Below, in pieces: positions 1-64,000 of a DNA stretch of 64,000 nt. Every line of letters starts with the position of its first letter. The first letter of the stretch is position 1. Origin of the DNA: Aquaticitalea lipolytica. Lineage in GTDB: Bacteria > Bacteroidota > Bacteroidia > Flavobacteriales > Flavobacteriaceae. The translations under genes were made by a program, and so were the position numbers. Below the pieces are notes generated by a model. The model made no database searches. It was not told the DNA's origin and saw only the letters and a program-made list of their open reading frames with translations. The stretch covers positions 1 through 64,000 of the forward strand of contig NZ_BMIC01000003.1 in assembly GCF_014641635.1 (NCBI RefSeq), given 5' to 3'.

Positions 1-2
1 TT

Positions 3-134
3 GGACCTGCTACTACTCATGCAACATATGATCCGGCTAATGATACGGTTATAACTATTAATTTCACTGAGAATACAGAAAGCATGTGTGGTAATGCGCC
101 TGCACAATCTGTTATCAGATTAACTAAACAGTAA
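3..134 (+). CDS. C-terminal end of an unidentified protein (partial)
   Basis: An open frame enters from the left edge and ends at a TAA at 132-134, giving the last 43 residues of a protein. The visible tail contains one Cys and ends in APAQSVIRLTKQ. I do not recognise the family. A strong hairpin terminator lies 23 bases after the stop, which supports a real gene end. No start or domain is visible. Confidence 0.55.
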   Translation, partial: GPATTHATYDPANDTVITINFTENTESMCGNAPAQSVIRLTKQ

Positions 135-156
135 ATAAAAGATTTATATTTTATTT

Positions 157-195
157 AGAAAAGTGGAATTAATATTGATTCCACTTTTCTGTTTT
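157..195 (+). terminator. Rho-independent terminator
   Basis: A perfect 13-bp stem (AGAAAAGTGGAAT at 157-169 against 178-190) with an 8-nt loop, followed by GTTTTATATA. It closes the partial gene at the left edge. Confidence 0.75.
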
Positions 196-1067
196 ATATA
201 ATAGGAATTAGGCTGTAAATATTAATAGAGTATATAGTAAAAGGACTTCTTTAAATTTAGAATTATTGAACCTTTATAGTTTCTAGACTATAAAAAATAT
301 TGTAAATGCTATTAAAATTATAATAATATCCTTTAAATACACTTATTTTTAAATTGCTGATTTTAATGTTTATTATATATGTATAATAATATTAAAAGAA
401 TTGATTCTTATATAACTCTATCGGTGATAAACAGTCATATCGTTTATCGTTTCCGCAAAGCAAGAAAGAAGAAACACAAACACAGGTAGTTCTTATAGTA
501 ATTGGGAATCTTATACTTCTAATGCATACAGTCTTATTATCTTCAACTTCAAAAAGGATTATACTAGTTGCTAAATGGTACTCTTGAATTATCGGAAGAA
601 TTGTAAGTAAAATGAAAAGTATAAGTCAAAATAATCAACTGAAAACAAAAGCATTAAAAGAAAAAGATTATTAAGGTGGTTATATAAACTATAAGCTTAT
701 ATAAGGGAGTAATATGCTTAATTAGCCGAGTAATTTACTTAATAATTGAGTAAAACAGCTAGTACACGAGTGATACACCTATTGGTAGTTTGAGATGTAG
801 TACATGCCTTTGATTTAATTACACGAAACATAAATCAGTCATCTCGATTTTTCTAAATTTCTACGTCTAAATAGAATCCATTATGGAAAGATAAAATGAT
901 TCATTATTTTATGCTCACTTTTCTAAAAATTGTCCTTTAGACTTTAAAAATGTTAAAATATAGCGTTAAAGGAAACTAAGCTTTAAAATCGTTTTTATAG
1001 TTCACACTTTTCTTTGTCATTAAAGAATTCCTTGCGAATTTTAATTATTAATTAAAAATCACAAGCT
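196..1067. other. Gene-free AT-rich accessory stretch
   Basis: About 870 bases without a convincing gene. Short open stretches between 400 and 640 read in several frames but are broken by stops and match nothing I recognise; they may be decayed coding DNA. Apart from the phased GAGTRAT repeats at 707-774, no feature is clear. The stretch leads into the excisionase-like gene at 1068 and probably belongs to the same mobile or accessory block. Confidence 0.5.
707..774 (+). repeat. Four phased GAGTRAT direct repeats (iteron-like)
   Basis: GAGTAAT at 707, GAGTAAT at 728, GAGTAAA at 748 and GAGTGAT at 768 lie 21, 20 and 20 bp apart, so on one face of the helix. This pattern is typical of multimeric protein binding sites such as iterons, recombinase arm sites or excisionase sites. 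No replication protein is visible, so the role is inferred only from spacing and from the mobile-element genes downstream. Confidence 0.4.
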
Positions 1068-1265
1068 ATGTGGATATATTTATCAAGAAAAGAGGCAAGC
1101 AAATTTTTATCAATTAGTATAAGACAAGTTGATCGTTATGTATCTGAGGGTAGGATTAAGGCATTTAAGCCTTATGGAGGAAGACGTGTTTTAATATATG
1201 CAGATTCCTTGACAGAGGAGAATTTAAAATCTCCCATACCTAAGTTTATAAATTTTGAAGATTAA
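1068..1265 (+). CDS. Excisionase-like helix-turn-helix protein
   Basis: A 65-residue protein whose residues 5-45 (LSRKEASKFLSISIRQVDRY, then SEGRIKAFKPYGGRRVLIY) match the winged MerR/excisionase-type helix-turn-helix: a helix that reads DNA, then a wing with GGRR. Proteins of this size and layout in Bacteroidota usually accompany integrative elements and act as recombination directionality factors or small regulators. It lies upstream of a zinc-ribbon gene and faces a tyrosine recombinase gene, which fits that role. The start is the first ATG after an AT-rich leader. Family call good; excision function inferred. Confidence 0.75.
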   Translation: MWIYLSRKEASKFLSISIRQVDRYVSEGRIKAFKPYGGRRVLIYADSLTEENLKSPIPKFINFED

Positions 1266-1281
1266 TTATAAATTATGCGAT

Positions 1282-1620
1282 ATGGAAAATGAATTAAAAA
1301 GTTGTAAAAATTGTGGGGATTCAATTATAGATGGTAGAAGTGATAAAATTTTTTGTAATGATTACTGTCGTTATTATTATAATAATGAAAATGGTTTAAG
1401 AAATCGTGTATATCAGTTTTTTCTAAAATACAAGGAATCAATAGTCAAATATATTGATGATGAAATAAAGTCAATTACTGCTAATTTGGATACAGCTACA
1501 AAGAAAATGAATGAGGCTGAACATGAGTCAGAGGATTATTGGGATGGACTATTTAAAAAAATAATACTTAGTCAAGATTTAAAGCAACTAAAAAAATTGA
1601 AGGAATCAATCCCTTTTTAA
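1282..1620 (+). CDS. Small zinc-ribbon protein of unknown function
   Basis: About 112 residues starting MENELKSCKNCG. CKNCG near residue 8 and CNDYC near residue 26 form a four-Cys zinc knuckle, followed by a charged, probably helical region (KYIDDEIKSI, then ATKKMNEAEHE). This resembles the short DUF2116-type Zn-ribbon proteins that sit beside excisionase-like genes in Flavobacteria; I cannot assign a role. An in-frame ATG at 1255 overlaps the preceding gene by 11 bases, so the ATG at 1282 is preferred, though 1255 remains possible. Probably co-transcribed with the gene at 1068. It ends 16 bases before the convergent recombinase gene. Confidence 0.6.
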   Translation: MENELKSCKNCGDSIIDGRSDKIFCNDYCRYYYNNENGLRNRVYQFFLKYKESIVKYIDDEIKSITANLDTATKKMNEAEHESEDYWDGLFKKIILSQDLKQLKKLKESIPF

Positions 1621-1635
1621 TAATAGTTTTAAGAG

Positions 1636-2925
1636 TTAATTAAAAAACACATGATCAGAAACTTTTTTGGCTTTTTCTCTAGCTGAAGCTTTAATGTAAA
1701 GCAATACCATTCTTTCTGAACTATGACCCGAAAACACCATAATATCTTGAAGAGGCATACCAGAGTTATAGGCATTGGTACAGAAGCTTCTTCTCGCACT
1801 GTGGCAACCAATAAATTTATATTTAGGCTCTGAAATGAAAACAGATTTTCCGCCTATCGTTTTTTCTACTTCATAAGGTTCAATTACGCCACATTTTTTC
1901 AGTAGAAGCTTAATTTCTTTATTGATTAAATTTTGATGAATAAAAGGAGGGAAGCTTCCTTTTCTTTTGCCTAAAATATCTAGAACAATTTGCTTTAATG
2001 GAATAAAAACGGGCCTTTTGGTTTTGTTCTGAATAATATGAATATGTTTTCTACCATTAAACTCTTCAACTTTTGGATTTTTAAGAAAACCCATAAGGTC
2101 TCCAATTCTGAGTCCAGTATAGCAAGCTATGATAAATATATCCCTTATGTTATCAAGATACTTATTTTTAATTTTAAGATTATAAAGAGATAAGATTTCA
2201 TCTTCCGTAAGATAAGGATGATTAACTTCTTCACTGAACTTTTTGAAATAACGCTTTCTGAATTCACTATTGGAATGAATATCTTCATCAAAGGCTGATC
2301 GGATGATTGTTTTGGTTTTTTGTATAATTGAACCAATATAGTTTTTGGAATATCCTTGGTATTGACCATAATCAATAAAGTCATAATAAAATGCTTTGTT
2401 GATATCATTAAATTTAAAGTCTTTAATATTATTTGATTCAAGATAATCTCTTAAAAATCTTAACGCATTTTTGTAAGTTGACAGCGTTCCTTTACCAAGA
2501 ACGCTTCCAGTATTTGGAGATATATGCTCGGAATAGAAATCAATATACCATTGAAAATAATCCATTACTAATTTTGGTTTAGTAGGTTCTTCTAGCTTTT
2601 CTTCAACAATTTCTAAAGGTGTGAGGATAGAATTTAGTTTTTCTAGAAGTAATTTTTTATCTATATGAGTAGTATCTTGGCTAAAAGATGAAAGTTCAGA
2701 ATACACTTTTGTTCTAAGTTCATTTAACCTATTATTTATGTGATCTCCATTCAGAATATCATTAGGAAGTTTTAATAACTGTTTATTAGAATCCCAATAT
2801 TTTATAGATTGCATTGGAATTGCAAAAGATGTTGACTTACGTATTCTAATGTTTTTGCCAAATCTAAGTTCACAAAGAATGGTTGCGTTTTTTTTACCGT
2901 TTCTAATTTTAAATTGAAAATTCAT
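1636..2925 (-). CDS. Tyrosine recombinase / phage-type integrase
   Basis: A 429-residue site-specific recombinase. The N-terminal part (to about residue 210) contains an arm-type segment and a SAM-like core-binding domain. The catalytic domain shows the expected residues in order: Arg in YTGLRIGDL, His-x-x-Arg in CHSARRSF, His in FSGHSS, and the nucleophilic Tyr in VLLYIKAS. The length matches full integrases of Bacteroidota integrative elements, and no residue is missing. It converges on the excisionase-like/Zn-ribbon pair. No paired attachment site could be located, so the element may be a remnant or may extend beyond the left edge. Confidence 0.93.
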   Translation of the reverse strand: MNFQFKIRNGKKNATILCELRFGKNIRIRKSTSFAIPMQSIKYWDSNKQLLKLPNDILNGDHINNRLNELRTKVYSELSSFSQDTTHIDKKLLLEKLNSILTPLEIVEEKLEEPTKPKLVMDYFQWYIDFYSEHISPNTGSVLGKGTLSTYKNALRFLRDYLESNNIKDFKFNDINKAFYYDFIDYGQYQGYSKNYIGSIIQKTKTIIRSAFDEDIHSNSEFRKRYFKKFSEEVNHPYLTEDEILSLYNLKIKNKYLDNIRDIFIIACYTGLRIGDLMGFLKNPKVEEFNGRKHIHIIQNKTKRPVFIPLKQIVLDILGKRKGSFPPFIHQNLINKEIKLLLKKCGVIEPYEVEKTIGGKSVFISEPKYKFIGCHSARRSFCTNAYNSGMPLQDIMVFSGHSSERMVLLYIKASAREKAKKVSDHVFFN

Positions 2926-3321
2926 AACCTCATTTATTAGTTCTTAAATTGTATTTTAAGATAAATGATGGTTTCAAATGGCTTTAAATTTGTGACCATT
3001 TTTGTGACTACTTATGTCTATTTATGTCCGTTTTAGAGAAATTTTTCTATAAAATTTCATTAAAAACGTTTATAAAACGGCAATTTTGGCACAAAATGGT
3101 TTTAAAAACCATTCTGTCGAGGTCACGGAAAAAATCCTAACAATTGGTTAATCAATTAGTTAGGATTTTTTATTTTCTAATGTGATTATATTTAATTTTT
3201 AAATGCCTTTTTTTGGTATAAAAACTGTGATTTAAAGTAATTTAAATATCTGTTATTGAATTAATTACCATTTTGGCGTAGGAGTGTTACAATTTTTAAC
3301 CTACTATTGATTATAAGGTTT
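2926..3321. other. Region upstream of the recombinase, with short direct repeats
   Basis: No gene. At 2991-3029 four related words (TGTGACC, TGTGACT, ATGTCT, ATGTCC) follow each other at roughly 10-12 bp steps. Such helically spaced repeats upstream of an integrase gene may be arm-type or regulator binding sites. Next comes a short palindrome around ATGGTTTT (about 3094-3110) and the terminator at 3129-3171. If an attachment site exists it should be in this interval, but I could not define a core. Confidence 0.35.
3129..3171. terminator. Bidirectional terminator
   Basis: A 13-bp perfect stem (AAAAAATCCTAAC at 3129-3141 with 3159-3171) enclosing a second small stem AATTG/CAATT. A-run on one side and T-run on the other let it work in both directions. 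It most likely ends transcripts coming from the rraA-like gene at 3322 (minus strand). Confidence 0.65.
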
Positions 3322-4038
3322 TTATTTTTTTAATTCTAACCATTTCTTATAGTCTTCAATAATTTTATTGTCTGTTGCTGGGTAAAGACCAATAATTGAC
3401 TGTCCTTCATTTACTTTTTCAATAATATAGTTTTCAAATAAAGACATTTCTGTACATTCATTAGCTACCTCGTCTACTATATGAGCAGGAATTACCATGA
3501 TACCATCATCATCTCCAACTAGAATATCTCCAGGAAATACAGCAACATCACCACATCCAATAGGAACATTAATATCAATAGCTTGATGTAAAGTTAAATT
3601 TGTTGGTGCAGATGGTTTTTGATGATATGAGTGAAAATTTAATTTTGAAATCTCTGCACAATCTCTGAAGCCACCATCAGTAACAATTCCTTTAGCACCT
3701 CTAACCATAAGCCTTGTAATAAGAATTGATCCTGCAGATGCTGCTCTAGCATCTTTACGACTATCAATAACTAATATACTACCTTTAGGGCACTGTTCAA
3801 TAGCAACACGCTGCGGATGAGTTTTATCTTTAAAAACAGAAATTGGATTTAAATCTTCTCGTGAAGGAATGTAGCGTAAAGTGAAAGCTTCACCTACCAT
3901 ATTTGTTTCCATTTTTTTTAACGGAACTACATTTTGTATAAATTGATTTTTAAACCCTTTTTTATATAAACATGTAGCAATAGTAGCTGTACTTATGCTA
4001 AGTAATTTTTCTCTAGTTTGTTTTGATAATGTCTCCAT
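3322..4038 (-). CDS. RraA-family protein in the alginate locus
   Basis: About 238 residues from METLSKQTREK. The RraA/demethylmenaquinone-methyltransferase-like fold is recognisable from the central GAKGIVTDGGFRDCAE segment (the Gly-rich loop plus Arg-Asp used for metal and substrate in RraA-like aldolases) and from VPIGCGDVAVFPGDILVGDD near the C terminus. In this superfamily some members inhibit RNase E while others are class II pyruvate aldolases (HMG/CHA aldolase). The gene is divergent from an alginate lyase gene and shares its operator pair, which points to a metabolic role in uronate breakdown rather than RNA decay. The upstream ATG at 4101 would place the start inside the operator, so the ATG at 4038 is chosen. 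Confidence 0.8.
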   Translation of the reverse strand: METLSKQTREKLLSISTATIATCLYKKGFKNQFIQNVVPLKKMETNMVGEAFTLRYIPSREDLNPISVFKDKTHPQRVAIEQCPKGSILVIDSRKDARAASAGSILITRLMVRGAKGIVTDGGFRDCAEISKLNFHSYHQKPSAPTNLTLHQAIDINVPIGCGDVAVFPGDILVGDDDGIMVIPAHIVDEVANECTEMSLFENYIIEKVNEGQSIIGLYPATDNKIIEDYKKWLELKK

Positions 4039-4061
4039 TAAGTAAATATATGATATAAAGA

Positions 4062-4115
4062 TTTGTTTCTTAAACAAATATACATATATTTGGTAAACCA
4101 ATCTGGTAAACCAAT
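4062..4115. promoter_or_regulatory. Divergent promoter with paired TTGGTAAACCAA operators
   Basis: Rightward promoter: TTTG at 4062-4065, a 19-bp spacer, then TATATTTG at 4085-4092. The first palindrome TTGGTAAACCAA (4090-4101) overlaps the end of this box; the second, CTGGTAAACCAA (4103-4114), begins 13 bp further on. On the other strand TATATTTG at 4082-4075 can serve the rraA-like gene, so one operator pair can silence both directions. The motif resembles ExuR/UxuR-type FadR-family sites, matching the GntR regulator at 15723. Confidence 0.8.
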
Positions 4116-4123
4116 TATTTTTT

Positions 4124-5053
4124 ATGATGACTATACTAAATAAATTAAGGGCTGTTTTAATAAGTTTTATAGCTATTGCAAGTCTTTTTTTCTTGGTTGT
4201 TAACTGTTCTTCGACTGAAAATATTAGTGACGAAGAAACTATAGACCCAAATGGAAATAATGAGGAAGTAGCAATTTATGCTGATATTAATTTTTCAAAT
4301 TGGAAAATAACACTTCCAATTGACGCTAATAATAATGGTAGCCCAGACGAATATCAACCATCACAACTAGTGAATAACGGCTACCGAACATTAACCCAAG
4401 TTAAACCATTTATGTATGATGACACAACAGATGCTTCAATAGTGTTTTATACATATCCAGCTGTTTCAACTGCTAATAGTTCTTATTCAAGAACCGAATT
4501 AAGAGAACTAATAAATCCTTCTAATTCTAAAGATAATTGGACTTTAGCTGAAGGAGGTGTAATGACTGGAAAGTTAAAGGTTCAGTCTATTTCAGAAAAC
4601 TCGCAAAGTAGTAGTACTTATCATAATGTTATAGTTATGCAAATACATGGTATTATTTCACAAGAGGATATGAATACACACAATTTTTCATCTAATAATG
4701 GACCTCCATTGCTAAAAATGTATTGGAAAGATGGCTATTTATGGGCTCACAAAAAATCACTTTTAGATGAATCCACTGAAGGGGATGATCTTCTTGATGT
4801 GTCTTCAAGTACATGGTACGATATAAAGCACAATTTTGGATATGTTGGTTTTGAGCCTTTTACTTTTAAAATTATTGCTACTCAAGGTAAATTAGAATTA
4901 CAATTAAACAATAATCCGCCTTTTATATATCAAGATGTTAGTTTATCAAAATGGCCTTTTGAAAACTACTTTAAAGCAGGTAACTATTTGGTAACAACTG
5001 AGCCTACAGCTTTTTCTTATATAAAGTATTACAATTTAAATGTAACACATTAA
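4124..5053 (+). CDS. PL7 alginate lyase, surface lipoprotein
   Basis: A 309-residue polysaccharide lyase family 7 enzyme that cleaves alginate by beta-elimination. All three family signatures are present: RTELREL near residue 123 (catalytic Arg), QIHG near 173 (Gln, His) and YFKAGNY near 282 (catalytic Tyr). QIH rather than QVH has been associated with activity on G-containing blocks. The N terminus is a membrane-type signal followed by VVNCSS, a slightly unusual lipobox with Cys28 and then acidic residues, suggesting a lipoprotein, probably exposed at the surface. It is the first gene behind the operator-controlled promoter. Starts at 4124 and 4127 are both possible; the leader is only about 25 nt. 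Confidence 0.93.
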   Translation: MMTILNKLRAVLISFIAIASLFFLVVNCSSTENISDEETIDPNGNNEEVAIYADINFSNWKITLPIDANNNGSPDEYQPSQLVNNGYRTLTQVKPFMYDDTTDASIVFYTYPAVSTANSSYSRTELRELINPSNSKDNWTLAEGGVMTGKLKVQSISENSQSSSTYHNVIVMQIHGIISQEDMNTHNFSSNNGPPLLKMYWKDGYLWAHKKSLLDESTEGDDLLDVSSSTWYDIKHNFGYVGFEPFTFKIIATQGKLELQLNNNPPFIYQDVSLSKWPFENYFKAGNYLVTTEPTAFSYIKYYNLNVTH

Positions 5054-5079
5054 CTACTAACAAAATAATAATACAAATT

Positions 5080-6168
5080 ATGAAAACAAAACTACAATTA
5101 CTATTAATGCTATTGATGACATGTCAATTGGCTAATGCACAATTTTATTTAAGCGAAATTATGGTTGATCCTCCAGGAACCGATGCTCCTAACGAGTATA
5201 TTGAGATTAGAGGAACAGCTAATGCGCCTTTAACAAATGTTTACCTTTTAACCATTGAAGGAGATGGTAATGATCCTGGTGATGTTAATGAAGTTATTGA
5301 TTTAACAGGGCAAACTATAGGTTCTAATGGGTATTTAGTACTTTTAACTACAGGTAATGCATATCAAGCTGCATCACTAGTAAACCCTGCAGCTAACGTA
5401 GCATTAGATATTAAACCTGCAGATTTAGAAAGTCAATCACACACATTTCTTTTAATTCAAACTACAACACCTCCATCAGACAGTGATGATATTGATAGTG
5501 ATAATGATGGTATACCAGATGGAAGTCCGTACAATACGTGGACTATTTTAGACGCAATTTCGCTTCTAAAAGATAATGATAGCTCTGCACAAGCATACTG
5601 CTATTCTAGTATTGGATTTTTAGAAAATGATTTAGCACAAACACCACCAACTGTATTTCCATCTAGTGGAGTATTAGTTGTTTCTACAGGAGGTACACAA
5701 TTTGATTATGTTGCAAGAATTGGAAACTCAACAGGTTCTGCATTAACTAACGATGAAACTACTTCTGATTGGGTAGGAGGAGATTTGCCTAGCGGAAATT
5801 TACCAAATTGGTATATGGGTTCAACATCAACAGCTGGACAAATTAGAGCATATCCTGAAAGTTTTGAAGGGTCACAATTAAATCATATTGGATCACCAAA
5901 CCCTTCTCAAAACACTTTATCTGTGAATACTTTTGATTATTCTAATGTTAAAGTTTATCCTAACCCAACTAAAAACATTCTAAATATTGAATCTAATTCT
6001 TTTGAAGTTTCTTCAGTAGAAATTCATGATGTTTTAGGAAAAAGAGTATTTCAACAAAATGGGTTAAATAATAACCAAATAGATATATCTAACCTAACTA
6101 ATGGTATTTATATAATGAAAATTAATGCTGACGGAAAAACATTAACGAGAAAAATTATTAAAGAGTAA
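5080..6168 (+). CDS. Secreted lamin-tail-like protein with T9SS sorting domain
   Basis: A 362-residue protein with a type I signal peptide (cleavage after ANA, before QFYLSEIM). The N-terminal half (LSEIMVDPPGTDAPNEYIEI) resembles the lamin-tail domain found in secreted Bacteroidota proteins. An acidic DSDNDGIPDG segment near residue 148 looks like a calcium-binding thrombospondin type 3 repeat. The last ~75 residues (VKVYPNPTKN, ending GKTLTRKIIKE) form a type A T9SS C-terminal sorting domain. It follows PL7 by 26 bases and ends at a terminator, so the two genes likely form one transcript. No catalytic motif is visible; binding of alginate or the cell surface is only a guess. Confidence 0.8.
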   Translation: MKTKLQLLLMLLMTCQLANAQFYLSEIMVDPPGTDAPNEYIEIRGTANAPLTNVYLLTIEGDGNDPGDVNEVIDLTGQTIGSNGYLVLLTTGNAYQAASLVNPAANVALDIKPADLESQSHTFLLIQTTTPPSDSDDIDSDNDGIPDGSPYNTWTILDAISLLKDNDSSAQAYCYSSIGFLENDLAQTPPTVFPSSGVLVVSTGGTQFDYVARIGNSTGSALTNDETTSDWVGGDLPSGNLPNWYMGSTSTAGQIRAYPESFEGSQLNHIGSPNPSQNTLSVNTFDYSNVKVYPNPTKNILNIESNSFEVSSVEIHDVLGKRVFQQNGLNNNQIDISNLTNGIYIMKINADGKTLTRKIIKE

Positions 6169-6185
6169 TTATATCAAAAAACAAT

Positions 6186-6220
6186 TAAGAAAGCCTTTTA
6201 CAAAAGGCTTTCTTATATTT
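6186..6220 (+). terminator. Rho-independent terminator
   Basis: A 14-bp perfect inverted repeat, TAAGAAAGCCTTTT (6186-6199) and its complement at 6202-6215, followed by TATTT. It ends the PL7/lamin-tail transcript. Confidence 0.85.
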
Positions 6221-6334
6221 AGTATGGTTACAACTAAAATCAGAGTATAAAAAAATATAATTGAGTAATTTTATTAATAGTAAAACATAAAAATCATATT
6301 TATTACTTTTAATATAACCGAAATATCCTATAAC

Positions 6335-8389
6335 ATGAACTTCAAAACTTTTAAATTAATTTTCACACATTATTCAATAATTATAAGTGTTATTTTGTTG
6401 TTTAGTGGCTGTTCTGGAAACAAAAATAAAAATTATGTTAACCATAATAAAAAGGTAGAAATAGGGAGCAATGCAAATGACATAATACCATTTTTCCAAC
6501 ATTGGAATTTAATTTTAGGTGATGGATCTAATGTGGGTCAGGCAACAAACTATGAAAACAAAAACTTCTTTTACACTAGCAAAGATAATAGTGGCGATTG
6601 GGTAGTATTCAAAACACCTAATGCTGGTAATACTCATGGTACTTCAAACAATACAAGGACTGAACTAGCTCAATTAAAAAAGTGGTCGCCAATGGATGAA
6701 GCTAAATTAAGTGCAACAGTGAAAGTAATGAATGTTTCAACTACAGGAGATGCACGAGTTGCATCAACATTTTCTGTGGTAATTGGACAAATTCATAGTG
6801 CAGATGGACATGAAAATGAACCATTCAAATTATTTTATAAAAAATTTCCTGGTCATACCAAAGGTTCTGTTTTTTGGAATTATGAAATCAATACTGAAGG
6901 TGATGATAATTCAGGCAGATGGGATTATTCATACCCAATTTGGGGTTATGACTTTTCTGTTGTTGGGACAGATAAAAATAAATATCCACCAGAACCAGAA
7001 GATGGAATTGCTTTAGGTGAAGAATTAAGTTATGAAGTAGAAGTTAAAGATGGTGTTATGTATCTCACATTTACTAGCGAAGGGCATGAAACAAAAACAT
7101 TTACCAAAAACCTTATTTCGTCTGAATATGCAGAACGTAAAAACATGCCTACTCAAGTTAAAAACTTATTTGTACCAATAGGTCAAGATGGAGTGGAACG
7201 TAAAGAAGCTTACACAGGTGAAGGGCTCTTTTTTAAACTAGGTTGTTATAATCAAACAAATGGTAAAGATCCTAAAGTGAATAAAGTATGGTGCTCAGGT
7301 GCTGAAACACATGGTGGAGATGTCCAAAAACAATATGCAGATGGTAATTACGCCGAGGTTTGGTTTAAATCAGCAAATATCACCATTAGTGATGATGCTA
7401 TTTCTAATGAAGGGTATTTTCAAGCTAATGATGGTTTAAGTACAAAAACAGTTTATCCAAGTGAAGTAATCCCATTTATGGATAAATTTAAAATGCTAAT
7501 GGGTGATGGAACGAATGTTGACAATTTGGTTGATTTTGAACATAAAGATTTTTTCTATACAGTAATTGATGGCACTAGACGTTGGGTAGTATATAAAACA
7601 CCTAATTCTGGTGTTACTTCAAAAAACTCAAGTAACACAAGAACAGAGTTGCATGAAAAAAGAGAATGGACACCTGAAGAAGGAGGTAAGCTCACAGGTA
7701 CATGCAAGGTTATGCAGGTTTCTACTTCTGGTGATGCCAGAGTTGCTGCCTCTTACTCAGTGGTTGTAGGGCAGATTCATAGTGGCGAAGGGCATGAAAA
7801 CGAACCACTAAAAATATTTTATAAGAAATTCCCTGGACATAGTAAAGGTTCTGTTTTTTGGAATTATGAAATTAATACTGAAGGTGATGATAATTCTGGA
7901 AGATGGGATTATTCTAGTGCAGTTTGGGGACATGATATGTCTGTAATTGGAACAAGTAAAGACGACTATCCTGCTGAACCTGAAAATGGGATTGAATTAG
8001 GAGAAGAGTTTAGTTATGAAGTAAATGTTTATGAAGGCATAATGTATTTAACGTTTACAAGTGAAGGGCATGAAACCAAAACGTTTACTAAAAATTTAAT
8101 TGAATCTGAATACGTAAATACGTCAGACCTGCCAGCTCAAGTTAAGAAATTATTTGTGCCAATTGGTCAAGATGGTACCGAAAGAGCTACCGCTTATAAG
8201 GGTGAATTAGGTTATTTTAAACAAGGCGCATATAACCAAACCAACGGGAAAAGCCCTGAAACTAATATGGTTTGGTGTGCAGGTGCCGAGACTTATGGTG
8301 GTGATATAGCTAAGCAATATGAAAATGGCTGTTACACTGAGGTATGGTTTAGAGAAGCAACTGTAGGACCTGGTACACCTCAAAAATAG
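6335..8389 (+). CDS. Alginate lyase with two tandem PL7 domains, lipoprotein
   Basis: A 684-residue protein made of two related PL7 units, about residues 48-352 and 376-680, behind a lipoprotein signal (LLFSGCSG). Both units keep the catalytic set: NTRTEL near 106 and 435, GQIHS near 151 and 479, and FFKLGCYNQ near 299 versus YFKQGAYNQ near 627. The sequence style (NQTNGK, long KKFPGH...GSVFWNYEI insertion) resembles subfamily PL7_5, which includes the exolytic AlyA5 of Zobellia; such enzymes are normally single-domain, about 340 residues. The copies stay very similar at DNA level, suggesting a lineage-level internal duplication. Probably gives unsaturated monomers feeding KdgF, encoded 52 bases downstream. 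Confidence 0.9.
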   Translation: MNFKTFKLIFTHYSIIISVILLFSGCSGNKNKNYVNHNKKVEIGSNANDIIPFFQHWNLILGDGSNVGQATNYENKNFFYTSKDNSGDWVVFKTPNAGNTHGTSNNTRTELAQLKKWSPMDEAKLSATVKVMNVSTTGDARVASTFSVVIGQIHSADGHENEPFKLFYKKFPGHTKGSVFWNYEINTEGDDNSGRWDYSYPIWGYDFSVVGTDKNKYPPEPEDGIALGEELSYEVEVKDGVMYLTFTSEGHETKTFTKNLISSEYAERKNMPTQVKNLFVPIGQDGVERKEAYTGEGLFFKLGCYNQTNGKDPKVNKVWCSGAETHGGDVQKQYADGNYAEVWFKSANITISDDAISNEGYFQANDGLSTKTVYPSEVIPFMDKFKMLMGDGTNVDNLVDFEHKDFFYTVIDGTRRWVVYKTPNSGVTSKNSSNTRTELHEKREWTPEEGGKLTGTCKVMQVSTSGDARVAASYSVVVGQIHSGEGHENEPLKIFYKKFPGHSKGSVFWNYEINTEGDDNSGRWDYSSAVWGHDMSVIGTSKDDYPAEPENGIELGEEFSYEVNVYEGIMYLTFTSEGHETKTFTKNLIESEYVNTSDLPAQVKKLFVPIGQDGTERATAYKGELGYFKQGAYNQTNGKSPETNMVWCAGAETYGGDIAKQYENGCYTEVWFREATVGPGTPQK

Positions 8390-8441
8390 ATGTAAGAGCT
8401 AGGCAGCAAGAATTGAATTAATATAATAAGAAATATATAGT

Positions 8442-8789
8442 ATGAAAACATTTGGAGCAAGTAAAGAATTTATTTTAGACCAAGATTTAGAGTGGGAAGA
8501 AGTTGGTGAAGGTGTAAAAAGAAAAATAATGGGTTATGATGACAAAATCATGCTTGTAAAAGTACATTTTAAAAAAGGAGGAATTGGTTATAAACATGAA
8601 CATTACCATAGCCAGGTGACTTATGTTGAAAGTGGTGCCTTTGAATTTTCAATTGGCGAGGAAACTAAAACTGTAAAAGGAGGAGACACTGTATATATAC
8701 CACCACATGTGTTGCATGGAGCTATTTGTAAAGAAGAAGGGATCTTAATAGATGTCTTTAGCCCAATCCGTGAAGACTTTATAAAATAG
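8442..8789 (+). CDS. kdgF: KdgF-like cupin (unsaturated uronate to DEH)
   Basis: A 115-residue single-domain cupin. KHEHYHSQ near residue 49 supplies the metal-binding His residues, and GDTVYIPPHVLHG near residue 82 contains the second cupin motif. KdgF catalyses linearisation of 4,5-unsaturated uronate monomers to the ketonised form DEH in pectin and alginate pathways. Size, motifs and position directly behind an exolytic-type lyase gene all agree. No signal peptide is present, so it acts in the cytoplasm. It lies 52 bases after the tandem PL7 gene and is likely co-transcribed; the next promoter begins about 65 bases after it. Confidence 0.88.
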   Translation: MKTFGASKEFILDQDLEWEEVGEGVKRKIMGYDDKIMLVKVHFKKGGIGYKHEHYHSQVTYVESGAFEFSIGEETKTVKGGDTVYIPPHVLHGAICKEEGILIDVFSPIREDFIK

Positions 8790-8806
8790 TTTTCTCATTT
8801 TAACAA

Positions 8807-8907
8807 CAATTTTTTTACGAAAATCTTAAAATTTCCAATTTTTTTTACGAAAACGTTGTATTTAACAAAAATTTACATATATTTGGTAAACCAGATTGGT
8901 TAACCAA
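8807..8907 (+). promoter_or_regulatory. susC promoter with paired operators and upstream direct repeat
   Basis: TTG at 8856-8858, 19-bp spacer, TATATTTG at 8878-8885. TTGGTAAACCAG (8883-8894) overlaps the promoter box and TTGGTTAACCAA (8896-8907) follows 13 bp on: the same geometry as at 4062-4115. Upstream, TTTTTTACGA occurs at 8811-8820 and again exactly 30 bp later at 8841-8850, each preceded by CAAT and followed by AAA, a possible activator site just ahead of the -33 region. Confidence 0.8.
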
Positions 8908-8930
8908 TTTATTAATTGGATTTTTAACCA

Positions 8931-8993
8931 TAAAAAAAGGACAGGTGCACACCTATCCTTTTAAGGTAATTACTTCTTTGGAGGGAAGTAAAT
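8931..8993 (+). promoter_or_regulatory. Structured susC leader RNA element
   Basis: Inside the roughly 240-nt susC leader lies a 12-bp hairpin AAAAGGACAGGT/ACCTATCCTTTT with loop GCAC (8935-8962; one C-A mismatch). It is followed by TTACTTC/GAAGTAA (8970-8976 with 8985-8991) that presents GGAGG in its loop. A closely similar arrangement precedes the MFS transporter (16445-16502). The first hairpin could be a leaky terminator; the shared second part suggests a regulatory RNA. Function is inferred. Confidence 0.5.
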
Positions 8994-9132
8994 CTATACA
9001 TGTCGTGTTTGTCACATAACATATTAAGCAAAAATACAAAACAATTTTATTTATGTTTAACATGAGTTGTGATAAAGTGGATAATTAACGTGATAATAAT
9101 CTAAAAAAGCACTTTAACAAAAACAACCAATT

Positions 9133-12100
9133 ATGAATTTAAAATTTAAGTTGGCATTAATTATTATAATGGTATTTAATGTCTCATTGTTTGCGCAAGG
9201 CGAGTACTTGTTAAAAGGTCAAGTCGTTTCAATAAAAGATACGCAACCTATTCCTGGAGTAAATGTTATTATACAAAACTCTACAAAGGGAACTACAACT
9301 GATTTTGATGGTAACTACGAAATTGAAGTAAAAAAAGGAGACGTGCTTCTTTTTTCTTATATAGGTTTTGCTACTCAAGTTGTAATTATTAATAATCAAA
9401 AAGAGCTTAACATTTCATTAGTTGAAGACTTAAATAAACTTGATGAAGTTGTTATTGTTGGATATGGTACTCAAAAGAAAAGCCATTTAACGGGTTCAAT
9501 TTCTAAAGTAGTTAATGAAGGATTAGACCAGATTGCAACGGCGAGAGTAGATGATGCTCTTGTTGGTCAAGTTTCAGGTGTTAATATACAAACTACCGAA
9601 GGTGATGCAGGATCTGCTCCAACTATTAGAATTAGAGGAACGGGTTCACTAGCAGGAAGCTCTTCTCCATTAATTGTAGTAGATGGTTTAGCAGTAGATG
9701 AAGATTTTTTAGGATCTTTAGATATGAATGATGTTGATTCGTTTGAAGTGCTAAAAGATGCAGCATCATCAGCTATTTACGGTTCTCGAGGTGCAAATGG
9801 AGTCATTATGATTACAACTAAAAAAGGTAAGGAAGGAAAAACAAAATTCTCATTCAATACATTTACAGGGCGTAAAGAAGCCAGGCAAAGTGAGGCTTAT
9901 TATTTTTCAGTTAAAGATGAGGTAGCAAGAGAGCTAGCCGATACAGGTACACTTTCTAGTAGAGCTCAATACATACAATTATTAGGGATTGATAATGATT
10001 GGCAAAACATTATTTTTAATGGTGGAACTATTAACAATTTTGCATTTAGTGCAAGAGGAGGAAGTGAACGAACAAAATTTAGTGTTTCTCTAGGCTATTC
10101 TCAAGATGAAGGTGTTTTAATTATAGATGATTACAAAAAATATAATGGAAGAATTAGTATTGATTCAAAATTAAGCGACAAATTTACTATTGGAGGTACT
10201 TTTTCTCCATCTTATACAAATAGAATACGCTTTGATGGATCAACACATGATATATTAAGACAATCACCTTGGTTGCCTCTTTATTTAGATGAACATTCTA
10301 TTCAATTTGTAAACCGCTTAAGAGAGAATGGAAGATGGGCAAATGCACAAATAGGTGATTATGCAGAACAGAGAATGTTTGATGACTTCGATTTAAATTC
10401 AATGATGCCTGTTGCTTCTGGTGGAACAGATATTAGTGATACATCTAACACTAATCCAGCTGCAAAAGTATTAGAAAGAGATCGTCGTGATCTGAAGTTT
10501 AAATTATTCGGAAATTTCTATGCACAATATAACATTACTGATGATCTAACTTTTAGAGGGTCAATAGGTGGAGATTTTCAAAACACAAACAATAGAAGGT
10601 TTATAGGAGAAAAATCTAATAATATTGGTCCATCAGCAATTGAGTTAACATTAGCAGATGAAAACGTAATACATATAGTTACTGAGGACTATTTATCTTA
10701 TAACAAAACGTTTGGAGGTCATGATGTAAGTGCTGTTGCTGGTTTTGCGGCAGAAAAATGGGATACATCTTATAAGAGTATTACTGGTGCAGGATATGAA
10801 AACGAATATATTCAAACACTTTCAGCAGCAACTTTAATTAATGAAAAAATATCATTAGACTATCAGAGACGATTATTGTCATTATTTGGAAGATTAAATT
10901 ATGCTTATGAAGATAAATATCTTGCTTCATTAAGCTTTAGACGAGATGGAGGTTCTGTATTTGGTCCAAATAATAAGTATGGTAATTTCCCTGCAGCATC
11001 TCTTGGTTGGGTGATTTCTAAAGAAAACTTTATGAGAGATAGCGAGGTAATTAATAACTTAAAGTTCAGATTTAGTTATGGTGTTACTGGAAACCTAAAT
11101 TTAGATACAGGAGACGATTTAATTGATAATTACCCTTATATGGCTTTATTAATTGCTTCAACTGCAGTTGTAGATAATAATTTAGTTACTGGTTTTGATC
11201 CAATTAATATTGCAAATCCATTTTTACAATGGGAAAGATCTATTGAAATTAATCCAGGAGTTGATTTTGGTTTGTTTAATAATGTGGTTTCTGGTTCATT
11301 TGAATTTTATAAAAGAAATAGTGACCAATTATTACTAAACAACCCTATATCTGCTACAACAGGGTTCACAGAAGCTATTGTAAATTTAGGTGAAGTAGAA
11401 AATAGAGGTTTTGAACTTGAACTAAGAACAAGAAATGTTTCAAATGAAAACTTTAAATGGACTTCTACTGTATTAGCATCAGTAAACAAAAATGAATTAG
11501 TAAGTTTTGGTGATTCAAATGGTCTTATTCAAAATGTTGATGACAAAAGAGCAGCAGAATGGATTAACTTAATAGGAAACCCAATATCATCTTTTTATGG
11601 ATGGGTTGTTGATCGAGACATTCCATTAGAATATATTATTAATCCGTATTTCCCAATTGGCGCTCAAGCTCAAGATGTTTATGTTAAAGATTTAAATGGA
11701 GATGGATTAATTGATGACGATGATAAAACAATTCTTGGCGATCCTTATCCAGATTTAATATGGAGTTTTACTAATGAATTTGAGATTGGAAATGTAGATG
11801 TAAGCTTTATGTTTCAAGGAAGTCATGGTGCTGAAGTGAGAAATATGGGAGACCAATATTTATTTAATCATTTTAATAGTTCTCAAGATTTTAATACAGC
11901 AACAACTCCAAATCAAGGATTTATTAGAGAGAAAATTTTTACTAATGACATCATTCAAGATGCATCATACATCTCACTTCGTAATGTTAATATTGGTTAT
12001 AGCTTTTCAAAAGATTTTGCAAATAAGTTAGGATTAAGTAAAGCAAGATTTTATGCAGCAGGTCAAAACCTTTTATATTTTACTGCTGATAATTATACTG

Positions 12101-12210
12101 GATTTAATCCTGAATCTATTGATAATACAAGTCCAACAACGTATGGATACCAAAGAGCAGGTTCACCAATATACAGAACCATATCACTTGGTCTTAATAT
12201 AGAATTTTAA
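9133..12210 (+). CDS. SusC-like TonB-dependent oligoalginate importer
   Basis: A 1025-residue outer-membrane receptor. After the signal peptide (ends near LFAQG) come a carboxypeptidase-regulatory-like domain (about 25-100), a TonB-box/linker region (LDEVVIVGYGTQKK), a plug domain with RGTGSLAGSSSPLIVVDG and SAIYGSRGANGVIMITTKKG, and a long beta-barrel ending in GLNIEF, the usual terminal aromatic residue. These are the hallmarks of SusC proteins, which form a lidded transporter with SusD. It is 28 bases ahead of susD and between lyase genes, so the cargo is most likely alginate oligosaccharides. Expression is under the paired operators. Confidence 0.95.
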   Translation: MNLKFKLALIIIMVFNVSLFAQGEYLLKGQVVSIKDTQPIPGVNVIIQNSTKGTTTDFDGNYEIEVKKGDVLLFSYIGFATQVVIINNQKELNISLVEDLNKLDEVVIVGYGTQKKSHLTGSISKVVNEGLDQIATARVDDALVGQVSGVNIQTTEGDAGSAPTIRIRGTGSLAGSSSPLIVVDGLAVDEDFLGSLDMNDVDSFEVLKDAASSAIYGSRGANGVIMITTKKGKEGKTKFSFNTFTGRKEARQSEAYYFSVKDEVARELADTGTLSSRAQYIQLLGIDNDWQNIIFNGGTINNFAFSARGGSERTKFSVSLGYSQDEGVLIIDDYKKYNGRISIDSKLSDKFTIGGTFSPSYTNRIRFDGSTHDILRQSPWLPLYLDEHSIQFVNRLRENGRWANAQIGDYAEQRMFDDFDLNSMMPVASGGTDISDTSNTNPAAKVLERDRRDLKFKLFGNFYAQYNITDDLTFRGSIGGDFQNTNNRRFIGEKSNNIGPSAIELTLADENVIHIVTEDYLSYNKTFGGHDVSAVAGFAAEKWDTSYKSITGAGYENEYIQTLSAATLINEKISLDYQRRLLSLFGRLNYAYEDKYLASLSFRRDGGSVFGPNNKYGNFPAASLGWVISKENFMRDSEVINNLKFRFSYGVTGNLNLDTGDDLIDNYPYMALLIASTAVVDNNLVTGFDPINIANPFLQWERSIEINPGVDFGLFNNVVSGSFEFYKRNSDQLLLNNPISATTGFTEAIVNLGEVENRGFELELRTRNVSNENFKWTSTVLASVNKNELVSFGDSNGLIQNVDDKRAAEWINLIGNPISSFYGWVVDRDIPLEYIINPYFPIGAQAQDVYVKDLNGDGLIDDDDKTILGDPYPDLIWSFTNEFEIGNVDVSFMFQGSHGAEVRNMGDQYLFNHFNSSQDFNTATTPNQGFIREKIFTNDIIQDASYISLRNVNIGYSFSKDFANKLGLSKARFYAAGQNLLYFTADNYTGFNPESIDNTSPTTYGYQRAGSPIYRTISLGLNIEF

Positions 12211-12238
12211 AAAATAAATATAAGTAAAAACATATATT

Positions 12239-13675
12239 ATGAAACTATTTAAAAAACCTTATTTCTTAATATTAGCACTAGCATTTTTTGCTTGCGAGGA
12301 TGATTTTTTGAGTCCTGTACCAACATCTGCAATTGCTGCTGATACATTTTACGCTAATGAAACAGAATTACTCAATGGTGTAATTAATATGTATGACGGA
12401 ATACAAGGAGTAAATGCTCTTGATAATTCAGATTCAAGATTAAATCACGCTATTCAAATTGAATTTTATGTAACCGAAATGCGAAGTGATAATACTAGAA
12501 CTAAAAGTAGTGAGGGAGAGGCAGCTCAGTTTGAAAACTATACATTAAGACCAACAAATGGTATTGTGTATGATTACTATCGCAGTTTTTACGATGTTCT
12601 TAATAGAGCAAATATAGTATTAGCTAATTTAGGTGTTGCATCAGAAGCTAACGCTCCAAAAATTGAAGCTGAGGCTAAATTCGTTAGAGCTTATGCACAT
12701 TTTAATTTAGTAAGATTATTTGGAGACATCCCTTTAGCTGATAGAGTTATTGGTATTGCTGATACTGAAATACAATTTACAAGAGTGCCAAAAGCCCAAG
12801 TGTATGAGCTTATTGTTAGCGACCTTACAACAGCTATTGCATCATTAGATAACACATATAAAAATAGAGCCTCATTAGCAGCAGCCCAAGCATTATTAGC
12901 AAAGGTATATTTAACACTTGGTACTAACTATGTTCAAGCGCAACAATTATGTGAGGCAATTATGGGAAGCGGCTTTGGTTTACAACCTAATTTTAACGAT
13001 GTGTTTTATACAGAGAACACAAATGAAATTATTTTTGCTATTGGTTTTGTTTCTAACCCAGCAACAGATAGTCAAAGTTTCTCTGCAGAGTGGTTAAACT
13101 CTGTTGGTAGATCAAGTGGAGTAAATTATGTTACAACTGAAGCGGCAGCAGCACTTGATGCACTTGGAGGCACAAGAGCTCCTTTTTCTTACCGTTTAGA
13201 TCCTGCTCAACCTACTCAAAGACAAGTAGCTAAATATTTTCCAAATGGTGAAAACGGAGGCCCAACAGGAGTAGTTTTTACTAGTAACCCTAGAGCAGCA
13301 GGTAATGATTGGATTGTAATACGTTATGCCGATGTTTTATTAATGCACGTAGAAGCTATTATGGCTGGAAACAATTCAACTTCAGTACAAGCTGCATTAG
13401 ATTCTTTTGAGCTTGTTCGTTTACGTGCTGGTTTATTAGGAGATGATGATGGTACTATTACTAAACAAGAGTTATTAGATGAAAGACGTGTGGAGTTGGC
13501 TTTCGAAAATCATCGTCTATTCGATTTAATTCGTTTAGGCGCTGCTCAAGATGTGCTTTCGGCATTTTCAGCTGCAAATGGTTATAGTTTTAATTCTACA
13601 GATATTTTACTACCAATACCTCAACGTGAAATTAACTTGAGTAGAGGTATGATGCAACAAAATCCTGGTTACTAA
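12239..13675 (+). CDS. SusD-like glycan-binding lipoprotein
   Basis: A 478-residue RagB/SusD protein. The lipobox FFACEDDF puts Cys at about residue 19, followed by the acidic export signal (EDD) typical of surface lipoproteins in this phylum. The N-terminal helix-rich TPR part (AEAKFVRAYAHFNLVRLFGD) and the C-terminal ELLDERRVELAFENHRLFDL segment are highly characteristic of SusD. It captures oligoalginate and caps the SusC barrel. Spacing of 28 bases to susC and 22 to the PKD gene shows one operon. Confidence 0.94.
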   Translation: MKLFKKPYFLILALAFFACEDDFLSPVPTSAIAADTFYANETELLNGVINMYDGIQGVNALDNSDSRLNHAIQIEFYVTEMRSDNTRTKSSEGEAAQFENYTLRPTNGIVYDYYRSFYDVLNRANIVLANLGVASEANAPKIEAEAKFVRAYAHFNLVRLFGDIPLADRVIGIADTEIQFTRVPKAQVYELIVSDLTTAIASLDNTYKNRASLAAAQALLAKVYLTLGTNYVQAQQLCEAIMGSGFGLQPNFNDVFYTENTNEIIFAIGFVSNPATDSQSFSAEWLNSVGRSSGVNYVTTEAAAALDALGGTRAPFSYRLDPAQPTQRQVAKYFPNGENGGPTGVVFTSNPRAAGNDWIVIRYADVLLMHVEAIMAGNNSTSVQAALDSFELVRLRAGLLGDDDGTITKQELLDERRVELAFENHRLFDLIRLGAAQDVLSAFSAANGYSFNSTDILLPIPQREINLSRGMMQQNPGY

Positions 13676-13697
13676 TAAGATAAATAAAAACAATATT

Positions 13698-14714
13698 ATG
13701 AAACTAATAAAACAAACAAGAAAAAAACATAAACTTTATTTGAGTTTAGTTTTTTTGATGATAGCGTCAATAGCCTTAGTGTCATGTGATCCTTCTTTAA
13801 GTGCTTTAGAGTTCGATTTACCTGATGAAGGGACTATTGCAGATGCTACACCTCCAGCAGCTAATTTTTCTGCTACTCAAAGCACAATAGACTGGAGAAT
13901 GTATAATTTTGCAAATTTTTCTACAAGCGCAACAACTTATGCTTGGGATTTTGGAGACGGAAACACTTCAACAGCTATAGATGGAGTTAATACTTATCCA
14001 GGAGAAGGAACTTATACAGTTACTTTAACTGCTTCTGATGCATTAGGTGTTACTAGTACCTATTCTGAAATTATTGAAGTGGTTGAGCCAGAAGCGGTAG
14101 CAGTTCCTGATCCAATTATAATCAATGCTGACTTTGATTTACTACCTAAATCTTCAGGTTCAGATTGTTCATGCGCTGGATGGATTAACAAAGATATTGG
14201 AGACCAAGGTGAGTCTAGTTCTGGTAATGGTGGTTCTAATAACGTTATTAAATTCGACAATAATGAACCAGATCATATATATCAAGAATTTGAAGTTACA
14301 CCAAATTCATTTTACACAATGACAGTAGTTGTAGCCTTTCAGGGTTCGATAGGAGGATCATATCCTAGCTCACTAGAGTTAAGAGTTTTAGCGGGTTCTG
14401 GATACATAAATAGTTATATGCCAACATATTATACTAATACAGTAGACTTCCCACAAGAAGATTGGGGTTATACTTCAATTTCACAGGTTGAAATGGCTGC
14501 AAATAATCTTTTAAATGAAACAATTGTTCATCCTAACAATACAAGTTATAATGCTTATACCTTTATTTTTAATTCAGGGGCTAATGATAGCGTTGCTCTA
14601 TTTGTAAGAGGTATAGGTGGACCTGCTACTGGTGGTGCTGGTGGTAATTTTGGATATAATAGTGGTGATGAGGAAATAAGAATGGATTCTGTAACCATTA
14701 CTGCAAACAATTAA
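13698..14714 (+). CDS. PKD-domain surface glycan-binding lipoprotein
   Basis: A 338-residue lipoprotein (lipobox ALVSCDPS). Residues about 50-125 form a PKD domain with the classic TYAWDFGDGNTST and GTYTVTLTASD strands. The C-terminal ~200 residues hold a beta-sandwich-like region rich in aromatic and Gly residues with two close Cys (DCSCAG), resembling carbohydrate-binding modules, but not one I can name. Genes in this position after susCD usually encode surface glycan-binding proteins (SusE/F or SGBP role). No catalytic motif is visible. It is followed 18 bases later by a PL7 gene. Confidence 0.82.
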   Translation: MKLIKQTRKKHKLYLSLVFLMIASIALVSCDPSLSALEFDLPDEGTIADATPPAANFSATQSTIDWRMYNFANFSTSATTYAWDFGDGNTSTAIDGVNTYPGEGTYTVTLTASDALGVTSTYSEIIEVVEPEAVAVPDPIIINADFDLLPKSSGSDCSCAGWINKDIGDQGESSSGNGGSNNVIKFDNNEPDHIYQEFEVTPNSFYTMTVVVAFQGSIGGSYPSSLELRVLAGSGYINSYMPTYYTNTVDFPQEDWGYTSISQVEMAANNLLNETIVHPNNTSYNAYTFIFNSGANDSVALFVRGIGGPATGGAGGNFGYNSGDEEIRMDSVTITANN

Positions 14715-14732
14715 AAAGGAATAATTTAGTTT

Positions 14733-15590
14733 ATGAATGCATTTAAGGCTTTAATTTTATTGATTGCTTTTAGTATTTCAATCAACGCAAGTTGTCAAAA
14801 TAAAAAGAGAAACAAATATAAGTTGCCAGAAATAGATTTATCTCATTGGTCGGTAACAACTCCAGCTGTAGGTAAGAATGGTAAACCAATAAGTGTTGAA
14901 CCTCCTGCTATTATGGAATATGGCACAAATGAAGATTTAAAGCCATATATGTATAACGATTCAATTAAAGGAGCTCTGGTTTTCTATGCATACCCAAGTG
15001 AAGCAACTACGGCAAATACAAAATATTCAAGATCAGAATTGAGAGAACAAATGGTTCCAGGTGATAATAACACCAATTGGACCTTTGCCCAAGGAGCTAA
15101 TATGAAAGGGAAACTTCAAATGGATGAAGTAAGTAGAGGAGCAGATGGGAAATATCACAAAGTCATAATCATGCAAATACATGGTAGGTTAACTAATGAA
15201 CAACGTGATTTAATTGGTCAAAAAGATAACAATGCGCCTCCAATTTTGAAAATATATTGGCAAAATGGAAAAATAAGAGTAAAAACAAAAATTTTAAAAG
15301 ACTTGAATGCAACAGGTAATGACTTACTTCATGAAGAAATGTGGGACGATGATGAAGGGTTTAATTTTGAGCAAGAAGTTGGTTTTAAAAAATTCACACT
15401 AGAGGTTCAGGTTTCTGAAGGAAAAATGGTTGTTATATTGAATAACAGTGAATATAAAGTGTATGAAAATGTGCATATGAGAAAATGGGGAATTTTTGAA
15501 AATTACTTTAAAGCAGGGAATTATTTTCAATCAAGAGATGAAGGAGCATTTGCAAGAGTCAACTATTATAGTTTAGAAGTAACACATTAA
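14733..15590 (+). CDS. PL7 alginate lyase, lipoprotein
   Basis: A 285-residue PL7 enzyme with a lipobox-like INASCQNK near residue 19. Catalytic motifs are intact: RSELREQ near residue 100, QIHG near 148 and YFKAGNYFQ near 258. The domain is similar in length and ending (YYSLEVTH versus YYNLNVTH) to the lyase at 4124, so the two are likely paralogues. It is the last gene of the susC operon, 18 bases after the PKD protein. Endo-acting cleavage of alginate at the surface is the likely job, supplying oligomers to SusCD. QIH again hints at activity on G-containing blocks. Confidence 0.92.
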   Translation: MNAFKALILLIAFSISINASCQNKKRNKYKLPEIDLSHWSVTTPAVGKNGKPISVEPPAIMEYGTNEDLKPYMYNDSIKGALVFYAYPSEATTANTKYSRSELREQMVPGDNNTNWTFAQGANMKGKLQMDEVSRGADGKYHKVIIMQIHGRLTNEQRDLIGQKDNNAPPILKIYWQNGKIRVKTKILKDLNATGNDLLHEEMWDDDEGFNFEQEVGFKKFTLEVQVSEGKMVVILNNSEYKVYENVHMRKWGIFENYFKAGNYFQSRDEGAFARVNYYSLEVTH

Positions 15591-15701
15591 GTTTATTTGA
15601 TTAGTTTAAATTTATGCCTTTTTTGAGTTTTACTGGTCTAAAGCGGATCAGTAAAATTCAAGAAAATTGTTAAAGTTTTTTTTATAAATTTAACATTAAA
15701 C

Positions 15702-15713
15702 CTGGTTAACCAA
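15702..15713 (+). promoter_or_regulatory. Single CTGGTTAACCAA operator before gntR
   Basis: CTGGTTAACCAA ends 10 bases before the start codon of the GntR regulator. It differs from the sites at 4090 and 8896 by one or two bases. No second palindrome is visible at 13-bp spacing. This suggests autoregulation weaker than control of the structural promoters. Confidence 0.7.
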
Positions 15714-15722
15714 TTATAGATT

Positions 15723-16424
15723 ATGAAATTAGAAATACTTACTAAAAATGAAAGCGAGTACATACAGAAAGATATAATCTCAAAGATTAGAGACTTAATA
15801 AATTTAAAAAATCTTGAACCTGGCGATAAGTTGCCTTCAGAAAGAAGTCTTTCAGAAAAGTTTGGTGTAACTAGAAGTAACGTTAGAGATGCTATTCAAA
15901 AATTAGAACATTATGGTCTTTTAAAATCAATGCCACAAAGTGGCACGTTTGTAGCAAATATTGGTGTTATAGCTATGAATGGTATGATTGAAGATATTTT
16001 GCGTTTAGAAGAACCAGATTTTAAATCTTTAGTTGAGACAAGAATTTTGTTAGAGCTTAAAACAGCAAGACTAGCGGCTTTAAGAAGAACTAATGAAGAT
16101 CTTGTTCAAATGAGAGAGGCTTTAGATGCTTACACAGCAAAAGTACTAAATGGCGAAAATGCAGTTCAAGAAGATTTATTATTTCATTTAGCAATTGCTA
16201 AAGCATGTGGCAATAGCACAATGAATACTTTCATGCTAATAATTACACCAGAGATTATTACCAACTTTGAAAAATATCATGTATGTGATAAAAATCAACC
16301 AGTTATTGGTATTAAAGAGCATGAGGCAATTTATGAGGCTATAAAAAAGCAAGATACTGAAGAAGCTAAGCAAAAAATGAAAGATCATTTTAAAGAGTTG
16401 TATAAGTATTGTTACAACATTTAA
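15723..16424 (+). CDS. FadR-subfamily GntR regulator of the alginate locus
   Basis: A 233-residue repressor. Residues about 15-80 form the GntR winged helix (GDKLPSERSLSEKFGVTRSN, then IQKLEHYGLLK, PQSGTFV). Residues about 100-225 form an all-helical FCD ligand domain with conserved FHLAIAKACGN and KEHEAIYEAI His motifs that bind metal and an acidic ligand. The subfamily includes UxuR/ExuR and other uronate-sensing repressors, whose sites are TTGGTnnACCAA-like; such palindromes sit on the promoters of this locus and before this gene. The inducer is probably a pathway intermediate such as DEH or KDG. Terminated at 16445-16472. Confidence 0.9.
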   Translation: MKLEILTKNESEYIQKDIISKIRDLINLKNLEPGDKLPSERSLSEKFGVTRSNVRDAIQKLEHYGLLKSMPQSGTFVANIGVIAMNGMIEDILRLEEPDFKSLVETRILLELKTARLAALRRTNEDLVQMREALDAYTAKVLNGENAVQEDLLFHLAIAKACGNSTMNTFMLIITPEIITNFEKYHVCDKNQPVIGIKEHEAIYEAIKKQDTEEAKQKMKDHFKELYKYCYNI

Positions 16425-16444
16425 AGCTAAATCAATAAAATAAT

Positions 16445-16549
16445 AAAAAGTAAAGTGCACAATTTACTTTTTAAAAAAAATAATAATGGAGGGAAAGTAA
16501 ATTATTCAGTTAACAATCAGCTAACTGAAAATTAATCAATTTACTTTTA
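16445..16549 (+). promoter_or_regulatory. gntR terminator and structured MFS leader
   Basis: AAAAAGTAAA (16445-16454) pairs perfectly with 16463-16472 around loop GTGCACAA, forming a terminator. The TTTACTTT half can instead pair with AAAGTAAAT at 16494-16502, which would free the first stem and display TGGAGGG in the loop; TTTACTTTT recurs at 16540-16548. TTCAGTTA/TAACTGAA forms a further stem near 16505-16528. Alternative pairings plus the similarity to the susC leader suggest controlled readthrough into the transporter gene. Confidence 0.5.
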
Positions 16550-16614
16550 ATCATAAAACCGATAAGAGTTCTCATGTATATGAGATTATTCTGTTGTTTT
16601 AAAAAATATAAAAA

Positions 16615-17916
16615 ATGAAAGTAAAAGGATTAAGATGGTGGGTTATTGCTCTAATTGCACTTGCAACAGTCATTAATTACATAGATAGACAATCATTAAA
16701 CGTGCTTTGGCCAGATATATCTGCTGAATTATATCCTGATAAATCAATGGATGAAAGGAAAGCAATATATGGATGGATTTCTTCAGTGTTTTTATTTTCA
16801 TATGCTTTTGGTCAACTTATTTTCGGAAAAATATTTGATAAAGTTGGATCTCGTATAGGGTTCGTTTTATCCATTGGGTTTTGGTCTATTGCTACAGCTT
16901 TACATGCATTTGCTAATAGTGTTATGAGTTTTTCAATTTTTAGATCCATTCTAGGTGTGTCTGAAGCAGGTAATTGGCCTGGAGCAGCAAAAGCAAACGC
17001 AGAATGGTTTCCATCAAAAGAAAGAGCATTTGCCCAAGGTATTTTTAATTCTGGCGCAGCCATTGGAGGTATTGTTTCAATACCAGTAATCGCTTTTCTT
17101 ACAATTTATTTAAGTTGGCAAATGATTTTTGTTGTAGTAGGATTGATAGGATTATTATGGTTAATCCCATGGGTAATATTCATGAAGGCACCACCAAATA
17201 AGCATCCTTGGCTTACTGAAGAAGAAAGAGCTTATATTTTGTCTGGACAAAAAAAGCAAGAAACAAAAAATGTAGAACCTTTAGAAGAAGAATATAATCC
17301 ATCAACTGGAAAAATGTTATCTCATAAGGAAAGTTGGGGAGTAATTATTGCTTCTGCAGCTATAGATCCAATTTGGTGGCTTTTTGTTTTTTGGATTCCA
17401 ATTTACCTAAATGATGTTTATGGATTTAATGTTCAAGAAATAGGTATTTACGGTTGGGTGCCTTATGTAGGTGCTATGCTTGGAGCCTTTTTTGGAGGTT
17501 TGTTAGCCCAAAACAGAATAAAGGCAGGATGGTCTATTAATAAAACCAGAAAAATGGTAATTACATTAGGATGTTTAATAATGCTACCTGCATTATTAAT
17601 GTTAGCTAATCCAGGTGAACCAATTAATGCTGTAATTATAATGGCAGTAGTTTTATTTGGATTTCAAACAGCAATAGGAAACATACAAACATTGCCAAGT
17701 GATTTATTTGGAAAAAATACAGTTGGGACATTATCAGGGTTTGCAGGTATGTCAGCAAAATTTGCAGGAGTGGGTTTAACTATGTTAGTTCCTTTTTTGA
17801 CATCAGGAGGAAATTATACTCCAGCATTTATTGTAGGAGCAGCTTTAGCTTTTATTGTAATGGCTAGTGTTTGGTTTTTATGTCCAAAAATTGAACCATT
17901 AAAAGCAAAAAATTAA
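16615..17916 (+). CDS. MFS transporter, anion:cation symporter (hexuronate-type)
   Basis: A 433-residue, 12-helix major facilitator of the ACS family, to which ExuT-like hexuronate carriers belong. The start of helix 1 reads INYIDRQSLNVLWPDI, a family hallmark, with a charged central loop at about residues 195-245. It likely carries the unsaturated uronate or DEH from periplasm to cytoplasm, completing uptake after SusCD and the periplasmic lyase step. It heads the monomer-catabolism genes (SDR 28 bases downstream). No TTGGTWAACCAA site precedes it; expression may depend on the structured leader or on readthrough from gntR. Confidence 0.9.
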   Translation: MKVKGLRWWVIALIALATVINYIDRQSLNVLWPDISAELYPDKSMDERKAIYGWISSVFLFSYAFGQLIFGKIFDKVGSRIGFVLSIGFWSIATALHAFANSVMSFSIFRSILGVSEAGNWPGAAKANAEWFPSKERAFAQGIFNSGAAIGGIVSIPVIAFLTIYLSWQMIFVVVGLIGLLWLIPWVIFMKAPPNKHPWLTEEERAYILSGQKKQETKNVEPLEEEYNPSTGKMLSHKESWGVIIASAAIDPIWWLFVFWIPIYLNDVYGFNVQEIGIYGWVPYVGAMLGAFFGGLLAQNRIKAGWSINKTRKMVITLGCLIMLPALLMLANPGEPINAVIIMAVVLFGFQTAIGNIQTLPSDLFGKNTVGTLSGFAGMSAKFAGVGLTMLVPFLTSGGNYTPAFIVGAALAFIVMASVWFLCPKIEPLKAKN

Positions 17917-17944
17917 TATAAAATATTAAATAAATAGATTAAGT

Positions 17945-18709
17945 ATGAGTGATTTAAACAGGAAAGTAGCTGTAATTACAGGAGCTACAGGAGGAATTGG
18001 TTTTGAAGTAGCAAAAAGATTGGGTAAAGATGGTTATACTGTTGTTTTAAATGGTATTGAAGATCAAGCAGGTGCTGAAAGAGTAAAAGAGCTAGAGAAA
18101 CTTGGAATTAATGCAGAATATTATGGTTTTGATGTTACTGACGAAAAACAAGTAACTACAAACATCAATAGCATTGGAAAAAAATATGGTAGAATTGATG
18201 TACTTGTTAATAATGCAGGTGGACTAGGTGGAAGATCTAGATTTGAAGACATGACTACTGATTTTTACAGATTTGTTATGGCACTTAATTTAGATTCTGT
18301 CTTTTTTGCTTCAAGAGCTGCAATACCTTTCTTGAAAAAGGGAGATAATGCTTCTATTATTAACTTTACGTCAAATGCAGCATGGACTGCAGGTGGACCA
18401 GGAGCAGGTGTTTATGGAACATCTAAAGCAGGTGTTCACTCGATAACTAGAGCATTAGCAAAAGACCTTGCTGAATATGGAATCAGAGTAAATGCCGTAT
18501 CACCAGGTACTATCGATACACCTTTTCATGCTCAAATAAAATCAACAAAACCTGAGGTTTTTGCTTCATGGAAGGATAATATATTATTAGGAAGACTAGG
18601 TCAACCAGAAGATGTAGCCTCAGTTATATCATTTTTAGCAAGTAAAGATGCATCTTTTATAACAGCTGAAACTATTCAAATTGGTGGAGGACAAGCTTTA
18701 GGAATTTAA
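17945..18709 (+). CDS. SDR oxidoreductase, probable DEH reductase
   Basis: A 254-residue classical short-chain dehydrogenase. TGATGGIG near residue 9 binds the nucleotide, LVNNAGG near residue 85 is the structural NNAG motif, and the catalytic Tyr/Lys are in VYGTSKAG (about 156 and 160). In alginate degraders an SDR in this position reduces 4-deoxy-L-erythro-5-hexoseulose uronate (DEH) to 2-keto-3-deoxygluconate. The neighbours (uronate MFS before, KdgK and KdgA after) make that assignment likely. Cofactor choice between NADH and NADPH cannot be read with certainty. Confidence 0.87.
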   Translation: MSDLNRKVAVITGATGGIGFEVAKRLGKDGYTVVLNGIEDQAGAERVKELEKLGINAEYYGFDVTDEKQVTTNINSIGKKYGRIDVLVNNAGGLGGRSRFEDMTTDFYRFVMALNLDSVFFASRAAIPFLKKGDNASIINFTSNAAWTAGGPGAGVYGTSKAGVHSITRALAKDLAEYGIRVNAVSPGTIDTPFHAQIKSTKPEVFASWKDNILLGRLGQPEDVASVISFLASKDASFITAETIQIGGGQALGI

Positions 18710-18728
18710 AATTAAAAATTTAGTAATT

Positions 18729-18814
18729 CAAATAGTTTTATTTTTAAATAGATTCTTTTTTAAACCTTTAAGTTTAATTAATTTAGAAGAGTCATTAAAT
18801 AATAAAACTATTTG
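18729..18814 (+). repeat. 86-nt near-continuous intercistronic hairpin
   Basis: CAAATAGTTTTATT (18729-18742) pairs perfectly with 18801-18814. Inside, TTTAA/TTAAA, GATTCTT (18751-18757) with AAGAGTC (18787-18793, one G-U) and TTAAAC/GTTTAA continue the stem. It lies between the SDR and kdgK genes, 20 bases after one and 38 before the other. It could protect or process the mRNA, or be a small insertion element. No T-run follows, so it is not a normal terminator. Confidence 0.6.
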
Positions 18815-18852
18815 GTTTTTAAGAAATTAAGATTAGTAATAAAATTCAAAAA

Positions 18853-19875
18853 ATGAGCAAAGTAGTCACTTTTGGCGAAATTATGTTACGCCTTTCAACC
18901 GAACGCCATTTAAGGTTTTCTCAAGCAAAGATGTTTGCAGCTTCTTATGGTGGAGGTGAGTTTAATGTAGCAGTTTCATTGGCCAATTATGGCATTCCAG
19001 TTGAATTTGTTACGAGACTTCCAAAAAACGAAATTGGTGCTTGTGCATTAAAAGAAATGCGAAAGTTTAATGTGCAAAATCAAAATGTTATTTATGGTGG
19101 TGACCGATTAGGTATTTACTTTCTTGAAACAGGAGCTGGCACAAGAGGAAGTAATGTGGTTTATGATAGAGCAAACAGTTCTATGGCGACGATTGAAAAA
19201 GGGTCAATAGATTGGAAAAATGTTTTAAAAGATGCCACATGGTTTCATTGGAGTGGTATTACACCAGCTATATCAAAATCGGCTTCTGATGAATGTATGG
19301 AAGCTGTTAAGGCAGCGCATCAATTAGGAATAACAATTTCTTGTGATTTAAATTACAGATCAAAATTGTGGCAATATGGTAAAGCTCCAAGTGAAGTTAT
19401 GCCACAATTGCTTCACTATAGCAATATTATACTTGGTGATATTGATACAGCATATTTTATGCTAGGTAAAGATAAAGTAGAACCTAATTATCAAGACTTA
19501 AAGTCGCTACCTGTGCTTTATGACAGGCTGTTTAAAGAATGTCCAAACCTTGAAATTGTAGCAACAACACTTCGTTATTCGGTAAGTGCTTCACATCAGC
19601 GTATAGGAGGAATTTTATATGACGAAAAAAAAATATTTAATGCCGATGTTAAAGAAGTTACACCAGTTGTAGATAGAGTTGGTAGTGGTGATGCATTTAT
19701 GGGTGGATTGGTTTATGGTTTGGTAAATGATAAAAACAATAAGCAAAGAGCGCTTGATATTGCAGTGGCTGCTTGTTGTTTAAAACACACGATTTCGGGC
19801 GATTATAACTTAATAACCTTAGATGAAATCGAAAAATTAATAAGTGGAGATTTTTCAGGAAAAGTCTCAAGATAA
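18853..19875 (+). CDS. kdgK: 2-keto-3-deoxygluconate kinase
   Basis: A 340-residue PfkB/ribokinase-family sugar kinase. The N-terminal FGEIMLRLST and YGGGEFNVAVSLANYG segments bind the sugar; DRVGSGDAFMGG near residue 275 carries the catalytic Asp in the GxGD anion-hole motif. It phosphorylates KDG at C6 to KDPG. Placement between the DEH-reductase-like SDR and KDPG aldolase fixes the substrate. It is separated from the SDR by the long hairpin and from kdgA by 9 bases. Cytoplasmic; no signal peptide. Confidence 0.92.
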   Translation: MSKVVTFGEIMLRLSTERHLRFSQAKMFAASYGGGEFNVAVSLANYGIPVEFVTRLPKNEIGACALKEMRKFNVQNQNVIYGGDRLGIYFLETGAGTRGSNVVYDRANSSMATIEKGSIDWKNVLKDATWFHWSGITPAISKSASDECMEAVKAAHQLGITISCDLNYRSKLWQYGKAPSEVMPQLLHYSNIILGDIDTAYFMLGKDKVEPNYQDLKSLPVLYDRLFKECPNLEIVATTLRYSVSASHQRIGGILYDEKKIFNADVKEVTPVVDRVGSGDAFMGGLVYGLVNDKNNKQRALDIAVAACCLKHTISGDYNLITLDEIEKLISGDFSGKVSR

Positions 19876-19884
19876 AATAAAATT

Positions 19885-20559
19885 ATGGCACAATTTACAA
19901 GAATTGAAATTGCTACACTGATGAGTACAACAGGACTAGTGCCTTTGTTTTATCATCATGATATTGAAGTAAGTAAAAAAGTATTAAAAGCTTGCTATGA
20001 TGGAGGCGCTCGCCTTTTAGAGTTTACAAGCCGAGGTGATTTTGCTTTTGAAGTGTTTGCAGAACTTAATAAATATGCAATCGCAGAACTACCAGGAATG
20101 GCTTTAGGAGTTGGGTCGGTTACTGATGCAGCAGCAGCTTCATTATATATGCAGTTAGGAGCTAACTTTATTGTTACGCCTGTTTTGCGTGAAGATATTG
20201 CAATAGTTTGTAATCGTCGAAAAGTATTATGGTCGGCAGGTTGTGCTACACTTACAGAAATAGCAAAAGCTGAAGAACTAGGTTGCGAAATAGTGAAATT
20301 GTTTCCTGGTGATGCGTACAGTCCAAATTTTGTGAAAGCCATAAAAGGACCTTGTCAATGGACAAGTATTATGCCAACAGGAGGAGTAGAACCTACAAAA
20401 GAAAGTTTGGAGTCGTGGTTTAATGCAGGTGTTACCTGTGTTGGTATAGGATCAAAACTTATTGCTAAAGATAGTAAGGGAGTTTTTGATTATTCAAAAA
20501 TAGAATCACTAACAAAAGCTGCAATAGCTCATATTAAAAAAATTAAAAGCAAGAAATAA
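19885..20559 (+). CDS. kdgA: KDPG / KHG aldolase
   Basis: A 224-residue class I aldolase of the Eda family. The Schiff-base Lys is at about residue 138 in EIVKLFPGD; LLEFTSRGD near residue 46 supplies the catalytic Glu, and MPTGGV binds phosphate. It cleaves 2-keto-3-deoxy-6-phosphogluconate to pyruvate and glyceraldehyde-3-phosphate, the last pathway step. The stop codon overlaps the start of the LacI-type gene (TAATG at 20557-20561), implying translational coupling. Confidence 0.93.
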   Translation: MAQFTRIEIATLMSTTGLVPLFYHHDIEVSKKVLKACYDGGARLLEFTSRGDFAFEVFAELNKYAIAELPGMALGVGSVTDAAAASLYMQLGANFIVTPVLREDIAIVCNRRKVLWSAGCATLTEIAKAEELGCEIVKLFPGDAYSPNFVKAIKGPCQWTSIMPTGGVEPTKESLESWFNAGVTCVGIGSKLIAKDSKGVFDYSKIESLTKAAIAHIKKIKSKK

Positions 20560-21092
20560 TGTATCAGTCTGCAATGACCCTTAAAAAAATATCAGTGCTT
20601 TCGGGCTATTCGGTTTCTACAGTATCTAAAGCATTAAATGACAAACAAGATATAAGTTTAGAAACTAGAGAAACCATTTTAAGTATTGCAAAAAAGCATA
20701 ATTATGTGCCTAATTATTATGCAATCTCTTTAAGAAAACAGCAGAACAAAACCTTTGCTATAATTATTCCACAAATTTTCGACAATCTTTATGGAAGATT
20801 ATTGTCAGAGATTCAAAGCTACACTTTTGACATGGGCTATCGATTGTTAGTTTTTCAGTCATTTACTTCACATAAAAAAGAAAAAGAATGTTTTAAACTA
20901 ATTAACGACGGAAGTGTTGATGGAGCATTAGTACTATCAAGTTCAAGTAATACGTGCTTAATGGAAAAACTTCAGAATGAGAATACTATTCCAACTATTT
21001 TTTTAGAGGCAGAAAAAATCCAACTTGAAGAAGGTAATGTTAAGAGTTTAGCAAAGCACTATTTTAATGAGTTGCTTATAAAAGTACTTTAA
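20559..21092 (+). CDS. Half-length LacI-family regulator
   Basis: A 177-residue protein: a standard LacI helix-turn-helix and hinge (LKKISVLSGYSVSTVSKALN, residues 7-60), then about one half of the periplasmic-binding-like sensor (QNKTFAIIIPQIFDNLYGRL onward), ending at residue 177 where full LacI proteins run to about 340. No second half or frameshifted remainder is visible downstream. It may be a natural short form that dimerises without complete ligand binding, or a truncation. The start overlaps the kdgA stop by one base; the ATG at 20574 is an alternative. Probably a second regulator of uronate genes. Confidence 0.8.
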   Translation: MYQSAMTLKKISVLSGYSVSTVSKALNDKQDISLETRETILSIAKKHNYVPNYYAISLRKQQNKTFAIIIPQIFDNLYGRLLSEIQSYTFDMGYRLLVFQSFTSHKKEKECFKLINDGSVDGALVLSSSSNTCLMEKLQNENTIPTIFLEAEKIQLEEGNVKSLAKHYFNELLIKVL

Positions 21093-21234
21093 GATCAATT
21101 TTAATTTTTTATAACACCTAAATTTAATTCTAACATAAGTTAATACTGCCTTCTAATATAACTTCTCTATAGCAGTTTGGCTTATAAATAACAGGTTATT
21201 CAAAAAAAATATTTTAGTTGTAAAGCTGTAATGT

Positions 21235-21387
21235 TTAATCTAGGGCATTTTTGGTTACATACCAACGCCAACCAATAAGAGCCATTTGTAGTTTTGTGGC
21301 TTTTGCTAAATCTACTTGTTGTTTAGATAAACTTGGTAAGATAACCTTATTAACTTTAGCTAAAATTTTGAATAATTGCTTTTTCAT
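21235..21387 (-). CDS. 50-residue conserved flavobacterial small protein
   Basis: A 50-codon frame starting MKKQLFKILAKVNKVILPS, with the second half reading KLQMALIGWRWYVTKNALD. It is basic with a Trp-rich C terminus. I recognise the pattern from short proteins of Flavobacteriaceae that databases often name 'SsrA-binding protein', although it is far shorter than SmpB and lacks its fold; function is unknown. Codon use and the recognisable sequence support a real gene. A TAGAACT-A-AGTTCTA palindrome (21413-21427) lies 25 bases upstream and may be its operator. Confidence 0.75.
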   Translation of the reverse strand: MKKQLFKILAKVNKVILPSLSKQQVDLAKATKLQMALIGWRWYVTKNALD

Positions 21388-21894
21388 TTCACAAAAATAA
21401 TAAAACTTATTCTAGAACTAAGTTCTACATTTTTGATTCTGTTTAATTAATCGAAAAAATTATATCGATTAGTAGTTTAGCAATTGTCATCATAATTTTA
21501 AGTTTTAATGATTAATAGGTTAATTTTTTTTGATTGAGTTTTCAATATATATTTTTAGTAATCTTACCTCCAAGAAATTCAATAAAAATTAATGTAATTG
21601 AATTTACATTTATAACTAAAAAGATGATAAGTATTTTAATAAAATATATATGGTCTTCAAATAAGTTTCAATTTTATATATAAAATTGATTATATATGTT
21701 AAAATGTAATATATGTAGGGCGTTTTCAGTGTGTTTTTTAATTACCAAGACAATATTCATTAATAAAACGACCATTTTTATAAACTTCATCTTTTCCTGT
21801 TGCTGCTAATCGTAATTTCTATTTAATTACATTAATGTTAAATAATCGATTTGTTTGTACGTTTTTTATCTATTGAATTTGTAGATGCTTACCT
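21388..21894. other. Intergenic stretch with palindrome and possible gene remnant
   Basis: About 500 bases of AT-rich DNA. It holds the TAGAACT-A-AGTTCTA palindrome at 21413-21427 and a 26-codon open stretch on the minus strand (21738-21818). Otherwise nothing is recognisable. It separates the alginate locus from the secreted endonuclease gene. Confidence 0.5.
21738..21818 (-). pseudogene. Possible C-terminal gene remnant
   Basis: Between a TAG and a TAA on the minus strand lie 26 sense codons that translate to a protein-like segment (KLRLAATGKDEVYKNGRF, then INEYCLGN). It has no start and no upstream open frame. The residue pattern looks coding rather than random, so it may be the tail of a decayed gene; the family is not recognised. 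Confidence 0.25.
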
Positions 21895-21912
21895 TTGTGT
21901 AAAATTGTATTT

Positions 21913-23877
21913 ATGAAAAAAATAATTACACTTCTGTTTTTCTTTTCTATATCATCTTCTATGATGAGTCAATTAGTTATTAATGAGATTGATTGTGATA
22001 CTCCTGGAATTGATGATAAAGAGTTTGTTGAACTAAGATCTGATACACCTAATTTTCCTTTAGATGGATATGTAGTTGTTTTTTTTAATGGCTCAGCTTC
22101 AGGAGGAGATACAAGTTATTTGGCTTTAGATTTAGATGGTTATGAAACTGATATTAATGGGCTTTTGTTAATAGGAAGTACAACGGTTAATCCGTTTCCG
22201 CAATATGTAATTGCACCAAATCTCATTCAAAATGGAGCTGACGCAGTTGCTATTTATCAAGCTGATGATTTAGATTTTCCTGATGGAACTTTAGCTTACG
22301 TAGACGCAAGTCTTGTAGATGTATTGTTGTATCAAACTAATGATTCAGATGGATTAGGATTAGTTGCAATTTTTTCTGCATTCGATTCAGGTATTCAAAT
22401 TGAGAATGAAGGCCCAGGAAATAATACGAACTCTATTCAAAGAAATAATGATGGCACTTACTTTACTGGTGTGCCTACACCAAGACAGCTTAACGATGGT
22501 AGTGGAGTAGTGCTAAATGGAGTTTTAATTAGTGTAGCTCAAACAATGTATAATGAAGGAGAATCATTTAATATAGTTTTTACTACTGAGCAAAACGTTA
22601 CAGCAGATCTTAATTTTTCACTAAACTTAAATAACGGAACTTTTAATACTTCAGATTATACAGGTAATACGTCTTTAACCATTCCAAATGGTCAAAACAC
22701 AACGTCTACTACTATAACTTTAACCGATGATATTCTTGATGAAGGAGATGAAGAAATGATTATTAAATTATCAGGATTACCTCCAAGCTTTGTGTCTCTT
22801 AATAATAATTTACGAATTAGAGCAGTAGATAACGATTTTCAAGTGGCTGCTTTTGGTACACCAATAAGTCCTACCTATGGAGTTGTGGCAAGTACGCAAC
22901 CAAATGGATATTATGATCCTTTAAATGGATTATCTGGAAGTAATTTAAAACAAGCGATGCAAGATATTATTGCAGAAGAAGGTGTTGTAAGAGCGCAAAC
23001 GTATACAGATATTATTGATATTTTAAAAGAAGCAGACCAAAATCCAGCAAATAGCAACCAAGTTTGGTTAGTTTATAAAGAAATTGGACGTGCAAAATTA
23101 GATTATCAAACTACTTCAAATAGTATTGGTAAATGGAATAGAGAACATACTTATCCGCGTTCTAGAGGTGGTTTTAATAGTATAGATTTAGATGATATAG
23201 CAGATGGTAAAAATGTGTTTTGGAATACCACTGCAGATTCTTTACGACATGGAAACTCAGATGCCCATGCTTTACGAGCTGCTGATGGTCCAGAAAATAG
23301 CAGTAGAGGTAATCAGCATTATGGACAATATAATGGACCAAGTGGTACTTTAGGTAAATTTAAAGGTGATGTAGCTAGAAGTGTTTTTTATATGGCTATT
23401 AGATATAATAATCTTGCTATAGTTAATGGTTTTCCTGTGAGTACTGTTGGAGAATTAGGTGATTTAGCAACTCTTTTAGATTGGCATAGAAATGATCCTC
23501 CAGATGATTTTGAAATGAATAGAAACAATATAGTTTATACTTGGCAGTTTAATAGAAACCCTTTTATTGACTATCCAGATTTGGTTGAATATATTTGGGG
23601 AAATCAAGTAGGTAATGCTTGGGATCCATCATTAAGTATTAATGAGGTTTCAGATTTAAATATTCGATTATATCCTAATCCTGTAAAAGATAAATTATAT
23701 ATTTCTGGAATTGCAAATGAAACTCTTGTTGAAGTTTTTTCGGTCGATGGTCGCAAACTATCTGAAGTTGTAATAAACTCTGATACATCTTTAACCTTTA
23801 ATCTCAATAACGGAATATATTTACTGAAGATGTTTTCTGAAGGAAAAACAATTACTAAAAAGATTGTAGTACAATAA
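21913..23877 (+). CDS. Secreted endonuclease I-family nuclease with T9SS domain
   Basis: About 654 residues with a signal peptide (MKKIITLLFFFSISSS). Order of parts: lamin-tail-like domain (about 20-190, INEIDCDTPGIDDKEFVELR), Calx-beta-like segment (about 200-310), endonuclease I domain (about 325-560) with the diagnostic WNREHTYPRS motif and GNSDAHALRAAD, and a T9SS sorting domain (LYPNPVKDKLYI to the end, ITKKIVVQ). It probably degrades extracellular DNA for phosphate or nucleosides. An in-frame ATG at 21895 adds six residues ahead of the signal peptide and is less likely. Ends at a strong terminator. Confidence 0.88.
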   Translation: MKKIITLLFFFSISSSMMSQLVINEIDCDTPGIDDKEFVELRSDTPNFPLDGYVVVFFNGSASGGDTSYLALDLDGYETDINGLLLIGSTTVNPFPQYVIAPNLIQNGADAVAIYQADDLDFPDGTLAYVDASLVDVLLYQTNDSDGLGLVAIFSAFDSGIQIENEGPGNNTNSIQRNNDGTYFTGVPTPRQLNDGSGVVLNGVLISVAQTMYNEGESFNIVFTTEQNVTADLNFSLNLNNGTFNTSDYTGNTSLTIPNGQNTTSTTITLTDDILDEGDEEMIIKLSGLPPSFVSLNNNLRIRAVDNDFQVAAFGTPISPTYGVVASTQPNGYYDPLNGLSGSNLKQAMQDIIAEEGVVRAQTYTDIIDILKEADQNPANSNQVWLVYKEIGRAKLDYQTTSNSIGKWNREHTYPRSRGGFNSIDLDDIADGKNVFWNTTADSLRHGNSDAHALRAADGPENSSRGNQHYGQYNGPSGTLGKFKGDVARSVFYMAIRYNNLAIVNGFPVSTVGELGDLATLLDWHRNDPPDDFEMNRNNIVYTWQFNRNPFIDYPDLVEYIWGNQVGNAWDPSLSINEVSDLNIRLYPNPVKDKLYISGIANETLVEVFSVDGRKLSEVVINSDTSLTFNLNNGIYLLKMFSEGKTITKKIVVQ

Positions 23878-23912
23878 AAAAAAAGCCCAGTTTTTTAAAC
23901 TGGGCTTTTTTT
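23878..23912. terminator. Bidirectional terminator
   Basis: AAAAGCCCAGTTT (23881-23893) pairs with AAACTGGGCTTTT around loop TTT, flanked by A and T runs. It serves the endonuclease gene and the convergent blaR1-like gene. Confidence 0.9.
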
Positions 23913-23925
23913 ATATAAAAGAGTT

Positions 23926-25683
23926 CTAATTTTTCTTTTTGGTAGTTATTATTATAACACCATCTTTTGCTTTTTTGCCATGTTTTTCTATTGCTTGTGT
24001 GCCTTTTAAAACATTAACACTTTCAATAGTATCTGGATTAATGGCATCCATTTCTTCTTTCGTTATTTCCTTTCCGTTTAGGAGGATTAATGGACTTTCG
24101 TCTTTACCAGTAAACACTTGAACTTTTTTGTCCTTTTTTTCAACAAATATAACTTCAACATCTTCATCCTTATCACTTGTCCAATTCACTTTATTCTTTT
24201 CTTTTTTTAGCCAAATAGTATCTTTACTTTGCTTGCCATCTTTATCTTTCTTGATAAAAATAATATCTTTTTTGTCATTATCATCTAACTCAATAATAGT
24301 TTCTTTGTCGTCATCAGAAGTAAAATGAAGCTTTTTTATCTTGTGTTTTTTCTCTTCTTTGCCATCTTTCATAATAATTATTTTTTCTTCAATAATTTCG
24401 CCTTCATCATTATCATCGCTAGAAAACACAAAAACATTACTGCCATTACCTGAAGATTGTATTTTATGGTTTCCATCTTCTGTTGTAAAAACATAGCCTT
24501 TTACATTATTTAAGCCAATTGTATTAATTGAGACATTATTATTTTCTTCATCAATTATTATGCTTATTGGCTTTATAGGATTATCTGTTGAAATTTGAAA
24601 ATTGGTGTTAGTCTCATCTGAACTTATTTCAATTTTTATTGAAGTAATTTCACCTTTATCATTACGCTTAATACCTTTAAATTTAGATTCAAAACCTTTG
24701 CTTTTAAGTTCATTTTTTAGATTGTCAATATCAGCATCAGTAAAATCTTTAGTAATAACTAAGTCTTTGAGTAATGAAGAATTAGATTTAAAATTTAAAT
24801 GTTCTGTAGAAGGATTATTTTCTGAAAGATTTTTTTTAACAAGTACTTCTTTAGTATTAAAGCTCATCATAAATAGCGCAATAGCAGGAAGAATTAAAGT
24901 ATACTTCCATGCATTAAATTTTTTAGATTTTGATTTGTGTAACATAACGATTCGTTTTTTGATTAATGAATTATAGAAATTATTTGTAAGCATCAATTGA
25001 TGATGCGGAATACTAGCTTTAAGGAGTAGTTTTTGATAGCTTTTTTCGCAATCTGATTGGTTTTGAGCAGTTTGATCTGCTATAAATTCTAAATTTTGTT
25101 GAAGCTCCTTTTTATACAACCATACAAATGGGTTAAACCAAAACAGAGTAGTTGCTATATGTGAAAGTAACATATCAATACTATGAAACTGATTTGCATG
25201 TACTTGCTCGTGCTTAATGATAAGTGTTAACTCTTCATCGCTAAATTGATTAGGGTTGTAAACAATCCAATTAAAAAATGAAAAAGGAGGTATATCTTTA
25301 TGTGTTTCAACAAATATGTATTTTCCACTTGTGTATTTTTCATGCGAACTAACTAATTGAAGTAAAGAGAAAAATTGAATGAATAGTCGTCCAAAAAAGA
25401 AAATAACACCAGCGTAATAAGTCCATAATAATAGCTGGAACCAATCAAAGGGATTCTCTATAGTTTGTGCTACAATAGAGTCTGTCATAATAATGCCTTC
25501 GAAAGTTTGAGGCGAATATTCTATGTATATTGGAATAACTATTGTTGGGATAATTGATGCAACAACTAATCCGAGTAATAAAAACCAACGATTAGTTGCG
25601 AAAAATGTCTCACGTTGTAATAATAACTTATAGCATACGTAAAATATAACAACAATAGCACTTGCTTTTAATAGATAGTCCAT
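23926..25683 (-). CDS. BlaR1/MecR1-like M56 membrane metallopeptidase
   Basis: A 585-residue sensor. The first ~300 residues hold four membrane helices (about 5-25, 35-55, 80-105, 265-285) and the zinc-peptidase motif HEQVH at residues 158-162, as in the M56 family that cleaves BlaI-type repressors. Residues ~300-520 are highly charged (repeated DDNDKKDI, KKDKDGKQSK-like stretches) and replace the beta-lactam-binding domain of BlaR1. The last ~60 residues (ILLNGKEITKEEMDAINPDT to DGVIIITTKKKN) resemble a TonB-receptor plug, a known tail in Bacteroidota M56 proteins. Pairs with the BlaI-like gene 2 bases upstream. The signal sensed is unknown. Confidence 0.88.
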   Translation of the reverse strand: MDYLLKASAIVVIFYVCYKLLLQRETFFATNRWFLLLGLVVASIIPTIVIPIYIEYSPQTFEGIIMTDSIVAQTIENPFDWFQLLLWTYYAGVIFFFGRLFIQFFSLLQLVSSHEKYTSGKYIFVETHKDIPPFSFFNWIVYNPNQFSDEELTLIIKHEQVHANQFHSIDMLLSHIATTLFWFNPFVWLYKKELQQNLEFIADQTAQNQSDCEKSYQKLLLKASIPHHQLMLTNNFYNSLIKKRIVMLHKSKSKKFNAWKYTLILPAIALFMMSFNTKEVLVKKNLSENNPSTEHLNFKSNSSLLKDLVITKDFTDADIDNLKNELKSKGFESKFKGIKRNDKGEITSIKIEISSDETNTNFQISTDNPIKPISIIIDEENNNVSINTIGLNNVKGYVFTTEDGNHKIQSSGNGSNVFVFSSDDNDEGEIIEEKIIIMKDGKEEKKHKIKKLHFTSDDDKETIIELDDNDKKDIIFIKKDKDGKQSKDTIWLKKEKNKVNWTSDKDEDVEVIFVEKKDKKVQVFTGKDESPLILLNGKEITKEEMDAINPDTIESVNVLKGTQAIEKHGKKAKDGVIIITTKKKN

Positions 25684-25685
25684 AA

Positions 25686-26045
25686 TTACTTTTTGTTTTC
25701 GATTAATGCAATTATCTCTTTTAGCTCATCCACACTTATTTTTTCTTCTTTAGCAAAAAATGACACAACGTTTTTGTACGAACTGTTAAAATAATTTTCA
25801 ATAGCAGTATTCATAAAACGCTTTTTATATGCCTCTTTACTTATAATAGGGAAGTATTGGTGTGTTTTTCCGTAAGCATTATAACTTACATAACCTTTTT
25901 CTTCCAGATTTCTTATTATAGTAGAAAGCGTATTATAATGTGGTTTGTCATCTGTTATTTCTGCAAGCACGTCTTTTACAAAAGCATTTTCGAGCTTCCA
26001 TAGAATGTGCATGATTTCTTCTTCTTTATTAGTGAGTTTTTGCAT
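25686..26045 (-). CDS. BlaI/MecI/CopY-family repressor
   Basis: A 119-residue winged-helix repressor. LTNKEEEIMHILWKLENAF at the N terminus, HYNTLSTIIRNLEEKGYVSY as the recognition helix and wing, and a C-terminal dimerisation helix pair are characteristic of BlaI/MecI. It would repress its own operon until cleaved through the M56 protein encoded next to it. Two palindromes lie 30-70 bases upstream of the start and are the likely operators. Confidence 0.93.
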   Translation of the reverse strand: MQKLTNKEEEIMHILWKLENAFVKDVLAEITDDKPHYNTLSTIIRNLEEKGYVSYNAYGKTHQYFPIISKEAYKKRFMNTAIENYFNSSYKNVVSFFAKEEKISVDELKEIIALIENKK

Positions 26046-26074
26046 TGATGTGTTTTATTTAATAATTCAAACAT

Positions 26075-26114
26075 ATAACTATTTTTATAGTTATACAACT
26101 ATGAGTGTAGTTAT
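26075..26114. promoter_or_regulatory. Tandem palindromic operators of the BlaI-like repressor
   Basis: ATAACTAT-tttt-ATAGTTAT (26075-26094) is perfect; ACAACTA-tgagtg-TAGTTAT (26095-26114) is one mismatch away. The centres are 20 bp apart, about two helical turns. This is the layout expected for two BlaI-type dimers controlling blaI-blaR1 and perhaps the divergent antiporter gene. Confidence 0.75.
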
Positions 26115-26181
26115 TTAACGAAATTTTTAGTTTTTATTATAAAATGAATGGAAATAGTATCTTCGCTGAAAATTATTTTTC

Positions 26182-27135
26182 ATGAGTTTACTTTGGGTTA
26201 TTTTAGGACTGATTTTATTAGTTATAGGAGGTGAGTTTTTAGTTCGTTCTTCAGTTGCATTATCTTTTAAATTTAATATTTCTAAGCTAGTCATTGGTAT
26301 GACAGTGGTTTCGTTTGCCACATCAGCTCCAGAGTTACTCGTGAGTTTGCAGGCTGCATTAGATGGCTCTTCAGATATAGCTTTAGGAAATGTAATTGGT
26401 TCTAATATAGCAAACATTGGTTTAGTGTTAGGTATTACAGCTATAATTTCACCATTAGCTATAGATAAGAGTTTTTATAAGCTCAATTGGCCTATGATGA
26501 TGCTTATCTCTGTTGTTTTGTATTTTATGCTTAGTAGCGGAAATGTGCTCGATTTTAAAGAAGGTTTAGCTTTATTTATTTCTTTAGTTATATTCTTATA
26601 TATACTTATAAAAAAATCAAAAAGTGAAGCAACAGAAGTTGTTGAAGATATTGATGATGCATTAATGGAAACGTCAAACTTTAAAGTTGTCCTTTGGTTA
26701 ATAATTGGTGGAGCGGCATTATATTTTGGGAGTGAATGGCTAGTTTTTGGAGCAAAAGAAATGGCATTGTCGTTAGGAGTTAGTGAGCGTGTTATATCTG
26801 TAACTATGGTCGCCATTGGTACAAGTGTTCCAGAATTAGCAGCATCTGTAATAGCGGCATTAAAAAAAGAAAAGGCAATTTCTTTAGGAAATTTAATAGG
26901 TTCTAATATTTTTAATATTGCATCGGTTTTAGGTTTAACGGCAATGATTCAGCCAATTTCTGTTGATAACCCTCAAATATTGTCTAGTGATATTTTTTGG
27001 ATGATGGCTTTTTCTGCTGTTTTAATTCCGTTAGTATTTATCCCAAAAAGGTTTGAAATAGGTAGATATAAAGGGCTTATTCTTCTAGTTGCTTATGCAA
27101 TTTTTATTTTTTTAGCTTTTACAGGAGAAAAATAA
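26182..27135 (+). CDS. Calcium/sodium antiporter (CaCA family)
   Basis: A 317-residue membrane protein with about ten helices and the two inverted alpha repeats of the K-dependent Na/Ca exchanger family: ATSAPELLVS with GNVIGSNIANIGLVLG in the first half, GTSVPELAAS with GNLIGSNIFNIASVLG in the second. The length equals that of YrbG-type proteins. It exports calcium in exchange for sodium at the inner membrane. Divergent from the BlaI-like gene; the shared intergenic space holds the palindromes at 26075-26114. Confidence 0.93.
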   Translation: MSLLWVILGLILLVIGGEFLVRSSVALSFKFNISKLVIGMTVVSFATSAPELLVSLQAALDGSSDIALGNVIGSNIANIGLVLGITAIISPLAIDKSFYKLNWPMMMLISVVLYFMLSSGNVLDFKEGLALFISLVIFLYILIKKSKSEATEVVEDIDDALMETSNFKVVLWLIIGGAALYFGSEWLVFGAKEMALSLGVSERVISVTMVAIGTSVPELAASVIAALKKEKAISLGNLIGSNIFNIASVLGLTAMIQPISVDNPQILSSDIFWMMAFSAVLIPLVFIPKRFEIGRYKGLILLVAYAIFIFLAFTGEK

Positions 27136-27174
27136 AGGGTATAAACAAGCATTTTATCGAATTGTTGACAACTA

Positions 27175-27239
27175 ACCCTATTTTTTTTAGGGTATATTTT
27201 ATTTTGAATTGATTTTTTGATAGATTTGCCCTATCAAAA
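27175..27239 (+). promoter_or_regulatory. glnN promoter region with two palindromes
   Basis: ACCCTA-N7-TAGGGT (27175-27193; the spacer is a T-run) is followed by TTTTGATAG (27215-27223) mirrored by CTATCAAAA (27231-27239). The second palindrome contains TAGATTTG (27221-27228), a TAnnTTTG promoter box 32 bases before the start codon, so a protein bound there would block the promoter. A -33 element at the usual distance is not clear. Nitrogen control is a reasonable inference. Confidence 0.5.
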
Positions 27240-27259
27240 TTAAATCAAACTTAATAATT

Positions 27260-29446
27260 ATGTCAACATTACGTTTTCACGCCATCAAAGAGACGCTTAA
27301 TCGCAAGCCTCTTCATATTGAAGAGAATGAGCGTCGTTCAGCAATTTTCGGTTCTAATGTGTTTAATGAAGCAACTATGCGTCAGTATTTGACCAAGGTG
27401 GCTTACAAAAGTGTTATGGATGCTATACAGAATGGCACCAAAATAGAAAGAGTTGTCGCAGATCACATTTCTACAGGAATGAAAGAGTGGGCAATTTCTA
27501 AAGGAGCAACACATTATACGCATTGGTTTCAGCCTTTAACAGGTGCAACAGCCGAAAAGCATGATGCTTTTTTTGAAACTATAGGAGATGGATTGGCAAT
27601 TGAAAAGTTTGGTGGAGACCAATTAGTACAACAAGAACCTGATGCATCTAGTTTCCCAAATGGAGGAATTAGAAATACATTCGAAGCTCGTGGTTATACA
27701 GCTTGGGATCCTACATCGCCAGCATTTATTTATGGTACAACGCTTTGTATTCCTACAGTTTTTGTTGCTTATACAGGTGAGGCTCTTGATTACAAAACAC
27801 CATTATTAAGAGCGTTACAAGCTGTTGATAATGCTGCTGTTGCAGTTTGTAAATATTTTGATAAAAATGTAAAGAAGGTTAATGCTTCTTTAGGATGGGA
27901 ACAAGAATACTTTTTAATTGATAGCGCTTTAGCAGCATCAAGACCAGATATAGTTTTAACAGGACGTACAATGCTTGGTCACTCACCAGCAAAAGGTCAG
28001 CAATTAGATGATCACTATTTTGGTTCAATACCAAGTAGAGCTTTAGCATATATGAGAGATTTAGAGACCGAATGTATGTTATTAGGTATTCCAGTAAAAA
28101 CAAGACATAACGAGGTTGCACCTAACCAATTTGAGTTAGCACCTATTTATGACGAAGCTAATCTTGCGGTAGACCATAACTCTTTATTAATGGATGTTAT
28201 GGATAAAGTTGCCGATCGTCATAATTTTAAAGTATTATTTCATGAAAAACCATTCGCAGGAGTTAATGGTTCAGGTAAACATAATAACTGGAGTTTAAGT
28301 ACAGATACAGGAGTAAATCTTTTAGGTCCTGGGAAAACTCCAATGAGCAATCTTCAATTTTTAACTTTCTTTATTAACACAATTAAGGCAGTTAATGATA
28401 ATGAAGAGTTGTTGAGAGCTGCAATTGCATCAGCAAGTAATGATCATAGGTTAGGAGCTAATGAAGCACCACCAGCAATTATTTCTGTATTTATTGGATC
28501 GCAATTAACTAGTGTTTTAAATGAATTAGAAAATGTAACTACTGGAAAACTATCTCCAGAAGAAAAAACTGATTTAAAACTAAATGTAGTTGGTAAAATT
28601 CCTGATGTATTATTAGATAATACTGATAGAAACAGAACTTCACCATTTGCTTTTACAGGTAATAAATTTGAGTTTAGAGCAGTAGGTTCTAAAGCTAATT
28701 GTGCTAGTGCGATGACTGTTTTAAATGCAATTGTTGCAAAACAATTAATCGATTTTAAAGCTGAAGTAGATATGCTTATTGAGAAAAAAGACATGAAAAA
28801 AGATGATGCTGTCTTTAATGTTTTAAGAGAGTATATCAAAAAATCTAAAAATATTTTATTCGAAGGGAATGGTTATGGTGATGCTTGGCATAAAGAAGCC
28901 AAAAAGCGTGGCTTAAGTAATAATAAAACAACACCAGAAGCATTAAAAGCTAAAGTTTCTAAAAAAGCAATTAGTCTTTTTGAAGATTTAGGCATAATGA
29001 ATAAAATAGAGTCTGAAGCGCGTTATGAAATTGAAATGGAAGAGTACGTATTACGTATTCAGATTGAAGGACGTGTGTTAGGAGATATAGCTCGTAATCA
29101 TATTGTACCTACAGCTGTAAAGTACCAAAATGTTTTAATTGAAAACGTAAAAGGTCTTAAAGAAATTTATGGTACTGGTTTTAAAAAACACGCAAAAGAG
29201 CAAATGGTATTAATTGAAGAAATTTCTGAGCATATCGAGTCAATAAACTCTAACGTTACTAAATTAATAAATGCACGTAAAACTGCTAATACAATTAGTG
29301 ATATTGAAAAGAAAGCATTAGACTATTGTCATAAAGTAAAACCAATCTTTGATGATATTCGCTACCATTGTGATAAATTAGAGCTTTTAGTTGATGATGA
29401 ATTATGGCCATTAACTAAATACAGAGAGTTGTTATTTACAAAATAA
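27260..29446 (+). CDS. glnN: Glutamine synthetase type III
   Basis: A 728-residue GSIII enzyme, the form used by Bacteroidota to make glutamine from glutamate, ammonia and ATP. The size, the N-terminal type III segment (ERRSAIFGSNVFNEATM), the substrate-binding GWEQEYFLID and NRTSPFAFTGNKFEFRAVGS, and VNGSGKHNNWSL all match. GSIII forms dodecamers and lacks the adenylylation site of GSI. It is monocistronic, with a palindrome-containing promoter upstream and a terminator 20 bases downstream. Confidence 0.97.
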   Translation: MSTLRFHAIKETLNRKPLHIEENERRSAIFGSNVFNEATMRQYLTKVAYKSVMDAIQNGTKIERVVADHISTGMKEWAISKGATHYTHWFQPLTGATAEKHDAFFETIGDGLAIEKFGGDQLVQQEPDASSFPNGGIRNTFEARGYTAWDPTSPAFIYGTTLCIPTVFVAYTGEALDYKTPLLRALQAVDNAAVAVCKYFDKNVKKVNASLGWEQEYFLIDSALAASRPDIVLTGRTMLGHSPAKGQQLDDHYFGSIPSRALAYMRDLETECMLLGIPVKTRHNEVAPNQFELAPIYDEANLAVDHNSLLMDVMDKVADRHNFKVLFHEKPFAGVNGSGKHNNWSLSTDTGVNLLGPGKTPMSNLQFLTFFINTIKAVNDNEELLRAAIASASNDHRLGANEAPPAIISVFIGSQLTSVLNELENVTTGKLSPEEKTDLKLNVVGKIPDVLLDNTDRNRTSPFAFTGNKFEFRAVGSKANCASAMTVLNAIVAKQLIDFKAEVDMLIEKKDMKKDDAVFNVLREYIKKSKNILFEGNGYGDAWHKEAKKRGLSNNKTTPEALKAKVSKKAISLFEDLGIMNKIESEARYEIEMEEYVLRIQIEGRVLGDIARNHIVPTAVKYQNVLIENVKGLKEIYGTGFKKHAKEQMVLIEEISEHIESINSNVTKLINARKTANTISDIEKKALDYCHKVKPIFDDIRYHCDKLELLVDDELWPLTKYRELLFTK

Positions 29447-29466
29447 TTAGTAAAACATAAGTTTGC

Positions 29467-29495
29467 AAAGCCTCGTTCATCGAGGCTTTTGTTAT
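29467..29495 (+). terminator. Rho-independent terminator of glnN
   Basis: AAAGCCTCG (29467-29475) pairs with CGAGGCTTT (29481-29489) around TTCAT, followed by TGTTATTT. Confidence 0.85.
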
Positions 29496-29510
29496 TTAAT
29501 AGCCTACTTT

Positions 29511-29528
29511 ATACGTATTTCTACGTAT
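29511..29528. promoter_or_regulatory. ATACGTA-tttc-TACGTAT palindrome
   Basis: A perfect 7-4-7 palindrome. Its core TACGTA-KTTC-TACGTA recurs at 53090-53105, upstream of grpE. It lies about 125 bases ahead of a small secreted-peptide gene. The shared sequence points to a common regulator, not identified here. Confidence 0.45.
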
Positions 29529-29653
29529 GTGATAAGTAAGAAAAAATGTATTTCAACGCATAATTTTACTAATAATCGAAAATGTTGTTAAGGCTTTATA
29601 ATCAGAGGGTTATTTTCTTAAATTTGTAACGCTATTAATCAATATTTGTAAAG

Positions 29654-29794
29654 ATGAAAAAGTTATTATTAAGCTTAGCGGCTTTGGCTTTTGCAACTTT
29701 ATTGTTCTCTCAAGACGATTCTAAAGACAATAAAGATAATGCTTCTAAAGATGCAGTTGTTAAGGTTGAGGGCAGTATTAAAACTGCTTCTTAA
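29654..29794 (+). CDS. Small exported peptide (46 residues)
   Basis: Starts MKKLLLSLAALAFATLLFSQ, a typical signal peptide, followed by 26 mostly charged residues (DDSKDNKDNASKDAVVKVEG). A TAAATTTG promoter-like box lies at 29619-29626. A terminator follows at 29866. The mature part would be a tiny acidic/basic peptide of unknown role. The signal peptide and flanking signals support reality, but there is no family evidence. Confidence 0.5.
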   Translation: MKKLLLSLAALAFATLLFSQDDSKDNKDNASKDAVVKVEGSIKTAS

Positions 29795-29865
29795 ATAATT
29801 TTTAACAATTACAAAGCCTGGTTTTACAATTCATATTTTATTAATGTAATTATGTTTTGTAAACC

Positions 29866-29912
29866 AAAAAAGACAAACCAATTAGTAACTTAATTTGTTT
29901 GTCTTTTTTTAT
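29866..29912 (+). terminator. Terminator overlapping the next promoter
   Basis: AAAAAAGACAAA (29866-29877) pairs with TTTGTCTTTTTT (29898-29909) around a 20-nt loop. It ends the small-peptide transcript and overlaps the -33 element of the following promoter. Confidence 0.7.
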
Positions 29913-29924
29913 ACTATATATTTG
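29895..29924 (+). promoter_or_regulatory. Promoter for outer-membrane protein gene
   Basis: TTG at 29895-29897, a 19-bp spacer and TATATTTG at 29917-29924: the same spacing as the alginate promoters. An inverted repeat TAACAATTT/AAATTGTTA (29938-29962) lies just after the expected start of transcription and may be an operator or a leader hairpin. Confidence 0.6.
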
Positions 29925-30041
29925 ACTTGTAAAAATGTAACAATTTGATTGTTAAATTGTTATATTGCGCTCCCCTTTCTAGATAGGAACTTGCAGTCTC
30001 TTTTGTTTTAATTAACCGATGTCTAATTAATATTAAAATTG

Positions 30042-30719
30042 ATGATAGCAAAACAGCTTTATATTAAAGCAATCGCTTTTTTTATAATAAGTTTATTTCA
30101 TACTACACTATTTTCACAAGATTTAGTGCAAACCGAAAATGATAGTTTATTCCGAAACGAAAACTTTAAAGAGTTTAGGGCAAATAATGCAATAGATATT
30201 GCTTTAGGAACTTCAGTTATTAATGGAGATTTTGTTGACCCAATGTTCGAAATTTTTACGCACATTGGCTATAAAAGGCATTTAACACCACATTTGAACA
30301 TTAATTTCGGATATAATAAATTTAACCTAGCCTATAAAGATCAGTTTAATGAAGGCTTTATGTCTTTCGATTTAAATGTTGAGTGTTTATTGCTTCCACA
30401 TCAAAGATTTTCTCCGTTTGTTTTTGCAGGAGGAGGATATAATGCATCAAATTATTTTAAGCAAACTGCTACTAAATTTCAAGGAGGAGGAGGAATAGAA
30501 TATATTGTTACTGATGGTTTTGGTCTAAAACTTTATACTGATTATAATTATGTTTTAAGTGATGAGTTAGATGGGTTAATTGCAGGAAATTCTGACGATA
30601 CATATTTTAGAATAGGTTTTGGTATTAATTATTATTTTGGAGCAAATTCAAGCAAAACCAAATTAAAAAAGGGTGAAAAATCTATTATTAAATCAAACCC
30701 AATTATTGATAAAAACTAA
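30042..30719 (+). CDS. Outer-membrane beta-barrel protein
   Basis: About 225 residues with a signal peptide (KAIAFFIISLFHTTLFSQ). The mature part alternates short beta strands (HLNINFGYNKFNLAY, FSPFVFAGGGYN, GLKLYTDYNYVLSD) and reaches a final barrel strand FRIGFGINYYFG, followed by a lysine-rich tail. This is the pattern of small OmpA-like or opacity-type barrels; the ligand or role is not evident. A TTG three bases earlier is in frame, but the ATG at 30042 is preferred. purM follows 36 bases later. Confidence 0.75.
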   Translation: MIAKQLYIKAIAFFIISLFHTTLFSQDLVQTENDSLFRNENFKEFRANNAIDIALGTSVINGDFVDPMFEIFTHIGYKRHLTPHLNINFGYNKFNLAYKDQFNEGFMSFDLNVECLLLPHQRFSPFVFAGGGYNASNYFKQTATKFQGGGGIEYIVTDGFGLKLYTDYNYVLSDELDGLIAGNSDDTYFRIGFGINYYFGANSSKTKLKKGEKSIIKSNPIIDKN

Positions 30720-30755
30720 ATTACAATCCTTATTTTTGCATATCCAAACAAAGTT

Positions 30756-31934
30756 ATGAGTCAAGACATAAGTAAACGATATGCGCAAAGAGGTGTTTCT
30801 GCATCTAAAGAAGATGTGCATAACGCTATTAAAAACATCGATAAAGGATTATTTCCACAAGCATTTTGCAAAATTGTACCAGATTATTTAACAAATGATA
30901 ATGAGTATTGCCTTATTATGCATGCAGATGGTGCAGGTACAAAATCATCACTTGCTTATATGTATTGGAAAGAAACTGGAGATATTTCAGTTTGGAAAGG
31001 TATCGCTCAAGATGCCTTGATTATGAATATTGACGACTTGTTATGCGTAGGAGCTACAGATAATATTATGTTATCATCAACCATTGGTAGAAATAAGAAT
31101 TTAATAACAGGAGAAGTTATTTCGGCAATCATCAATGGTACAGAAGAATTAATTTCTGAATTAAAATCGTTTGGAGTTACAATTCATTCAACAGGAGGCG
31201 AAACTGCTGATGTTGGAGATTTAGTTCGCACAATAATTGTTGATTCTACTGTAACAGCGCGTATGAAGCGTAGTGATGTTATTGATAATGCAAATATAAA
31301 AGCAGGCGATGTTATAGTTGGCTTGTCATCGTCAGGTCAAGCTACTTACGAGAAAACATATAATGGAGGAATGGGAAGTAATGGATTAACATCTGCACGT
31401 CATGATGTGTTTCATAACTATTTAGCTGAAAAATTTCCTGAAAGTTTTGATGCTTCAGTACCTAAAAATTTAGTGTATTCTGGACAGGTAAAATTAACCG
31501 ATAAAGTAGAAAACTCCCCAATTGATGCTGGTAAATTAGTATTATCGCCAACAAGAACCTATGCGCCAATCATTAAAAAAATACTATCAAAATACAATTC
31601 GAAAGACATTCATGGAATGGTGCATTGTAGTGGAGGAGCCCAAACCAAAATTCTTCATTTTATAAACAATCTACATATTATAAAAGATAATTTATTTTCA
31701 ATTCCACCACTTTTTAAACTAATACAAGAACAATCAAAAACAGATTGGAAAGAAATGTATCAAGTATTTAATTGTGGGCATCGTATGGAGTTGTATGTAG
31801 CTCCAGAAGTAGCTGAAGATTTAATTTCTATTTCTAAATCATTTAATGTCGATGCTCAAATTGTTGGTAGAGTTGAAGCATCATCAGAAAAGAAATTAAC
31901 TATAAAAAGCGAGTTTGGAGTTTTTGAGTATTAG
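30756..31934 (+). CDS. purM: AIR synthase (PurM)
   Basis: A 392-residue phosphoribosylformylglycinamidine cyclo-ligase of the longer Bacteroidota type. MHADGAGTKSSLAYMYWKET near the N terminus carries the ATP/substrate-binding Asp-Gly-x-Gly-Thr-Lys, and STGGETADVGDLV is the second conserved motif. It closes the imidazole ring in purine synthesis. The last four bases overlap the convergent ABC ATPase gene. Confidence 0.93.
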   Translation: MSQDISKRYAQRGVSASKEDVHNAIKNIDKGLFPQAFCKIVPDYLTNDNEYCLIMHADGAGTKSSLAYMYWKETGDISVWKGIAQDALIMNIDDLLCVGATDNIMLSSTIGRNKNLITGEVISAIINGTEELISELKSFGVTIHSTGGETADVGDLVRTIIVDSTVTARMKRSDVIDNANIKAGDVIVGLSSSGQATYEKTYNGGMGSNGLTSARHDVFHNYLAEKFPESFDASVPKNLVYSGQVKLTDKVENSPIDAGKLVLSPTRTYAPIIKKILSKYNSKDIHGMVHCSGGAQTKILHFINNLHIIKDNLFSIPPLFKLIQEQSKTDWKEMYQVFNCGHRMELYVAPEVAEDLISISKSFNVDAQIVGRVEASSEKKLTIKSEFGVFEY

Positions 31935-32593
31935 TCTAAACTCCCAATACTTAAATATTTATAATCTTCAAGTTCTTCAAGGTTATTAATAAGTTTTGTG
32001 CATCCATTTTTTAGTAAGTATAGTTCATCTGAAGTGTCAATAACATCTCTAAAATAATGATCGGTAATTATAATGGCTTTAGTTTGCTTTTCAATAGCAA
32101 TTAAGCGTTTAAATTTTTCAATGTACAAAGGTGCGATATGGGAAAAAGGTTCATCTAGTATAACAATTTCATTTTTACTCTTTAAAATCAAATAAGTTTC
32201 CAAAACACGACGCTCACCTCCAGAAAGACTATTTATTTTTGAATTTTTAAACAAAGAAAAACTTTCAAAAACAGTAATAAATTCTAACCAATCTAAACGA
32301 AATAATTTAAATACAGTTTTAACCTTTATGTTATTTGGAGTTAATGCATGTTGAGGTAAAAAACCAACACAATTGATTGTGTAAAGTGGTTTCAAAATAG
32401 GCTCATTATCTATTCTGATTAATTTATACTTTGGTTGTAAAGAACCAAAAATAATATTCATTAAACAGCTTTTGCCACTACCATTGCTTCCAAGAATCCC
32501 AGTGACTTTTCCTGTTTCAGCTTTTAAATAAACACCATTGAGAATTCGCTTGCTAGAAAAATAAAGTTCAATACTATCTATTTCTAAAATCAT
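31931..32593 (-). CDS. ABC transporter ATP-binding protein
   Basis: A 220-residue ABC ATPase: Walker A GSNGSGKS near residue 35, signature LSGGERR near 123, and Walker B IVILDEPFSH near 143. It starts four bases inside the upstream small membrane protein gene (ATGA overlap), so the two are translationally coupled. No typical permease is encoded nearby; the 111-residue membrane protein may be the partner. The substrate is unknown. The gene's end overlaps purM by four bases in a convergent arrangement. Confidence 0.9.
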   Translation of the reverse strand: MILEIDSIELYFSSKRILNGVYLKAETGKVTGILGSNGSGKSCLMNIIFGSLQPKYKLIRIDNEPILKPLYTINCVGFLPQHALTPNNIKVKTVFKLFRLDWLEFITVFESFSLFKNSKINSLSGGERRVLETYLILKSKNEIVILDEPFSHIAPLYIEKFKRLIAIEKQTKAIIITDHYFRDVIDTSDELYLLKNGCTKLINNLEELEDYKYLSIGSLD

Positions 32594-32925
32594 ATAAATT
32601 CTTGCATAATGAGTAAAAAGCCAATGGTAATAAAAACATCAATTAAAAATATAGCAGAAAATAGTTTAAAGGTTGAAATACCCAAGTTTTTGTAAAAAAT
32701 AAGTTTTCTTTCTCTATTGGTTTCGTTAATGAGATACCAAACAAAAATAGTAAGTAATAATTTAGTAATTACAGTAGTAAATATATGTGGATTAACAATT
32801 ATAATTAATACATTAACTGCAAAGGACCAAATAAATAAAGGTCTATAAAATAAAAGTATAGCTTCAAATCGTTGCATCATAGGATTAGAACGTATATAAG
32901 TTAGATATATTTTTAAAATTTCCAA
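32590..32925 (-). CDS. Small membrane protein coupled to the ABC ATPase
   Basis: A 111-residue protein with three or four hydrophobic stretches (about 20-48, 50-66, 88-108) and a charged loop NETNRERKLIFYKN. I do not recognise the family. The ATGA overlap with the ATPase gene indicates that both are made together, so it may be a minimal permease subunit. Too short for a usual ABC-2 permease (six helices) unless it oligomerises. Confidence 0.75.
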   Translation of the reverse strand: MEILKIYLTYIRSNPMMQRFEAILLFYRPLFIWSFAVNVLIIIVNPHIFTTVITKLLLTIFVWYLINETNRERKLIFYKNLGISTFKLFSAIFLIDVFITIGFLLIMQEFI

Positions 32926-32964
32926 TCAGCAGTATATATTCTTGCTTCTAAATGCAAAATGGTC

Positions 32965-32996
32965 TTGATTCTATTTGATAAATTATCGTATTTTTG
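32965..32996 (+). promoter_or_regulatory. prfA promoter
   Basis: TTG at 32965-32967, a 21-bp spacer and TATTTTTG at 32989-32996, with the ATG of prfA 20 bases later. Confidence 0.6.
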
Positions 32997-33016
32997 CAGC
33001 ACAATTTAAACGATAA

Positions 33017-34093
33017 ATGTTAGAGAAATTACAAATAGTAAAGCAACGATTTGATGAGGTTAGTGATTTAATCATTCAGCCTGATATAATGACAGATCAA
33101 AAGCGATATATAGAGCTCAATAAAGAGTATAAAGATTTACGTCTATTAATGAATAAACGTGATGAATATTTAGAGCTTACCAATAATTTGCAGGAAGCGG
33201 AAGAAATTTTGGCAACTGGAAAAGATCCAGAAATGTTAGAAATGGCTAAAATGCAATACGAAGAAGCTAAAGAAGGAATCCCTAAGTTAGAAGACGATAT
33301 TCGTTTTATGTTAATTCCTAAAGATCCTGAGGATACTAAAAATGCCGTAATGGAACTTCGTGCTGGAACTGGTGGAGATGAAGCTAGTATTTTTGCAGGT
33401 GACTTATTTAGAATGTACACTAAATATTGCGAAAGCAAAGGTTGGAAGGTTGATGTAGTAGATTATAGTGAAGGAACTAATGGTGGATTTAAAGAAATTC
33501 AGTTTGAAGTTGTTGGTGAAGATGTTTATGGAACTTTAAAGTTTGAAGCAGGTGTACATCGTGTACAACGTGTGCCACAAACAGAAACTCAAGGACGTGT
33601 ACATACAAGTGCTGCAACAGTTATGGTGTTTCCTGAAGCTGAAGAGTTTGATATAGAAATCAATCCAAAAGATGTACGTATCGATTTTTTCTGTTCGTCA
33701 GGACCTGGAGGTCAATCTGTAAATACAACTTATTCTGCAGTACGATTAACACACATTCCAACAGGATTAGTAGCACAATGTCAAGATCAAAAATCGCAAC
33801 ATAAAAATAAAGAGAAAGCATTTAAAGTATTACGTTCTCGTTTATATGATATGGAGTTGGCAAAGAAAATGGAAGAAGATGCTGCAAAACGTGGCTCAAT
33901 GGTGTCATCTGGAGATAGAAGTGCAAAAATTAGAACATATAACTATCCTCAAGGACGTGTTACAGATCACAGAATCGGACTAACATTATACGATTTAGGT
34001 AATATTGTTAATGGAGATATACAACGTATTATTGATGAGCTTCAACTAGCTGAAAACACTGAGAAGTTAAAAGCTAATACAGATGTAATTTAA
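33017..34093 (+). CDS. prfA: Peptide chain release factor 1
   Basis: A 358-residue class I release factor, normal length. [20 protein letters not shown] (about residue 230) contains the universal GGQ that triggers peptidyl-tRNA hydrolysis in the ribosome; the domain before it ([20 protein letters not shown]) is also conserved. RF1 reads UAA and UAG. RF1 rather than RF2 is favoured by the full collinear frame without the programmed frameshift of prfB. It is followed by a terminator and pyrF. Confidence 0.95.
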
Positions 34094-34097
34094 ATAA

Positions 34098-34123
34098 CCA
34101 GCCTCTTTTTTGAGGCTTTTTTT
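34098..34123 (+). terminator. Terminator between prfA and pyrF
   Basis: GCCTC (34101-34105) pairs with GAGGC (34112-34116), then seven T. The pyrF start is six bases beyond the T-run, so some readthrough is likely. Confidence 0.7.
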
Positions 34124-34128
34124 ATGCT

Positions 34129-34944
34129 ATGACAACACAACAACTTATAAGTCAAATACACAAAAAGAAATCCTTTCTCTGCATAGGATTAGATGTCGAT
34201 TTAAATAAAATTCCGAAGCATCTACTACAAACTGAAGATCCTATTTTTGAGTTTAACAAAGCAATTATCGATGCTACTCATCATTTGTGTGTTGCTTATA
34301 AACCAAACACAGCTTTTTATGAAGCTTACGGATTAAAAGGATGGAAAGCTTTAGAAAAAACAATCAATTACATCAATCAAAACCATCCAGAAATTTTTAC
34401 AATTGCTGATGCTAAACGTGGTGATATTGGTAACACCAGTAGTATGTATGCCAAAGCTTTTCTTGAAGATTTAGCTTTCGACAGTGTAACTGTAGCGCCT
34501 TACATGGGAAAAGATTCTGTTGAGCCTTTTCTTGCTTTTAAAAATAAGCACACTATACTTTTAGCATTAACATCTAATGAAGGAGCTTTCGATTTTCAGA
34601 CCAAAAATGTTGACGGAAAAGAATTATATAAACAAGTTCTTGAAACCTCTAAAACTTGGAAAAACTCAGAAAACTTAATGTATGTTGTTGGTGCTACAAA
34701 AGCAGAATATTTTGCTGAAATAAGACGTATAATTCCTGATAGCTTTTTACTAGTTCCAGGAGTTGGTGCCCAAGGTGGTAATCTTCAAGATGTTTGTAAA
34801 TATGGTATGAATAGTAATATAGGATTGCTAATAAATTCTTCTCGCGGAATTATTTATGCTTCAAATAATAATGATTTTGCAGAGGCTGCTGCTACTAAAG
34901 CAAAAGAACTTCAACAAGAAATGGAAATTATTTTGAGTAAGTAG
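34129..34944 (+). CDS. pyrF: Orotidine 5'-phosphate decarboxylase
   Basis: A 271-residue OMP decarboxylase of the longer type 2 group. [13 protein letters not shown] at the N terminus and [15 protein letters not shown] (about residue 90) carry the catalytic Asp-Lys-Asp array; [10 protein letters not shown] near residue 208 binds phosphate. It makes UMP, the last step of pyrimidine synthesis. No signal peptide. It lies 35 bases after prfA. Confidence 0.95.
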
Positions 34945-35001
34945 TTGGGTTTCTATCTGAAGTAAGGCTGTAAACTGCAACTGTGACTGATAACTATTTT
35001 T

Positions 35002-35778
35002 ATGAAAGACCAACTTAATCGTAAACTTCAATTACAAGGTACGCCAAAACGTATCGTTTCATTGGTGCCTTCGCAAACCGAGTTACTTTACGATTTAGGG
35101 CTGGAATCTTCAATAGTTGGGATTACCAAATTTTGTATTCATCCTAATCATTTCAAAAAAAGTAAAATTATTGTTGGTGGTACAAAGGAGGTTAATTTTG
35201 AAAAAATTAATGCACTTCAACCAGATATAATTTTGTGTAATAAGGAAGAAAACACAAAAGAAATGATTCTGGAATTAGAAAAAATTGCTCCTGTACATAT
35301 AAGTGATATTTATACTATTAAGGACTGTTTGCAATTAATAAAAATGTATGGTGAGCTGTTTTTAAAGGAAAATAAGGCTACACAAATTATTAAAGAGATA
35401 AGCATAAAAGAGACTGATTTTAAAGAGTTTATAAAAGATAAACCAAAAATGAATGTAGCTTATTTTATTTGGAAAAATCCTTGGATGGTAGCTGCTAAAC
35501 AAACATTTATTGATGAAATGTTGCAGTTAAATAAATTTGAAAACCACTTTGGTAATTTTGAACGCTACCCAGAAATTGAACTTAAAACATATTCTTCTGT
35601 CAATTTAGTATTGCTTTCTAGTGAACCGTTTCCATTTAAAGAAAAACATAAAACAGAAATTTCAAAATTTTTCCCTAATGCAAAAATTGTAATTGTTGAT
35701 GGAGAATCATTTTCTTGGTATGGTTCAAGACTTTTAAAAGCATTCGATTATTTTAAAAGTTTAAATCTTTCAAGATAA
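35002..35778 (+). CDS. BtuF-like substrate-binding-fold protein
   Basis: A 258-residue protein of the helical-backbone metal/cobalamin/siderophore-binding family: RIVSLVPSQTELLYDLGLES, VGGTKEVNFEKINALQPDII and a final SWYGSRLLKAF. It has no signal peptide or lipobox, unlike true periplasmic binding proteins, so it is either cytoplasmic or uses an unusual route. Stand-alone copies without ABC partners are common in Flavobacteria. Its ligand is not predictable; cobalamin would fit the presence of the B12-dependent mutase at 38561, but this is speculation. Confidence 0.8.
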   Translation: MKDQLNRKLQLQGTPKRIVSLVPSQTELLYDLGLESSIVGITKFCIHPNHFKKSKIIVGGTKEVNFEKINALQPDIILCNKEENTKEMILELEKIAPVHISDIYTIKDCLQLIKMYGELFLKENKATQIIKEISIKETDFKEFIKDKPKMNVAYFIWKNPWMVAAKQTFIDEMLQLNKFENHFGNFERYPEIELKTYSSVNLVLLSSEPFPFKEKHKTEISKFFPNAKIVIVDGESFSWYGSRLLKAFDYFKSLNLSR

Positions 35779-35810
35779 CAATGCAATTGCTCTTAATAGA
35801 TATTAAATCT

Positions 35811-36068
35811 CTAATTAGAAGTAGTTGTCAATAGTGTTTCTCTGTTTAAGTATTTAAGTCTGTTAAGCTTGTTTAATAGTTTTATTGCTTTGTATTCAGA
35901 AAAATCACTTAATGCAGAGTCAGTTTGACGAAAATTGTAGGCTTGTTCTATTAACTGCTTATATTTTTGCTGCAGTATAAGTTGATGGGTCTTTATTTCA
36001 GAATGTGATTTCATGATGCTACAACTTTTGTGAACCTTAAATATATCTAAAAATTTATTATTCAACAA
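35811..36068 (-). CDS. Small conserved helical protein (Lacal_2735-like)
   Basis: Up to 85 residues. The segment LILQQKYKQLIEQAYNFRQT, followed by SDFSEYKAIKLLNKLNRLKY, resembles the small Lacal_2735-type proteins of Flavobacteriaceae, which have no known function. It is helical, charged and without signal peptide. A second ATG at 36014 gives a 67-residue version (MKSHSEIKTHQ); I cannot decide between them. A terminator-like hairpin pointing in the same direction lies just upstream. Confidence 0.65.
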   Translation of the reverse strand: MLNNKFLDIFKVHKSCSIMKSHSEIKTHQLILQQKYKQLIEQAYNFRQTDSALSDFSEYKAIKLLNKLNRLKYLNRETLLTTTSN

Positions 36069-36085
36069 GTTAAAGTTGTGCTATG

Positions 36086-36121
36086 TTGAAAAAAAATCGA
36101 GATATGTGTATACCTCGATTT
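36086..36121 (-). terminator. Terminator-like hairpin in minus orientation
   Basis: On the minus strand AAATCGAG (36121-36114) pairs with CTCGATTT (36101-36094), followed by a run of U. No gene precedes it on this strand, so it would end either a short untranslated RNA starting in 36122-36275 or the leader of the gene at 35811. Confidence 0.5.
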
Positions 36122-36275
36122 ATAACCAACTAACTAATTCAAAATTAAAGACAAATATGATATTCTTCGTTTTGAGGTACAAAGATGATATTCTGTTTAT
36201 AATCTAATGTTATGTTAATATTAGTATTAGATTAACTCTCAATTATTAACTTTAAAACAATACAAATAAATAATC

Positions 36276-36776
36276 ATGAAACTAATACTACTTTTTTTAT
36301 CGCTTTCTTTAGGATTAACAATGCATGCTCAAATTAATACATGCAATTGTTGTACAGATAAACATACTGAGTTTGATTTTTGGATTGGAAATTGGTCTGT
36401 AACTAATCCAGATGGAACAACTGCAGGAAAAAACACAATAGAAAAGGTTCAAGATAATTGTGTTTTAAGAGAGAATTGGACAAGTGCTAATGGGAATTTT
36501 ACAGGTACGAGTAATAATTTTTATAATTTTAAAACTAAACAATGGGAGCAAATCTGGGTTGATAACCAAGGTCAGAGTTTGCACCTTAAAGGAAATAGAA
36601 TAGGTAACCAAATGATTTTAAAAACAGATGAAGAACTTAATAAAGATGGTATTCCTTTTTTTCATCGTGTTACTTGGACAAAAAATAGTGATGGTACAGT
36701 TCGTCAGTTATGGGAAACAATTACAAATAGTAAAGAGGTAACTGTTGCTTTTGATGGATTATATAAAAAAGAATAA
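36276..36776 (+). CDS. Exported DUF1579-like protein
   Basis: A 166-residue protein with a signal peptide (LILLFLSLSLGLTMHAQ). FDFWIGNWSVTNPDG after the cleavage site and the regular beta-strand pattern (WEQIWVDNQGQSLHLKG, RQLWETITN) match small calycin-like proteins of the DUF1579 type, which often carry the phrase FDFWIGxW. NTCNCC right after the signal gives three Cys that might bind metal or form disulfides. Role unknown. Convergent, with a one-base gap, to the DUF4197 gene. Confidence 0.7.
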   Translation: MKLILLFLSLSLGLTMHAQINTCNCCTDKHTEFDFWIGNWSVTNPDGTTAGKNTIEKVQDNCVLRENWTSANGNFTGTSNNFYNFKTKQWEQIWVDNQGQSLHLKGNRIGNQMILKTDEELNKDGIPFFHRVTWTKNSDGTVRQLWETITNSKEVTVAFDGLYKKE

Positions 36777-36777
36777 G

Positions 36778-37482
36778 TTAATCTTGTAAAGCAAAAACTT
36801 TTTTTAGTAAATCTGTACTTCTTGATGATACCTTGTCACGAATTTCCTTTTCTTCAACAGCAATCATAGTATAAACACCCTTTAATGCTTCAGTGGTAAC
36901 ATAATTTGTTAAATCAGGATTTACATCTGTTGTAAATGGTATAGCGTTATACTTATTAATAAGATTAGCCCAAATTTGATCTGCTCCAACTTTAGAAAAA
37001 GAATTATTTATTACAGGATGAAATTTGTCATATAAAGCTGTTTGGGTTTTACTAGTTAAGTACTGAGTTGCTGCATCATCTTGACCTAAAAGAATATTTT
37101 TAGCATCAGAAAAAGTAATATCTTTTACAGCATTAACAAAAATTGGTGTTGCTTCTTTAACAGCATCTTCGGCAGCTCTGTTTAAAACCTTTAAGCCTTC
37201 ATCAGCAAGGCTACTTAAACCAATATCACGCAAACCTTTATCTACTTTTTGCAGTTCTTCTGGTAATAATATTTTTACTAACTCATTCTTATAAAAGCCA
37301 TCTTTTTGAGTTAATTTACTTACTTGCTTTTCAATTCCAAAATCAAGAGCTTCGCGCAAACCTGCAGCAATATCGGCATTACTTAATACACTACCTTGAG
37401 GTAATTGGTTTACTACATTTTGTAATTCGCTACACGCTGTAAGGTTAAAAAATAAAATGAATGCTAAAAATTTACGAATCAT
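36778..37482 (-). CDS. DUF4197 lipoprotein
   Basis: A 234-residue lipoprotein (lipobox NLTACSEL). The body matches DUF4197: GSVLSNADIAAGLREALDFG, LPEELQKVDKGLRDIGL, and DVNPDLTNYVTTEALKGVYT near the C terminus. Predicted helical, periplasmic or outer-membrane facing. No biochemical function is known for the family. It is divergent from the MBL-fold gene at 37524. Confidence 0.88.
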   Translation of the reverse strand: MIRKFLAFILFFNLTACSELQNVVNQLPQGSVLSNADIAAGLREALDFGIEKQVSKLTQKDGFYKNELVKILLPEELQKVDKGLRDIGLSSLADEGLKVLNRAAEDAVKEATPIFVNAVKDITFSDAKNILLGQDDAATQYLTSKTQTALYDKFHPVINNSFSKVGADQIWANLINKYNAIPFTTDVNPDLTNYVTTEALKGVYTMIAVEEKEIRDKVSSRSTDLLKKVFALQD

Positions 37483-37523
37483 AGGTCTCGGTTTTTTATC
37501 TTTAACAAAGATAAGTTATACAT

Positions 37524-38477
37524 ATGAAACCATTTCAAATACCATTCCTAATATTAATTTTTGCCACTTTTTTATTTAATTGTAAATCCGAACCTAAGAA
37601 TTTAGTACCAGATAACCAAGGTCAATACATTACGGTTCTTGGAGTTGCTCAAGATGCTGGTTATCCACAAATAGACTGTAATAAAGAATGTTGTAAACGA
37701 TTTCATGAAGGAAAAGAACTTAAAAAGCTAGTGTCTTGCCTTGGATTGGTTGATAAAATTGTAGGGAAGAAGTATATATTTGATGCTACTCCAGATATAA
37801 CAGCACAAACGGAAATATTAAAGTCTAAACATCTTGTAAGCGATAAAATTATTGATGGTGTTTTCTTAACACATGCTCATATTGGGCATTATACTGGTTT
37901 AATGCAATTTGGAAGAGAAGCATTAGGAGGTAATAATATTCCTGTGTATGTAATGCCAAAAATGAAATCTTTTTTAGAGCAAAACGGACCATGGAGCCAG
38001 CTTGTAAGTTTAAACAATATTGAGTTAAGAGCATTGCAAAACGATTCAACAATTGTATTAAATAATCATTTAAAAGTTACTCCTTTTTTAGTGCCACATC
38101 GTGATGAATATTCAGAAACTGTTGGCTATAAAATTGAAGGCAAAAACAAGTCAGCTTTGTTCATTCCAGATATTAATAAATGGAAACTTTGGAAAAAGAA
38201 TATTGTAGATGAAGTTAAAAAAGTAGATTATGCTTTTATTGATGCCACTTTTTTTAAAGAAGGAGAAATTAACAGACCCATGAGCGAGGTTCCACATCCA
38301 TTTATTGAAGAGACAATTAAATTATTCGAAAACGAATCAAAAGAAACAAAAGCTAAAGTTGTTTTTATTCATTTTAACCATACTAATCCTGCACTATTGC
38401 AGACACATGCTTTAAAAGATAGTATTCAAAACTTAGGATTCAAATTTGCTAAAGAAGGAACAAATTTTCAACTTTAA
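37524..38477 (+). CDS. MBL-fold hydrolase, PqqB-like, lipoprotein
   Basis: A 317-residue metallo-beta-lactamase-fold protein. FLTHAHIGHYTGL (about residue 114) is the HxHxxH-like motif with an HAHIGH variant as in PqqB; AQDAGYPQIDC at the start and VFIHFNHTNP near the C terminus also fit PqqB-like hydrolases. A lipobox-like FLFNCKSE places it in the envelope, unlike true PqqB, and no pqq genes are nearby. So PQQ synthesis is unlikely; it is a stand-alone envelope MBL hydrolase. Confidence 0.82.
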   Translation: MKPFQIPFLILIFATFLFNCKSEPKNLVPDNQGQYITVLGVAQDAGYPQIDCNKECCKRFHEGKELKKLVSCLGLVDKIVGKKYIFDATPDITAQTEILKSKHLVSDKIIDGVFLTHAHIGHYTGLMQFGREALGGNNIPVYVMPKMKSFLEQNGPWSQLVSLNNIELRALQNDSTIVLNNHLKVTPFLVPHRDEYSETVGYKIEGKNKSALFIPDINKWKLWKKNIVDEVKKVDYAFIDATFFKEGEINRPMSEVPHPFIEETIKLFENESKETKAKVVFIHFNHTNPALLQTHALKDSIQNLGFKFAKEGTNFQL

Positions 38478-38560
38478 AATATTTAGTTTATTCTCTAAAA
38501 TGCTTCTAAATCTTTGAATAATCCTTAAATTTGCAGCATTCTAACTAGATATAATTATCA

Positions 38561-41500
38561 ATGAAGCAAGTAGCGCCTTATAACCCAAAATATAAAGTAC
38601 GTATTGTCACAGCCGCATCATTATTTGATGGTCATGACGCATCAATTAATATTATGCGTCGTATAATACAAGCAACAGGAGTAGAAGTCATCCATTTAGG
38701 ACACGATAGAAGTGTTGAAGAAGTTGTTAATACTGCTATACAAGAAGATGCCAATGCAATTTGTTTAACCTCTTATCAAGGTGGTCATAACGAATACTTT
38801 AAGTATATGTACGATTTACTTAAAGAAAAAGGAGCAGAGCACATCAAGATATTTGGTGGAGGTGGAGGAGTAATCCTTCCTTCAGAAATAAAAGAATTGA
38901 TGGATTATGGTATCGCTCGTATTTATTCACCAGATGATGGTCGTGAAATGGGATTGCAAGGCATGATTAATGATTTGGTTAAACAATCTGATTTTGCTGT
39001 AGGCGACTCATTAAATGGAGAAATAGATGCATTGGTGAAAAAGAATCCAAAAGCAATTGCAAGAGTTATTTCTTCAGCTGAGAACTTCCCTGAAGTAGCA
39101 AAAGAAACACTTAATAAAATTCATGCTAAAAATAAAACATCTAAAACACCAGTTTTAGGAATCACAGGGACTGGAGGAGCTGGTAAGTCCTCTTTAGTTG
39201 ATGAGTTGGTTCGTCGTTTTTTAATCGATTTTCCTGAAAAAACAATTGGTTTAATCTCTGTAGATCCTTCGAAACGTAAAACAGGAGGCGCACTTTTAGG
39301 TGATCGTATTCGTATGAATGCTATTAACAATTCTCGTGTGTATATGCGTAGTTTAGCAACACGACAATCTAACTTAGCGCTTTCAAAATATGTTCATGAA
39401 GCTATTGAAGTTTTAAAAGCTGCTGAGTACGATTTAATTATTTTAGAAACTTCAGGTATTGGTCAATCTGATACCGAAATTATTGAGCATAGCGATGTAT
39501 CTCTTTATGTGATGACGCCAGAATTTGGTGCTGCAACGCAGTTGGAAAAAATTGATATGCTTGATTTTGCTGATTTAGTAGCAATTAATAAATTCGATAA
39601 ACGAGGTTCGTTAGATGCACTTCGTGATGTGAAAAAACAGTACATGCGTAATAATAATCTTTGGGATACGCCTCAAGATGAGTTGCCAGTATTCGGAACC
39701 ATTGCATCGCAATTTAATGATCCAGGAATGAATACGCTTTATAAAGCTGTAATGGATAAGTTGGTTGAAAAGGCAGATAGCGAATTAAAATCTAAGTTTG
39801 AGATTTCTAAAGAAATGAGCGAAAAGATTTTTGTGATTCCACCTTCAAGAACGCGTTACTTATCTGAAATTGCTGAAAATAATAGAGCTTATGATAAAAC
39901 AGCTAACGAACAAGTAGAAGTTGCTCAACGATTATACGGAATTTATAAAACTGTAGAATCTGTAATTGGTAAAACTCCAGAATTAGATAAAGCAGGAATC
40001 GATTCTAATTCTATTGAATCTAAAGAAAATAAAGATTTTATAAAACTTTTAGTTGGAGAATTCGACAGAGTAAAACTTAATTTAGACCCTTACAATTGGG
40101 AAGTTATTACAGGTTGGAATGATAAAGTTAATAAATATAAAAACCCTATTTATTCATTTAAAGTAAGAGGGAAAGAAATTAAAATAGAAACACATACAGA
40201 ATCACTATCTCACACGCAAATTCCTAAAGTAGCTTTGCCTAAGTATCAAGCTTGGGGAGATATTTTACGTTGGACATTACAAGAAAATGTACCAGGAGAA
40301 TTCCCTTATACGTCAGGATTATATCCTTTTAAACGTACAGGTGAAGATCCAGCACGTATGTTTGCAGGAGAAGGTGGGCCAGAACGCACAAACCGTCGTT
40401 TTCATTATGTGAGTGCTGGATTGCCAGCAAAACGTTTGTCAACTGCTTTTGATAGTGTTACACTTTATGGTAACGATCCAGACTACAGGCCAGACATCTA
40501 TGGAAAAATAGGAAATGCTGGTGTTAGTATTTGTTGCTTGGATGATGCCAAAAAATTGTATTCAGGATTTAATTTAGCAGATGTTATGACCTCTGTTAGT
40601 ATGACAATTAATGGTCCTGCACCAATGTTATTAGGTTTCTTTATGAATGCTGCCATCGATCAGCAATGTGAAATCTACATTAAAGAAAACGGATTAGAAA
40701 AAGAAGTAGAAGCTAAAATTACTAAGATTTATAAGGGAAAAACACGTCCATCTTATAATGGCGATTTACCAGAAGGTAACGACGGATTAGGACTAATGCT
40801 TTTAGGTGTTACAGGAGATCAAGTATTACCTGCTAATGTTTATGCCGAAATTAAAAAGAATACCATTGCTCAAGTTAGAGGAACGGTTCAAGCTGATATA
40901 TTAAAAGAAGATCAAGCTCAAAACACATGTATTTTCTCTACAGAGTTCGCATTGCGTTTAATGGGAGATGTTCAAGAGTATTTTATCGAAAATAATGTTA
41001 GAAACTTTTATAGTGTGTCTATCTCTGGATATCATATTGCTGAAGCTGGAGCAAATCCAATTACACAACTTGCCTTAACTTTATCTAATGGATTTACTTA
41101 TGTAGAATACTACTTAAGTAGAGGAATGAATATCAACGATTTTGGACCAAACTTATCGTTCTTTTTCTCAAATGGTATCGATCCAGAATATGCAGTTATT
41201 GGTCGTGTAGCTCGTAAAATTTGGGCAAAAGCCATGAAGAATAAATATGGAGCAGATGCAAGAGCGCAAATGTTAAAATACCATATTCAAACTTCAGGTA
41301 GAAGCTTACATGCTCAAGAGATTGATTTTAACGATATTCGTACAACACTACAGGCTTTGTATGCAATTTATGATAACTGTAATTCACTACATACCAATGC
41401 GTATGACGAAGCTATAACAACACCAACTGAAGAAAGTGTTAGAAGAGCAATGGCAATTCAGTTAATTATAAATAAAGAATTAGGTTTAGCTAAAAACGAA

Positions 41501-41971
41501 AACCCAATTCAAGGGTCATTTATTATAGAAGAATTAACCGATTTAGTTGAAGAAGCTGTTTTGGCAGAGTTTGATAGAATTACCGAAAGAGGAGGTGTTC
41601 TTGGTGCTATGGAAACTATGTATCAACGTAGTAAAATACAAGAAGAAAGCTTGTATTATGAAACTTTAAAGCATAATGGTGAATTTCCAATAATAGGTGT
41701 TAACACGTTTTTAAGTAGCTCAGGCTCACCAACAATCCAGCCAAAAGAAGTTATTAGAGCCACTGAAGAAGAAAAACTTTTCCAAATAAAAACTTTAGAG
41801 AATCTTCATAAAGCAAACGATACAAAAGCATTATTAAAAAACCTTCAAACAAAAGCTATTCATAACGAAAACATTTTTGAAGCACTAATGGATGTTTGTA
41901 AAGTATGTTCACTTGGCGAAATTACATCAGCTTTATTTGAAGTTGGAGGTCAGTATCGAAGAAATATGTAA
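38561..41971 (+). CDS. icmF: Fused isobutyryl-CoA mutase IcmF
   Basis: A 1136-residue adenosylcobalamin enzyme. Order: B12-binding domain (about 10-145, with [12 protein letters not shown] giving the axial His), MeaB-like G-protein chaperone (about 190-420, Walker [10 protein letters not shown], then [20 protein letters not shown]), linker, and methylmalonyl-CoA-mutase-type barrel (about 540 to end, with [33 protein letters not shown]). This fusion is IcmF, which interconverts isobutyryl-CoA and n-butyryl-CoA (or pivalyl/isovaleryl-CoA). Two-subunit methylmalonyl-CoA mutase lacks the internal GTPase. A TAAATTTG box at 38526-38533 probably serves as its promoter. Confidence 0.95.
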
Positions 41972-42023
41972 ACTTACTTAAGTTGCTTATCACAAGTGCG
42001 ATGAGGTAACTTTATAAATTATA

Positions 42024-42060
42024 AAAAATCCCAACTGTGTTATATGGTTGGGATTTTTGT
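42024..42060 (+). terminator. Terminator of icmF
   Basis: AAAAATCCCAAC (42024-42035) pairs with GTTGGGATTTTT (42047-42058) around an 11-nt loop. Confidence 0.85.
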
Positions 42061-42141
42061 TGTTAAAAGCCAGGCTATTGGTCGTTAATTTTTGTACTGT
42101 ATTGTCTTTTAAAGATTGAAATTTACCGCTTATCTAAATAG

Positions 42142-42174
42142 TTGTGCAGAAGACTTAAAGTGCTCGTAAATTTG
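42142..42174 (+). promoter_or_regulatory. Promoter for the small gene at 42222
   Basis: TTG at 42142-42144, a 22-bp spacer and TAAATTTG at 42167-42174. Confidence 0.45.
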
Positions 42175-42221
42175 TGTTACCCTCAATTTACAAACTGAAG
42201 TTTAATCAAAATTATATAGAT

Positions 42222-42368
42222 ATGGAAGCTACTTTAAATTATCGTTTTCAAAGAAGATCAAAAAATTATTTCGATTGGCTACTGTACACAATTAAATCTG
42301 AAAAATATTTTGAAGCTCAAAGTCAGATTGTGACCTCAGATAGTTATGGTTTAAAATTGAGTCTTTAA
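42222..42368 (+). CDS. Small basic protein (48 residues), hypothetical
   Basis: Starts MEATLNYRFQRRSKNYFDWL and ends SYGLKLSL. It is basic and aromatic-rich with no signal or known motif. A TAAATTTG promoter box stands about 48 bases upstream. A longer in-frame reading from a GTG at 42174 overlaps that promoter and is unlikely. It converges with the gene at 42374. Real-gene evidence is moderate only. Confidence 0.4.
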   Translation: MEATLNYRFQRRSKNYFDWLLYTIKSEKYFEAQSQIVTSDSYGLKLSL

Positions 42369-42373
42369 ACTTA

Positions 42374-42802
42374 TTACAAAGTCAACATCCAAGAATGTTG
42401 CAATTTTTTAAATTTTTTCAACTCACTACGTAAAATTGGTAAATAATCTCTACCATTACTATTACTGCGTTCTAAACGTTTACAGTTTTTATAAAGCATA
42501 TTAGTTAAACGCTCTAATGTTTCCACATGCTTATGCTTTTTGTCTGAGTAGCGTTCTAATTCAGCATTAACAATTTCTGGTGCTAAATTAACAGATTGCT
42601 GTACGATATCTCCTGAAAAGTAAATATTATCATCTTCTGTGCCATCTGGTCTCAAATACGCTAAATCTTGATTAAGGTAAGTGGAGATGCTTCTGGATAA
42701 TATAATAATTTCCATAGCCTTTTGATATATAGGCAGTTCAGAAAGATGAGATGGGATATTGTAGTACATTTTTAATAGCAATTTCATCAAAATTAGTGAC
42801 AA
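42374..42802 (-). CDS. Conserved hypothetical helical protein
   Basis: Up to 142 residues. The core (MYYNIPSHLSELPIYQKAME, then LSRSISTYLNQDLAYLRPDG, IVQQSVNLAPEIVNAELE, HVETLERLTNMLYKNCKRLE) is predicted to be four amphipathic helices, resembling small four-helix-bundle proteins. No signal peptide, no catalytic motif. An internal ATG at 42769 gives a more typical start (MYYNIP). Divergent from the Lrp-type gene with an 83-base gap. Confidence 0.65.
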   Translation of the reverse strand: MSLILMKLLLKMYYNIPSHLSELPIYQKAMEIIILSRSISTYLNQDLAYLRPDGTEDDNIYFSGDIVQQSVNLAPEIVNAELERYSDKKHKHVETLERLTNMLYKNCKRLERSNSNGRDYLPILRSELKKFKKLQHSWMLTL

Positions 42803-42885
42803 GTAATGATTTTAGGCAATTGATTTTAAAGTAAAACGTTATATTTGCTTTAAATATTAAGTTTTTTGATTAGTTTTAGTTTAAA

Positions 42886-43329
42886 ATGAATATAGATTCT
42901 CTTAATTGGAAGATTTTAAAATGCTTACAGCAAAATGCTAGGCAATCTAATGCGGAAATTGGAAGGCAAGTTGGTATAAGTTCACCTGCAGTTTCCGAAC
43001 GTATTAAAAGAATGGAAGATGCTGGTATTATTCAAGGATATAAAACTTCAATATCGCCTTTAGATGCTGGTTATCAATTAAAAGCGCTTATTACTTTGCG
43101 TGCTTTTATGGGTATGCTTAAACCATTTTTAGAAAAAGTTAAAACCTATGATGAGGTTTTAAACTGTTATCGTATTACAGGAAATGAAAACATTGTGATG
43201 GAAGTAGTTTTAAAAAACCAAAAACACCTTGAAAACTTTATTGACCAACTTATTATTTATGGCGAGACCAAAACGCAAATTGTATTGTCTCATGTTATAA
43301 AGTATAATGAAGTTAAACCAGTAAAGTAA
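42886..43329 (+). CDS. Lrp/AsnC-family regulator
   Basis: A 147-residue regulator. Residues 1-60 carry the AsnC-type helix-turn-helix (LNWKILKCLQQNARQSNAEI, GISSPAVSERIKRMEDAGII) and the rest the RAM ligand/oligomerisation domain (LKALITLRAFMG, CYRITGNENIVMEVVL). Likely a local amino-acid-responsive regulator. It ends exactly where the convergent DJ-1 gene ends. It may control that gene or the MFS exporter, which is only a contextual inference. Confidence 0.92.
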   Translation: MNIDSLNWKILKCLQQNARQSNAEIGRQVGISSPAVSERIKRMEDAGIIQGYKTSISPLDAGYQLKALITLRAFMGMLKPFLEKVKTYDEVLNCYRITGNENIVMEVVLKNQKHLENFIDQLIIYGETKTQIVLSHVIKYNEVKPVK

Positions 43330-44079
43330 TTACTTTACTATAACCAGATGCTTAACTTTATCAAGGTTCCAATCAATAACCAATCCACTAGCTAAACTTT
43401 TAGCAATGTCTTTCCCATAAAGATATTCACATAAATACAAAGCGGCTTCAAAGCTTTTTGCTCCACCAGCTGAAGTAATATATTTTCCATCATGTACAAA
43501 AAGAACATCTTTTCTAATGTCTAAATCTGGAAACATTTCTCGCATAGCATCTATATCACTTGGAAAAGTTGTAGATACTGCATCATTAAGTAAACCAGCT
43601 TTAGCTAATACAAAAGCACCATCACAATGCGAAGTTACAAATAGAGCTTCTTTATCTACTTTTTTAATAAAATTTAGCATTATATCATCTTTTAAATCAG
43701 TATCTAAATGATGTTTGGCACTTGGTACAACCAAGATATCAATTTTTGGCAGCGAATCATTTACATAATTAAAATCTGGAATGATTCGCATACCTTCAAA
43801 AGTTGTAATTGCATTATCTGTATTAGCAACTGTAAACACATTCATTGGTTTAATACTATCTCTAAAAATAGTATGTTGAAAAATATCGAAAGGCGCTGTT
43901 AACTCTGTGTTGTATGTGCCATCCATAATTAAAAATGCAACATTATAACGATTAGGTTCTAGCTTTGGCAATACCTTTTCTGTTTTTAACTCAACAATTT
44001 TTTCGTCTTTCTTTTCAAAAGAATTACAGCTTATAAATAACAAAGCATATAGTATATATATTATATTTTTCATAATCAT
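43330..44079 (-). CDS. DJ-1/PfpI-family lipoprotein
   Basis: A 249-residue protein with a lipobox (LLFISCNSF) and a DJ-1/PfpI domain of the type found in AraC-like GATase1 regulators. The nucleophile elbow is FVTSHCDGAFVLAKAGLL, with Cys near residue 152, and ITSAGGAKSFEAALYL follows. No DNA-binding domain is attached, so it is an envelope protein with possible hydrolase or chaperone activity. Seven bases separate it from the upstream MFS exporter gene, so both probably share a transcript. The ATG two codons later is an alternative start. Confidence 0.83.
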   Translation of the reverse strand: MIMKNIIYILYALLFISCNSFEKKDEKIVELKTEKVLPKLEPNRYNVAFLIMDGTYNTELTAPFDIFQHTIFRDSIKPMNVFTVANTDNAITTFEGMRIIPDFNYVNDSLPKIDILVVPSAKHHLDTDLKDDIMLNFIKKVDKEALFVTSHCDGAFVLAKAGLLNDAVSTTFPSDIDAMREMFPDLDIRKDVLFVHDGKYITSAGGAKSFEAALYLCEYLYGKDIAKSLASGLVIDWNLDKVKHLVIVK

Positions 44080-44086
44080 TTTTTAA

Positions 44087-45319
44087 TTATTGAGCCTCAC
44101 TATTAGATTTCATGAATTTTTTAAGAAGGATTAATAAAACTAATCCAATACACCCTAAAATAACCATTAAAATCCATGTATTATCAAAACCAAGACTATC
44201 AATCATTTGAAAACCGAGATTATGTGCAAATACATGAGAAATTGAAAATGCAATACTATATAAGGCCATGTATTCTCCTTGAAGCCCTCGTTTAGATCGC
44301 TTTAAAGAAAATGCATTTGAAAATGGAAATACAATCATCTCACCAAAAGTGACAATTATCATACTAACTACTATTAAAACAATTAATGTGTTATACATTA
44401 AAAACAAGTAGCTCACAGTAGTTAATAATAAACCAAAAATCATTAAACCAACTTTTGTATATCCTTTCTGTTCCAGCCACTTTATGAGTGGCATCTCAAA
44501 TACAAAAATTAGAATACCATTTAAGGCCATTAATAATCCGATTTCAAATTCTGATAAACCAACGCCCTCTTTATAAAAGTAAGGAAGTGTTGATAGAAAT
44601 TGTAAGAAGACAACGCCAAAAATTACCATGGCAAAGAAAAATATCAAAAATGGTTTGTCTTTATATGCAGATTTAGGATTAGGATTAATCTCCATATCTA
44701 ATATTTTTACCTTTTTAGGATGCAAAACATTAAGCAATACAATAGCTGCAATCATACAAGTAATGCCATCTACCCAAAATAGGCCTCCATAACTCATAGT
44801 TGTAATAATTAATCCTCCAATAGCAGGACCAGCAGAAAAACCTAGGTTTATAGCTAAACGAATTAAGGTCACACTTCGAGTTTTATTTTCGTGTTTACTA
44901 TAAGCACTTAATGCAACAAACATAGCAGGTCTAAACATGTCTGCAACTGTCATAAGTATAAAAATACCAATACAAATACTTGTAAAAGTGTTTAAAAACT
45001 GAAAGCCAATAAATAAAAGTCCACTTAATAAAAGGCTAAAAATCATTACTTTATAATAGCCAATCATGTCTGTAAGCTTACCGCCAATCCATGAGCCTGC
45101 TATAGAGCCTAATCCAAAAGCAGTCATAATCCAAGCAACATCATCTAAAGAGAACTCTAGATTTGTAGTTAAATACGGAGACAAAAATGGGATAACCATT
45201 GTGCCAGCTCTGTTAATAAGTGTTACAAGTGCAAGCCACCAAACTTCTTTAGATAATCCTCTAAATGTATTTATGTAGCCATGACCTAAATTGTAGTATA
45301 AATAATTAAAAAGTTTCAT
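44087..45319 (-). CDS. MFS exporter (DHA1 drug-efflux type)
   Basis: A 410-residue, 12-helix transporter of the DHA1 multidrug family: an N-terminal cytoplasmic stretch, GSWIGGKLTDMIGYYKVMIF as motif A between helices 2 and 3, and RLAINLGFSAGPAIGG as the antiporter motif C. It probably exports drugs or small metabolites with proton antiport. Its leader contains a short peptide gene and a terminator/antiterminator arrangement ending 25 bases before the start codon, as seen for ribosome-sensing antibiotic efflux genes. The DJ-1 gene follows. Confidence 0.9.
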   Translation of the reverse strand: MKLFNYLYYNLGHGYINTFRGLSKEVWWLALVTLINRAGTMVIPFLSPYLTTNLEFSLDDVAWIMTAFGLGSIAGSWIGGKLTDMIGYYKVMIFSLLLSGLLFIGFQFLNTFTSICIGIFILMTVADMFRPAMFVALSAYSKHENKTRSVTLIRLAINLGFSAGPAIGGLIITTMSYGGLFWVDGITCMIAAIVLLNVLHPKKVKILDMEINPNPKSAYKDKPFLIFFFAMVIFGVVFLQFLSTLPYFYKEGVGLSEFEIGLLMALNGILIFVFEMPLIKWLEQKGYTKVGLMIFGLLLTTVSYLFLMYNTLIVLIVVSMIIVTFGEMIVFPFSNAFSLKRSKRGLQGEYMALYSIAFSISHVFAHNLGFQMIDSLGFDNTWILMVILGCIGLVLLILLKKFMKSNSEAQ

Positions 45320-45334
45320 TTTTGATTTATTAGT

Positions 45335-45437
45335 ATAAAAATAAAAAGTCCAACATCAATGTTGGACTTTTATATATAGTATTATTAAATATTTACATCG
45401 TCATAATATATAATGTGTCCAACTCTTAGTGTAAGAG
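45335..45437 (-). promoter_or_regulatory. Transcription attenuator before the MFS exporter
   Basis: On the minus strand: AGGTA/TACCT stem (45450-45436); CTCTTA-cac-TAAGAG stem (45437-45423); GTTGGAC (45423-45417), complementary to GTCCAAC at 45367-45361; and a 13-bp terminator AAAAGTCCAACAT/ATGTTGGACTTTT (45371-45344) with a U-rich tail. GTTGGAC can pair with the terminator's first half, and is itself inside the leader-peptide frame, so a ribosome position decides the outcome. This is a classic anti-antiterminator, antiterminator, terminator set. Confidence 0.7.
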
Positions 45438-45475
45438 GTATATTGTACCTTATTAATTCTGACGTTGTTACACAT
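45401..45475 (-). CDS. Leader peptide of the MFS attenuator (24 residues)
   Basis: ATG at 45475, TGA at 45401, encoding MCNNVRINKVQY followed by TSYTKSWTHYIL. A TAGCTTTG promoter box lies on the minus strand at 45504-45497, so the peptide starts close to the mRNA 5' end. Its last codons cover the antiterminator word. The peptide has no recognisable function of its own; Lys, Arg, Tyr and Trp codons near the end could be stalling points. Reality depends on the attenuator model. Confidence 0.55.
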   Translation of the reverse strand: MCNNVRINKVQYTSYTKSWTHYIL

Positions 45476-45554
45476 TGTTTTTTGTATTTTGAAACTCAAA
45501 GCTAAATAAAATAATTGGAAGTTGTATTTTTGAATTGAAAAAAAATAAAAATGA

Positions 45555-45603
45555 AACATCCATAACTATTTTTTTATGCATAGTAAATGATAATATGGAT
45601 GTT
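45555..45603. repeat. Inverted repeat AACATCCAT / ATGGATGTT
   Basis: AACATCCAT (45555-45563) and ATGGATGTT (45595-45603), perfect over 9 bp, lie just upstream of the DUF1684 gene. It could be a leader hairpin or an operator. No other copy was noticed. Confidence 0.45.
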
Positions 45604-45637
45604 CCATCTGACCATAAAAAACAATAAATATTAACAG

Positions 45638-46240
45638 ATGAAACAAATTATAATTCTCTTATTATTTATTTCAGCCTTAAGTTGCGGACAAAGTAAGCAG
45701 CCTATTTTGGGTGAAACTGAATTTCAACGTGAAATAAATTCAGAATATAAAGATGCTTCTAAATCGCCATTAAAGGAAAAGGATAGAGAGAAGTTTAAAG
45801 GATTAGATTTTTTTAAATTTGATTCTGTTTATGTGGTTACTGCCAAATTTGTGAGGACTGTCGATGAGCAACCTTTTAAAATGAAGACAACTACTGATAG
45901 ACTTCCTGAATATGTAAAATACGGAGAATTGATTTTTGATTTGAAGGGAAAACCATTCAAATTAAATATCTATCAAAACCAAGATTTAATTAAAAAAGAA
46001 GGCTTTGAAGACTACTTGTTTTTGCCTTTTTTAGATAATACAAATGGAGAAGAAAGTTATGGTGGAGGACGCTATATAGATATGCGAATTCCTGATGGAG
46101 ATACAATAATTGTTGATTTTAATTCTGCATATAATCCATATTGTGCCTATAACGAAAAGTATTCTTGCCCAATTGTACCAAGAGAAAACTATTTAGATAC
46201 TGAAGTAAGAGCAGGAGTAAAGGCTTTTAAAAAGCATTAA
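45638..46240 (+). CDS. DUF1684 lipoprotein-like protein
   Basis: A 200-residue protein with a lipobox-like ALSCGQSK. The DUF1684 signature is complete: GEESYGGGRYIDMRIPDGDT, FNSAYNPYCAYNEKYSCP and the final ENYLDTEVRAGVKAF. The conserved Asp, Asn, Cys and Tyr residues suggest a small enzyme or metal site, but function is unknown. It overlaps the convergent crcB gene by four bases. Confidence 0.88.
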   Translation: MKQIIILLLFISALSCGQSKQPILGETEFQREINSEYKDASKSPLKEKDREKFKGLDFFKFDSVYVVTAKFVRTVDEQPFKMKTTTDRLPEYVKYGELIFDLKGKPFKLNIYQNQDLIKKEGFEDYLFLPFLDNTNGEESYGGGRYIDMRIPDGDTIIVDFNSAYNPYCAYNEKYSCPIVPRENYLDTEVRAGVKAFKKH

Positions 46241-46605
46241 GCTTTCACCAAATACATTCCTAAGAAAACAGCTAAAAATCCAATTACAAAACTAGCTATT
46301 GTATAAAGCGCAAAACTTGTTAAGTCGCCAGTTTTTAAAAACACATGATTTTCATAAGCAAAGGTTGAAAACGTTGTAAAACCACCACAAAATCCTGTTG
46401 CTAGTAAAAGAGTCTGATTTTCAGTTAGAGTATTGTTTTTTGCAGCCAAACCTAAAATAATTCCTATAAGTAAACTACCAATTATATTGGCAGCAAACGT
46501 ACCATACGGAATTCCGTTTTCCGAACTGTTGAGGTATTTGGCAATTATAAACCTAAGTACACTGCCAAATCCACCACCAATAAAAACTAATAGGAGTTGT
46601 TTCAA
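46237..46605 (-). CDS. crcB: CrcB/Fluc fluoride channel
   Basis: A 122-residue four-helix membrane protein. GGGFGSVLRF at the N terminus, NIIGSLLIG in helix 2 and GFCGGFTTFSTFAYE are the Fluc hallmarks, including the Phe box and Na-binding region. It forms a dual-topology dimer that exports fluoride. It starts four bases inside the upstream SRPBCC gene (ATGA coupling) rather than behind a fluoride riboswitch. Confidence 0.94.
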   Translation of the reverse strand: MKQLLLVFIGGGFGSVLRFIIAKYLNSSENGIPYGTFAANIIGSLLIGIILGLAAKNNTLTENQTLLLATGFCGGFTTFSTFAYENHVFLKTGDLTSFALYTIASFVIGFLAVFLGMYLVKA

Positions 46606-47648
46606 TTCTGCTCTGTTTCGGTTACTTGTTCTTTAATAGGTATATATATTTCAGTAACCCAATCAGAAGGATTAGGATAACTGCCAGGATCGTTAGTATA
46701 AATTTCAAAAGGCTTCATTTCTGATGCTTCTAAATTATTATCTTTTAAGTGTTTCATTGCAATTTCCCAAGCTTTACCAAGGTTTGTATAATTGCCTTTT
46801 AGTGTCGTTTTAAGCACTCTGGTTTTATTCATGTAGCCACATAATACATTACTATCATCAGCAACAATCACTTTGTCTCTTACAGGAATTGCATTACTCA
46901 TAATTACATTTCCATTTCCAATACTCATTTCATTGTAAATAGTAAAAGGCATTCCGCTTTGAGGAATATTATGCTCTCCCATATAATTCATAATTTCAGC
47001 ATATTGTTTAGCCATAGTATTGCTAATATTGCTAGATGTTGCTGATGTGGTTTTAAACATATAAAATCCTCCACCATATTCTGTAATACCATCTACTTTT
47101 ACAGTATACTCGCTCATACTTTTTACAACAACACTATCTAGTTTTTCTAAACTACGCTCATAATGTGGTCCGATTTGTTTTTCCATTCCACCCATAATTA
47201 TGGCAAAGGCTTTAAAGCCAAAAGGCAAATCTTTACCAGAAATTTTCCATGTTACATCTGTCGCTCCATGACCATTAGGTTTAAAAGTCCATGAAACATC
47301 TGAAGCAGGAAAATCAGCAAACTGCATAGTTTGTTCAATATTTTGCGGTTCATTAGCATGTATTGTTTTCATAACGCCAACACCATCTTTATCTTCCCAA
47401 GTATATGAGCCACCTACACCTTTAGTTTGTTCTGGATACGTAATTTTTAAATCAGGATCCATTTCAACCCAAGACGACCAACTTTCCCAATTTTTAAAAT
47501 CAATAACATTATTATAAATCACAGAAGAAGGTGCTTTTATAGTTCGAGTTCTTTCAACAGTAAAAGTGTTTGGTTGCACTGCAACATAAATTGAAAAACC
47601 GATAATTAAAACTAGAATTAAAAATAGGATGTACTTAAATGCTTTCAT
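46602..47648 (-). CDS. SRPBCC plus GyrI-like effector-binding protein
   Basis: A 348-residue protein with an N-terminal membrane anchor (KYILFLILVLIIGFSIYVAV). About residues 30-170 form a polyketide-cyclase/SRPBCC domain (APSSVIYNNVIDFKNWESWS). Residues about 185-345 form a GyrI-like/AraC effector-binding domain (FMPFTIYNEMS-like region, SEMKPFEIYTNDP, VTEIYIPIKE). Such fusions are common in Bacteroidota and probably bind small hydrophobic ligands. Ligand unknown. Coupled to crcB by a four-base overlap. Confidence 0.82.
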   Translation of the reverse strand: MKAFKYILFLILVLIIGFSIYVAVQPNTFTVERTRTIKAPSSVIYNNVIDFKNWESWSSWVEMDPDLKITYPEQTKGVGGSYTWEDKDGVGVMKTIHANEPQNIEQTMQFADFPASDVSWTFKPNGHGATDVTWKISGKDLPFGFKAFAIIMGGMEKQIGPHYERSLEKLDSVVVKSMSEYTVKVDGITEYGGGFYMFKTTSATSSNISNTMAKQYAEIMNYMGEHNIPQSGMPFTIYNEMSIGNGNVIMSNAIPVRDKVIVADDSNVLCGYMNKTRVLKTTLKGNYTNLGKAWEIAMKHLKDNNLEASEMKPFEIYTNDPGSYPNPSDWVTEIYIPIKEQVTETEQN

Positions 47649-47787
47649 TTTCTTAGATGGGTTGGAGAATTACCCAAAGATAATCAATTTATGATTATCT
47701 AGCGAAAGCCTACAAATACCAACAGTTATCAATAAAATTGATAATTAAATAACTGATAATTAGATGGTTTAATCTGAAAGAAAAGGA

Positions 47788-47973
47788 TTACTTAAAAACA
47801 GATTTTATAAAAAGAATAAATAAAATAAACGAAATAAATACAACAAGCACCCAAACACTGCCTTTATAGTACTTTTTATGAAGTTTAAGATCTTTTCGGT
47901 AAGTGTAAATTAATGTTGTTATAAAAGCAACTGCAAATAAAATACCGAAAACCCATTGACCTTTTGTAAACAT
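47788..47973 (-). CDS. Small two-helix membrane protein
   Basis: A 61-residue protein with two hydrophobic stretches (WVFGILFAVAFITTLIYTY and VWVLVVFISFILFILFI) joined by a Lys-rich loop RKDLKLHKKYYKGS. No family name is recalled with confidence. The hydrophobic pattern and positively charged loop support a real inner-membrane hairpin. It is divergent from the MazG-like gene at 48008. Confidence 0.65.
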   Translation of the reverse strand: MFTKGQWVFGILFAVAFITTLIYTYRKDLKLHKKYYKGSVWVLVVFISFILFILFIKSVFK

Positions 47974-48007
47974 ATAGCTATTTTTACGCTAAATTAAGTC
48001 AATTAAA

Positions 48008-48394
48008 ATGAAGAACAAAATAGAAGCTGTTAAAGCATTTCATACAGCATTTAAAATAGGTCACAGAGAAACTCCAAAAGCTAGTTTAGGATTAGAAAAA
48101 AACACACTTCGTTATAAGCTAATGCGTGAGGAAAATGAGGAATATCTTGAAGCGGCAAACAACGACGATTTAGTTGAAGTTGCTGATGCTTTAGGCGATA
48201 TGCTTTACATACTTTGTGGTACAATTATAGAACATGGCTTACAACACAAAATTGAAGAAGTTTTTGACGAAATACAACGTAGCAATATGAGTAAACTAGG
48301 TGAAAATGGCGAACCAATTTACAGAGAAGATGGTAAGGTTTTAAAAGGTCCTAATTACTTTAAACCTAACATTGCAGAGATACTAAACAAATAA
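48008..48394 (+). CDS. MazG-like nucleoside triphosphate pyrophosphohydrolase
   Basis: A 128-residue all-alpha NTP pyrophosphatase. REENEEYLEAANNDDLVEVA and DALGDMLYI give the ExxE...ExxD metal-binding pattern of the MazG/PRA-PH superfamily. It probably hydrolyses non-canonical (d)NTPs. A clear terminator follows directly. Confidence 0.87.
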   Translation: MKNKIEAVKAFHTAFKIGHRETPKASLGLEKNTLRYKLMREENEEYLEAANNDDLVEVADALGDMLYILCGTIIEHGLQHKIEEVFDEIQRSNMSKLGENGEPIYREDGKVLKGPNYFKPNIAEILNK

Positions 48395-48424
48395 AAAAAA
48401 GAAGCCAATTGGCTTCTTTTTTTA
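48395..48424. terminator. Bidirectional terminator
   Basis: AAAAAAGAAGCC pairs with GGCTTCTTTTTT around AATT; A and T runs on both sides. It serves the MazG-like gene and the convergent ilvE. Confidence 0.9.
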
Positions 48425-48435
48425 TGACTTATAAT

Positions 48436-49503
48436 TTATACTTTAAATCTCCAACCGTGTTTATCTTCCGATAAGTTGTGTTGTATATTTAAAATGTGGT
48501 CTTTTATTTGTAGTGCATAAGAATTATCTAATTCAGGTAATTCAAACACATCGCCTCCATGCTCAAAAGCAGCAATAGGACTAATTACAGCAGCAGTACC
48601 AGCACCAAAAATTTCTTTTAAGCTTCCATTGGCAGCAGCTTCTTTTATTTCTTTAACGCTTACAGGTCGTACTTCAACTTTTAAATTATGGTCTTCAGCA
48701 ACTTGTATCACGCTTTTACGAGTAATACCATCTAAAATTCTATCAGACGTAGGAGCAGTTATTAAAGTATCATTTACTCTAAAGAAAATATTCATAGTAC
48801 CTGCTTCTTCAAGATACTCATGTGTATTAGCATCTGTCCATATAATTTGCTGATATCCTTTTTTGTTAGCCAAATTAGTAGGATAAAACTGCGCAGCATA
48901 GTTACCAGCAGCTTTAGCAAAACCAACACCTCCATTGGCAGATCTACTGTATTTTTCGGCAAATAAAACACGCAATTTAGCTGTATAATAAGCTTTTGCA
49001 GGAGAGCAAATAATCATAAATCTATAGTTGTTTGCTGGTGAAGCCGATATTGCAGGCTCTGTAGCAAATACAAACGGACGTATGTATAAAGAGTTTCCTT
49101 TTCCTTTTTTTATCCACGCTTTATCCATGTTTAAAAGTGTGGTTAATCCTTCAAAAAAGTATTCTTTAGGAAATTCAGGAATTGCTAACCTTGCGGCCGA
49201 TTTATTAATACGCTCAAAATTGTCGTTTGGTCTAAATAGCCAAGCATCTCCATTGTCGTCTTTATAACCTTTCATACCTTCAAAGACAGCTTGTCCGTAA
49301 TGGAAAACTCTAGCAGAAGGTTCAATAGTTATAGGTTGATATGGTACTATTTTTGGTTGTTGCCATTCACCATCTACATAATCACAATAAAACATGTGGT
49401 CAGTGAATGTTCTTCCAAAAACTAAGTTGTCAAAATCTACATCGTTAATTCGTGATTTCTCTGACTTTACGATATCGATTTCGTTGGTTGATATTTTTGT
49501 CAT
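48436..49503 (-). CDS. ilvE: Branched-chain amino acid aminotransferase
   Basis: A 355-residue fold type IV PLP enzyme. GGVGFAKAAGNYAAQFYPTN contains the PLP-binding Lys; EEAGTMNIFF and GITRKSVIQVAEDH are the other conserved blocks. It moves the amino group between glutamate and Leu/Ile/Val, giving branched 2-oxoacids and, through further steps, isobutyryl-CoA used by IcmF. A TAAATTTG box lies on the minus strand at 49530-49523. Confidence 0.95.
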   Translation of the reverse strand: MTKISTNEIDIVKSEKSRINDVDFDNLVFGRTFTDHMFYCDYVDGEWQQPKIVPYQPITIEPSARVFHYGQAVFEGMKGYKDDNGDAWLFRPNDNFERINKSAARLAIPEFPKEYFFEGLTTLLNMDKAWIKKGKGNSLYIRPFVFATEPAISASPANNYRFMIICSPAKAYYTAKLRVLFAEKYSRSANGGVGFAKAAGNYAAQFYPTNLANKKGYQQIIWTDANTHEYLEEAGTMNIFFRVNDTLITAPTSDRILDGITRKSVIQVAEDHNLKVEVRPVSVKEIKEAAANGSLKEIFGAGTAAVISPIAAFEHGGDVFELPELDNSYALQIKDHILNIQHNLSEDKHGWRFKV

Positions 49504-49618
49504 CGTTTTTGTTTTTCAGCAGCAAATTTAGGTAAATTAAGCTGGATAAAAAACCTAAAACAGTTTTTAAAAAAATGTATATTTGTAGTTACATAATTTT
49601 AAATAATTTAACACAATC

Positions 49619-50122
49619 ATGAAGAAAATAGTAAGCATATTAGCAATTACATTAGCATTAGTGTCTTGTAAAGACAACGATAAAAAACCTGAAACTCAAG
49701 AAATTGAAAAGCAAGAAGTAAATTATACATCAGTTGGTATGGAAATTAATGACGCAGACGCACTTCCTGCAGCTCGTATGGCAGAACACTACAAAGCAAT
49801 GAAAGTTGGTGATACTGTAAACTCTAAAATGATTGGTAAAGTTGAAGAGGTTTGTCAATCTAAAGGTTGCTGGATGAAAGTTGATTTAGAAAATGGCGAG
49901 CAAGTAATGGTTAAGTTTAAGGATTATGCTTTTTTTATGCCTAAAGATTTAGCAGGTAAAGAAGTAGTACTTAACGGAAAAGCTTTTGTTAACGAAGTTC
50001 CTGTTGATGAGCAACGTCATTATGCTGAAGATGGTGGAGCAACTCCTGAAGAAATAGCAGCAATTACAGCACCTAAAAAAACATTTTCGTTTGAAGCAGA
50101 TGGTGTGTTGATTAAACAATAG
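49619..50122 (+). CDS. DUF4920 lipoprotein
   Basis: A 167-residue lipoprotein (lipobox ALVSCKDN). The conserved segment GKVEEVCQSKGCWMKVDLEN (about residue 80), with a CxxxxC pair, and FKDYAFFMPKDLAGKEVVLN identify DUF4920. The fold is probably an OB-like barrel; function unknown. A TATATTTG box at 49578-49585 is a likely promoter. The following mnmD gene starts two bases after the stop. Confidence 0.88.
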   Translation: MKKIVSILAITLALVSCKDNDKKPETQEIEKQEVNYTSVGMEINDADALPAARMAEHYKAMKVGDTVNSKMIGKVEEVCQSKGCWMKVDLENGEQVMVKFKDYAFFMPKDLAGKEVVLNGKAFVNEVPVDEQRHYAEDGGATPEEIAAITAPKKTFSFEADGVLIKQ

Positions 50123-50124
50123 GT

Positions 50125-50802
50125 TTGCAACGCAACATTATAACAACCGCAGACGGTTCAAAAACTATACATATACAAGAGTGGGATGAACATTATCATT
50201 CTATTCATGGCGCAATACAAGAAGCAAACCATGTGTTTATAAAGCATGGTTTGCTTTTTTTTGTTGAACAATTTACACAGCAACCAATTAAAATTTTCGA
50301 AATTGGTTTTGGTACAGGTTTAAATGCTTTACTAACCTTACTTAATGCCAAACAACTTAATGTGACTGTAGATTATGTAGGTGTTGAAGCATATCCTATT
50401 ACAAATCAAGAAATCGAAGCACTTAATTATAGTGAGCAATTATTGGTCAATAAAAAAGACGATACTTTTAATAAACTTCACGAATGTACTTGGGAAGAAA
50501 ACCATAATATTACACCTGAGTTTACACTTACAAAGCAGAAAAAATTCTTTAATGATATTGAAGATAAAAACACTTATAATCTTATTTATTTTGATGCTTT
50601 TGGAGCTAAAGTGCAACCAGAATTATGGACAGAAGACATCTTTAAAATTATGTACAATGCCTTAAAACCAGATGGCGTTTTAGTAACCTATTCAGCAAAA
50701 GGAAGCGTAAGGCGAGCTATGATAGCAGTTGGCTTTTTGGTCGAAAAACTACCTGGACCTCCTGGTAAGAGAGAAATGCTTCGTGCTAGAAAAGGCACGT
50801 AG
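50125..50802 (+). CDS. mnmD: MnmD tRNA wobble-uridine methyltransferase, altered C terminus
   Basis: A 225-residue SAM-dependent methyltransferase. IFEIGFGTGLNALLTLL is the SAM-binding motif; LIYFDAFGAKVQPELWTEDI and VTYSAKGSVRRAMIAVGFLV are MnmD blocks. It completes mnm5s2U34 synthesis as the methylase half of MnmC. The start is a TTG two bases after the DUF4920 stop; no ATG fits. A 147-bp repeat array has entered at codon 217, so the protein now ends RKGT rather than the RKKQNL that the downstream duplicated end (stop at 50953-50955) would encode. The catalytic part is unaffected. Confidence 0.9.
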   Translation: MQRNIITTADGSKTIHIQEWDEHYHSIHGAIQEANHVFIKHGLLFFVEQFTQQPIKIFEIGFGTGLNALLTLLNAKQLNVTVDYVGVEAYPITNQEIEALNYSEQLLVNKKDDTFNKLHECTWEENHNITPEFTLTKQKKFFNDIEDKNTYNLIYFDAFGAKVQPELWTEDIFKIMYNALKPDGVLVTYSAKGSVRRAMIAVGFLVEKLPGPPGKREMLRARKGT

Positions 50803-50939
50803 CATTCGGCGAACTTGAGAGCCAAATGTTTTTTGAGAAAAGGCATTTAGCATTCGGCGAACTTGAGAACCAAATGTTTTTTTGAAAAAAGGCATGTAGC
50901 ATTCGGCGAACTTGAGAGCCAAATGCTTCGTGCTAGAAA
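50774..50939 (+). repeat. Three 48-50 bp hairpin repeats plus partial copy
   Basis: Units at 50774-50823, 50824-50871 and 50872-50920, then a 19-bp partial unit to 50939. Each contains CATTCGGC, a 10-nt loop and GCCAAATG, a hairpin with one mismatch. The first 19 bases of unit 1 are identical to the partial copy, so the array lies between two copies of the mnmD end. REP-like in layout, but no other copy was seen in the window. Confidence 0.8.
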
Positions 50940-51036
50940 GAAACAAAACCTTTAAAGTTTAGTTAAATCTGTTAAATCCGCATTAAAGTCACAATCAATG
51001 GCATTAGCATTTAGTAACTTTACATAAAAAGAAAAC

Positions 51037-51942
51037 ATGAGGGTTTTAATAACAGGAGCGACAGGATTGGTAGGGAAAGCCATTGTAAAACAATGCCACA
51101 AAAAAGATATCGCTGTTCATTATTTAACAACGTCAAAAAGCAAGCTTACCACACAAGAAAATTATAAAGGGTTTTATTGGAATCCGAGTGAGAATAAAAT
51201 TGATACTGGTTGTTTTGAAGGTGTCGATGCCATTATCAATTTAGCAGGAGCAACCATCTCAAAACGTTGGACTCCAAGCTATAAAAAAGCCATTCTTAAT
51301 AGCAGACTACAATCGTTAAACGTATTAAAAGAAGCACTTGGCAAGCAAAATCATAGCGTAAAACAACTTATTTCGGCAAGTGCAATAGGTATTTATCCAG
51401 ACTCGCTAACTAATTATTACGATGAGAATAGTACAGAAGTATCCTCAACATTTTTAGGGCAAGTGGTTAGCCAATGGGAAGCTGCAGCCAACGCATTTAC
51501 AAGCCTAAATATAAACGTAGCCAAAGTACGAATTGGGCTAGTTTTAGATGAAACCGAAGGCGCTTTACCACAAATTGTAAAACCAATTGGTTTTGGTATG
51601 GGAGCTGCTTTTGGCTCTGGCGACCAATGGCAATCGTGGATACATATTACAGATTTAGCGAGGTTTTTTGTGTATGTACTAAAGTATAATTTAGAAGGTG
51701 TTTACAATGCTGCAGCACCAAACCCAGTAACCAATGCAGAACTTACCAAAGTAATAGCCAAAACAATGTACAGGCCATTGTGGTTACCAAACATACCAAA
51801 AACAGTTATGAAACTTGTATTAGGCGATATGCATATATTATTATTTGAAAGCCAACGCGTAAGCGCTAAAAAAATAGAAAATAAAGGCTTTGGTTTTAAC
51901 TACCACCATTTACAACCAGCAATCGAAGATTTATTGCAGTAA
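51037..51942 (+). CDS. TIGR01777-family NAD-dependent epimerase-like protein
   Basis: A 301-residue extended SDR. ITGATGLVGKAI binds the nucleotide; INLAGATISKRW and ISASAIGIYPD are typical of the TIGR01777 (YfcH-like) group, and the C-terminal LPNIPKTVMKLVLGDMHILL segment is the DUF1731 tail. The usual Tyr-x-x-x-Lys is not obvious, as in other members. Substrate unknown; cytoplasmic. Confidence 0.9.
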   Translation: MRVLITGATGLVGKAIVKQCHKKDIAVHYLTTSKSKLTTQENYKGFYWNPSENKIDTGCFEGVDAIINLAGATISKRWTPSYKKAILNSRLQSLNVLKEALGKQNHSVKQLISASAIGIYPDSLTNYYDENSTEVSSTFLGQVVSQWEAAANAFTSLNINVAKVRIGLVLDETEGALPQIVKPIGFGMGAAFGSGDQWQSWIHITDLARFFVYVLKYNLEGVYNAAAPNPVTNAELTKVIAKTMYRPLWLPNIPKTVMKLVLGDMHILLFESQRVSAKKIENKGFGFNYHHLQPAIEDLLQ

Positions 51943-52023
51943 ATTTGAAGATTCGTTTAAAGTGTTTGTGTAAGGATAGTTGCGTGGTTAAGTTACTAAT
52001 TTAGTAAACAAAAACGAACCCGA

Positions 52024-52044
52024 GGAAAATCCGCAGGATTTTCC
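52024..52044. terminator. Perfect short hairpin GGAAAATCC-GCA-GGATTTTCC
   Basis: A 9-bp perfect stem with a three-base loop between the TIGR01777 gene and the Mrr-like gene. It lacks a T-run, so it may be a weak terminator or part of the boundary of the inserted nuclease cassette. Confidence 0.4.
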
Positions 52045-52075
52045 GAGTACGCACAGACTAGCAATTAGTTATACA

Positions 52076-53021
52076 CGTTGTTGTACTTAGTTATTTTGGT
52101 TAATCTTAAAGCTTGAAATTTCAAGATCAAATTTTGGAAATATTCTAACTCTGCAAGGAAATTCCGTTTGATTGGAAATATCTTTTTTTGAGACTTGGAA
52201 TAAGTTATAATCTAATTCCTTTAAAGAATTTACATCTATAAATACTGATTTTTTACCTTCTGTTATATTATCTAAAATTTGAGTATTTTTTAATTTTGAT
52301 GTTGAAGTTCTATAGTTTTTCACAATTACTTTAGCTAATACCTGAAATTTAAAAAGCTCAAATTTTTCACCATCTTTTGTTTTTGTCATTATTGGGTGTG
52401 ATATTTCATCAAAACTTATTTCTTGAATTCCACCTTTACTGCTTAAATTAAATTCATCCTTTCCCCATTTAGATTTAAATAATTTCAGAAAGTCGAAACC
52501 ATTAATTTCAGAAATCACACTACTATCAATTCTTTCATTATAAATTGGACTATGTCTAATATTAACATCAAAGTCTGTTAGTATTATTTCCTCTAATAAG
52601 ATTGGAAGATCAATTATTGATTCCCAATCATCAGATTCAGTTTGATCTGCAATACAGAGAGTAATTCCAAGTCTTTTTGCTTTTGAAATTACTTTTGTAG
52701 AAAAACCTTTGCGCGAAATAAAGACTCCTTTATTGGCTTTCACATCTTGAAGCTTAGAATGAAAACCATCAAAATCCGAAATAGAAACTCTTCTTTTGTA
52801 ATCTTTACATTCAATTACAGTTATATAATTAAACCCAAAACTAGAACTTGAAACTAAAACATCTATTTGCCGTTTTCCATCAATTCCTTCAAGCATAACA
52901 TTATGCTGAACTTTTTCAAAATTTGGATTTCTTACCAGTTTCTTGAAAATGGATTCTGCAAGTCTTTCAAATTTTATTCCTGGTTTATCTTTCAATTCGT
53001 ATAATTAAGTACAATGCAACG
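52076..53021. mobile_element. Inverted-repeat-framed nuclease cassette
   Basis: CGTTG-TTGTACTTAG (52076-52090) at one edge and TAAGTACAA-TG-CAACG (53006-53021) at the other form an inverted repeat, identical apart from two inserted bases. Between them lies only the Mrr-like gene; the left repeat includes its stop codon. The layout suggests a gene cassette inserted between housekeeping genes, perhaps integron-like (attC-like folded ends) or an IR-bounded unit, but no integrase is associated. Confidence 0.4.
52087..52995 (-). CDS. Mrr-like restriction endonuclease
   Basis: A 302-residue protein. Residues 1-110 hold a PD-(D/E)xK nuclease of the Mrr type: KFERLAESIFKKLVRNPNFE, GKRQIDVLVSSSS with the catalytic Asp, VIECKDYKRRVSISDFDGF with Glu-x-Lys, and KGVFISRKGFS. 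The C-terminal ~190 residues are not recognised and may read DNA modification or a ligand. No methylase is adjacent, which fits type IV (modification-dependent) restriction. The start codon is a TTG; a stop lies just upstream in frame and the next ATG would cut into the nuclease domain. Confidence 0.85.
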   Translation of the reverse strand: MKDKPGIKFERLAESIFKKLVRNPNFEKVQHNVMLEGIDGKRQIDVLVSSSSFGFNYITVIECKDYKRRVSISDFDGFHSKLQDVKANKGVFISRKGFSTKVISKAKRLGITLCIADQTESDDWESIIDLPILLEEIILTDFDVNIRHSPIYNERIDSSVISEINGFDFLKLFKSKWGKDEFNLSSKGGIQEISFDEISHPIMTKTKDGEKFELFKFQVLAKVIVKNYRTSTSKLKNTQILDNITEGKKSVFIDVNSLKELDYNLFQVSKKDISNQTEFPCRVRIFPKFDLEISSFKINQNN

Positions 53022-53049
53022 ATATAGATTGTTTTAATTGTCTATATCG
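53020..53049. repeat. Inverted repeat CGATATAGA-N12-TCTATATCG
   Basis: Perfect 9-bp arms separated by 12 bases, starting inside the right boundary repeat of the nuclease cassette and about 155 bases upstream of grpE. It may be an operator, a terminator remnant or part of the cassette end. Confidence 0.5.
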
Positions 53050-53089
53050 ATAGTTAAACGAAGTTAGCATTTTTAAACTTAAAAATCTA

Positions 53090-53105
53090 TACGTAGTTCT
53101 ACGTA
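53090..53105. promoter_or_regulatory. TACGTAG-TT-CTACGTA palindrome upstream of grpE
   Basis: A perfect palindrome sharing the core TACGTA-KTTC-TACGTA with the site at 29511-29528. It ends 30 bases before the grpE promoter, a position suited to an activator. It is unlike the CIRCE element of HrcA. Confidence 0.5.
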
Positions 53106-53134
53106 ATTTTTACATAAAAAAAAGTTAGTGACAT

Positions 53135-53167
53135 TTTGACATTTTAGTAATAATGGCAGTACTTTTG
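53135..53167 (+). promoter_or_regulatory. grpE promoter
   Basis: TTTG at 53135-53138, a 21-bp spacer and TACTTTTG at 53160-53167, 36 bases before the grpE start. Confidence 0.55.
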
Positions 53168-53203
53168 CAAACTCACATCAGAGATACAAATGTGTTTTAA
53201 ACT

Positions 53204-53740
53204 ATGAGCAAAAAAGAGAACAAAGAAAAAGCAAACGATAGCCAGGTTAATGAAGAGGTAAACAACGCTACACAAGTAGAAGAACTTAGTGTTGAAGACC
53301 AGTTAAAAGAAGACCTTGCCAAAGAAAAAGACAAGTTTATGAGGTTGTTTGCTGAGTTTGAAAACTATAAAAAACGAACAAGCAAAGAGCGTATTGAGTT
53401 ATTTAAAACAGCTAGCGAAGATTTAATGAAATCTATTCTGCCAGTTTTAGACGATTTTGAACGTGCACTGACACATATTGAAGACGATAAAGAAGCTGAA
53501 GATTTACGTAAAGGCGTATTGCTTATTTATCAAAAGCTCCTATCTACGTTAGAGCAAAAAGGATTAACTAAAGTTGAGGTAAAAGCTGGTGATGCGTTTA
53601 ATGCAGACGAGCACGAAGCTATTACCCAAATTGCTGCACCAACCGACGACCTAAAAGGTAAAATTGTTGATGTGGTTGAAAAAGGTTATAAATTAGGCGA
53701 TAAAGTAATTCGTTTCCCTAAAGTGGTTACAGGATTTTAA
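53204..53740 (+). CDS. grpE: GrpE nucleotide exchange factor
   Basis: A 178-residue DnaK co-chaperone. An acidic N-terminal stretch is followed by the long dimerising helix (DKFMRLFAEFENYKKRTSKE) and the beta-wing domain ending DKVIRFPKVVTGF. It releases ADP from DnaK. It is followed by dnaJ after 139 bases; dnaK is not in this window. Confidence 0.95.
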   Translation: MSKKENKEKANDSQVNEEVNNATQVEELSVEDQLKEDLAKEKDKFMRLFAEFENYKKRTSKERIELFKTASEDLMKSILPVLDDFERALTHIEDDKEAEDLRKGVLLIYQKLLSTLEQKGLTKVEVKAGDAFNADEHEAITQIAAPTDDLKGKIVDVVEKGYKLGDKVIRFPKVVTGF

Positions 53741-53879
53741 ATAGTTATTATTAAGATTACCGAACTATCGGAAACGAAAAATATATTTTAATGAAACATT
53801 TGTAATTCTTATTATATCAATTATAAAAATGATTAAAAGATGTTACATGTGACCATTAAAAAACAATATAAATAAGCAC

Positions 53880-55007
53880 ATGAAAGAAGATTTTTACGAC
53901 ATACTAGGAGTTTCAAAAAGCGCAACACCAGATGAAATAAAAAAGGCTTACAGAAAAAAAGCTTTAAAATATCATCCAGATAAAAACCCTGATGATAAGT
54001 CTGCTGAAGAAAAGTTTAAAAAAGCAGCCGAAGCTTATGAGGTGTTAAGCGATCCAGATAAAAAGGCACGTTACGACCAGTTTGGTCACCAAGCATTTGA
54101 AGGTGCTGGTGGTTTTGGTGGTGGTGGCGGAATGAATATGGATGACATATTCAGCCAGTTTGGTGATATTTTTGGTGGTGCCTTTGGTGGAGGAGGTGGT
54201 TTCTCTGGTTTTGGTGGCGGCTTTGGTGGAGGTCAGCGTCGTGTTAAAGGAAGCAATTTACGTATTAGAGTAACTTTAAATCTTGAAGATATTGCAAATG
54301 GTGTTGAGAAAAAACTAAAAGTAAAACGTAAAGTACAAGCTCCAGGCACTACTTACAAAACTTGTAGCACGTGTAATGGTCATGGTCAGGTTACCAGAGT
54401 TACAAATACAATTTTAGGACGTATGCAAACGTCATCAGCTTGCCCAACTTGTGGAGGTGCTGGACAAATGATAGATAAAAAACCATCTGATGCAGATGCT
54501 CAAGGACTAAAAGTTGTTGAAGAAACAGTATCTGTAAAAATACCAGCAGGTGTTGTTGATGGTATGCAACTAAAAGTAACAGGAAAAGGTAACGATGCGC
54601 CAGGAAATGGTATAGCAGGTGATTTGCTTGTGGTTATTGAAGAAGAAGAGCACCCAACACTAAAACGTGAAGGTGATAATTTACATTACGATTTGTATGT
54701 AAGTTTACCAGATGCAGTTTTAGGAACATCTACTGAAATTGATACAGTTACAGGAAAAGTAAGAATTAAGATAGAACAAGGTGTTCAGTCTGGTAAAATA
54801 TTACGTTTACGAGGCAAAGGTATACCAAGTATTAATGGATATGGTGGAGGAGACTTGCTTGTTCATGTTAATGTTTGGACACCAAAAACACTTAGTAAAG
54901 AGCAAAAAGAATTTTTTGAAAGCATGAAAAACGATGAGCATTTTCAGCCAAAACCTGAAAGTAGCGACAAGTCATTTTTTGAAAAAGTGAAAGATATGTT
55001 TTCTTAA
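53880..55007 (+). CDS. dnaJ: DnaJ chaperone with reduced zinc centre
   Basis: A 375-residue type I J-protein. The J domain contains [10 protein letters not shown] (HPD that stimulates DnaK); a long Gly/Phe region follows (residues ~72-120). The Cys-rich domain has only two CxxCxGxG-type motifs (CSTCNGHG and CPTCGGAG) instead of four, a form I recall as usual in Flavobacteriia. The C-terminal substrate-binding domains are complete ([20 protein letters not shown]). Ends at a terminator. Confidence 0.95.
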
Positions 55008-55093
55008 TCAAGTGTTAATTTGATAAAAAACACTATATTTGAATTATCACTAATTAACTTTAGTGGTATTTTTCTTTTTCATAGCAATTTTTT

Positions 55094-55130
55094 CCCATCC
55101 TTAATTTATTTAAGGGTGGGTTTTGTTTTT
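55094..55130 (+). terminator. Terminator of dnaJ
   Basis: CCCATCCTTAA (55094-55104) pairs with TTAAGGGTGGG (55110-55120; one G-U), followed by TTTTGTTTTT. Two weaker hairpins (AGTGTT/AACACT at 55011-55034 and CACTAA/TTAGTG near 55050) lie between it and the dnaJ stop. Confidence 0.8.
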
Positions 55131-55244
55131 TATGCTATTTCTGGTGCTTTTTAGGTAAATTAATGAGCTTATAAGTTTACCTTAACTGTAACATTTAATA
55201 TATTTACAACACAAATATTTTGTAACCCTCACAAACACTAATTT

Positions 55245-56177
55245 ATGAATGATTTATTAGTCGCTAACTCCGTTTCTAAAAGTTTTGGAGATTTTAAAGC
55301 ACTAAACAATGTATCCATTTCTGTTCCTAAAGGCAGTATTTTTGGATTACTTGGTCCTAATGGAGCAGGAAAAACTACACTAATTAGAATTATCAATCAA
55401 ATTACAATGCCAGACGAAGGTAAAGTGTTACTTGATGGTTCACCATTAAAACCTTCGCATATATCTGATATTGGATATTTACCAGAAGAGCGTGGTTTGT
55501 ATAAATCGATGAAAGTTGGTGAGCAAGCATTATACTTAGCACAATTAAAAGGTTTATCTAAACAAGAAGCTAAAGAACGCTTAAAATATTGGTTTGATAA
55601 ACTCGATATTGGTGATTGGTGGAACAAAAAAATACAAGAGCTAAGTAAAGGTCAGGCGCAAAAAATACAATTTATTGTTACTGTGTTACACAGACCAAAA
55701 CTATTAATATTTGATGAGCCTTTTTCTGGTTTCGACCCTATAAACGCTTCACTTATTAAAGACGAAATATTACAGTTACGCGATGAAGGCGCAACGGTTA
55801 TTTTTTCTACACATCGTATGGAATCTGTTGAAGAGTTATGCGACCATATTGCGTTAATACATAAATCTAACAAAGTTTTAGATGGTAAGCTAACAGATAT
55901 TAAGCGTCAGTATAAAACCAATACGTTTGAAGTTGGTATGCAACCACAAAGAGAAAATGCACAAGCCATTTTAAAAGCAATAAGTGAAAAATTTGAAGTA
56001 AAACCTGCAACGTTTAAAAACTTAAACGACGATCTTAAATTAAACATTAAGCTTGCAGCTAATGAAACATCAAACGATTTGCTGTCTTTTTTAACTTCAA
56101 AAGCCGAAGTGCATCACTTTGTTGAAGTTATACCAAGTGCTAACGATATATTTATTCAAACTGTAAAAAATAACTAA
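55245..56177 (+). CDS. ABC transporter ATPase, NatA-like
   Basis: A 310-residue ATPase: Walker A GPNGAGKTT near residue 38, signature LSKGQAQKIQ near 134, Walker B LLIFDEPFSGFD near 154, followed by a C-terminal extension typical of ABC-2 exporters (DUF4162-like). It starts an operon with the permease one base downstream. Likely an Na-efflux or drug/peptide exporter; the substrate cannot be read. Confidence 0.93.
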   Translation: MNDLLVANSVSKSFGDFKALNNVSISVPKGSIFGLLGPNGAGKTTLIRIINQITMPDEGKVLLDGSPLKPSHISDIGYLPEERGLYKSMKVGEQALYLAQLKGLSKQEAKERLKYWFDKLDIGDWWNKKIQELSKGQAQKIQFIVTVLHRPKLLIFDEPFSGFDPINASLIKDEILQLRDEGATVIFSTHRMESVEELCDHIALIHKSNKVLDGKLTDIKRQYKTNTFEVGMQPQRENAQAILKAISEKFEVKPATFKNLNDDLKLNIKLAANETSNDLLSFLTSKAEVHHFVEVIPSANDIFIQTVKNN

Positions 56178-56178
56178 C

Positions 56179-57492
56179 ATGAACCATTTACCACTTATCA
56201 TAAAAAGAGAATATCTTACAAAAGTGAAGAATAAGTCGTTCATTGTAATGACGTTTTTGAGTCCGATGATTATGATTGCGCTTATTGCAGTTGTTGCATA
56301 TTTGTCGCAAATAAACAATAATAAAGCGCGTACAATTTCAATTTTAGACGAAACAGGATTGGTTAGTGATGTGTTTAAAAACACTGAGAATACAACCTAT
56401 TCTATATTAAGTAATATATCACTTGACGAAGCCAAAAAACAAGTAAAAGTTAAAGAAGAATACGGATTGCTTTATATTGGAAAAAGTAGTGATACAGCAC
56501 AAATAACAAACGCAATTAAGTTTTATTCTGAAGACTCACCTTCGTTAACTATTATATCGAGTTTAGAAAACAAACTAGAAAAAAAGCTATCAGATTTAAA
56601 ACTGCAACAAGATGGTGTAGATATTGAGAAAATAGCTGCCTCTAAAACCAGAATTGATATTGCTCAAGAGAGTTTTACAGGAGAAAAAACATCAAAAGTA
56701 GATAACATATTAAAACTTGCCTTTGGTGGAGCAGCAGGATATCTATTATTTATGTTTATCATAATTTATGGTAACATGATTATGCGTAGTGTTATTGAAG
56801 AGAAAACAAGCCGAATTATAGAGGTAATTATTTCGTCAGTAAAACCAATACAGTTAATGATGGGAAAAATTATTGGAACCTCATTAGCAGGAATTACACA
56901 GTTTGTTATCTGGATGATTTTAGGAGGTATTATGGTTTTTGTGCTATCTGCAATTTTTGGAATTGATATGGCTCAAATGCAAACACCACAACAAGAAATG
57001 ATGCAACAGGCAATGCAATCTCCTGAATTACAAAACGAGATGCAAAATGTTATGGTAGCCTTTTTCAAGTTACCAATTTTAAACCTTGTTATAGCGTTTA
57101 TGTTTTTCTTTATTGGTGGCTATTTATTGTATAGTTCACTATATGCAGCTATTGGAGCAGCAGTAGATAACGAGACAGATACACAACAATTTATGTTGCC
57201 AATTTTAATGCCTTTAATTTTAGCCGTTTATGTTGGTGTGTTTACAGTAATTGAAGATCCTCATGGTACTATTTCTACCATATTTTCATTTATACCATTT
57301 ACCTCTCCAGTGGTAATGCTCATGCGAATTCCGTTTGGAGTTCCTATATGGCAACAAGTAGTGTCATTATTGTTATTAATAGGTACCTTTATGTTTGCTG
57401 TTTGGTTTGCAGCAAAAATTTATAGAGTAGGTATTTTAATGTATGGCAAAAAACCAAGTTATAAAGAATTGTATAAGTGGTTAAAATATTAA
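56179..57492 (+). CDS. ABC-2 permease, NatB-like
   Basis: A 437-residue membrane protein. One N-terminal helix (NKSFIVMTFLSPMIMIALIA), a ~150-residue extracytoplasmic domain, then five or six helices, including GNMIMRSVIEEKTSRIIEVI before the core: the ABC-2 family signature. A Met/Gln-rich loop (MAQMQTPQQEMMQQAMQSPE) lies between helices. Works with the ATPase encoded one base upstream. Confidence 0.92.
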   Translation: MNHLPLIIKREYLTKVKNKSFIVMTFLSPMIMIALIAVVAYLSQINNNKARTISILDETGLVSDVFKNTENTTYSILSNISLDEAKKQVKVKEEYGLLYIGKSSDTAQITNAIKFYSEDSPSLTIISSLENKLEKKLSDLKLQQDGVDIEKIAASKTRIDIAQESFTGEKTSKVDNILKLAFGGAAGYLLFMFIIIYGNMIMRSVIEEKTSRIIEVIISSVKPIQLMMGKIIGTSLAGITQFVIWMILGGIMVFVLSAIFGIDMAQMQTPQQEMMQQAMQSPELQNEMQNVMVAFFKLPILNLVIAFMFFFIGGYLLYSSLYAAIGAAVDNETDTQQFMLPILMPLILAVYVGVFTVIEDPHGTISTIFSFIPFTSPVVMLMRIPFGVPIWQQVVSLLLLIGTFMFAVWFAAKIYRVGILMYGKKPSYKELYKWLKY

Positions 57493-57501
57493 AAATAAAA
57501 G

Positions 57502-58389
57502 ATGAAAGAGTTAAATGATTTTTTAAACTTATCCTTCCAATTCTCTGAAGATGTAGTTATAAGTGTTAAAGATGGATTAATATTAGCTGCAGTACTTATT
57601 ATAGCTTCAGTATTTCTAACTGTTTTAAGAAAGCTTATTAGTAGAAATTTGCCTTATGACGATAAGAAGAAGTTTAAAGTTGTATTTGGCTATGCTCGCT
57701 GGATGTTATATGTAATTATATTTTTAATTACAATTCATTCATTAGGGATTGATGTTACAGGTGTTTTTGCAGCATCAGCAGCACTTTTAATAGGTATTGG
57801 ACTTGCATTACAAACCTTGTTTCAAGATATTATTTCGGGTGTATTTATTTTGGTAGACCAATCAGTACATGTTGGTGACATAATAGAGCTTGATGGTAAA
57901 GTTGGTCGTGTTGATGAAATTAAACTACGTACCACAAGAGCAACTACTGCAGATAATAAAGTATTAATAATTCCTAATCATTTATATCTTACAAATAGTT
58001 TATATAACTGGACACAAAACGGAACAACAACACGTGAAACTGTAGATGTTGGTGTCGCTTATGGTAGTGATGTGCAATTAGTAAAACGATTATTATTACA
58101 AGCTGCAAAATCTCAACAAGATGTACTAAAAGAGCCAGAACCTACTGTTTTATTTACAGATTTTGGCGATAGTGCACTTAACTTTAGAGTTGCATTTACT
58201 ATAAATGATAGTTTTAATGCTAGGTTTCCTAAAAGTGATATTCGTTTTGAAATAGATAAATTGTTTAGAGAAAATAAAGTAAGTATACCATTTCCACAGA
58301 GGGATATACATATTATTCAAAAATCGGAGGAAAGTGTTAAGCTTAAAGTAGAAAAGACAGAACCACCTGTAAACCTAGGTGAAGACTAA
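57502..58389 (+). CDS. Small-conductance mechanosensitive channel (MscS family)
   Basis: A 295-residue MscS channel. Three helices, the last pore-lining (FAASAALLIGIGLALQTLFQ), then the beta domain with HVGDIIELDGKVGRVDEIKL and TADNKVLIIPNHLY, and a mixed alpha-beta C terminus ending in a charged tail. It relieves osmotic pressure. It follows the ABC permease by nine bases, so is probably in the same operon; the sigma-54-type regulator starts 70 bases later. Confidence 0.92.
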   Translation: MKELNDFLNLSFQFSEDVVISVKDGLILAAVLIIASVFLTVLRKLISRNLPYDDKKKFKVVFGYARWMLYVIIFLITIHSLGIDVTGVFAASAALLIGIGLALQTLFQDIISGVFILVDQSVHVGDIIELDGKVGRVDEIKLRTTRATTADNKVLIIPNHLYLTNSLYNWTQNGTTTRETVDVGVAYGSDVQLVKRLLLQAAKSQQDVLKEPEPTVLFTDFGDSALNFRVAFTINDSFNARFPKSDIRFEIDKLFRENKVSIPFPQRDIHIIQKSEESVKLKVEKTEPPVNLGED

Positions 58390-58459
58390 AAAATAAATCG
58401 TGGTACGAAAATTGAATTGTAAACCATAAAGAGAAAAGTAGTAAACTTAAAACCAAGAA

Positions 58460-59623
58460 ATGTCAAAAATATTAGTAATTGAAGACGAGGCAACAATTAG
58501 ACGTGTGTTGATAAAAATTCTAACAGAAGAGAATGATGCCTATCAGGTTGATGAAGCAGAAGATGGTCTTGCAGGAATTGAAAAAATTAAAAAAGAAGAT
58601 TACGATTTAGTATTGTGTGATATAAAAATGCCAAAAATGGATGGTGTTGAAGTGTTAGAAGCAGTAAAAAAGCTAAAGCCAGAAACACCAATGGTAATGA
58701 TTTCAGGACATGGCGATTTAGATACTGCAGTAAATACTATGCGTCTTGGAGCCTTCGATTACATTTCTAAGCCACCAGATTTAAATAGATTATTAAATAC
58801 AGTTCGTATTGCATTAGACCGAAAAGAGCTTGTTGTTGAAAACAAAATGCTTAAAAAGAAGGTTAGTAAAAACTACGAAATGATTGGTGAAAGCAAAGCT
58901 ATTGCCAAAATAAAAGACATGATTGAAAAAGTGGCTGCCACAGATGCTCGTGTTCTTATCACTGGTCCAAACGGAACAGGTAAAGAGCTTGTCGCACATT
59001 GGCTACACCAAAAAAGCGAAAGAGCAAATGGCGCTTTAATTGAAGTTAATTGTGCAGCAATACCATCAGAATTAATAGAAAGCGAACTTTTTGGTCACGT
59101 AAAAGGTGCATTTACAAGTGCTGTAAAAGACAGAGCTGGAAAGTTTGAAGCTGCCAATGGAGGTACCATTTTTTTAGATGAAATTGGAGATATGAGTCTT
59201 TCTGCGCAAGCTAAAGTACTTAGAGCATTACAAGAAAGTAGAATACAACGTGTAGGTAGTGATAAAGACATAAAAGTAGATGTAAGAGTTGTTGCTGCAA
59301 CCAATAAAGATCTTAAAAAAGAAATTGAAGAAGGACGTTTTAGAGAAGATTTGTACCATCGTTTAGCAGTAATATTGGTACAAGTTCCACCTTTAAATGA
59401 TAGACGAGAAGACATCCCTTTATTAGTAGACTATTTTGCTGGTAAAATTTCAGAAGAGCAAGGTACTGCTGTAAAATCATTCTCTCCAAAAGCTATAAAA
59501 TTATTACAAGAGTACGATTGGACAGGTAACATTAGAGAACTTCGTAATGTTGTTGAACGACTAATTATTCTAGGAGAAAAAGAGGTTAGTGAAAACGACG
59601 TGAAGCTCTTTGCTTCTAAATAA
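58460..59623 (+). CDS. NtrC-type response regulator lacking a DNA-binding domain
   Basis: A 387-residue protein. Residues 1-120 form a receiver domain with phosphoacceptor Asp54 (VLCDIKMPKMDG) and SGHGDLDTAV. Residues ~140-375 are a sigma-54-interacting AAA+ domain: Walker A GPNGTGKE near 168, loop 1 KGAFTSA near 214 instead of GAFTGA, Walker B GGTIFLDEIGDM, and the R-finger region FREDLYHRLAV. The protein stops at LFASK where others continue into a Fis-type helix-turn-helix. It could activate sigma-54 RNA polymerase from solution, like the HTH-less members known elsewhere. The partner kinase is not in the window. Confidence 0.92.
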   Translation: MSKILVIEDEATIRRVLIKILTEENDAYQVDEAEDGLAGIEKIKKEDYDLVLCDIKMPKMDGVEVLEAVKKLKPETPMVMISGHGDLDTAVNTMRLGAFDYISKPPDLNRLLNTVRIALDRKELVVENKMLKKKVSKNYEMIGESKAIAKIKDMIEKVAATDARVLITGPNGTGKELVAHWLHQKSERANGALIEVNCAAIPSELIESELFGHVKGAFTSAVKDRAGKFEAANGGTIFLDEIGDMSLSAQAKVLRALQESRIQRVGSDKDIKVDVRVVAATNKDLKKEIEEGRFREDLYHRLAVILVQVPPLNDRREDIPLLVDYFAGKISEEQGTAVKSFSPKAIKLLQEYDWTGNIRELRNVVERLIILGEKEVSENDVKLFASK

Positions 59624-59624
59624 T

Positions 59625-59655
59625 AAAAAAAGCAGCTATTAAAGCTGCTTTTTTT
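59625..59655. terminator. Bidirectional terminator
   Basis: AAAAAAAGCAGCT (59625-59637) pairs with AGCTGCTTTTTTT (59643-59655). It serves the regulator and the convergent gene at 59666. Confidence 0.9.
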
Positions 59656-59665
59656 ATTCTACATC

Positions 59666-60391
59666 TTAATTACACTCTTTTAATTTAACTAAGTAATTAG
59701 ATGTTATGTTGCTTAATTGATTGACGTAATATTTGCGTATTTCTTCCAGACTTTTAGCATTTAAATTATTCTTATTTTCGCTAGGACTGGTTATTTGAGT
59801 ATCACATTTACAAGTCAATAAAATAGAGTTAAAAGAGTTAATATTTTTAGCCATAGCAGTTTCAGCTTCAATAATAAATTGCTCCTTTTTTAAAGCAATT
59901 TCTTTTTGCTCTTTTTCAGCCATTCTAGTTTCAATTTCTTGTTGTTTTAATAGCAATTCTTCTTGTTGCTGTTTTAATTTCATTTTCTCAAATTCTAATT
60001 GAGAGAGTTGATTTTCTTCTTTTGATAAAGTAGTACATTTATCTAGTTGGTCTGTTATTTTTTTAGCTAAGTCTCTTGCTTTCACAACATAAAACTGACT
60101 ATCTTCAAAAGAATCGACATTTGGAACTTTAGATAAAAAAGCCATAGCCTCAAAAGTGTAATCAGTGATATTATCACAATTACAAGAATCAACAGATTGT
60201 TTTACGAGTTTAAAAGACTCAAAAGCTTTGTTAGAATAAAACTTTAGATGTGTAATATTGTTTGCTTCATAAGCGGTTTTTGCATTATTGTAAGCATACA
60301 AAATATGTGCTTGTACTTTAGCACAATCAGATTGTGAAAAGGACCAATTATAAGCACAAAAAAGGAATAGAAAAAGGTAGATTTTTTTCAT
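59666..60391 (-). CDS. Exported coiled-coil protein
   Basis: About 241 residues from MKKIYLFLFLFCAYNWSFSQ, a signal peptide. The mature part begins with a helical, TPR-like region (SDCAKVQAHILYAYNNAKTA) with several Cys (SCNCDN), followed by a Gln/Glu/Lys-rich coiled coil of about 60 residues (MKLKQQQEELLLKQQEIETR) and a final helical domain with CKCD. It is a periplasmic or surface protein of unknown function. An ATG six codons earlier (60409) is less consistent with the signal peptide. Confidence 0.72.
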   Translation of the reverse strand: MKKIYLFLFLFCAYNWSFSQSDCAKVQAHILYAYNNAKTAYEANNITHLKFYSNKAFESFKLVKQSVDSCNCDNITDYTFEAMAFLSKVPNVDSFEDSQFYVVKARDLAKKITDQLDKCTTLSKEENQLSQLEFEKMKLKQQQEELLLKQQEIETRMAEKEQKEIALKKEQFIIEAETAMAKNINSFNSILLTCKCDTQITSPSENKNNLNAKSLEEIRKYYVNQLSNITSNYLVKLKECN

Positions 60392-60517
60392 AGTATTTGG
60401 GTTTAACATTAAGTAGGTAAGAATAAAAATAGCAAAAAAATTGAGACTAAGTTCATTTTTCGCCAGAAGTTAATGTTTTAGTATATTTAGAAATAATTTA
60501 TGACTAACAGATTTTCG

Positions 60518-61399
60518 ATGAAAAATATTAATATAAATGACTTTAAAGTCACTCAAAAAATTCAAATAAAAAACCTCCAAACAACATATGATTTAGAAGC
60601 CTCAGAAAACACTATTGAAGACGAACTTGAAGATATTAGAGAAAAATTAGGTAAGCTTCAAGATACCATGTATGCTCACGGAAAATATGCTGTATTAGTC
60701 TGTTTACAAGGCATGGATACAGCAGGAAAAGACAGCTTAATTCGTGAAGTATTTAAAGATTTTAATACTCGAGGTATTGTTGTGCATAGCTTTAAAGTGC
60801 CTACTGAACTGGAGTTAAATCACGATTATTTATGGCGACATTATATAGCACTTCCTTCTCGTGGTAAATTTGGTATTTTTAATCGTACACACTACGAAAA
60901 TGTATTAGTTACTCGTGTGCATCCTGGTTATATATTAGGAGAAAATATTCCTACAGTTAATAGTGTAGACGATGTTAATGATGCTTTTTGGGACAGGCGT
61001 TTTAAAGAGATAAATAATTTTGAAAAACATGTAGTAGATAATGGAACAATTATCTTTAAATTTTTTTTAAATCTATCCAAAAAAGAACAAAAAAATAGAT
61101 TACTGCGTCGTTTAGAAAAACAAGAAAAAAACTGGAAGTTTTCACCTGGCGATTTAAAAGAACGTAAACTATGGGAAAAATATCAAGAATGTTATGAAGA
61201 TTTACTTAACAGATCATCTACAAATTACGCGCCTTGGTATGCAATTCCAGCAGACGATAAAGAAACAGCACGCTATATTGTTGCAAAAACAATGTACGAT
61301 ACGCTTAAAACTTATACAGATATTCAAGAACCTGAGTTGGATGACGATATTAAAGCAAATTTAGAGTTATACAAACAACAGTTACAAAGTGAAGAATAG
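60518..61399 (+). CDS. ppk2: Polyphosphate kinase 2
   Basis: About 293 residues. The P-loop GMDTAGKDSLIREVFKDF (about residue 68), the lid region with WRHYIALPSRGKFGIFNRTH and the Arg-rich LLRRLEKQEKNWKFSPGD are the PPK2 signatures. The enzyme moves phosphate between polyphosphate and nucleotides. A single domain of this length fits class I (NDP) or class III (NMP and NDP); which one cannot be read reliably. An upstream ATG at 60500 adds six residues and is also possible. Confidence 0.92.
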   Translation: MKNININDFKVTQKIQIKNLQTTYDLEASENTIEDELEDIREKLGKLQDTMYAHGKYAVLVCLQGMDTAGKDSLIREVFKDFNTRGIVVHSFKVPTELELNHDYLWRHYIALPSRGKFGIFNRTHYENVLVTRVHPGYILGENIPTVNSVDDVNDAFWDRRFKEINNFEKHVVDNGTIIFKFFLNLSKKEQKNRLLRRLEKQEKNWKFSPGDLKERKLWEKYQECYEDLLNRSSTNYAPWYAIPADDKETARYIVAKTMYDTLKTYTDIQEPELDDDIKANLELYKQQLQSEE

Positions 61400-61489
61400 C
61401 TGTTAATAATCTCCATTTTTAAGTTTTCTTTTAGAGTTGGAGTATTTTATTAGTAGTATATTTATTTTTTTAAATTTTATAATCATCAA

Positions 61490-62893
61490 ATGAAGCAACT
61501 AATCTTTTTATTTAGCATTTTAATTTCATTAAACCTATCAGCACAAACAGATGCAGATAACATTAAAAAAATATACAGCAACTCATTAACCAACGGGAAA
61601 AGTTATGAATGGCTAGACCATTTATCTACTCAAATTGGCTCAAGACTTTCTGGCTCTCTAGGCGCAGAACGCGCTGTAGAATATACCAAAGAAGAATTAG
61701 AAAAACTAGGATTAGACAAAGTATGGCTTCAGCCAGTTATGGTGCCAAAATGGGTTAGAGGTGCGCCAGAGTTTGCTTATATAGAAACCTCTCCAGGAGT
61801 AACAACACCAATAAATATTTGTGCTTTAGGAGGCTCAATTGCGACACCAAATGGAGGAGTGAAAGCACATGTTATAGAAGTAAAAAGCTTAGCAGAATTA
61901 GCCACATTAGGCGAAGCTATTATTAAAGGAAAAATTGTTTTTTATAATAGACCAATGCAAGCCGATTTAATAAATACTTTCGAAGCTTATGGTGGATGTG
62001 TAGACCAACGTTATGCAGGAGCAATGGAAGCTGGTAAATATGGAGCAGTTGGTGTTATTGTACGTTCAATGAATTTGCGTATGGACGATTTTCCTCATAC
62101 AGGAAGTATGAGCTATGGCGATTTACCAAACTCTCAACGCATACCATCAGCAGCGATAAGTACAAATCATGCAGAGTTATTAAGCGGAATGTTAGCTTTA
62201 GACAAAAAAATAAATGTCTTTTTTAGTCAGAATTGCCAACAACTTAAAGATGTACAATCGTACAATGTAATTGGCGAGATCACAGGAAGTGAGTTTCCTA
62301 ATGAATATATAGTCGTTGGAGGACATTTAGATTCTTGGGATTTAGGTGATGGTTCACATGATGATGGAGCAGGAGTAGTACAATCTATGGATGTGTTACG
62401 CTTATTAAAAGAAAGCGGAATTAAACCAAAGCGCAGTATAAGAGTTGTATTATTTATGAATGAAGAAAATGGATTACGAGGAGGAAACAAATATGCAGAA
62501 GTTGCAAAAGCAAAAGGCGAAAATCACATATTTGCTTTAGAAAGTGATTCTGGTGGATTTACACCAAGAGGGTTTTCTTTTGATTGTAATGACGCAGTAT
62601 TTAATAAAGTAATGCAATGGGAATCTTTATTTAAGCCATACTTAATTCATTATTTTGAAAAAGGACATGGTGGAGCAGATATCGGACCTTTAAAAAATGG
62701 AACTACAGTTTTAGCTGGTTTAGTACCAGATTCGCAGCGTTATTTTGATTATCATCATGCTAGTAACGATACCTTTGATGCCGTAAACAAAAGAGAATTA
62801 GAGTTAGGTGCTGCTACCATGACAGCTTTAGTATACTTATTTGATAAGTATGGAATAGGTACAATATCTAATAAAGAAGAACTAAAAGATTAA
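61490..62893 (+). CDS. Secreted M28-type zinc aminopeptidase/carboxypeptidase
   Basis: A 467-residue peptidase with a signal peptide (LIFLFSILISLNLSAQ). A PA domain insert lies at about 120-240; the zinc ligands are in VGGHLDSWDLGDGSHDDGAG, MNEENGLRGG, LESDSGGF and YFDYHHASNDTFDAV. The layout resembles carboxypeptidase Q (plasma glutamate carboxypeptidase) of family M28. It digests peptides in the periplasm or outside. Three bases separate it from the DinB-like gene, so they share an operon. Confidence 0.92.
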   Translation: MKQLIFLFSILISLNLSAQTDADNIKKIYSNSLTNGKSYEWLDHLSTQIGSRLSGSLGAERAVEYTKEELEKLGLDKVWLQPVMVPKWVRGAPEFAYIETSPGVTTPINICALGGSIATPNGGVKAHVIEVKSLAELATLGEAIIKGKIVFYNRPMQADLINTFEAYGGCVDQRYAGAMEAGKYGAVGVIVRSMNLRMDDFPHTGSMSYGDLPNSQRIPSAAISTNHAELLSGMLALDKKINVFFSQNCQQLKDVQSYNVIGEITGSEFPNEYIVVGGHLDSWDLGDGSHDDGAGVVQSMDVLRLLKESGIKPKRSIRVVLFMNEENGLRGGNKYAEVAKAKGENHIFALESDSGGFTPRGFSFDCNDAVFNKVMQWESLFKPYLIHYFEKGHGGADIGPLKNGTTVLAGLVPDSQRYFDYHHASNDTFDAVNKRELELGAATMTALVYLFDKYGIGTISNKEELKD

Positions 62894-62896
62894 AAG

Positions 62897-63469
62897 ATGA
62901 GACTGTTTTTATTAATACTTACACTATTTACGTTCACAAATACATCGGCTCAATTAACCGAAGAACAATTTCCGTATTACGAACTTCCAGAATACCCAGA
63001 AACATACACAGCAGGCACAATGGCAGCACGTATGGTAGATGCACTTGGCTTTCGTTACTATTGGGCAACCGAAGATTTAAAAGGTAGCGATTTGGCTTAT
63101 ATGCCTAGTGATGATGTACGATCAACAGGAGAAACGGTTGATCATATTTTAGATTTATCATATGTTATTTTAAACTCCACTTTAAAACAGCAAAATGGTA
63201 AGAATGATTATTCAGAAATGGATTTGTATGATAAAAGAAAACAAACACTCATTAACCTTAAAACTGCAGCAGATATATTGAGAGTTAGTGACGATATTTC
63301 ACAGTTTAAAATATTATTTGGAGAGCGTGAAATTCCCTTTTGGAATAATGTGAATGGTCCAATATCTGATGCTATTTGGCATTGTGGTCAAATAGCTTCT
63401 TTTAGAAGAAGCTCAGGAAACCCAATAAATCCAAATGTCAATCATTTTATGGGTACAGTAAAGCAATAA
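62897..63469 (+). CDS. Exported DinB-superfamily protein
   Basis: A 190-residue protein with a signal peptide (FLLILTLFTFTNTSAQ). The four-helix DinB fold is suggested by MVDALGFRYYWATEDL, GETVDHILDLSYVILNS with one His ligand and ISDAIWHCGQIASFRR with the second, the usual metal site. Function unknown; exported DinB-like proteins are frequent in Flavobacteria. It overlaps the start of the next gene by one base. Confidence 0.82.
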   Translation: MRLFLLILTLFTFTNTSAQLTEEQFPYYELPEYPETYTAGTMAARMVDALGFRYYWATEDLKGSDLAYMPSDDVRSTGETVDHILDLSYVILNSTLKQQNGKNDYSEMDLYDKRKQTLINLKTAADILRVSDDISQFKILFGEREIPFWNNVNGPISDAIWHCGQIASFRRSSGNPINPNVNHFMGTVKQ

Positions 63470-63849
63470 TGGAAAAAGGATATCTACATCAAATTCATCC
63501 TGTTTTACCAGTTAAAAATGTGTTGGCAGCATTATTCTTTTATGTGAATAAATTGGGATTTGATATTGCTTTTGCTGATGATGATAAAGACCCAAAATAT
63601 GCTGGAATACGACGTGATGATATAGAAATTCATTTACAATGGCATGACGAAGCAGAGTGGGAGTTAACTGTGGATAGACCAATGCTTCGTATTGTAACTC
63701 AACATATTGATAGCTTGTTTGAAGAATATAAAACTAAAGATGTGTTTCATAAAGACACATCACTAAAAGAAACGCCTTGGGGAACCAAAGAGTTTTCTTT
63801 TTATGATATCTACAAAAACGGATTAACGTTTTATACTAGTGTTAGCTAG
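63469..63849 (+). CDS. VOC-family (glyoxalase/bleomycin-resistance-like) protein
   Basis: A 126-residue protein of the vicinal oxygen chelate superfamily: HPVLPVKNVLAALFFYVNKL at the start, DIEIHLQWHD in the middle and KEFSFYDIYKNGLTFY at the end match the bleomycin-resistance type. Probably binds a small ligand; resistance or isomerase activity cannot be decided. Coupled to the DinB-like gene by a one-base overlap. Confidence 0.87.
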   Translation: MEKGYLHQIHPVLPVKNVLAALFFYVNKLGFDIAFADDDKDPKYAGIRRDDIEIHLQWHDEAEWELTVDRPMLRIVTQHIDSLFEEYKTKDVFHKDTSLKETPWGTKEFSFYDIYKNGLTFYTSVS

Positions 63850-63872
63850 ATGTTTAAATGAATCTGAAGAGT

Positions 63873-63998
63873 TTAATTATTGTTTAGCTCATTGTTTAAA
63901 GCTTCAATTAATGCTAGTGTATTTGTTTCTACTCGTTTTGCTCGATTTCGAACACCAGAGTTTTCAAACTTAATGGCATCAGTTAATTTTATAAACGA
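63873..63998 (-). CDS. C-terminal end of an unidentified protein (partial)
   Basis: On the minus strand an open frame enters from the right edge and ends at TAA (63875-63873), giving 41 residues such as IKLTDAIKFENSGVRNRAKR and ALIEALNNELNNN. The tail is helical and charged. The family is not recognised from this short part. It converges on the VOC gene with a 23-base gap. Confidence 0.6.
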   Translation of the reverse strand, partial: SFIKLTDAIKFENSGVRNRAKRVETNTLALIEALNNELNNN

Positions 63999-64000
63999 GT

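Follow-up and report, generated by a model that had tools for sequence, protein, structure and literature searches.

The expression of one major facilitator superfamily (MFS) exporter in Aquaticitalea lipolytica and other Flavobacteriaceae is probably governed by a ribosome-mediated transcription attenuator, whose usual trigger would be antibiotics that inhibit translation. The leader lies in a 64-kb stretch of the A. lipolytica genome (positions 1 to 64,000 of contig NZ_BMIC01000003.1; hereafter, the window), where a short frame behind a promoter is followed by an intrinsic terminator and carries an antiterminator strand that covaries with this terminator and pairs with it in a mutually exclusive manner. 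The attenuator is strongly supported by covariation and by the conservation of its parts and of the frame, and folding simulations predict a coherent dependence on ribosome position. Our best reading is that the leader belongs to a conserved attenuator family, mediated by ribosomes and hitherto undescribed.

Architecture of the leader

The elements in the window, in order of transcription, are as follows.

45497 to 45504, minus strand: promoter box TAGCTTTG, a Bacteroidetes-type -7 box (TAnnTTTG)
45401 to 45475, minus strand: upstream open reading frame (uORF) encoding the leader peptide MCNNVRINKVQYTSYTKSWTHYIL, 24 codons, ATG at 45475 and TGA at 45401
45460 to 45464, minus strand: P1 5' arm, CGTCA, within the early uORF codons; covaries with the 3' arm
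45423 to 45437, minus strand: P2 hairpin, CTCTTA-CAC-TAAGAG, within the uORF; its arms covary
45417 to 45423, minus strand: antiterminator strand, GTTGGAC, which pairs with the terminator 5' arm
45399 to 45403, minus strand: P1 3' arm, TGACG, which includes the uORF stop codon; covaries with the 5' arm
45344 to 45371, minus strand: intrinsic terminator, AAAAGTCCAACA-TTGA-TGTTGGACTTTT, 12-bp stem with a U-rich tail
44087 to 45319, minus strand: MFS exporter P0001, 410 amino acids, DHA1-type, NorA/LmrP-like

When checked against the sequence of the window, every element that a preliminary description of this DNA had placed on the minus strand was found where it had been put. In the terminator, GTCCAAC (45367 to 45361) is the stretch of the 5' arm complementary to the antiterminator strand; the stem is 12 bp long and has a U-rich tail, and the distance to the exporter ATG (45319) is 24 nt. 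P1, a long-range helix that includes the stop codon, was absent from that earlier list. The leader RNA folds better than its dinucleotide shuffles (z = -2.9). A box, a frame of 12 to 40 codons, and a terminator at such spacings occur together once in the 64-kb window, both strands considered, and the same combination was found 0 times in block shuffles of the window; the architecture is far beyond chance.

The exporter and its locus

P0001 matches the Pfam family MFS_1 (8.9e-46) and is present as a single copy in its genome, and against NCBIfam it falls under every cutoff for named exporters. The closest solved sequence is that of NorA, and NorA, LmrP, YajR, and MdfA are among the folds closest to its AlphaFold model (pLDDT, 84.5), so that the predicted MFS fold is closest to those of the DHA1 multidrug exporters. 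The stretch LGFSAGPAIGG resembles motif C, the antiporter motif of drug exporters. In 80 orthologous loci (best-segment identity, 61 to 90%), a divergent lipoprotein-like gene accompanies the exporter in 77, and a plasmid search returned no close copies and thus no sign of mobility. Being syntenic and having no close plasmid copy, the exporter locus looks intrinsic rather than acquired.

Two further features of the locus were observed. A DJ-1/PfpI-like gene (43330 to 44079, same strand) begins 7 nt past the exporter and would share its promoter; such a gene is found near the exporter in just 17 of the 80 orthologous loci. Between the promoters of the exporter and of the divergent lipoprotein-like gene at 45638 lies an inverted repeat, ATGAAACATCCATA / TATGGATGTTCCAT (45551 to 45607), which is possibly an operator.

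Covariation of the helices

A terminator lies upstream of the exporter in 79 of the 80 orthologous loci, usually in the form AAAAGTCCRAC...GTYGGACTTTT and about 20 to 260 nt from the exporter start, and 75 of these 79 orthologues also have the short frame. The distance from the uORF ATG to GTYGG ranges from 49 to 64 nt, with its phase unchanged in 58 of 60 cases. The promoter box is also regular: of 109 leaders, 99 have TAnnTTTG no more than 60 nt from the uORF ATG, where shuffling would predict 3.4, and the box nearly always lies 25 to 31 nt before this ATG.

P1, P2, the antiterminator, and the terminator covary across 111 distinct leaders (108 for P2). On alignment A1, compensatory changes were seen in 9 of the 10 consensus pairs of the terminator. 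For the antiterminator, 91.6% of the cells are paired, falling to 51 to 52% when one strand is slid by one column; the corresponding values for P1 are 82.5% and 25 to 27%. Cells of P1 that changed on both sides number 37, versus 16 in shuffles, and 7 of its 9 aligned pairs show such changes. RNAalifold recovered the terminator alone from A1, because P1 and P2 are alternatives to the antiterminator and because indels leave P2 misaligned; given this limitation, we relied instead on counts for named structures and on own-versus-swapped tests, in which each leader's own arms are compared with arms exchanged between species over 20,000 permutations. Uncorrected for phylogeny, these tests gave z values of 9.1 for the antiterminator, 7.3 for P1, and 11.4 for P2 (6.6, 3.3, and 7.3, respectively, in a divergent subset of 33 leaders, or 32 for P2), and for all three helices 0 of the 20,000 permutations equaled the observed value. 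Both strands have been altered together in several lineages, divergent leaders having, for example, TCCGGC/GCCGGA (L116) or GTCCGGT/ACCGGAT (L135). The preliminary description had held that a lack of conserved or covarying stems in orthologues would count against attenuation; in the alignment, the stems covary and the short frame is conserved.

Ribosome position and the proposed mechanism

Since P1 spans the antiterminator strand, the two cannot coexist as nested helices, and which of them forms is predicted to depend on the ribosome. We folded transcripts ending at the terminator loop with a simulated ribosome footprint and averaged the results. The mean probability of the antiterminator was 0.87 to 0.91 with the ribosome at codons 1 to 12 and then fell to 0.58 at codon 14, 0.07 at codon 16, and 0.01 at codons 18 to 20; with the ribosome at the stop codon, it was 0.15. 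A ribosome at or before codon 12 is thus predicted to favor the antiterminator and one beyond it the terminator. In free RNA, before the terminator has been made, P1 forms with a probability of 0.74. At equilibrium, however, ribosome-free RNA favors the antiterminator (0.75), which counts against a terminating state, so that termination in the absence of a ribosome rests on a kinetic argument of folding order.

We infer from the sequence that the leader frame is translated and that ribosomes stall on it. Transcription would begin just upstream of a frame of about 22 to 28 codons. A ribosome that reaches the stop codon would cover the antiterminator strand, allowing the 12-bp terminator to form and transcription to stop before the exporter. 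Without a ribosome, P1 (codons 4 to 8 with the stop codon region) would fold first and enclose the antiterminator strand within the P1 loop, so that transcription would likewise terminate. A ribosome stalled within about the first 12 codons would instead break P1 and free the antiterminator strand, which could then capture the terminator 5' arm and let the exporter be transcribed. The usual cause of the stall, by analogy, would be antibiotics that inhibit translation and that the pump exports or that signal a need for it.

What would stall the ribosome

Several features suggest that the early part of the leader peptide matters, since codons 2 to 12 show a modest excess of synonymous changes (30 of 73, versus 21.4 expected; z = 2.45) and since the composition of codons 2 to 14 departs from that of shuffles, with Asp, Glu, Gly, Ala, Leu, Phe, and Pro avoided. 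The remaining codons show no such excess (20 of 86, versus 21.3 expected). Within the close group, the peptide approximates MRxxVTIYRKQWTS...WAxYILW. Its sequence diverges between clades, so that no universal stall motif is visible across the leaders. Threonine followed by Ser, Thr, or Ala at codons 13 and 14 was considered as a universal drug stall motif and rejected; it is common in the close group, yet it overlaps P2, and divergent leaders have not kept it.

A stall could also arise from scarce charged tRNA, the same attenuator then serving an MFS protein that exports or balances an amino acid. Codons for Thr, Ile, Lys, and Val do occur among codons 2 to 14 of more than 100 of the 111 leaders, and a Lrp/AsnC-type gene is found near the exporter in 56 of the 80 orthologous loci. 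We nevertheless regard amino acid sensing as unlikely, in that the transporter resembles multidrug exporters and the leader has neither the codon run nor the excess of a single residue seen in attenuators of the his or trp type: the longest run of one residue is 1 or 2 in 105 of 111 leaders, and no residue occurs more than 4 times in codons 2 to 14 of any of the 111. The same genome offers a direct comparison.

About 197480 to 197509 of contig C2 (genome G000), minus strand: classical his attenuator L212, with leader MNFIQLHHHHFHICSQAN, an intrinsic terminator, and hisG

This mechanism type therefore occurs in the host, and its leader holds HHHHFH before hisG; the absence of any such run from the exporter leader argues against an amino acid sensor. 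Alternatively, the uORF and hairpins might act as a constitutive partial terminator that sets a low basal level and answers to no physiological signal. Regulation is, admittedly, a prediction from sequence; a tuning terminator, however, could do without a conserved frame and without a covarying antiterminator or P1, all of which have been kept, and we find this reading quite improbable. The conserved RNA helices, and a C-terminal half of the frame that appears to be constrained as RNA rather than as peptide, would suit a translation-independent switch, with a metabolite or protein binding the leader RNA and the frame being incidental. Such a switch strikes us as very improbable given that the start, stop, and phase of the frame are conserved, that the stop codon lies within an arm of P1, at the point where a ribosome finishing the frame would act, that the loops lack aptamer-like conservation, and that the Rfam covariance models for riboswitches, T-boxes, and the listed leaders gave no match to the leader. 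Finally, a leader frame and alternative hairpins ahead of a resistance-like gene recall the translation attenuation of erm, cat, and cmlA, where a hairpin hides the start codon; this is hardly credible here, because the predicted fold leaves the start region of the exporter unpaired and because the 3' hairpin, followed by a U-rich tail, is a terminator separated from the start by a distance that varies widely between orthologues. For a drug-responsive attenuator, the signal would most likely be a translation inhibitor, because the exporter is a relative of the DHA1-type multidrug exporters and because of the known systems vmlR, msrD, and toiL.

Distribution among the Flavobacteriaceae and beyond

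A covariance model (R1) built from the orthologous leaders was searched against 199 Flavobacteriaceae genomes and matched leaders in 75 of them (E ≤ 3.3e-6); the exporter itself is present at E < 1e-90 in 112 of the 199. The leader is tied to the MFS exporter gene, for 55 of the 56 strong leaders examined sit before it, as do all 26 of the weaker matches examined (L112 to L137; 41 to 71% protein identity), many of which have altered terminators. The frame, antiterminator, and P1 are retained over a range of 41 to 90% exporter protein identity. One strong leader with a uORF (L108; genome G124, contig C4, about 25120 to 25263) occupies the syntenic place with the exporter absent; its terminator is mismatched (GTCCGAG...GTCGGAC), and it is a relic of the attenuator after exporter loss.

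A wider regulon, as might be read from weak R1 matches (below about 47 bits), was unsupported by the examples examined. Among the 13 examined with the weakest scores (L139 to L151), 12 are terminators of unrelated genes and 1 (L146) precedes the same MFS gene; the sole 50-bit match not before the exporter (L138) lies at the end of another gene. Six exporter homologues of one genus (L159 to L162, L164, and L165; genus g128) are without such a leader. Genome G243 (contig C1), which belongs to this genus, carries four exporter homologues with 33 to 50% identity.

Outside the Flavobacteriaceae, comparable arrangements were recognized by eye at L157, L182, and L185. The latter two, from other families of the class, have a short frame, a complementary strand, and a terminator ahead of an exporter homologue, an arrangement that suggests either transfer or greater age.

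Relation to known systems

Leader frames control the drug exporters of bmrB-bmrCD (B. subtilis), cmlA, and mefA; the latter two are MFS exporters, and cmlA is regulated by translation attenuation. None of these leaders is related in sequence to the exporter leader, and none comes from the Bacteroidetes. In the vmlR leader of Bacillus subtilis (PMC9226507) and the msrD leader (PMC10314930), ribosome-targeting drugs control an antibiotic resistance gene and attenuation is involved. The exporter leader would likewise place a resistance-type gene under leader control, with a putative inducer; vmlR and msrD, however, encode ABC-F proteins of Firmicutes, whereas the exporter leader precedes an MFS gene of Flavobacteriaceae and is unrelated in sequence. 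On the toiL uORF of Escherichia coli (PMC12121999), stalls at many codons, caused by several drug classes, switch the gene. Both toiL and the exporter leader have long-range pairing along the whole uORF, but the former works on the ribosome-binding site and Rho and the latter on an intrinsic terminator. The his operon attenuator resembles the exporter leader in its order of frame, intrinsic terminator, and structural gene but differs in having a run of His codons and an amino acid signal. Amino acid leader attenuators have been described in Flavobacterium psychrophilum (PMC9723704), and the 5' untranslated regions of Bacteroides contain unvalidated short frames (PMC7366714). The preliminary description knew of no such system for this exporter family in the Flavobacteriaceae, and we likewise found no published description of the exporter leader in the open-access literature.

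A broader proposal, toward which we are tentative and somewhat more doubtful than convinced, is that an ancestral attenuator of the Flavobacteriaceae responds to a ribosome stalled anywhere within the first dozen codons, thereby sensing several classes of natural translation inhibitor and inducing an intrinsic exporter, while the peptide drifts and the RNA logic (P1, P2, antiterminator, and terminator) is kept.

To our knowledge, most known cases of inducible resistance under a leader peptide come from the Firmicutes, Actinobacteria, and Proteobacteria. The strong covariation makes the proposed RNA switch testable through simple compensatory mutations, and the leader would be a ready reporter for the natural translation inhibitors met by marine flavobacteria. 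If the attenuator is real, a dominant marine family would possess such control in syntenic, vertically inherited form, and intrinsic drug-inducible efflux would be old in the Bacteroidetes.
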